From a virus, in IMG/VR virus record IMGVR_UViG_3300037114_000008, positions 1 to 26,632 of that record: a stretch of DNA of 26,632 nt, one strand, 5' to 3'. Made by a program: the position numbers and the translations under genes. The stretch's first letter is position 1, and every line of letters begins with the position of its first letter. Below the pieces are notes generated by a model. It saw nothing but the letters and a program-made list of their open reading frames with translations, did not search any database and was not told the DNA's origin. Below, piece after piece: positions 1 to 26,632 of this stretch.

Positions 1-1200
1 TGGCGGTCGGCACCTACGCGATCACGGGTGACGCCGCTGCGCTTCTTTATCATCACGTTCTCGACTTCGCGGTCGGCACCTACGCGATCACCGGATCGCC
101 GTTGGCCTTCGCCGATATGCTCGGGCTGACTCCGGGCGCGTACACGATCACGGGTGACGCGGCGGCGCTTCTCCGCAAGCGTGTGTTGGATTTCGCAGTC
201 GGCACCTACGCGATCACCGGCAGCGCGGCATTGCTCGAAGGCGTTCTCGACATGGCGGTCGGCACCTACGCGATCACGGGTGACGCCGCCGCCCTTCTCT
301 ATCACCACGTCCTTGACTTCGCGGTCGGCACTTACGCGATCACCGGATCGCCGTTGGCCTTCGCCGATATGCTCGGGCTGACTCCGGGCGCGTACACGAT
401 CACGGGTGACGCGGCGGCGCTTCTCCGCAACCGCGTGTTGGACTTCGCAGTCGGCACCTACACGATCACTGGCAGCGCGGCATTGCTCGAAGGCGTCCTC
501 GACATGGCGGTCGGCACCTACGCGATCACGGGTGACGCCGCTGCGCTTCTTTATCATCACGTTCTCGACTTCGCGGTCGGCACCTACGCGATCACCGGAT
601 CGCCGTTGGCCTTCGCCGATATGCTCGGGCTCGCGCCGGGCGCGTACACGATCACGGGTGACGCGGCGGCGCTTCTCCGCAAGCGTGTGTTGGATTTCGC
701 AGTCGGCACCTACGCAATCACAGGTTCCCCGCTGGCCTTCGGCTATACGCTCGGGTTCGCGCCGGGCGCGTACACGATCACGGGCGACGCGGCGGCGCTG
801 TTCATTGCGCGTGTGCTAGACGAAGCGGTCGGCACCTACGCGATCATGGGCGATGCGGCGGCGCTTCTCTACAATCGCGTGTTGGATTTCGCGGTCGGCA
901 CTTATGCAATCACCGGCTCGCCGTTGGCCTTCGCCGATACGCTCGGGTTCGCGGAGGGCACCTATGCGATCACGGGCGACGCCGCCGCGCTTCTCTACAA
1001 TCGAGTGTTGGATTTCGCGGTCGGCACCTACGCGATCACCGGATCGTCGTTGGCCTTCGCCGATATGCTTGGGCTGACTCCGGGCGCGTACACGATCACG
1101 GGCGATGCGGCCGCGTTGCTCACCGCGCACCTACTCGACTTCGCGGTCGGGTCCTACTCGATTACGGGCGACGACGCGGCCCTCCTTTACAATCGCGTGC
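1..1200 (+). repeat. Coding tandem repeats with 252-bp higher-order period
   Basis: Within the repeat gene the DNA itself repeats with a 252 bp period: the string gacatggcgg recurs at 249 and 501, and bases 1-126 match 505-630 (offset 504, twice 252) with no difference that I can see. The period equals four protein units of 22+20+22+20 residues. The near-identity of neighbouring copies points to recent duplication or ongoing homogenisation by recombination. The copies toward 1200-1500 are more diverged. Confidence 0.85.
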
Positions 1201-1748
1201 TCGACGAAGCGGTCGGGTCCTACTCGATCACCGGCAGCGATGCGCTCCTTCAAGTTTTGAGCGGCGCGTACCTCGACGAAGCGGTCGGGTCCTACTCGAT
1301 GACCGGCAGCGACGCGGCGCTTCTCTACAACCGAGTGCTCGATGCGCAGGCCGGGTCCTACTCGATGACCGGCGCAACCGCCGAGTTCGAGGAAGTCGTG
1401 GAGTTCGGGATTGCGGCCGGGTCCTACGAAATGACCGGCGCGCCCGCAGGCTTACTTATGACGCACATTCTATCGTGCGAGACCGGATCGTTCTCAATGA
1501 ACGGGAGCGATGCGAACCTGATCGTATTCAACCCCAACGCGCCGCCGCCGACTCCGCCGGAGCAAGAGCAGATGGGGCGCGGGGGTGGATCGGCCCCGAA
1601 GGCGGTCTATGCCGATACTTTGGAATTGTTCCGTGGAAAGAGCTTCGATAGAGGCGTCCGCAGCATGGTCCCCCCGCGCTCAATCGCCGATAGAAACCTC
1701 ACCACTCCCGCCCATACTTGGGCGCGGAAGCCGCCACCAAAGACTTGA
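1..1748 (+). CDS. GxYxITG tandem-repeat structural protein (5' end outside window)
   Basis: The reading frame is open from the first base of the window, so the gene begins upstream; it ends with TGA at 1746-1748. It encodes about 24 copies of a 20-22 residue unit with core G-[TAS]-Y-[ATS]-[IM]-T-G followed by a D/S-A-A-A-L-L-type stretch and V-L-D. Units alternate 22 and 20 residues, and four make an 84-residue (252 bp) super-repeat. Near the C-terminus the units drift to GSYSMTG and end as GSFSMNG. The last roughly 70 residues are non-repetitive, Pro-rich then basic. Beta-rich repeats of this GSYxITG type are known to me from other phage virion proteins of alphaproteobacteria; the exact role (head fibre, decoration or tail fibre) is not known. 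It lies just upstream of the scaffold, where portal-side head genes usually sit. Its stop codon forms part of a TTGACA box. Confidence 0.85.
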   Translation, partial: AVGTYAITGDAAALLYHHVLDFAVGTYAITGSPLAFADMLGLTPGAYTITGDAAALLRKRVLDFAVGTYAITGSAALLEGVLDMAVGTYAITGDAAALLYHHVLDFAVGTYAITGSPLAFADMLGLTPGAYTITGDAAALLRNRVLDFAVGTYTITGSAALLEGVLDMAVGTYAITGDAAALLYHHVLDFAVGTYAITGSPLAFADMLGLAPGAYTITGDAAALLRKRVLDFAVGTYAITGSPLAFGYTLGFAPGAYTITGDAAALFIARVLDEAVGTYAIMGDAAALLYNRVLDFAVGTYAITGSPLAFADTLGFAEGTYAITGDAAALLYNRVLDFAVGTYAITGSSLAFADMLGLTPGAYTITGDAAALLTAHLLDFAVGSYSITGDDAALLYNRVLDEAVGSYSITGSDALLQVLSGAYLDEAVGSYSMTGSDAALLYNRVLDAQAGSYSMTGATAEFEEVVEFGIAAGSYEMTGAPAGLLMTHILSCETGSFSMNGSDANLIVFNPNAPPPTPPEQEQMGRGGGSAPKAVYADTLELFRGKSFDRGVRSMVPPRSIADRNLTTPAHTWARKPPPKT

Positions 1749-1773
1749 CAGCAGCCCCTAAACATGGTTAATG
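1745..1773 (+). promoter_or_regulatory. Promoter-like element A with ATGGTTAAT motif
   Basis: TTGACA (1745-1750) is followed, after a 17-base spacer, by TTAATG (1768-1773), a weak -10 match. The ATGGTTAAT 9-mer is at 1764-1772, 28 bases before the start of the next gene. The same arrangement, TTGACG-N17-TTAATG, occurs at 25870. The reverse complement ATTAACCAT contains TTAACCAT, the CtrA half-site of alphaproteobacteria. Caution: the TGA in TTGACA is also the stop codon of the upstream gene, so the -35 match may be incidental. Confidence 0.45.
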
Positions 1774-1786
1774 CCCGGGCTTAACC
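1766..1786 (+). promoter_or_regulatory. Near-perfect inverted repeat in element A
   Basis: GGTTAA-T-GCCC is followed directly by GGGC-TTAACC, a 10+10 bp dyad with a single unpaired T. It places two TTAA boxes 9 bases apart (CtrA full sites have TTAA-N7-TTAA). It could be a dimer operator or a small hairpin in the leader of the 1801 gene. Confidence 0.4.
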
Positions 1787-1800
1787 TCCCCGGAGCGGCA

Positions 1801-2142
1801 ATGCAAGTCCCCTCAATCAATCTTATAGGTGGAGCACTCGCAGTCGCCGCCCTCGGGGCGGTGATCTTTTTCGGTGTGCAGGCGTCTCCCTGCGCCGGGG
1901 TCCCGCCGACCGTTTCAACAGTTGCGCCCGTTTTGGACGCGCCAGTGTTGAAACCGCCGGTTACGAAAAAGTCCGTCGTGTACCGCAAGGTGCTCAAGGG
2001 TGGCAAACTCGGCGACGCGATGGCTTGCAAGCAAGTCCGGTCGGCCGCAGCAGAATACACGAAGGCTCAAGTTCTCGCCGCAGCTAAACAGTACGGTTTG
2101 TCCCCCGCACAGGTTTCGGCATTGCGCGTTTGTTTGAACTGA
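1801..2142 (+). CDS. Small membrane-anchored protein of unknown function
   Basis: The product is 113 residues. An in-frame ATG exists at 1771, but ATG 1801 is preceded at good spacing by CGGAG (1791-1795) and opens a compact protein, so I choose 1801. Residues about 8-28 form one hydrophobic, probably membrane-spanning segment. A Pro/Val-rich linker (about 30-60) and a basic helical C-terminal part follow. The C-terminal region starts at a Cys in AMACKQV and ends ALRVCLN, so the two cysteines could bracket a helical hairpin; another Cys follows the membrane segment. I do not recognise the family. It sits between the repeat protein and the scaffold and probably shares a transcript with the scaffold. 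A spanin-like or envelope role is possible but unsupported. Confidence 0.7.
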   Translation: MQVPSINLIGGALAVAALGAVIFFGVQASPCAGVPPTVSTVAPVLDAPVLKPPVTKKSVVYRKVLKGGKLGDAMACKQVRSAAAEYTKAQVLAAAKQYGLSPAQVSALRVCLN

Positions 2143-2203
2143 AAAGGGAACATGGGGTCCGCCCGGGCGAATGGTCGAACGGGAACAGTGAGGAGTAACG
2201 ACA

Positions 2204-3067
2204 ATGGCTGTAAAGCTCAAGACGGTTTACGAAAAACAGGAAGATGTCCCCGAAGGCTACGGTGAACTTTACACCGAGAAAAACGGGAAGTTTGAGTTGA
2301 CCAATATCGAAGGGGTCAAGACTCAAGCCGACATCGACCGCATGAATGTGGCGCTTTTGAAAGAGCGCACCGATCACAAGGCAGTTCGTGATAAGCTGCA
2401 ATTGTTCGGCGATGTCGATCCCACAACTCTCCCGGCCCTGAATGAAGAACTGGCCGAAGCCAAGGCGCGTCTCGACACGCTGACGGCGGAAGGCAAGCTT
2501 GACGAGGGCAAGGTGGAGGCGCAAATCAGCGCGGCGGTGAACCGCGCAGTCGGCCCGGTCGGCCGTGAGAAGGACTCGTTAGCCAAACAACTCGAAGTGG
2601 CGAAGAAGTCCGTCGTCGAGAAGGAAGCCGAAATCGGCAAGCTCAACGAGAATATCCGTCAGGAGCATGTTCGGCTTTCGATCCGCGATGCGGTCATCGC
2701 GGCGCAGGTTCTCCCCACGGCTATCGACGACGCGGTGCTGGTCGGTGAACGCATGTTTGAGTTCGTCGATGGCAAACTCGTCACCAAGTCCGACAACGGC
2801 ATGACTCCGGGTCTCGACCCGAAGGAATGGGCTAAGGACATGAAGGAAAAACGCCCGCATTGGTGGCCGCTTAGCCAAGGTGGCGGCGCGCAGGGCGGCA
2901 AGGGCGGCGGCGTCAGCAACAAGGACAATCCTTGGAGCGCCGAAGCTTGGAACCTCACCGCTCAAGGCAAGTACATCCGCGATAACGGCGAGGAAAAAGG
3001 CGCGGCGTTGGCGGCTCGCGCCAACTCGAAGATCGGTGCGGTGCGGCCAACTCGGAAGGTCGCATAA
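2204..3067 (+). CDS. Capsid scaffold protein
   Basis: The product is 287 residues with GAGGAG (2190-2195) before ATG 2204. After a short N-terminal domain ending around residue 50 comes a long, charged, heptad-rich coiled-coil region (about 60-165), an acidic-to-neutral middle, a Gly-rich linker (QGGGAQGGKGGG, around 225-237) and a C-terminal element NPWSAEAWNLTAQGKYIRD. That last motif is typical of scaffold-like proteins in alphaproteobacterial phages. Coiled-coil scaffolds fill the procapsid and bind coat protein, usually through a C-terminal helix. Its place directly before the coat gene fits this role. It is followed by an intrinsic terminator, which would separate its expression from that of the coat protein. 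The family assignment is by pattern and position; no fused protease domain is seen. Confidence 0.8.
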   Translation: MAVKLKTVYEKQEDVPEGYGELYTEKNGKFELTNIEGVKTQADIDRMNVALLKERTDHKAVRDKLQLFGDVDPTTLPALNEELAEAKARLDTLTAEGKLDEGKVEAQISAAVNRAVGPVGREKDSLAKQLEVAKKSVVEKEAEIGKLNENIRQEHVRLSIRDAVIAAQVLPTAIDDAVLVGERMFEFVDGKLVTKSDNGMTPGLDPKEWAKDMKEKRPHWWPLSQGGGAQGGKGGGVSNKDNPWSAEAWNLTAQGKYIRDNGEEKGAALAARANSKIGAVRPTRKVA

Positions 3068-3099
3068 ACCAGTCCGTAACCTGACTTAAGGCAACTTGA

Positions 3100-3130
3100 C
3101 AATGCCGCCCCCGGGGCGGCATTGTTGTTT
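3100..3130 (+). terminator. Intrinsic terminator after scaffold gene
   Basis: Arms CAATGCCGCCCC (3100-3111) and GGGGCGGCATTG (3113-3124) are fully complementary, although the loop would open to about 4-5 bases, and are followed by TTGTTTT. This is a strong GC-rich hairpin with a T-rich tail, 33 bases after the scaffold stop codon. Confidence 0.8.
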
Positions 3131-3132
3131 TG

Positions 3133-3207
3133 ATGGGGCGGGGACGTTCGCGGTTGAGGCGGCGTGTCGTGTCGAAACCATGGCACTCAAGCCGGTCCCC
3201 GCCCCAT
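3133..3207 (+). repeat. 13-bp inverted repeat with 49-base loop
   Basis: ATGGGGCGGGGAC (3133-3145) is the exact reverse complement of GTCCCCGCCCCAT (3195-3207). It starts just after the scaffold terminator. It may fold the leader RNA or bind a protein dimer. Confidence 0.7.
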
Positions 3208-3316
3208 GATTACAAAGCGTTAGGGCTTTGCATTTCAAATTTGCTGTGCAGCGAATATAGCGCAAACGCCGAATAACAAAGCATTTCCTCGAATTTCATC
3301 CCCCAAAATTCTTTTT

Positions 3317-3351
3317 CGCGTTTACCGGGTTGCTTCGCGAAGCAAAACGCG
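3317..3351 (+). promoter_or_regulatory. Hairpin with TTGCTTCGCGAAGCAA palindrome
   Basis: A perfect 16-bp palindrome TTGCTTCG/CGAAGCAA (3330-3345) is flanked by outer arms CGCGTTT (3317-3323) and AAACGCG (3345-3351). No T-run follows, so it is more likely an operator or a leader RNA structure than a terminator. Confidence 0.5.
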
Positions 3352-3488
3352 TTAATCATACCAGCATCGAAATCAGGTCCCATCGTTTCTTGAGCCTCAT
3401 GGCAGTGCTCGATGCGCCCGGACCAAAATACCCGATACCTCCATGGGGAGGCCGGAGCTATCCAGTTTCACCCCTTGGAGGCAGTGCC

Positions 3489-4670
3489 ATGGCTAACGTA
3501 TCCACCACAATCTCAGACGTTATCGTCCCCGCGATCTTTACGCCGTACACCCAACAGTTGACGATGGAGAAAACCGCCATCGTCCAGTCGGGCATCGCGG
3601 CTCGCGACGACTTCTTGGACAACCTCCTCGCTGGCGGCGGCTTGACTTTCACGGTCCCGTCTTGGCAGGACATCGGTGACCCGGCGGAAAACGTCGGCTC
3701 CGACGACCCCAATTACGACTCGACCCCGAACATCACTGGAACGTCAGCCGAAGTCGCGGTTCGACTTTCCCGTAATAGTTCGTGGAGCACGATGCGCCTT
3801 GCGACGGCCTTGGCCGGTGCCGACCCGATGCAGTCCATCGCATCGCGCGTCTCCGACTATTGGGTCCGTCGTCTACAGCGTGCTTTCGTCGCCGTAGCCA
3901 ACGGCGTGTTCTTCACCAACGCCTCGGCCAACGCGGGTGCTACCCCGGGCGGCTTGGGCCTTGCCGCTCAGTACGGCAATCAGGACGACCTGACTCATGA
4001 CATTTCTGCCTCGGGCTATAGCTCGGGCGTCACCGACTTCAACGCGGAGGCGTTCATTGACGCCTGCACGTTGCTCGGCGACGCGGCCGAAGATGTGACG
4101 GCGGTGTTCATGCACTCCATCGTCTACTCGAAGGCTCAGAAGAATAACCTGATCGACTTCATCCCGGACGCGGAAGGACACATCAACATCCCGGTGTTTT
4201 TGGGTCGCCGTGTCATCGTGGACGACGGAATGCCCAACCCGGCGGGCGACACGTCCAACAACGCCAACACTGGCGGCGGCTCCGGCCTCTACCACACTTG
4301 GCTCGTTGGACCGGCCTCGTTCCGACTCGGCGTCGGCACCCCGGTCGTCCCGACCGAAGTGTTCCGTTACCCGTCGCGCGGCAACGGCGCGGGCTCGGAC
4401 ACCCTGTTCAACCGCGTCGAGTGGGTCATCCACCCGGTCGGCCACGCGTGGGTCGGTTCTTCGCCTCACTATGAAGGCGGCCCGACGAACGGTCAGCTTT
4501 CGGCCAGCGGCTCCTTTGTCCGCGTGTTCCCGGAACGCAAGCAGATCAAGCTCTCCCGCCTGATTACGCGCGAGTCCACCAGCGGCTACGCATGGACGGC
4601 GGACCCGAGCGACGGTCAGAACTTGGCGGTCTTTGGAACCACGGCGGCAACCGCGAACACTGGTCCATAA
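3489..4670 (+). CDS. Major capsid (coat) protein, HK97-fold type
   Basis: The product is 393 residues. ATG 3489 is preceded by TTGGAGG (3475-3481), so I reject the in-frame start at 3330. The N-terminus (TTISDVIVPAIFTPYTQQLTM, then a segment on a region between capsid surfaces, FLDNLLAGGGLTFTVPSW) and the middle (AVRLSRNSSWSTMRLATALAGADPM, then a YW-R-LQRAF--VANGVF helix) match the layout of the coat proteins of many alphaproteobacterial phages: N-arm, E-loop-like strand pair, spine helix. HK97-fold coat proteins form the icosahedral shell. No maturation protease domain is visible. A strong SD, a long private leader and terminators on both sides fit a very highly expressed gene. The family call rests on remembered sequence pattern and position. 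Confidence 0.87.
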   Translation: MANVSTTISDVIVPAIFTPYTQQLTMEKTAIVQSGIAARDDFLDNLLAGGGLTFTVPSWQDIGDPAENVGSDDPNYDSTPNITGTSAEVAVRLSRNSSWSTMRLATALAGADPMQSIASRVSDYWVRRLQRAFVAVANGVFFTNASANAGATPGGLGLAAQYGNQDDLTHDISASGYSSGVTDFNAEAFIDACTLLGDAAEDVTAVFMHSIVYSKAQKNNLIDFIPDAEGHINIPVFLGRRVIVDDGMPNPAGDTSNNANTGGGSGLYHTWLVGPASFRLGVGTPVVPTEVFRYPSRGNGAGSDTLFNRVEWVIHPVGHAWVGSSPHYEGGPTNGQLSASGSFVRVFPERKQIKLSRLITRESTSGYAWTADPSDGQNLAVFGTTAATANTGP

Positions 4671-4690
4671 CCAGCGGGTTTAAGAGATAC

Positions 4691-4721
4691 GCCGGAAGCC
4701 AACTAAGACTTGGCTTCCGGC
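4691..4721 (+). terminator. Perfect 12-bp hairpin after the capsid gene
   Basis: GCCGGAAGCCAA (4691-4702) and TTGGCTTCCGGC (4710-4721) pair fully around a 7-base loop CTAAGAC. It is followed by CGCTTCTTC, which is not a true T-run. It may be a partial terminator or a 3' end stabiliser that sets coat protein mRNA above the downstream genes. Confidence 0.65.
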
Positions 4722-4749
4722 CGCTTCTTCAAACCAAGGATGCACGCCA

Positions 4750-4962
4750 ATGGCTGATTTTGACTCCCTCGCTTCGCCTCGTTTGCACAAGCGTCACCAA
4801 CGCTATGCGAACTTCACGAGACTCAATCATAGCAAGCAAGAGCTTTCGTTCCTGTCCTTACAGGCGACGCGCCTCGGCACGACTTCGGCCGCGATCTTCG
4901 GCTTGCTCGACAGCTACACCGCTGAGCAAATCGCGGCGGCGACAAGCCTCGGTCAGCTTTAA
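4750..4962 (+). CDS. Small head-region protein, unknown
   Basis: The product is 70 residues. It starts at ATG 4750 with AAGGA (4736-4740) upstream. It is basic and His-rich at the N-terminus (RLHKRHQRYANF), with a helical second half (SAAIFGLLDSYTAEQIAAATSLGQL). It is bounded on both sides by strong hairpins, so it is effectively a single-gene segment between coat and the 5109 gene. I do not recognise the family. Its position right after the coat gene is often used for decoration or minor head proteins, but nothing in the sequence proves this. Confidence 0.6.
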   Translation: MADFDSLASPRLHKRHQRYANFTRLNHSKQELSFLSLQATRLGTTSAAIFGLLDSYTAEQIAAATSLGQL

Positions 4963-5008
4963 GCCTTCGGTGTCCGTCCAGAGGGGGGACTTCCGGCGGA
5001 TACTGATC

Positions 5009-5044
5009 GGCGGCGGACGGGGGTGGAAAACCCTCTCCGCCGCC
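5009..5044 (+). terminator. GC-rich hairpin, probable terminator
   Basis: The outer stem GGCGGCGGA (5009-5017) / TCCGCCGCC (5036-5044) encloses an inner GGGGGT/ACCCTC pairing with one G-U pair. It is followed by AACCTTTAAGAGCTTT, a poor T-run. It lies between the 70-residue gene and the 5109 gene. Confidence 0.6.
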
Positions 5045-5108
5045 AACCTTTAAGAGCTTTCCCCGCTGCATGGGCATCGGGGCGTGTCCCCAAGCAAGAG
5101 GCTATCAA

Positions 5109-5864
5109 ATGGAAACCCCCAAAGTTCTAGCTGCGCTCGCGCAACTCGACCCGTCCGACGACAGTCATTGGAATACCGATGGACTCCCGAATACCGGCAC
5201 AGTCCAGAAGCTCGCCAACGACCAGACAATCAAGCGCAGTGACATTCAGGCCGCGCGTCCGGGCTTTGACCGGGCTGCGGCTGTAGAAGCGAAAGCGCCG
5301 AAGGCGGCGACTCCAATCGAGCCAATCGCTCCGGTCGAAGCCAAGGTCTCAGTGACGAAGCCTGTTCTCGACGACAAAGCCGCCAAGGCTGCTGCAATCG
5401 CGGGGACTGAGGAAGTAGTAGTTTCGGATGCTCAGCTTCGGGCGCATCTCACGAAGCGCGTCAAGGACGCCGAACAGAAGCGCGAAGCGGGTAAAGCGAT
5501 GCAGCGCGACGGCATTGTGATGCAGAACGATGCGGCTCACGAGTTAACCGCCGCTCAGCGTGACCTGCACAAATGGTTTCCGCCAATGACGGCGGCGGAG
5601 AACATCAAGGCGCACTTACGGGCGGAAGCGGAAATTCGCCAAGCTCGGGTTCAACAGGGGGCGGCGGCGGCGTCTCATTTGGATCAAATTCGGCGTCCCG
5701 GTGGTTTTTCGGCGAATAAAGGTTACGGACCCGGCCGCTCCAAGGGCACTTTCAGCCTGAAAGAAGCGGCGAAGCTCGGAATGGTTGTCCCGGGTAGTGC
5801 GGCGGAGGCGGCGCAAACCGCAGCGCGGGAAGCTCGGGCGATGACTCCGGGAACCAAAGCGTAA
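5109..5864 (+). CDS. Head-associated structural protein, unknown family
   Basis: The product is 251 residues. ATG 5109 follows AGAGG (5098-5102); the in-frame ATG at 5070 has a worse context. Residues about 8-52 (LAQLDPSDDSHWNTDGLP, then VQKLANDQTIKRSDIQAARPGFDR) form a small domain that I recognise from many phage structural proteins: an HW-x-x-DGLP motif followed by a TR/KR-SDI-xxA-PGF-R helix. The middle (about 55-150) is Ala/Lys/Pro-rich and then strongly helical and charged. The C-terminal 60 residues are Gly/Ala-rich. It could be a minor capsid or head-fibre component. It ends 9 bases before a dyad and about 50 bases before the strongest terminator of the window. Confidence 0.65.
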   Translation: METPKVLAALAQLDPSDDSHWNTDGLPNTGTVQKLANDQTIKRSDIQAARPGFDRAAAVEAKAPKAATPIEPIAPVEAKVSVTKPVLDDKAAKAAAIAGTEEVVVSDAQLRAHLTKRVKDAEQKREAGKAMQRDGIVMQNDAAHELTAAQRDLHKWFPPMTAAENIKAHLRAEAEIRQARVQQGAAAASHLDQIRRPGGFSANKGYGPGRSKGTFSLKEAAKLGMVVPGSAAEAAQTAAREARAMTPGTKA

Positions 5865-5873
5865 ACACATCCG

Positions 5874-5898
5874 TTGACAGAATACGCGGGACTGTCAA
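5874..5898 (+). promoter_or_regulatory. Inverted repeat TTGACAG / CTGTCAA
   Basis: Two exact 7-bp arms, TTGACAG (5874-5880) and CTGTCAA (5892-5898), are separated by 11 bases. The 18-base centre-to-centre distance would put the half-sites on one face of the helix after nearly two turns, as in dimeric repressor operators. No -10 box at usual spacing follows. It lies between a stop codon and a strong terminator. Confidence 0.45.
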
Positions 5899-5912
5899 CC
5901 CAATCATATACA

Positions 5913-5961
5913 GCCCTCGCCCCGCAGCGGCCTAATGGCCGCGTGGGGCGGGGGCTTTTTT
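5913..5961 (+). terminator. Strong intrinsic terminator
   Basis: A long stem pairs GCCCTCGCCCC-GC-A-GCGGCC with GGCCGC-GT-GGGGCGGGGGC around a TAAT loop and is followed at once by TTTTTT (5956-5961). This is the best terminator in the window. It separates the coat/head block from the connector/tail block, so an unseen promoter or read-through must supply the genes from 5985 on. Confidence 0.88.
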
Positions 5962-5984
5962 GTTCTACAACAGAGGAGGCGACC

Positions 5985-6128
5985 ATGGGCTTGATCCTTT
6001 TGATTATCGTTCTCATTCTCCTGTTCGGCGGCGGCGGCCACTACATCGGCGGCATCGGCGGAGGGGGCATCGGACTCGGAACAATCCTCATCATTCTCCT
6101 GATCTTGTTTCTTCTCGGGGTCCTGTAA
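5985..6128 (+). CDS. Tiny glycine-rich membrane protein (DUF3309-like)
   Basis: The product is 47 residues. ATG 5985 has an excellent GAGGAGG (5973-5979). The protein has two hydrophobic stretches, residues about 2-14 (Leu/Ile-rich) and about 32-47 (Ile/Leu-rich), separated by a Gly-rich stretch with HY (GGGGHYIGGIGGGGIG). This resembles the DUF3309 family of very short bacterial membrane proteins, whose function is unknown and which also occurs in phages. Being the first gene after the strong terminator with the best SD, it is probably well translated. A holin-like or virion-membrane role cannot be excluded, but no lysis genes are nearby. Confidence 0.7.
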   Translation: MGLILLIIVLILLFGGGGHYIGGIGGGGIGLGTILIILLILFLLGVL

Positions 6129-6133
6129 ATAAA

Positions 6134-6424
6134 ATGACGATCACCCGTGCTCAACAGGCGGCCATGTATTACGCGCGTCGGCGTAGACTCGCGAACCAAG
6201 TGCTGCAATCGCTCACGCCATGGTCAGAGAACCTTGACGTGAGCGAGGGCCAGTACGTGTCGAGCGGCGGGGCGGCTTACATCGCATCACACAGTGGCAC
6301 GACTGGTCCCAACGCTCCCTATGGTCAGTCGTTCACCGATGCGGAAAGTGGTGGCGTGACTTGGGTCCGCGCTGATAATCAGTCTCTCTTGCAATTCCTC
6401 TATATGGGAGCGCCAACGCCATGA
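6134..6424 (+). CDS. Small carbohydrate-binding-like structural protein
   Basis: The product is 96 residues. ATG 6134 lies 5 bases after the previous stop and has only a weak SD, so translation is probably coupled. The N-terminal 35 residues are basic and helical (MTITRAQQAAMYYARRRRL). Residues about 36-85 carry the pattern GQYVSSGGAAYIASHSGTTG, then AP, then an ESGGVTWVRAD ending. This corresponds to the short aromatic module common in phage virion proteins (Y-x-x-G-x-x-V, G-x-x-Y, GTSG---P, DG-x-V-x-W), often compared with chitin-binding CBM5/12 domains. The gene's TGA (6422-6424) overlaps the ATG of the connector gene. A role on the virion surface is inferred. Confidence 0.7.
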   Translation: MTITRAQQAAMYYARRRRLANQVLQSLTPWSENLDVSEGQYVSSGGAAYIASHSGTTGPNAPYGQSFTDAESGGVTWVRADNQSLLQFLYMGAPTP

Positions 6425-7401
6425 GTGACTTTGGGACCCTTTTAATCTTCGCCGTGCAGGACCGCACGGGCACCGTGGCGCAGCTTTCGCCTGTTAGCTC
6501 GCCGGGTCCCGAGAACCCTGTCGAAGTCGGCGACACCGGCGTTTACGCGGGCCTTCAATCGTGGAGTGGCAAAACCGTCTCGCTCCCGTTCACCGTCAAT
6601 CAAAATGTCGAGAACAGCGGGAACGGTGACTTCGGTATCACGACCGCAGTCGGGCCGATCCGACTCGACGGCGAAGGCTCCGGCCCCGGCTCACTCTTGA
6701 ATTCAGCGTGGCCCGAGAGTGGCACTGTGACATGGACGACTGGCGCGAACGAGGGCCTGACGCTCGACATCGCCGCCGCAACAATGGCGAACGCCTACAT
6801 CTATCCCGACTTCCTCGCGCAGTACACCGGAGCGCGCGGCAACTTCACCTACCCGGACAGCCCGTCCGAAGCGATCCAAAACGCCATCGTGCAAGCATCC
6901 GACTACATCGACCAGCGGTATCGGTACAAAGGCGTCAAGCTTTTGCAATTCATGAGTAACGGCGCATTTGACCCGAGCATCGGCTTCATTGACCCGTGGC
7001 TTGGTGAGATGGGCTTCCTCGGCGGCGGCCCGGGCACGAACTACTCGGCGTGGTTTACGCCGAGCGCCACACAGCAAGCTCTCGAATGGCCGCGCGTCGG
7101 TGTCATTGATATGAACGGCGACACGGTGTTCGGAATTCCGCAGGCGATCAAGTACGCGTGCGCCGAGCTTGCGGCTCGCGCGCTCAACGGCGTCGTGCTG
7201 CAACCGGATTACGATCCAACAATCGTCACGGCTGGCGGCGTGTTGTCCAGCTACTCTCAGGAAGTCGGGCCTATCAAAGTGACCAAAGCCTACAACGTCG
7301 CGATTGGCCTCGGCTTCTTCGCGACCTTCCCGCAAGTTGATCGGATCATGGGTAGCGCCGGAATTCTGCGCGCTGGCGGCGGCCGAAGCATCATCCTGTA
7401 A
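6421..7401 (+). CDS. Head-tail connector (DnaT-like adaptor) protein
   Basis: The product is 326 residues and overlaps the previous gene by ATGA. Residues about 122-260 match the phage family annotated as DnaT-like ssDNA-binding: ANAYI near 123, a helix with AIVQASDYIDQRYRYKG, then LEWPRVGVIDMNGDTVFGIP and IKYACAELAARAL (about 221-256). Despite the family name, such proteins in this gene position are considered head completion adaptors that dock under the portal. The N-terminal 120 residues are an added beta-rich, Gly/Thr-rich domain that the usual family members of about 170-190 residues lack. It is followed 12 bases later by the closure gene. The family assignment is fairly firm; the extra domain's job is unknown. 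Confidence 0.78.
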   Translation: MSDFGTLLIFAVQDRTGTVAQLSPVSSPGPENPVEVGDTGVYAGLQSWSGKTVSLPFTVNQNVENSGNGDFGITTAVGPIRLDGEGSGPGSLLNSAWPESGTVTWTTGANEGLTLDIAAATMANAYIYPDFLAQYTGARGNFTYPDSPSEAIQNAIVQASDYIDQRYRYKGVKLLQFMSNGAFDPSIGFIDPWLGEMGFLGGGPGTNYSAWFTPSATQQALEWPRVGVIDMNGDTVFGIPQAIKYACAELAARALNGVVLQPDYDPTIVTAGGVLSSYSQEVGPIKVTKAYNVAIGLGFFATFPQVDRIMGSAGILRAGGGRSIIL

Positions 7402-7413
7402 GGGGGGTTAGTC

Positions 7414-7827
7414 ATGCTCGCAAAATTCAGCGGCGGCGGATCGAGCGCGGGCAACATCGGGGTCGGCGAGTTGTTCTATGCCGAAATGCTCGCAGTCGCG
7501 GACGAGCTAATCGCGGACTACGGGATGCCAGCGAACCTCAGAAATAACGAGACGCTCGTGCTACGGCCGTGCGTTATAGTGGTCTCCGACTACATGCCCC
7601 GGGACGCTCAGACTCAACTCGCGAACCCCACCGAGCGGACGATCCTGTTCGCGGCCGGGCTCGGCGACATCCCGAACTTGGCCCCGGATTGGGAGTACGA
7701 GCAACTGATTACCTACGTCCAGCCCGGCGGCACAGTCGTCAACGAAGTCTTGTCCTTCACTCAACCTTTGAAGCTTTACTCCCCCGGCGGCATCGTCGTG
7801 CTGTACCAAACAAACGTGAAATTGTAA
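7414..7827 (+). CDS. Putative head closure / head-tail joining protein
   Basis: The product is 137 residues. ATG 7414 follows AAGGGGGG (7401-7408). The N-terminal part FYAEMLAVADELIADYGMPANLR matches the helix at the start of head closure proteins (a short helix reading DELIxxFG, then a beta-barrel on PA-LR). The rest is beta-rich, as expected for a small barrel (LVLRPCVIVVSDY, RTILFAAGL, TYVQPGGTVVNEVLSF, GGIVVLYQTNVKL). The order connector, closure, tail terminator is standard for long-tailed phages and supports the call more than the sequence alone. Confidence 0.62.
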   Translation: MLAKFSGGGSSAGNIGVGELFYAEMLAVADELIADYGMPANLRNNETLVLRPCVIVVSDYMPRDAQTQLANPTERTILFAAGLGDIPNLAPDWEYEQLITYVQPGGTVVNEVLSFTQPLKLYSPGGIVVLYQTNVKL

Positions 7828-7839
7828 GGAGAGTCCCCC

Positions 7840-8385
7840 ATGGCTTTTTCCGTAAACGACCGGCGGCAACTTGTTTTGAGCCGCCTCTATGTGTTGCTCG
7901 GTGGCTTGAATATCCCGCTGCTAGGCGGCCCCGATGGACCAAAGCCGATTGTACCGGGGAATATCGTTTCAAACCGGAACGAACTTCCCGCGCTGTTGGT
8001 GCCGGGAATTATCATTCTCGACGCCGACGAAATCAAGGACCCGCGTGCTCAGTTACCCGCGCGAGGCTTGATAGAGCGGGCCGTCCCGCCGAGCATCATG
8101 AAGATGACGCCAGAGATTTACGTGGTCCTCGAAGTTCGAGGTATCACGAACCGAAACGTGGGGCAGGACTTGAACACGGCGAGACTCGCGATCTTGGGCG
8201 CGGTGCTACCGGATAAGGCGTTGCAGGGTATCGTCGGGCCGAACGGCAACATCGTGTACGACGGTTGCGTGACGGACTTGGCCCGTAACCGAACAATGAA
8301 GGGCCAGTTGGGAATTTCGATCACGTTCACGTACCCCCTCATTCAGAATGAGTACGTCGGGATCAACCTGCCGAGCGGGGGCTAA
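7840..8385 (+). CDS. Putative tail terminator (tail completion) protein
   Basis: The product is 181 residues with AAGGAGAG (7826-7833) before ATG 7840. It starts with a helix (NDRRQLVLSRLYVLLGGL), followed by N-R-NELPALLVPGIIILDADE, then a mid part KMTPEIYVVLEVRG and a C-terminal region where LGAVLPDKALQGIVGPNGNIVYDGC precedes a final TFTYPLIQNEYV strand. This is the layout of tail terminator proteins, with an N-terminal helix, a central sheet and a C-terminal strand. They cap the finished tail tube and bind the head closure ring. Position between closure and tube genes agrees. Confidence 0.68.
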   Translation: MAFSVNDRRQLVLSRLYVLLGGLNIPLLGGPDGPKPIVPGNIVSNRNELPALLVPGIIILDADEIKDPRAQLPARGLIERAVPPSIMKMTPEIYVVLEVRGITNRNVGQDLNTARLAILGAVLPDKALQGIVGPNGNIVYDGCVTDLARNRTMKGQLGISITFTYPLIQNEYVGINLPSGG

Positions 8386-8416
8386 AAGCCCCTCCAATTC
8401 AGGGTTTTACCCGGGC

Positions 8417-8444
8417 AGCAACCGGGGTCAAGTCCCCGGTTGCT
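8417..8444 (+). terminator. 11-bp hairpin after tail terminator gene
   Basis: AGCAACCGGGG (8417-8427) and CCCCGGTTGCT (8434-8444) pair fully around a 6-base loop. No T-run follows (ATCCCCCTC). It probably attenuates transcription before the tube gene or protects the 3' end. Confidence 0.6.
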
Positions 8445-8468
8445 ATCCCCCTCAGAATATGGTTAATG
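8440..8468 (+). promoter_or_regulatory. Promoter-like element B with ATGGTTAAT motif
   Basis: ATGGTTAAT is at 8459-8467. TTGCTA (8440-8445) and TTAATG (8463-8468) have the same 17-base spacing as the pairs at 1745 and 25870, although the -35 box overlaps the preceding hairpin. It lies 64 bases before the tail tube start. As elsewhere, the reverse complement carries the CtrA half-site TTAACCAT. Confidence 0.4.
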
Positions 8469-8531
8469 GTCCATCTAATTCCGCGCCGCCCATGGGGGTT
8501 TGCGCTTTGATCCTTTTAGGGAGACGGTGCC

Positions 8532-9113
8532 ATGGGTGACACGCAAAATCCGGCCTTCGACATCGAAGGCTCGCTTTCCAGCCCGAACATCGGCAACTAC
8601 TACATTGGTCGCGGACTGGTCAGCATTCAGTTGCTCGGCGAGAACACCTACACGCCATGCGGCAACAGTCCCCAATTCGAGTTTTTCGCCAAGGTCACTC
8701 AGCTTGACCACTATTCGTCCATGACCGGCGTCAAGGTCAAGGACTTCACGGCGGTCACCGAAATCTCGGGCGAACTGACGATGGTCCTCGAAGAATTCAC
8801 CGCGCGCAACATGGGCCTCGCGCTGCTCGGTCTGCCGACTGGCGGCCCGTCGCCGAGTCCCGACACCATCGACATCTTCGCCGACCCGGTTATTTACGGG
8901 GCAGTGCAATTCATTGGCGCGAACGACGTGGGGCCAATCTGGACGACGCTATTCCCGCTGGTCTCGCTCAAGCCCTCGAAGGCCATCGCGTTCATCGGAA
9001 ATGCCTACGGCACCATCGAACTCAAAGGCGACGTGCTGTACGACCGGCTCACCGGCGGCTTCGGCACGGCGACGACCACCCTGCCTGCAAGCCCGTCCGC
9101 AACGGAACTGTAA
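8532..9113 (+). CDS. Major tail tube protein
   Basis: The product is 193 residues; ATG 8532 follows AGGGAGACGG (8518-8527). Motifs typical of tube proteins in this phage group are visible: NYYIGRGLVSIQLLGEN, then CGNSPQFEFFAKVTQLDHYSSMTGVKVKD, then ISGELTMVLEEFTARNMGLALLG. The C-terminal half is beta-rich (GAVQFIGAND, KAIAFIGNAYGTIELKGDVL). Tube proteins stack as hexamers around the tape measure. One tube gene with no sheath gene near it points to a non-contractile tail. The gene has its own leader with hairpin and element B, as expected for a protein needed in hundreds of copies. Confidence 0.85.
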   Translation: MGDTQNPAFDIEGSLSSPNIGNYYIGRGLVSIQLLGENTYTPCGNSPQFEFFAKVTQLDHYSSMTGVKVKDFTAVTEISGELTMVLEEFTARNMGLALLGLPTGGPSPSPDTIDIFADPVIYGAVQFIGANDVGPIWTTLFPLVSLKPSKAIAFIGNAYGTIELKGDVLYDRLTGGFGTATTTLPASPSATEL

Positions 9114-9125
9114 TTTGAGCTTGCT

Positions 9126-9143
9126 GCGCCGCTTCGGCGGCGC
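9126..9143 (+). terminator. cUUCGg tetraloop hairpin after tube gene
   Basis: GCGCCGC (9126-9132) and GCGGCGC (9137-9143) pair fully around TTCG, closed by C-G, the very stable UUCG tetraloop. There is no T-run. It likely stabilises the 3' end of tube mRNA or attenuates transcription. Confidence 0.6.
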
Positions 9144-9222
9144 GGCTCGTCTCGCGAACCCGGACGGCTTCCGCAAGGGGGCCGTTCGGGCGACCGGGAC
9201 AAGGAACTAGGGTCCCCCTCGC

Positions 9223-9450
9223 ATGACTCAAGAGACGCGCGTCATATCGCCCGCTTACCGGATGGGCCCGGTTTTTGGAAAGGTCACTTCGGCACAGATC
9301 ATAGCGTTGAAGCAGCATGTGGTGTCAATGACTTCACACGCTGCACTGGTGAAGGCGCAGCTACAGGCTTCAAAGGCGGCGCTTGCCGCTCTCGATCAGA
9401 CGGCCGTGAACGCGGCAGTAGTTCCGGGCTACCCGCCCTCGGCAGTGTAA
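9223..9450 (+). CDS. Small helical protein, unknown
   Basis: The product is 75 residues and starts at ATG 9223 with only a modest SD (AGGG, 9209-9212). Residues about 24-60 form an Ala/Leu-rich helix (IIALKQHVVSMTSHAALVK, then AALAALDQTA), possibly coiled coil. The end is Pro-rich. A 109-base gap with the UUCG hairpin separates it from the tube gene, and the next gene follows 15 bases after its stop. No family is recognised. Position between tube and chaperone is normally occupied by small accessory tail genes. Confidence 0.5.
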   Translation: MTQETRVISPAYRMGPVFGKVTSAQIIALKQHVVSMTSHAALVKAQLQASKAALAALDQTAVNAAVVPGYPPSAV

Positions 9451-9465
9451 TAAAGGGAGACGACC

Positions 9466-9927
9466 ATGGCAGAGACCATCGCGCAGCGCACCACTCAGTT
9501 GCAAAGCATCGTGAACGAGCTTACTGCTCGCGTCGCGGCCGATCCGTTCAACACCGATCTTCCCCCGCTTCTCGCGGCGGCCCAAGCCGAGCTTGCCGAT
9601 TTGACTATGCAGGGCACCGTGACATCCGCATCCACTACGTCGGCCAAGGCGTCCCTCATGCCACTGACTCCTGCACTGACTCCTGCTACGACGCGGCCCA
9701 AGATCATCCCGGCCGCTCCGACGACCGCAGCCACACCGGCCGCAGCAACAGTGGTCAAAGCCCCCGTCGCGGCCCCCACAATGACAGCAGGCGCGCAGCC
9801 GATGTCGCGCTCCTCGATCAAGCCGATGCCGCCGACCGTACCGGCGGGCATGCGGCAGAATACCCGGCCGAGCCCGGCGGCACCCCGTCCGGCTCCGGTC
9901 GCGGGTTCATCGCGGTCAGGCGCGTAA
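9466..9927 (+). CDS. Helical protein with Pro/Ala/Thr-rich tail, unknown
   Basis: The product is 153 residues. ATG 9466 follows AAGGGAGACG (9453-9462). Residues 1-48 are helical (AQRTTQLQSIVNELTARVAAD, then PPLLAAAQAELADLTM). From about 50 to the end the protein is low-complexity, rich in Pro, Ala and Thr (TPALTPATTRPKIIPAAPTT type), and basic at the end. The tail is probably unstructured and exposed. No family is recognised. The stop codon lies inside the arm of an 11-bp hairpin. Confidence 0.6.
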   Translation: MAETIAQRTTQLQSIVNELTARVAADPFNTDLPPLLAAAQAELADLTMQGTVTSASTTSAKASLMPLTPALTPATTRPKIIPAAPTTAATPAAATVVKAPVAAPTMTAGAQPMSRSSIKPMPPTVPAGMRQNTRPSPAAPRPAPVAGSSRSGA

Positions 9928-9951
9928 TCGCCGCAGAATTTGCGGCGATTA
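9925..9951 (+). terminator. Hairpin over the stop codon of the 9466 gene
   Basis: TAATCGCCGCA (9925-9935) and TGCGGCGATTA (9941-9951) pair fully around GAATT; the first three bases are the TAA stop codon. A second dyad CGCCAC/GTGGCG (9981-9986/9996-10001) and a third GCCCCG/CGGGGC (10014-10019/10034-10039) follow in the 164-base gap before the chaperone gene. No T-run follows, so true termination is uncertain. Confidence 0.55.
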
Positions 9952-10091
9952 AGGCACTTAATCCCCGCATAAACTAGCTTCGCCACCTTCTAGGAGTGGC
10001 GCGGGTTGCGGAGGCCCCGGCGGGCGCGCTCGTCGGGGCTGACGCGGCTATCTGTAATTCCCCACTTTACCGATAACGGAGTCCCCTCATC

Positions 10092-10604
10092 ATGACGAGT
10101 CCCCCCAAAGAACAAGGCTTGAGCTTGGCAGACATCGCCGACATCGGGGAAGATGTCGAAGTCGGCGACGGCAAAAAACTCAAGGTGAAAGGTATCTCGG
10201 CAAAAGGCTGTCTCATTCTTATAGTTCGTTTCCCCGACATGCAGCGGTGGCTTAGTGGTGACATCATTTCTATCAACGATGTTGTCTTACAAGCGCCAGA
10301 AGCGGTCGGTGCAATCATCGCAGCCGGAACGGGAAATCCGGGCGATCCAGATAGTGAAGAAATCGCGAGCGGCCTGCCAATCGAGACGCAAATAAACATA
10401 GTCGAGGCGGTCTTTAGGCAAACCTTTAGGAGTGGCTTCGGCCCTTTCGTATCGAGGGTGCTCCGTATGCACGAGGCCGCCGTCGCAGTCAAATCAGGAA
10501 GCGATGGCAAGGGCCCGGATATGAAATCGCTGCCGGAGTCGAAGCCCTCATTGCCAATGGACACCCCACAAGCGTCGTCTGGAACTACACCCCTCGCCAA
10601 ATAA
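10092..10604 (+). CDS. Tail assembly chaperone, short (zero-frame) product
   Basis: The product is 170 residues, with GGAG (10077-10080) upstream of ATG 10092. The pattern VKVKGISAKGCLILIVRFPD, then QAPEAVGAIIAAGTGNPGD, then FRQTFRSGFGPFV is that of pre-tape-measure chaperones of siphophages (functional analogues of lambda gpG). The C-terminal 35 residues (after the K-G-P at about 140) are Ser/Pro-rich and lack family character, as expected where the overlapping -1 frame carries the conserved sequence. The slippery heptamer GGGCCCG lies at 10511-10517 in the right phase. Chaperones coat the tape measure before tube polymerisation and are absent from the finished virion. Confidence 0.8.
   Translation: MTSPPKEQGLSLADIADIGEDVEVGDGKKLKVKGISAKGCLILIVRFPDMQRWLSGDIISINDVVLQAPEAVGAIIAAGTGNPGDPDSEEIASGLPIETQINIVEAVFRQTFRSGFGPFVSRVLRMHEAAVAVKSGSDGKGPDMKSLPESKPSLPMDTPQASSGTTPLAK
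10511..10517 (+). promoter_or_regulatory. Programmed -1 frameshift slippery site GGGCCCG
   Basis: In the chaperone frame the codons are AAG-GGC-CCG, that is G-GGC-CCG, an exact X-XXY-YYZ heptamer. The -1 frame is open from 10430 (after TAG 10427-10429) to TAA 10739-10741, so the shift must happen between 10430 and 10604; this is the only heptamer of that form I found in phase there. Confidence 0.75.
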
Positions 10605-10741
10605 CAGCCTTCCTCTTTTTGGCTGATCGGCGACGGGATCGTGACAACTACGATTTTCTGTCGCTAGGCGCGATGGCATCACGCGGGAAAGAGGAAGCTC
10701 TCAACAAGCAATTGCAGACTTGGGAAGGGGAAATGAACTAA
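10511..10741 (+). CDS. Tail assembly chaperone, frameshift extension (T part)
   Basis: After slippage at GGGCCCG, reading continues from 10517 as GYEIAAGVEALIANG, and then WNYTPRQITAFLFLADRRRDRDNYDFLSL, ending with KQLQTWEGEMN and TAA (10739-10741). The YTPRQ-x-x-AFL-x-LADRR-R pattern matches the second chaperone part found before tape measure genes in other phages (the T part of lambda gpGT). It is 74 codons long and gives a predicted fusion of 216 residues against 170 for the unshifted product. It has no SD or good start of its own. The stop overlaps the next gene's ATG as TAATG. Confidence 0.75.
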   Translation, partial: GPGYEIAAGVEALIANGHPTSVVWNYTPRQITAFLFLADRRRDRDNYDFLSLGAMASRGKEEALNKQLQTWEGEMN

Positions 10742-11250
10742 TGGTTGAGGTAACAATCACCGTCACCGGGGGCGACATCGCCGAGAAGGTCACGAAAAAT
10801 ATCAACGCGACTATCGCGCAGGTCAATACGGCCGTCACCGCCGCCCTGAATATGTGCCGGTCGATGATAGAAGAACAAGCTCGTAGTGTGATTTCTAGCT
10901 CGGGCAAGTTCGGCGGCAGATGGACCGATGGCTTGCACGTCACGCTCGACAACATGCGTATTAGCATGAGCCACGATATTCCCTACGCCGACATCTTCGA
11001 GACCGGCGGCACGATCACCGGCAGTCCGTTGCTGTGGCTCCCCATCGGCGATGGCCCGGCGGAGGGCGACACGTTAGTTTCGGCCAGAAACGCTAAGAAA
11101 CCTATGATGCTTTCGATCACCGACAAGTCCCCCAAACTGTTCGGCACGGCGTCTGTCACGATCCCGAAGAAGTGGGATTTGAACGGCGTGGTGCAAAACG
11201 TCATGCAGAACTTCGCTGATTATTTCTCGGCGGAGATGGCGGGGGAATAA
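10741..11250 (+). CDS. HK97 gp10-like tail morphogenesis protein (tentative)
   Basis: The product is 169 residues. ATG 10741 overlaps the frameshift-frame stop; AAGGGGAAA (10725-10733) may serve as SD. An ATG-less upstream extension from 10720 is rejected. The N-terminal half is a helix-rich region after a short strand (MVEVTITVTGG), and the middle reads GGRWTDGLHVTLDNMRISMSHDIPYADIFETGGTI followed by PLLWLPIGDG. A helix, a T/G-L-x-x-S-type strand and a PYA-x-x-xE-GG turn are features of the HK97 gp10-like neck proteins, but I cannot fix the family. The position between chaperone and tape measure is unusual for that family, which normally lies by the tail terminator. Confidence 0.5.
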   Translation: MVEVTITVTGGDIAEKVTKNINATIAQVNTAVTAALNMCRSMIEEQARSVISSSGKFGGRWTDGLHVTLDNMRISMSHDIPYADIFETGGTITGSPLLWLPIGDGPAEGDTLVSARNAKKPMMLSITDKSPKLFGTASVTIPKKWDLNGVVQNVMQNFADYFSAEMAGE

Positions 11251-11251
11251 A

Positions 11252-14200
11252 ATGGCCCTAGAAGATGTAGTTCAAGGCGTACAGGTCAGCGTCAAGACTG
11301 ACGGCGTCGATGACGCCGTCAATAAAATTGATGGCGTGACGAAGGCCGTTGAGAACCTTGCCGCCGCCGGTAGCAAAGCGAGCGGTGGCGGCGGCGGCAT
11401 TGAGGGCCTGAATACCGCGTTCAAAAATATCGGAACGACAGCCGCGCAGTCCTTCTCTCAAATTCTTAGCAGTGCGACCAGCGGCAACTTGACCGGCCTC
11501 GCGACTTTGATGGGCGGCCCGGTCGCCGGGTCTTTCACTCAAGCCGCCGAGCAACTAAGCCAATTCATTGACCAGCAAGACGCCGCCATCCTCAAGACCG
11601 CCTCGATGGCGAGGGCGATGGGGACGACGCCCGAGGTTATTCAAGGCATGGGCGCGGCGCTTGGGGAAGCCGGGGTTAGCGCGTCAGGATTTGAACGCCT
11701 AGTCAACCGCATGTCCACGCGGGTCGCGACCGACTATGCGAGCATGATGAAAAACATTCGCACTGACCATGATACCGCCGCGTCCTCGGCGCTCCGTGTC
11801 ACCAAAGCTAACGAAAAGTTGCAAGAGTCCTACGGCGTTCCGAAGGAAGCATTCGCGGAGCAGGATAAGTGGATCGCACAGCAAGAGGCTCAGATCGCAA
11901 AGAACGAGGCGATAGAGGCGCAGCGCGAACAAGCACTCAAGAGTATCCCGAACATCACTGAGAAACTCAAAGAGGGCATCAAAACACACAAGGAGTCGGC
12001 GGATGTTGCCGATACCGACATTCAAACCCTAACCAAGTCTCTTGAGAACCTCGCACGAACCGGAACTGGTCCCGCGTCGGGGCTAGATGTTATCCAAAAA
12101 CTATTTGAGGGCATTCAAACTGGCGCTATTGGCGCAGAGAAGGGGCTCGCCCTAATCAAAGCAGAGATGGGGTCTATGCGGGCAGGCGGCGCTGGCGGCA
12201 TGGACGCCGAGAAGCTCCTCAAATTCGCGCAAGACGGCGGGCTGGCGAAAATGCAGGCGGCTACCGCCGAAATCGCTGCACATGGTTTAGGTATTACGAA
12301 GCAGGATGTCGATAACGCAGAGAAGGCGGCGGCGGCGGGTGCGAAACTTCTGCAAGTTATAGACGCGATGAAAGAAAAAAGCGCCGCCGCTATCGCCCCA
12401 ATTAAAGCAGTCGCCGAAACCAATGCAGCACATAATTTAGAACAACTCCCGGGTATTGTAGACGCTATAAGTTCCGCAACGAAGGGGGCGGCGGACTGGA
12501 TGAAGTCTCTCCTGCCGCAAGGACTTATTGATTTTTTTACCAAGCCAACGGGGGCCACCCCCTTTCACGGATTGGATATTTTGCACGGGGGCGGCCCGTT
12601 AACGGGGGGTCCGTCGTCCGGTACTCCCGGCACTCCCGGCATTGTTCGGCCGGGCGATAAAGATGACCCTAACTCACCTATAAAGGTACTTCGGTTCGGT
12701 CACTCTAACCAGCCGGGGCCCGGCGTAAAGACGGAGCAAACATCCGGCACAACTCGCATCTATCATCTGCCGGACGATGGTGCTGCGCCGATGGCTGGCG
12801 GCGGACAGCCGCTCCCGCCAGAAGGCCGTGGCTACGGCGGAGGCGCGGCCGTTGACATCAACGCCAGCGGCGCTACAGTCAGCGGCGCGTTGAACTCCCT
12901 TGCTGGCGTCATCACTGAGGGCGCTGCTGCTATTAAGGCTGCGCTTGGCGGCCTCGTGGTGCATACAACGTCCGGTGCCCCTAACACACCGACTGGCGAC
13001 CAAAGTAGACGCGATGCGAGAACGTGGCCCGGCGGCGGCGGCGGCGGCCCGGTCACACATGAAACCATATCTGTAACCGATCCAATGAATGCACCATGGC
13101 GCACGGGCGGAGCAACAAATATGCTTCCCCCGGTAGGAACGGAAGGCGCGGGCGATGCTCGCGTCGGCTCGGGGCCCTCGGGAGAGCCGCCTCCGCACCC
13201 GGAAGCCGATGCCGCTAATATGCCTACATCTACATCTAAAGAGATTTCGGGCCGGGAAGTAGCCACCGCGCTAAAACAAGCTGGCGCGGACAGTATAGGC
13301 GGCGGCGCTTCGGGCATTAGTTCGGCGTTTACCTCCGTGGCATCAGCTATAGGCGGCGGCGGCACGTCAGTTGCATCGGCGCTTATGTCCTTAGCGAGTA
13401 AATTGTCATCATTAGTTCCGAACCCCAACGCCGTTCCCGGTACTCCCGGCACTCCCGGCTATCCCGGCACTCCCGGCGCAATGCCCGGACCCCCGAGTCC
13501 GCGACCGTTGCCGTATGGGGCTACTGTGGGTGCGAAGGACATCGTCATAGGAAATAATCCGGGAGGCTCCATTGATGTAGCCGACAGCTACTGGCAGCGT
13601 ATCCACGACAAAAAGGACAAGGTGCATTTCAGAGGAGATTGTGTTTCGGCCTGCGTCATGTCAACGGGACTTCCCTATAACGAGGGGTGTGTCGAGCCTA
13701 CCGCACGTTTCGGAATTCACATGGCCTCGACGAACGGCGTACCAGACCAACAGGCAACCAACGCGATGGTCGCGAAGTATTATCCTGCGAAATTGCAAGA
13801 TTATATCAAGACCCATCCGCTTCGACCGGACGTTCAGTATTTGAATGCAGCCATGATTACCGCTCTTGGAATTTTCCCGCCGTGCCCCGCCGACTCTAAA
13901 AATATACCGCAGGGGAGACAACCTCATTTCTGTGAGGGGGGTATCTGTGATGGTGTAGTTCGCGGTCCCGGCACCGACGTAAGCGACAGCGTTCTTGCGC
14001 GGCTCTCGAAAGGTGAGTTCGTCATGAGGGCGGCGGCGGTGCGCGCCTACGGCGAGGACACCATGCACGCGATGAACAACATTCAAATGCCGTCGCAGAG
14101 GTACGCGATGGGCGGCATGGTTCCCACTTCCTCGCTACCTTACTTCGCGGCGGGCGGTGCGATTGAGAAGGCAGACTCGATATTGAACCTGACCATCGGC

Positions 14201-14317
14201 GATCAGACGTTCGACGGCCTGAAAGTGCCAGACAATGTCGCGGCAAAGCTTAAGCAGTTCGCTATCGGCCAGCAAACATCTTCGACTGGCCGCAAACCTA
14301 GTTGGGCCGCAGGATAA
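11252..14317 (+). CDS. Tail tape measure protein with embedded ClpP-like domain
   Basis: The product is 1021 residues; ATG 11252 is one base after the preceding stop, with GGCGGGGG just upstream. By the lambda rule of about 1.5 angstrom per residue, the tail could reach about 150 nm, less if globular parts do not stretch. Order: helical N-terminus (1-180), charged coiled coil (about 180-255), Ala-rich helices (to about 420), Gly/Pro-rich linkers (about 440-760) with collagen-like G-x-P runs near 454 and 728-750, then a ClpP/crotonase-like domain (about 760-885). The last 115 residues (GPGTDVSDSVLARLSKGEFV, then AAAVRAYGEDTMHAMN) are the typical C-terminus of siphophage tape measures. The gene follows the frameshifting chaperone as expected. 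The tape measure call is firm; the peptidase activity is inferred. Confidence 0.87.
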   Translation: MALEDVVQGVQVSVKTDGVDDAVNKIDGVTKAVENLAAAGSKASGGGGGIEGLNTAFKNIGTTAAQSFSQILSSATSGNLTGLATLMGGPVAGSFTQAAEQLSQFIDQQDAAILKTASMARAMGTTPEVIQGMGAALGEAGVSASGFERLVNRMSTRVATDYASMMKNIRTDHDTAASSALRVTKANEKLQESYGVPKEAFAEQDKWIAQQEAQIAKNEAIEAQREQALKSIPNITEKLKEGIKTHKESADVADTDIQTLTKSLENLARTGTGPASGLDVIQKLFEGIQTGAIGAEKGLALIKAEMGSMRAGGAGGMDAEKLLKFAQDGGLAKMQAATAEIAAHGLGITKQDVDNAEKAAAAGAKLLQVIDAMKEKSAAAIAPIKAVAETNAAHNLEQLPGIVDAISSATKGAADWMKSLLPQGLIDFFTKPTGATPFHGLDILHGGGPLTGGPSSGTPGTPGIVRPGDKDDPNSPIKVLRFGHSNQPGPGVKTEQTSGTTRIYHLPDDGAAPMAGGGQPLPPEGRGYGGGAAVDINASGATVSGALNSLAGVITEGAAAIKAALGGLVVHTTSGAPNTPTGDQSRRDARTWPGGGGGGPVTHETISVTDPMNAPWRTGGATNMLPPVGTEGAGDARVGSGPSGEPPPHPEADAANMPTSTSKEISGREVATALKQAGADSIGGGASGISSAFTSVASAIGGGGTSVASALMSLASKLSSLVPNPNAVPGTPGTPGYPGTPGAMPGPPSPRPLPYGATVGAKDIVIGNNPGGSIDVADSYWQRIHDKKDKVHFRGDCVSACVMSTGLPYNEGCVEPTARFGIHMASTNGVPDQQATNAMVAKYYPAKLQDYIKTHPLRPDVQYLNAAMITALGIFPPCPADSKNIPQGRQPHFCEGGICDGVVRGPGTDVSDSVLARLSKGEFVMRAAAVRAYGEDTMHAMNNIQMPSQRYAMGGMVPTSSLPYFAAGGAIEKADSILNLTIGDQTFDGLKVPDNVAAKLKQFAIGQQTSSTGRKPSWAAG
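13529..13900 (+). other. ClpP/crotonase-like domain inside the tape measure gene
   Basis: Residues about 760-883 of the tape measure. P770-G-G-S773-I-D is the oxyanion-type NxPGGS motif; a strand VHFRGDCVSAC places S799 at the usual nucleophile position; FGIHMAS gives H823, 24 residues later, near the 25 between the catalytic Ser and His of E. coli ClpP; D850 (QDYIKTH) is a candidate third residue. Cysteines 797 and 801 flank S799, as in the C-x-SAC motif of bacterial secreted ClpP-like proteins. Members of that group show the same V-x-P-x-A-x-x-G-x-H and YP----D-I--H pattern. Confidence 0.65.
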
Positions 14318-14323
14318 CAAGCC

Positions 14324-14782
14324 ATGACACAGGAAAACGTACTTCCAGCGAATGCCGATACGTTGCTGACCATTTCTGGAATGGGCGGCTTTCAATATCA
14401 GGCGCGCGGCCTCACTCAAACGCTTAGCGTCATCCCCGAGGCCAACAGCCAAGAGCGGTCGGTGAACGGCGTGCTCATTGATCTAAGCAACCCGGTGTTT
14501 CGGAAATACAAGAGCAAGATTACATGCACCGACATTGACGCGCCCCCTCTCGACGGCATCTGGCCGGGGATGGAAGTCACAGTCGAATGCGCCGCGAGCC
14601 TCGCCTACCTGACCGGCAACTCGGGCTCGCCGTCGCGGCCCGTAGTCAGTGGATCAAGTTGGACGCAAGGACTTTTCACTTTCTACCGGCCCATCCTCGT
14701 AATGTTAGTCCAGCCGTGGAGCGAGGACTTCGCGGAATGGAAGAACGAGAACACATGGTCTTTAGAGTTGGAAGAAATCTAA
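14324..14782 (+). CDS. Minor tail protein, distal-tail type (tentative)
   Basis: The product is 152 residues; ATG 14324 follows AGGAT (14311-14315). It reads GFQYQARGLTQTLSVI, then a conserved-looking RSVNGVLIDLSNPVFRKYKSKITCTD-DAPPLDGIWPG, then TVECAASL, and a C-terminal FYRPILVMLVQPWSEDFAEW ending in WSLELEEI. The pattern of RGLTQTL, NG, F-KY, ITC-D, IWPG, RP, W-LELEE is familiar to me from Rhizobiales phages, where it follows the tape measure gene. By position it is the distal tail or tail-tip-joining protein; the sequence alone does not prove a Dit fold. The downstream gene begins one base after its stop. Confidence 0.55.
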   Translation: MTQENVLPANADTLLTISGMGGFQYQARGLTQTLSVIPEANSQERSVNGVLIDLSNPVFRKYKSKITCTDIDAPPLDGIWPGMEVTVECAASLAYLTGNSGSPSRPVVSGSSWTQGLFTFYRPILVMLVQPWSEDFAEWKNENTWSLELEEI

Positions 14783-14783
14783 C

Positions 14784-17726
14784 ATGACCGACGAACTTAC
14801 CACTCCCGAAATCACCGGAGTAGCCAGCCCCGGCGACGGCGAAGGCACCGGCATGGGCACCACATCGCCCGGCTATGCTTTGCCATTTCTGTTCGCTTGG
14901 GTGAACTCGGATCAAACCACGTTCGACGAAACGATGCTTCGTAATGACGAGGAAATTCTCGAAATCAACTTGCAACATGAAGAAGGTCAAGTTCCGACAC
15001 TATCGGTCACGATCAAAAATCCGTACACGGGTCTCCTTAATGCGACCCGTCATCAATGGGCGTGGCTCGCATATCAGCCGCCGAACCTTGATCCATACGC
15101 GGAAGGGACTTTCAGCGGCCCGGGGGACTTCACCAATATCCCGAACGGCTATGGATCGAGCGGCGCAACCGATCTTGCGCCTGAAACTGTCGAAGGCACC
15201 CCCGAGTACGTCGTGGATGGCTATGTGCAGCCGGGCTATCAGGTCTACGATGACGCAACAATCATTCTCGTTCCGCCGATCCCCTCGTCGTCGAACCTTG
15301 GCACTTCGCCGTCCCCTTCCGGCGGAGCGTCGGGCCCCCCGCCATACACGAATGGCAACACCGTCGTTCCGATATTCTTCGGCGAACTTATAGGCGTGCC
15401 CGATGATCTGTTCGCGGAAAAGATCACACTCAAATTCCTTGCACGCTCGGAGAACTACATCCAGTGGAAACAGGCGTGTGCCGAGACGTTGAAAATCCCC
15501 GGGAATTACGATCCGGTTTTCCTAAAGGAAAAGGAACAGGATAACCCTGACAGCATCCTCGAAGGATGGTCGTCGCTATATCATGTGGACCGTTGCTCTC
15601 TCGAAGTGACAGCAAGCGACGTGCTGGTCGGCGAGGATGGCACTGTGGTATTCGCCGAGTCGCCGCCAAGCGCGATCTACGACAGTGTGAAAGTCAAGAT
15701 CGGGCAGGCCCCGCTCACCAACGTGCAAGTGCAGACGACGGTTCATTGGATGCAGCGGACTACGGGCTACGTGGACGGCCCGGATGTGAGCGTCGCCAGC
15801 TATACCGGCGGGTCCTTCGCTGACGACTGGCCGAAGCCGGGCAAGGGTCTTGGCGCTGGATGGACAGTCGAGACGAGCTATGTTGATGACCCCTACACGA
15901 TCAAAGAAACCCCGATGTGGAACATCACGACCGACACACAATTCTACGGCACTCTTACCGATTATGATTGCGCCACCGTGTCGATCAACGAGTCATCAAG
16001 CCAGCCCGCGTTGCTCGGCCCTGTTTGGACGGCGGGTGGTGGCATCCCTACCGTCATCACAACAGGTCAAAGCAGCTTCTGTGATCCGTATTCCATCCCG
16101 CCGACCAACATACCAGCAAAGCTAGTAGAGAAGCTTCTTTACGTGCCGCTGTGGGGCTTGAACTGTTCGTGGGAGCTAAAGTATGAAGCGAAGCGCGAGT
16201 TCACCGAAGTCATCTTTGTCGATGTAACCGCCAACACGCAAGCCATCCTCACATCGCCGACCGTCGAGCAGGACACCGCGCTAATCAAAATGAATGGTGA
16301 AGTCGGCGAGCCGTTGCTTATCTATGACGCTTGGTCAGATTTTGCCGGGGGAAAACATTTCGGTAAGGGCCAACTTATTTACCCGAACAACCCGCTCACG
16401 CCGGGCGGGCTGGCATACCAAATTAGCCTTGGTCCCGGAACAGGCGGCAATGTTGAGCCCGATTTCAGTGATGTACCCGGGGCGGTAACGGCAGAAATTT
16501 CTCCGGGCACCGGGTCGTGGGTTTCACTCGGCGAGAACCCGCAAGCCAAAATTCAGAAAATGGCGTTCGCTACGAACTATGACGTTGGTACGATCTTGCT
16601 CTATGCAGATACAGTTTTTAATGGCGGCCCGGGCTCGCTCGAAGATGTCGTCCCCCCGAGCACATCCTATTGGATTTGCACCGCCGAGGCGGGTACAACA
16701 GGAGCGGCGTTATCGGACTCTGCGGGGGCGGTCCCCAATGTAGGCGAGGGCGGCGAAGGTGAATTCACCGTAGTTCAATACCGTCCTCTGCCCACCGAGA
16801 GCGATCAACTTCTATTCCCGCCAGCCCTCACCATCACCGGCGTTCCTTATTTTGATCCTAACTCCGATGCCGTCTTAACTTCGATCAATTGCACCGATTT
16901 CACGATTATTTCAGGGGGAGCGGCGGGGGTCGCTGGAATGGCGGTTCTCGGCAGTGTACCCGGCATCCCGGTCGGCGGCACGGCGGATAACGTCACGGCG
17001 CGGTGCTACTTCCCAACCGCACGCGGGAAAGAGTCAATCGAGTACGCGATCAACCGTGCTCGGGCCAAAATTCGGATGCGCTCGCGCGCTCTAGAAGTGT
17101 CATGGGCGTGCCCGATTGAAATGGTGCTCGGCATGTCCTGCCGAATGAATGCGACACTGTATGAGCCGCGCCTGCCCGGCGGCGTCGCCACCGGCAAGGT
17201 CATCAAGTACGGGATGACCGCGAGTAAAGGCAAAATTCGGGGGAGTGTTACAATCGGATGTTCGGTAGGCTACAATGCTTTCGGATCGCCGAACGCTGAC
17301 ATTTCGTACACCGGGGCCGTGTTCGAGCCGTTCGATGACGGGCTGCAATTCCCGCTCGGTGATTTACCGTCCGATGGTGGCTTCTTCACCGAGACGCTCC
17401 CCACTCAATACGCGGCTCTTGAGCCGGGTATCTTGGCTGAATTGATTTCCATGAAGATTTTGAACCCGCCGCAGCCAATCACGCCGGTGCAAAGCGGCGT
17501 CGGTGGCGAGACCATCGTTACCACAGGGGTTGGCCCGGCAACGGTGTGGACAGCGGCGGTGGACGCGGCGATCCTACCGAACCTTATGAAAAGCAATCCG
17601 ATTGGGTGGATTTGCGAAATTGACTCGGTCGTAAACGGGCCATTCCTCGGCGCGTACACCATCACTGTGAGCCCCCTTGAACTGCCGCAAGGCGTCAACC
17701 TCTCAGCACCGGGAGACAATGACTAA
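14784..17726 (+). CDS. Tail hub / tail tip protein
   Basis: The product is 980 residues; ATG 14784 follows one base after the previous stop. Residues about 30-90 (LPFLFAWVNSDQTTFDETML, then ILEINLQHEEGQVPTLSVTIKNPYTGLL) and about 190-290 (VPIFFGELIGVPDDLFAEKITLKFLAR, then YHVDRCSLEVTASDVLVGEDGTVVF) correspond to the split beta-barrel hub of tail tip proteins related to gp27/gpD-type hubs. The middle is a long beta-rich, Gly-rich section. Residues about 740-830 (YFPTARGKESIEYAINRARAK, then EVSWACPIEMVLGMSCRM) look like the end of the hub ring. It would form the trimeric tip that holds the tape measure end. No lysozyme-type motif is seen. Its stop overlaps the next start (TAATG). Confidence 0.7.
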   Translation: MTDELTTPEITGVASPGDGEGTGMGTTSPGYALPFLFAWVNSDQTTFDETMLRNDEEILEINLQHEEGQVPTLSVTIKNPYTGLLNATRHQWAWLAYQPPNLDPYAEGTFSGPGDFTNIPNGYGSSGATDLAPETVEGTPEYVVDGYVQPGYQVYDDATIILVPPIPSSSNLGTSPSPSGGASGPPPYTNGNTVVPIFFGELIGVPDDLFAEKITLKFLARSENYIQWKQACAETLKIPGNYDPVFLKEKEQDNPDSILEGWSSLYHVDRCSLEVTASDVLVGEDGTVVFAESPPSAIYDSVKVKIGQAPLTNVQVQTTVHWMQRTTGYVDGPDVSVASYTGGSFADDWPKPGKGLGAGWTVETSYVDDPYTIKETPMWNITTDTQFYGTLTDYDCATVSINESSSQPALLGPVWTAGGGIPTVITTGQSSFCDPYSIPPTNIPAKLVEKLLYVPLWGLNCSWELKYEAKREFTEVIFVDVTANTQAILTSPTVEQDTALIKMNGEVGEPLLIYDAWSDFAGGKHFGKGQLIYPNNPLTPGGLAYQISLGPGTGGNVEPDFSDVPGAVTAEISPGTGSWVSLGENPQAKIQKMAFATNYDVGTILLYADTVFNGGPGSLEDVVPPSTSYWICTAEAGTTGAALSDSAGAVPNVGEGGEGEFTVVQYRPLPTESDQLLFPPALTITGVPYFDPNSDAVLTSINCTDFTIISGGAAGVAGMAVLGSVPGIPVGGTADNVTARCYFPTARGKESIEYAINRARAKIRMRSRALEVSWACPIEMVLGMSCRMNATLYEPRLPGGVATGKVIKYGMTASKGKIRGSVTIGCSVGYNAFGSPNADISYTGAVFEPFDDGLQFPLGDLPSDGGFFTETLPTQYAALEPGILAELISMKILNPPQPITPVQSGVGGETIVTTGVGPATVWTAAVDAAILPNLMKSNPIGWICEIDSVVNGPFLGAYTITVSPLELPQGVNLSAPGDND

Positions 17727-17980
17727 TGCCCACGATGGAACAGATTGTCCAGCCGTTTCAAGGTCGAGATGTTGGCCCGGAACCCTATGGTCCTTTGACC
17801 GGCCAGCCGAACGTGCCTGCGCTTGTGAAGATAGGCTTGACCGGCGGCACTCAGACGTTCACGGGGAACTTTAGTTATACGCAGACAAATAAACTCGGTG
17901 CGGTTCATACGGAAGCCCCCTCAAGCAGCGGCGTCATTCAGCACGTCATCGAAAATCCGCAGTCCAAGCCCAAGGCGTAA
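17726..17980 (+). CDS. Small tail protein, unknown
   Basis: The product is 84 residues. ATG 17726 overlaps the hub stop (TAATG) and is preceded by GGGAG (17711-17715). The sequence is short, Pro/Gly/Thr-rich and probably beta-rich (ALVKIGLTGGTQTFTGNFSY near the middle), with a charged C-terminus KPKA. Tight coupling to the hub and to the 17984 gene, which follows after 3 bases, suggests a tail-tip partner. No family is recognised. Confidence 0.55.
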   Translation: MPTMEQIVQPFQGRDVGPEPYGPLTGQPNVPALVKIGLTGGTQTFTGNFSYTQTNKLGAVHTEAPSSSGVIQHVIENPQSKPKA

Positions 17981-17983
17981 TCA

Positions 17984-19861
17984 ATGTCAGTGTCTCAGTA
18001 TTCCCGCGCAACGCACACCGTTCGTGTCAAGAGTGCGGACGAACGGTTTTACGCCGATGTCGAAGTTCTCGACGCGATTTCGCTTACCCTCCCGAACAAC
18101 TTTCAGATTGCCTATAAAATCTCCAAACCGAACGTCAACGCGCCCAACATCACCGACAACACGGGGGACGGTAACGGTGAGCCCGGCAAGGAGTCATCGA
18201 CTCGGGCTTCGCATATGATGCGGGTGACAAGCACGGCAAACCCGGCGATGTTTTTCGATGTGGAAGTGTGTGACGCGTTCACGATCACCGGCCCGAACAA
18301 TGCGGATTTTTGCATTGCGTGTCAGACTCCCAATCCGAAGTCGGTCGTGGCGATCACGGACACAACCGGCAGCGGCTTGGCGGTCGGGGCCACCAATGGA
18401 TCGACCAAGGCACAGCACGCGGTCAAGCTATTGCGCCAAGTCGGCAGCGGAACACCCGGGCTGGCTAATCAGCAAATAGCGACTGACTATACGTTGACGC
18501 TTCTGACGGACGCGTTTGTTGAACAAGGTCCGTTACAAACTCTAGGAATGCCGTGGCTGATACCCACCGCAGACTTCGGCGGCCCCGGCGATCCCCCCGG
18601 ATACACTGACTGGAATTCGGGACCGTGGTACGACATGCACGTTTTGCAATTCTACAACTATGACACCGTGCTTAACGGCGCGCTGTCGCCGGGCGCGAAC
18701 ACACTCGACCTAACTCAGTACGTGACCGATCCCGGCACGGGTCAGCAAGTGCCGCCGCCGAACACTGACCCGAACGTCTATGTCTACTTCCCTGACAACA
18801 CCGGGGGGCCGTTCCTCGGCGCGACGCCATACACGGCGAGCGGCTTACCCGGCAATCAAGCATCAATGTCAATTCCAGCAATCGACATGGGGCCGATTTG
18901 GTGGATACGCGCGCTCGGGGCAGTAGACAATGTTTGGTTTTGGTATCTCAGCCCGGTGCAACAGCCGCTCGATCTTTCCTACTTTAGACCCGGCGGACCT
19001 TCCGAAGCCTTCGCGTACTTAGGAGGGTGGGGCTATAGCGGCTTCACCGCCCTTCCTTATTTCTCGGTGACGTATATTTTGGCGGTGAACTATTCTTTTA
19101 TCCCACTTGGAACTTACGGCGCGGACAATCTTGCTACCGCCGCGTTAGATCAAGACGGACTCTCTTGGATGGGTGTTGGCACCCCGGATGGAGGGTGGGG
19201 CGTCGCGAACACCGCAGTAACGGGGGTGGCGGTTGCCGGGTTACCGTCTTTTATTGTCACGCTCGATCCCTACTACACGCCATACGGAGCGTTTGATTTG
19301 ACTGCGCCGACTGCGGCCGAACTCCTCAAGTACGCGACAAAATTTGGACTTGAAAAGGCTTACACCAACTACGGCGGACCGATGCCGAATGTGTGGGAGC
19401 TAACGGGTATCCAACAACCGGGATTGACAAACACAACGCCGCCGCCGGGATCGCCGCCGGGGACGCCCCCTCCCGATTGGGACCCGACCACGAACCCACA
19501 TCAACAGCCGGGTCTCGCGTTGGCGAAACAAGTCTGTCAGAAGTTTGCCGATAACTGGAATGCAGTGGCGAACGCGATCCAAAATCTATTTGGGAATGTC
19601 AATTCGGAGACAGGCCTCGTCGGTACACTCATCCCGCCGCCCGGGTGGAATTGGGCGAAGCCCTATGGGGGCAGCACGGTGGCGACCGCGCAACAATTCT
19701 CAAACGGGTGGATCGTCCCCGCCGTCATGGAGCTATGCGAGACGGTCCCGACGATTGCCGTGGGGCAGCTTGACCCCTCGGTGTGGGATGTCTCGCCAGT
19801 CGTAAATAACGGCACTCAGCCGGTCACATGGGCAAGCGAGACGCCACCACCCCCGGCTTGA
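17984..19861 (+). CDS. Tail-tip protein with N-terminal repeated module
   Basis: The product is 625 residues and starts 3 bases after the previous stop. The N-terminus has two clear copies of a 40-residue module: R8-A-T-H--RVKS------DVEVLDAISLTLPNN and R74-A-S-H--RVTS------DVEVCDAFTITGPNN, each ending in a YKI/ACQ-type strand and followed by an ITD-TG linker. A weaker third copy seems to start at KAQHAVKLL near 140 and ends with TDYTLTLLTDAF. Residues about 200-470 are aromatic-rich and beta-like (WWIRALGAVDNVWFWYLSP, GGWGYSGFTALPYFSVTYI); then a Pro-rich linker (about 475-510) and a C-terminal helical part. I do not recognise the large domain. Its position after the hub suggests a tail tip or fibre attachment part. 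Its TGA is part of a TTGACC string before element C. Confidence 0.6.
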   Translation: MSVSQYSRATHTVRVKSADERFYADVEVLDAISLTLPNNFQIAYKISKPNVNAPNITDNTGDGNGEPGKESSTRASHMMRVTSTANPAMFFDVEVCDAFTITGPNNADFCIACQTPNPKSVVAITDTTGSGLAVGATNGSTKAQHAVKLLRQVGSGTPGLANQQIATDYTLTLLTDAFVEQGPLQTLGMPWLIPTADFGGPGDPPGYTDWNSGPWYDMHVLQFYNYDTVLNGALSPGANTLDLTQYVTDPGTGQQVPPPNTDPNVYVYFPDNTGGPFLGATPYTASGLPGNQASMSIPAIDMGPIWWIRALGAVDNVWFWYLSPVQQPLDLSYFRPGGPSEAFAYLGGWGYSGFTALPYFSVTYILAVNYSFIPLGTYGADNLATAALDQDGLSWMGVGTPDGGWGVANTAVTGVAVAGLPSFIVTLDPYYTPYGAFDLTAPTAAELLKYATKFGLEKAYTNYGGPMPNVWELTGIQQPGLTNTTPPPGSPPGTPPPDWDPTTNPHQQPGLALAKQVCQKFADNWNAVANAIQNLFGNVNSETGLVGTLIPPPGWNWAKPYGGSTVATAQQFSNGWIVPAVMELCETVPTIAVGQLDPSVWDVSPVVNNGTQPVTWASETPPPPA

Positions 19862-19879
19862 CCATATGGTTAATATAAG
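19858..19879 (+). promoter_or_regulatory. Element C with ATGGTTAAT motif
   Basis: TTGACC (19858-19863) is followed two bases later by ATGGTTAAT (19866-19874) and then ATAAG. Here the -35/-10 spacing seen in elements A, B and D is absent, so the shared 9-mer rather than a promoter geometry is what is conserved. CCATATGG is a local palindrome. It lies 35 bases before the fibre gene start. Confidence 0.4.
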
Positions 19880-19909
19880 CTACAGGATCAACTCTCCCGG
19901 AGAATTGCC

Positions 19910-20749
19910 ATGAGCGACATCATTTACCGCACTGCGGGCCCGTGGGGCCCGGGCCTCGGGGCTGACCTGACGGGCGCTCAGGTCGATACGAACTTTTGGA
20001 TACTCTACAGCCTGATCCAAGCCCTTCAAGACGCCGAGCCGGACACGATTTCCTACTTCACGGTGACCGGCAACAATATGTGGATCACGATGACGGACCA
20101 CTACGTTTTCGGTCCCTTCACGATCCCGACTTCGGTGTGGAATTTCCGGGGAGCGTGGGCACCAAATAACGCTTACGCCATCAATGACGTGTTCACCGCA
20201 GACGGAGCGGTCTATCTTGTTATCTACGGGCAAATCAATTCCGGCGCAACCTTCTACGCGGCAGCGAATGACGGCTTAGGCCACAACTACTATGGCCTCT
20301 TGCTCGCGGCTCCGCCGAACGAGCTTCCCGACGACGGCCTGCCCGGGCAATTCCTGCAATGGACCGCGAACGACAGCCCCGGCGGCGTGGCGTGGGCCTA
20401 CATCAACCGCCCCATCGGCGTCTACATCGAGGAGCCACCGGACCCGCTCGAAGTCGTGGTCCGTTATCAGTTCGTCGAGAGCACGCAATTCCCGGTCGGA
20501 CTGGCGGGTTCGATGGGCAGCATGGGGACTCGGGGCACCGGCACTCAAGTGTACGAGATTTACCAGAATGGCGCGAACGTCGGCAGCATCAACTTCCACG
20601 AGTCGCCGACCGACAGCGCGTCATTCACGTTCCCGACTGCGATCACATTCCACGCGGGCGACGTGCTGACCATCGCCGCGCCATCCGTGCCCGACCCCCA
20701 CATGACGCAGATCAACTTCACGTTGGTCGGCGAAGTGGTGCTCCCGTAA
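19910..20749 (+). CDS. Tail fibre / receptor-binding-like protein
   Basis: The product is 279 residues with CGGAGAA (19898-19904) before ATG 19910. N-terminus: GPWGPGLGADLTGAQVDTNFWILYSLIQAL, a collar-like start commonly seen in phage fibre proteins of this group. Residues about 75-125 (VWNFRGAWAPNNAYAINDVF, then AVYLVIYGQIN) form a small aromatic module like the carbohydrate-binding element in the 6134 gene. The last 90 residues (VRYQFVESTQFPVGLAGS, then GTQVYEIYQNGANVGSINF, FTFPTAITFHAGDVLTIAAP, and a final INFTLVGEVVLP strand) form a beta-sandwich typical of fibre ends. It probably attaches to the tip and binds host surface sugar. Next gene starts 22 bases after its stop. Confidence 0.68.
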   Translation: MSDIIYRTAGPWGPGLGADLTGAQVDTNFWILYSLIQALQDAEPDTISYFTVTGNNMWITMTDHYVFGPFTIPTSVWNFRGAWAPNNAYAINDVFTADGAVYLVIYGQINSGATFYAAANDGLGHNYYGLLLAAPPNELPDDGLPGQFLQWTANDSPGGVAWAYINRPIGVYIEEPPDPLEVVVRYQFVESTQFPVGLAGSMGSMGTRGTGTQVYEIYQNGANVGSINFHESPTDSASFTFPTAITFHAGDVLTIAAPSVPDPHMTQINFTLVGEVVLP

Positions 20750-20771
20750 TTTTTCTCCAAGGCGAGCTATC

Positions 20772-23700
20772 ATGACCAGCCCAACACTCCGCTCATATGG
20801 GGTCGCAAACTCGGAGAACGGCAGCGCGTTCGGCGCTATCTCCCTCACCACAGTCACCAACGACATCGTCGTCGTTGCCGCGAGTTTCTTTACGAACCAG
20901 CCCGAAGCGGATGTCGGCGTCTCCGGGATAACCGGCGGCGGCGTTACCGGATCGTGGACGTTGCGTAATCGCACGTATATAACGTGCAATGACGGCGTTC
21001 CGCTGATCCAAGAAGTGTGGTGGGGCCTCGCCACCACCGGAGCCTCGTCAGTCACGGTGGCGATCAACAACGCGACCACCACCTACGATACCTGTATGGT
21101 TTTCAGCGTTGCGGGCGCGAAAACAACCGCGCCTTTCGATGTCAACGTCTCATTGCCTGCCGTCGCTTCCTCCCCCGAAAGCTCACAGGTCACGACTCGC
21201 AATGTTACGGGTGTCTCGACCACCGCCAGCGGCACTTTGTTGATCGCAATACTGACAGGAAATAACGAGCCTAGCTCGATACCCGTCGCTTATGCCACGG
21301 CGGACAGCGACTTCACGCTAATCGCGGCGGATGGCGAGCAGGCAGCGTCTTTTTTAGGGGCGGGTTCGGAGTATCAGGCCCTATCGGGTCCAATCACAAG
21401 TCAAACATTCAATCTTTTTGCGGGCTTGGACTCGACCGATTGGATTGGCTACGTAGACGCAATCCAAGCTGCGGTGATCGCGGGCCCCACCGGCACTTGG
21501 GCTTCGACCGAAGCAGCCGACGCGATGGCCGCGCACGGCGGCGTGCTCGGCGGTTCGTGGCACTCGACCGAAGCCAAGGACATCTTCGATTTTACTTCGG
21601 CGCACCCAAGCGGTACGTGGGGCTCGACCGAAACGGCCGACACTCTCGCGGCGGCGGGCACCGGCGCGACGGCGACGTACTTCGATCCCGCTACCGTGTC
21701 GGAAGGCGTCTCCCTTCAAAACGATAACCTGACCGCGATCAATCAGGAGGCGTTCAACGAGTCAGTCGGCGCGCGGTCGAACACATTCAAAACTACCGGC
21801 AAGTTCTACACCGAATTCTCGGTCGAGTTTGAGGCAGGCGAGTCGGGTGTTGGCGTCATAAACGCTGCGGCGGCGTTCGGGAATTGGGCCAATCCCGTAG
21901 GACCGGCCACAAACGGCGCGGGCGTTTTCGCCAGCGAGAACGGCACGATTTGGATCAACGGTCAGGATATGTCCAATTGGGCCGGGACAAGTTTGAGCAG
22001 CAACACTCAAGGTTTGGGTCCTAATGATAATACGGCGGTCAATGTCGGCGTCGCCATCGACCTTGACAACAACCTGATTTGGTTCCGTGTCGCGGGCGGC
22101 CTATGGAACGGTATCTCGGGAGCGAACCCGGCAAACGGTGTGGCCTCACCACGACCGCCGACAACGGGCCAGCCGCAAGAGGGGTCCGGCGGCTACGATA
22201 TTTCCATGATTACCGGCTCCGCGATCTATCTGTTCGCCGGGCTTTACGGGCCAGAAGATACTGCCATGCTGAATGCCGGGGCTTCGGCATTCGCCCACAC
22301 GCCTCCATCCGGCTTCTCGGCTTGGGACACCGCGACACCGCCAGCGTCTCCGCTCATGATCGACGGCTACGCGACCGGCGGCGCGGCGGGCGGCGGCCCG
22401 TTCGACACGACGGGCATTGACTCGGCTACTGTCACGCTCACGACCACACAGCACAACGACGTGATCGTCGTCGGAATTACAGCCGGTGGCGCTTATACGG
22501 CGTCGCCGATCACAAGTATCACTGACACGGCCGGGCTGGTATGGAAGCGGCGCAATCAACGCTGGCAGCAAGGTGGTCTTAAGGCTGGCCCCGGCACGGA
22601 AATCAATAAAGGGGCCATCGTGGAGCTTTGGTGGGCGCACGCGCCGAACCCGCTATCGGGCGATGTCATCACCGTCCACGCGACCGGCGGCGAAGGCGCA
22701 TTCGCCGTCCTTGCGTTCGGCGTCGCAGGGGCGAACTACACGACGCCTTTTGATACGCATACGCAAGCCGGGGGGTATGTCGATGGCAGCGGCGGTTTCT
22801 TTAACCCCTCCGTGTCGCAACTCGCCACGAATGCAGACAACACTCTCTTGTTTGGATTTCACGGTATAGGTGTGACTTATGCCGGTGACGGGGGCGTCGC
22901 GCAGGACCCGTGGACTTATGTCACGGCGACCGCGCTTGAAACTGAGACTGATGGCTACGGCGTGTTCGGGAGTCTCGTCTATCAGACTGTGACGGAGCCA
23001 CAGTTAGGAACGGCGGTGTTGGTCGGCGGTCCAATTTACGCTGGCACAGAGCAGCCCTACAGTTCCGCAGGGGTTATGTTTGACAGCATCGTCGCGGCAG
23101 GCGAGAGCGGCACTGCGGAGGAAATCTATTGGTTTTGGGATAACGGTTCCGTCAGCGGCTCCATTCAACTTTCCACCACGACTGATCTTGTGTTGACCTA
23201 TACGGTGGTGAACTTCAACCTCATGGTCCTAATTCAAGTCATGATAAAGTCTGCGAGCGGGACCGGCGAAGTCACGTCTATCTCGGAAGGGCAAGGCTCA
23301 CTCTCGTCGGCTGGCTTCGAGCGGCGCTCGCGCGTCGTGACGGCGACCCCGGGTGGCACCATCGCTACCGAAATTTGGTGGGGATGGATGCCGATGTATA
23401 CGCAAGCCGAACTTGCGACCAACGACACGATCACGATCAACACGTCGGGCACAGCGGCGGGCGACCTTATCGCCGCGCAGATATTGGGCCTCGGCGGCTC
23501 GACCGGCGCATATGGTCTAGGCGATGCGTTTTGGGATACGAACCCGGCTCTCCCGGTAGAGGTTGGTTGTGTCGGCGCTTCGCCGCCGCCGAACGCCTCA
23601 GATATTTCCACGTCGGAACTCTCGACGTTGTTGGTCGCGTGGACATCGAACCTCACCGAAGCGGTGCCGGGCTTCACGGAGCCATTTGTCGCGCTCACCC

Positions 23701-24302
23701 TAGACACCCCGAACACCATCCTGCCTAGGATGCAATACGCGTCAGACGCACCGCCGGTTTATATGGGCTTCGAGTACCTGTACTCGTCGGGGCTGGCGTC
23801 GGACGAGACCGCCGAATTCTTGCAATCGCCGGAGCCCGATGGATGGATCGTGATCGCCGACGCGATCCCGGTCGGACCGCCGCAGCCGCCGACCGGCGTG
23901 TGGGAGTCCGTCGAGCACACGGATGTTTGGAGCGCGCACGGGTTCGTGCCGGTGCAAGTCGCGTGGCACTCCACCGATCACGCCGACGAATTCACGGGCG
24001 CACCCGGGTTCGCGCCCTACTTCGGCGAAGGATGGCTCGGATGGGTCAAGGCGTATGCCGCTTGGGCCTCCACCGAGCACAAGGACACGATGGGCTTCTC
24101 GGGATGGCTCATCAACAACCGGATCACGGGCCAGATGGGCGCATACGAGTCCGACGACCGTCTGTCTCTCAGCAATCGCTCGACCGTCACGGGAACGTGG
24201 GGGTCGGTAGAATACAAGGACCGCTGGTCATCGGCGGGCTTTGAAATTCCCAAGGCTTATCCGCCCGCCGCCATCAAGCGGAGGCTTCTGATTATCACCT
24301 AA
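20772..24302 (+). CDS. Large mosaic tail fibre protein with SPRY-like domain and WxSxExxD repeats
   Basis: The product is 1176 residues; ATG 20772 follows AAGGCGAG (20759-20766). Order: a beta-sandwich (1-236); three GTWxSTExxD units (about 240-300); an SPRY-like beta domain (about 300-520: TGKFYTEFSVEFEAGESGVGV, then GTIWINGQ, NVGVAIDLDNNLIWFRVAGGLWNG and IYLFAGLYGPED); a second sandwich (about 528-770) and a third (about 773-1035), each with VEL/TEIWW-G-type strands that recall the first, so probably duplicated; then four more W-x-S-x-[ED]-x-x-D units and one degenerate unit (about 1040-1165). It is the largest protein here and looks assembled from repeated modules, as for receptor-binding fibres. 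Ligand unknown. Confidence 0.72.
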   Translation: MTSPTLRSYGVANSENGSAFGAISLTTVTNDIVVVAASFFTNQPEADVGVSGITGGGVTGSWTLRNRTYITCNDGVPLIQEVWWGLATTGASSVTVAINNATTTYDTCMVFSVAGAKTTAPFDVNVSLPAVASSPESSQVTTRNVTGVSTTASGTLLIAILTGNNEPSSIPVAYATADSDFTLIAADGEQAASFLGAGSEYQALSGPITSQTFNLFAGLDSTDWIGYVDAIQAAVIAGPTGTWASTEAADAMAAHGGVLGGSWHSTEAKDIFDFTSAHPSGTWGSTETADTLAAAGTGATATYFDPATVSEGVSLQNDNLTAINQEAFNESVGARSNTFKTTGKFYTEFSVEFEAGESGVGVINAAAAFGNWANPVGPATNGAGVFASENGTIWINGQDMSNWAGTSLSSNTQGLGPNDNTAVNVGVAIDLDNNLIWFRVAGGLWNGISGANPANGVASPRPPTTGQPQEGSGGYDISMITGSAIYLFAGLYGPEDTAMLNAGASAFAHTPPSGFSAWDTATPPASPLMIDGYATGGAAGGGPFDTTGIDSATVTLTTTQHNDVIVVGITAGGAYTASPITSITDTAGLVWKRRNQRWQQGGLKAGPGTEINKGAIVELWWAHAPNPLSGDVITVHATGGEGAFAVLAFGVAGANYTTPFDTHTQAGGYVDGSGGFFNPSVSQLATNADNTLLFGFHGIGVTYAGDGGVAQDPWTYVTATALETETDGYGVFGSLVYQTVTEPQLGTAVLVGGPIYAGTEQPYSSAGVMFDSIVAAGESGTAEEIYWFWDNGSVSGSIQLSTTTDLVLTYTVVNFNLMVLIQVMIKSASGTGEVTSISEGQGSLSSAGFERRSRVVTATPGGTIATEIWWGWMPMYTQAELATNDTITINTSGTAAGDLIAAQILGLGGSTGAYGLGDAFWDTNPALPVEVGCVGASPPPNASDISTSELSTLLVAWTSNLTEAVPGFTEPFVALTLDTPNTILPRMQYASDAPPVYMGFEYLYSSGLASDETAEFLQSPEPDGWIVIADAIPVGPPQPPTGVWESVEHTDVWSAHGFVPVQVAWHSTDHADEFTGAPGFAPYFGEGWLGWVKAYAAWASTEHKDTMGFSGWLINNRITGQMGAYESDDRLSLSNRSTVTGTWGSVEYKDRWSSAGFEIPKAYPPAAIKRRLLIIT

Positions 24303-24304
24303 AA

Positions 24305-24377
24305 ATGGGCTTGACGCCCATTAACCATCCTGCTAGGAAACCCGGACGCCCGCCCCGGACCCCTAGTCCCCTTTTTT
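24305..24377 (+). terminator. Weak terminator region with inverted ATTAACCAT motif
   Basis: ATGGGC (24305-24310) and GCCCAT (24316-24321) pair around TTGAC, just after the fibre stop; the reverse-strand copy of the motif, ATTAACCAT (24320-24328), overlaps its end. Farther on, a 4-bp GGAC/GTCC stem (24357-24369) precedes T6 (24372-24377). Both hairpins are weak, so termination is uncertain. Confidence 0.4.
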
Positions 24378-24402
24378 AAGTTCGGCGGCAACGGAGTATC
24401 CC

Positions 24403-24786
24403 ATGTCGGTCATTTATGACACCACGCTGAAAAACACCCGCATGACTGCGGTTGTGACAGCCATCGACAACGGCGGCGCGGGTTCGCTTCTGTTCGGCAC
24501 ATCGTCGGGCTTCGCTGGCGCAAACCTCCTCGCAACCATCGCCTTCTCGGCGACTTGCGGCACCGTCTCGGGCGGCGTCCTGACGTTTTCGGGCACCCCG
24601 CTCGTTGACGCGTCGGCCGCTAACACCGGCACGGCGGCGGAAGCCGAAGTCGAGGATGGCGTCGGTCACGTCGTCATCTCGGGTCTGACAGTCGCCACGT
24701 CGGCAGCGGACATCGTTCTTTCGTCCACGTCGATTGTCTCGGGACAGTCAGTCACGATCACTGCGGCGACAATCACCCACGGCTAA
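24403..24786 (+). CDS. Small beta-rich virion protein, unknown
   Basis: The product is 127 residues with CGGAG (24390-24394) before ATG 24403. It begins MSVIYDTTLKNTRMTAVVTAIDNGG and ends in VISGLTVATSAADIVLSSTSIVSGQSVTITAATITHG. I recognise this layout (IYDTTLK-TRM-AV---ID, TVSG-VLT-SG, ADIVLSS-SI-SGQ-V) from many hypothetical virion proteins of alphaproteobacterial phages, where it lies near tail fibres; its function is not known to me. A small jelly-roll or Ig-like fold is likely. The next gene begins at 24788, one base after its stop codon. Confidence 0.65.
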   Translation: MSVIYDTTLKNTRMTAVVTAIDNGGAGSLLFGTSSGFAGANLLATIAFSATCGTVSGGVLTFSGTPLVDASAANTGTAAEAEVEDGVGHVVISGLTVATSAADIVLSSTSIVSGQSVTITAATITHG

Positions 24787-24787
24787 C

Positions 24788-25873
24788 ATGACTTCGCTTC
24801 TTGTGCGCGGCATGCACGGCCTCGGCGATAACGTCCACCAACGAGCAATCATCCGAGCTTTGCTCAAGCGCGATTATCAGATCGCGCTTGAGACATCGTG
24901 GCCTTGCGTCTATCACGATCTTCCCATCCGCTTCATCCGCAGGCCGGTTGCGCTACGCACGCAACTCAAGAACGCAATACGCGAAATAGACAAGTTTTCG
25001 GCGGCGGTGCCAGCGCATCACGGCGGCCGCTCGATCCACATCTCCTACAATCGAGGGACCATCTCGGGCCTGCCGTCAGGCACAGTCCTCGAAGCAATGT
25101 TTGCCTCCGCCGGTATCCAACCGGACTACGCCGAGGCCGACTACAGCTTGCCGATCCCGGTGTCGTGGGTCACGGACGCATACGCGTTTTCGAGCAAGTG
25201 GACCGGCACAAAGCCGGTCATGATTTATCGGCCGCTGGTCGCGCGGCCGGAGTTTCGCGGCAGCGGCATCCGCAACGCGAACCCCGACCAGTATGCAGAA
25301 TTGATAACTATGGTGCGGGATAGCTTCTTTGTCGTGTCAATTGCCGACCTAGAATTGAACCGGGAATGGATCGTCGGCCCGCAACTGATCGCCGACGCGA
25401 CGTACAACCACGGCGAGCTTTCGTTCGAGTCGCTGGCGGCTTTGATGTCGAGGGCGGCGCTTGTGTTCACGTCGAACGGCTTCCCGGCGATCCTCGGGCC
25501 CGCCGTGGGGGTCCCGACAATCTCGATCCAAGGCGGCTATGAGCCTGCGGCTTGGCTCGGCGGAAGCGGCGCGAAGTTCGCCCCCTATCTCGGCATTGAC
25601 ACGCTCAGCCCGTGCGTCTGCGCAACGTCGGCCTGCACCAAGCCCTGCACCAAGCTCCTCGATATGCCCCGCGCCCGCGCGGCGGTAACCGAATTCATAG
25701 GCAAACTTGGCATTTCAACGCCCGCTGAAAGCCGCCCTATCACTGAAATTTTCACCCCGGCCACCCATCCCCCACAATCGTCAGGGACGACCCCTGCGCC
25801 GCGCGTGATGCCGAGGGTACGTGTGGGGCACCCAAGCCTCCTAGCGCAGCGTGGACCCGGCGTAAGGGCTTGA
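24788..25873 (+). CDS. Glycosyltransferase, GT-B fold, family 9-like
   Basis: The product is 361 residues. I choose ATG 24788, one base after the previous stop; the frame is open upstream from 24734, but that part overlaps the 24403 gene. The N-terminus R7-GMHGLGDN-VHQRAIIRALL matches the Gly-rich start of GT9 (ADP-heptose:LPS heptosyltransferase-like) enzymes. The C-terminal donor-side element ESLAALMSRAALVFTSNGFP, then AILGPAVGVPTISIQGG, matches the motif where GT9 members read D-x-x-S/NG-x-x-H-x-A--G-P. The usual His is replaced (GFPAILGPA), so donor specificity may differ. A Cys cluster C276-x-C278-x4-C283-x3-C287 is present and might bind metal. The last 45 residues are Pro-rich. Target (virion protein, host surface or DNA) unknown. 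Confidence 0.72.
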   Translation: MTSLLVRGMHGLGDNVHQRAIIRALLKRDYQIALETSWPCVYHDLPIRFIRRPVALRTQLKNAIREIDKFSAAVPAHHGGRSIHISYNRGTISGLPSGTVLEAMFASAGIQPDYAEADYSLPIPVSWVTDAYAFSSKWTGTKPVMIYRPLVARPEFRGSGIRNANPDQYAELITMVRDSFFVVSIADLELNREWIVGPQLIADATYNHGELSFESLAALMSRAALVFTSNGFPAILGPAVGVPTISIQGGYEPAAWLGGSGAKFAPYLGIDTLSPCVCATSACTKPCTKLLDMPRARAAVTEFIGKLGISTPAESRPITEIFTPATHPPQSSGTTPAPRVMPRVRVGHPSLLAQRGPGVRA

Positions 25874-25898
25874 CGACCCATTCTCGACATGGTTAATG
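25870..25898 (+). promoter_or_regulatory. Promoter-like element D with ATGGTTAAT motif
   Basis: TTGACG (25870-25875), a 17-base spacer, and TTAATG (25893-25898) repeat the geometry of element A; ATGGTTAAT is at 25889-25897. It lies 29 bases before the GTG start of the next gene. The TGA is also the stop codon of the glycosyltransferase gene. Confidence 0.45.
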
Positions 25899-25926
25899 GC
25901 TTCCCTCTCCCCCGGAGGCCCCGCCA

Positions 25927-26632
25927 GTGCTCAATTTGCCCGAAGTAACCCTCGTTGTGGTCGAGACTCGCTGCCACGAATTGATGCGGCTCACTCTCAC
26001 CGACATCGTGCTCAAGGTCCAATTCGGCGGCGTCCTCATCTATACGGACAGGCCCGAGCTTATCGGCATCCCGGTCCCGGCCACGTACATCCAAGTTCCG
26101 AACTGGCCCGACAAAACGAGGCAGGGTGCATTCTACTACATGGAGGCGGCACACGCGATCACGACATCGCACGCACTTCTCATGGAATGGGACGGTGGTC
26201 TCCGCGACGTGAGTATGTGGCGCGACGACTTCCTGAATTACGACTACATCGGCGCTCCTTGGGTCGGCCAGCGCGATAGCATGACGGTCGGCAACGGCGG
26301 CTTCATGTTGCTGTCAAAGCGGATGGCGGATTACGTCTACGACCATCGTGCCTCTTTCGGTATCGTGACCGACATGCAATACGCTCGCACCAATCGCCGC
26401 CGACTCGAAAACGAAATCGGCGCGAAGTGGGCCCCGGAGGATGTTGCGACCCAATTCTCATACGAGCACTATCCCCCGACACGTCCTCGCGCGCTCGCGG
26501 GACCGAGTTTCGGCTATCACGACATCTTCAACTGGCCGCTCGCACTCGATCATGCCGAGGTTATCCGCCGCACACGGCTCGTGATAGACAACATCTACGT
26601 CGTCACTCGTACCTCGAAATTGGGTTTGCTGG
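25927..26632 (+). CDS. DUF5672 glycosyltransferase-like protein (3' end outside window)
   Basis: The frame is open to the end of the window (235 codons). It starts with GTG 25927, preceded by GGAGG (25914-25918, 8 bases away); no ATG start is available until 25981, and TAA at 25894-25896 closes the frame upstream. It reads MLNLPEVTLVVVETRCHELM, then a TSHALLMEWDGGLRDVSMW region (M86-E-W-D89-G), then DFLNYDYIGAPWV (101-113), and GNGGFMLLSKR (122-132). The TSH---EWDG, YDYIGAPW and GNGGF motifs are hallmarks of DUF5672, a family related to GT-A glycosyltransferases; D89 in EWDG may be metal-binding. Together with the GT9-like gene it forms a sugar-transfer pair behind the tail fibres. Promoter-like element D precedes it. 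Confidence 0.75.
   Translation, partial: MLNLPEVTLVVVETRCHELMRLTLTDIVLKVQFGGVLIYTDRPELIGIPVPATYIQVPNWPDKTRQGAFYYMEAAHAITTSHALLMEWDGGLRDVSMWRDDFLNYDYIGAPWVGQRDSMTVGNGGFMLLSKRMADYVYDHRASFGIVTDMQYARTNRRRLENEIGAKWAPEDVATQFSYEHYPPTRPRALAGPSFGYHDIFNWPLALDHAEVIRRTRLVIDNIYVVTRTSKLGLL

Follow-up and report, generated by a model that had tools for sequence, protein, structure and literature searches.

A tape measure protein (TMP) with a ClpP-like domain lying just ahead of its conserved C-terminus is encoded in a 26,632-nucleotide viral sequence (IMG/VR record IMGVR_UViG_3300037114_000008), the whole of which is referred to here as the window. The presence of this domain within the TMP is confirmed and is not a chance resemblance. 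The original prediction, made from the DNA sequence, had read the segment as a ClpP/crotonase-like peptidase embedded in the TMP, and overall that reading is supported, the peptidase activity and its target being putative.

The tape measure gene and the site of insertion

The genes and regions of the window on which the comparison is based are as follows.

3330..4670, + strand: major capsid protein (phrog_247, 1.4e-95), used as bait for sister phages
10092..10604, + strand: pre-tape-measure protein, upstream of the TMP gene (PF23789, E=1.6e-14)
11252..14317, + strand: TMP gene, 1021 aa, with inserted domain (ORF, PHROG matches, homologous TMPs L066 and L068)
13418..13513, + strand: Pro/Gly-rich linker (PGTPGTPGYPGTPG), approximately residues 723-754, before the domain (from sequence)
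13529..13885, + strand: ClpP-like domain, TMP residues ~760-878 (leave-one-out HMM, AlphaFold2, Foldseek)
13952..14305, + strand: conserved C-terminal module of the TMP, residues 901-1018 (~43-66% identity to ~20 sister TMPs)

Judged by its sequence, the 1021-aa product is a TMP, since residues 890-963 at its C-terminus match phrog_3547 (9.2e-15) as well as other tape-measure PHROGs, and a pre-tape-measure gene lies upstream. Three large plus-strand genes follow it (14784-17726, 17984-19861 and 20772-24302); their products of 980, 625 and 1176 aa match no PHROGs or Pfam family at the limits used and are presumably tail or tip proteins. At the beginning of the window, positions 3-1748 (+) hold an open frame of many near-identical AVGTYAITGDAAALLY-type repeats, for which family matches are only marginal.

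Two further contigs carry the fusion ORF with a DNA identity of 99.99%, both differing bases lying in the linker. A chimeric assembly is therefore unlikely and was rejected. Together with the window these contigs represent one phage species, the only one from which the fusion is known. Sister phages were fetched by means of the capsid protein, which in the window is ~53% identical to Nipunavirus capsids, and the comparison covered the 80 closest of the 421 capsid relatives. The C-terminal module of the TMP is common to sister phages in which the ClpP-like domain is absent. Two of their TMPs, L066 and L068, align with the window TMP on both sides of the domain (41-45% in the N-terminal part, 54-66% in the C-terminal part) and have other sequence in its place, as expected if the domain was inserted into a variable linker immediately ahead of the conserved C-terminus, which is where the original prediction had put it. 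Nowhere is the TMP less conserved than in this linker region. A search of 50 viral and 80 sister loci gave no other TMP fusion, and Pfam showed no domain in the ten sister TMPs that were checked.

Homology and predicted fold

A profile of the relatives from which the window had been excluded, the kind of HMM check that had been suggested for this segment, matched the TMP with E=3.2e-20, the next best ORF of the window reaching only 0.09. A second match in the window, on the minus strand at 2796-2909, carries stops and was taken as chance. Two PHROG models, which were made independently, match the domain segment: phrog_19619 (5.3e-4) and phrog_5410, annotated 'ATP-dependent protease' (8.3e-4). 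When the profile of the 43-row alignment was compared with all PDB sequences it matched ClpP chains only (best E 1.2e-4), whereas a PDB phmmer search with the single domain sequence gave no match. Alignment with E. coli ClpP places the catalytic Ser on S799 and the His on H823 (E 8e-4, a weak score alone), and alignment with the ClpP subunit of a Pectobacterium phage gives E 1.1e-7. In Pfam and NCBIfam there was no match to the domain in the window, and Pfam CLP_protease matches one of the 43 aligned sequences. The whole TMP also matched 479 phage records, mostly from Mycobacterium and Gordonia phages. These were not counted as ClpP relatives, because the domain alone matches only four phage records, all of them separate genes.

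The domain is predicted to have the spiral beta-alpha fold of the ClpP/crotonase superfamily, in agreement with the original reading. With the 43-sequence alignment AlphaFold2 gave a model of mean pLDDT 90.5 and pTM 0.83; with the single sequence of the domain the model was unusable (pLDDT 31.6). The best 50 Foldseek matches in the PDB were ClpP structures without exception (best E 8e-6, probability 1.00), with TM-scores of only ~0.5 (TMq) because the domain is shorter than ClpP. In a viral library the third Foldseek match was a free protein of Rhizobium phage Paso. The predicted fold and the aligned Ser and His are shared with ClpP (MEROPS S14) and the wider superfamily. In contrast to ClpP, the window domain lacks the first beta-alpha unit, has no Asp that is conserved across its family, is unmatched by Pfam CLP_protease and gives no indication of ring assembly or of an AAA+ partner.

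The predicted Ser/His centre and the cysteines

Conservation was counted over 41 non-redundant sequences, and the positions of interest are listed below.

13562..13567, + strand: Gly771-Gly772, aligned with the ClpP Gly-Gly of the oxyanion region (invariant, 41/41)
13646..13648, + strand: Ser799, predicted nucleophile, in G-D-C-V-S-A-C (invariant, 41/41; on the ClpP catalytic Ser)
13718..13720, + strand: His823, predicted general base, in F-G-I-H (invariant, 41/41; on the ClpP catalytic His)
13829..13831, + strand: Asp860, candidate third residue in place of D850 (Asp in only 14/41 sequences)
13640..13885, + strand: stretch with four family-conserved cysteines, C797, C801, C813 and C878 (41/41, 41/41, 37/41 and 37/38)
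13931..13948, + strand: cysteine pair C894/C899 (HFCEGGIC), right behind the domain (missing in sister TMPs; not typical of the family)

The motifs GG771-772, GDCVS799AC and FGIH823 lie where they had been read, with Ser and His 24 positions apart, and these two residues are completely conserved; G795, C797, A800 and C801 are likewise invariant (41/41). The proposal of D850 as the third catalytic residue did not hold, this position not being conserved. D860 sits in the region of the ClpP Asp and is the better candidate, although itself only partly conserved. The safe claim is therefore a Ser/His pair, and members of the family may be dyads or inactive, since the triad Asp is not common to all of them. 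The window copy departs from two near-invariant residues (D794 to R and T802 to V). These changes, together with the long branch of this copy in the tree, could mean that its function has been altered or lost.

The TMP has six cysteines (797, 801, 813, 878, 894 and 899), all in or beside the domain, and cysteines are absent from 17 of 18 sister TMPs. S799, H823, the Gly-Gly and the four conserved cysteines have been retained in the window despite only 31-35% identity to the nearest relatives.

Free-standing relatives and possible origin of the domain

The domain belongs to phrog_19619, whose members are small, phage-encoded and exported, and share four conserved cysteines; membership was taken as a profile match to phrog_19619 plus these cysteines, and the window domain has both. 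The proteins of this group, among them Paso gp11, the 'signal peptide protein' of phiN3/phiM7 and those of BDU-MI-1 and NMeng1, share with the window the GG, G-x-C-x-S-A-C, a further C, the H, a final C and a minimal length. Each of them has its own gene, and a signal-like N-terminus is present in nearly all, whereas the window domain is internal to the 1021-aa ORF, after a Pro/Gly linker, and has neither a gene of its own nor a signal peptide. Proteins of the same kind are carried by isolated phages of Sinorhizobium, Agrobacterium, Bradyrhizobium and Nostoc, and many of those in isolates are annotated 'signal peptide' or 'secreted'. Among viral contigs ~40 distinct relatives were detected, every one a free ORF and none a tape measure, and by a simple hydropathy test 37 of 40 free relatives have an N-terminal hydrophobic stretch.

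In the tree the TMP domain falls among the free phage copies L160, L164, L014 and L167 (support 98/91), a placement to be read with caution as its branch is long (2.16) and the bootstrap not settled. A free relative lies directly upstream of the capsid gene in the sister phages L104, L106 and L089, the copy in L089 being partial and at a contig end. In L104 (1272-2883) and L106 (150-1758) the region just upstream of the capsid gene is a cargo island made up of a 375-aa ORF that by eye resembles a glycosyltransferase, and of the free exported ClpP-like gene.

Kinship with exported ClpP-like proteins of alphaproteobacteria, suggested at the outset, is upheld. Three larger bacterial ClpP-like proteins (L017, L019 and L020) have the same Ser/His motifs as the window domain; L019 is above the Pfam CLP_protease cut-off. 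In contrast to it, all three are cellular genes, and their products are longer and include additional parts as well as the first beta-alpha unit. In one 8-Mb genome (G370) of the class searched, the exported ClpP-like family is represented by four diverged members (L037, L051, L053 and L054). Relatives of the domain on two Rhodobacterales plasmids (L200:2806-3387 and L201:3001-3375, the latter at a position where no gene is listed) adjoin mannose-1-phosphate guanylyltransferase genes, which relate to polysaccharide.

Possible function of the domain

It is proposed that the domain was captured, and that the TMP delivers a periplasm-adapted hydrolase at entry, an explanation for which we consider the balance to be even. 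A siphophage ancestor would have taken the ClpP-like domain from a small exported phage protein of the phrog_19619 kind and placed it, minus the signal peptide, in the variable linker of the TMP just upstream of the C-terminal module. In the virion the TMP would occupy the tail tube, its C-terminal end at the tip and the domain close by; on infection the TMP would be expelled into the cell envelope and the domain would enter the periplasm. There the four conserved cysteines may pair in the oxidising environment, and the putative Ser799/His823 centre could hydrolyse an envelope protein or peptide, aiding entry. For the free relatives, export would be the route to this compartment.

The location near the tip, entry to the periplasm, the disulfides and an envelope substrate are suggested by analogy. 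Published work locates the C-terminus of the TMP in the tail tip, with the proposal that this end leaves first (PMC11445458). In T5 a muralytic metallopeptidase close to the C-terminus of the TMP is cleaved off (PMC10038345), and motifs of the TM4 TMP that are akin to host proteins hydrolyse peptidoglycan and help to infect stationary cells (PMC1796659). The TM4 TMP (PMC1796659) and T5 pb2 (PMC10038345) resemble the window TMP in having an enzyme-like domain inside the tape measure, which in T5 pb2 is also near the C-terminus (PMC10038345). The domains of TM4 and T5 act on peptidoglycan, whereas that of the window has a predicted serine peptidase/hydrolase fold. A more specific form of the proposal, which we advance only tentatively, is that the TMP bears a virion-delivered periplasmic serine hydrolase acting on host envelope proteins and not on peptidoglycan, a phage protein exported after infection having been converted into an enzyme that is pre-loaded for entry.

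Some proteins with the ClpP/crotonase fold are known to lack activity, and the domain might be a pseudoenzyme that has kept the fold and, without catalysis, serves as a plug in the tail tip or binds a polysaccharide or a protein of the envelope. The variable third catalytic residue of the family and the presence of R794 and V802 in place of near-invariant residues are compatible with this, but a purely structural role would not need the Ser, the His and the oxyanion-region Gly-Gly that are invariant in 41/41 sequences, and we regard it as rather unlikely. It is less probable again that the domain cuts the TMP itself at assembly or ejection and so frees the C-terminal module, as in T5 pb2. The T5 TMP is cleaved beside its enzyme domain (PMC10038345), a similar cleavage has been proposed for JBD30 (PMC11445458), and the window domain directly precedes the conserved C-terminal module. 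However, sister TMPs with the same C-terminal module are without the domain, so processing does not need it, and the exported, Cys-rich character of the family suits the periplasm and not the cytoplasm in which tails assemble. That the domain was inserted in frame and simply tolerated, as a passenger without function, would fit with the low conservation of the linker and with the restriction of the fusion to one phage species but is improbable, as the catalytic and cysteine positions are all retained at 31-35% identity and over a branch of 2.16.

Significance

To our knowledge, the tape-measure enzymes described so far act on peptidoglycan. As the original prediction had supposed, no tape measure with a ClpP, crotonase or protease domain was found by title and abstract in the open-access literature. 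In the other viruses examined the domain occurred only as a separate exported protein, and this virus may therefore load such an enzyme into its tail for action in the bacterial envelope. If the proposed delivery is true, a ClpP-fold domain in the TMP would widen what tails bring into the envelope. The fusion also provides a handle on the role of the widespread exported phage ClpP-like proteins: the domain is free and exported in some phages and virion-borne in a close relative, so an activity assay and a point mutant would inform both.
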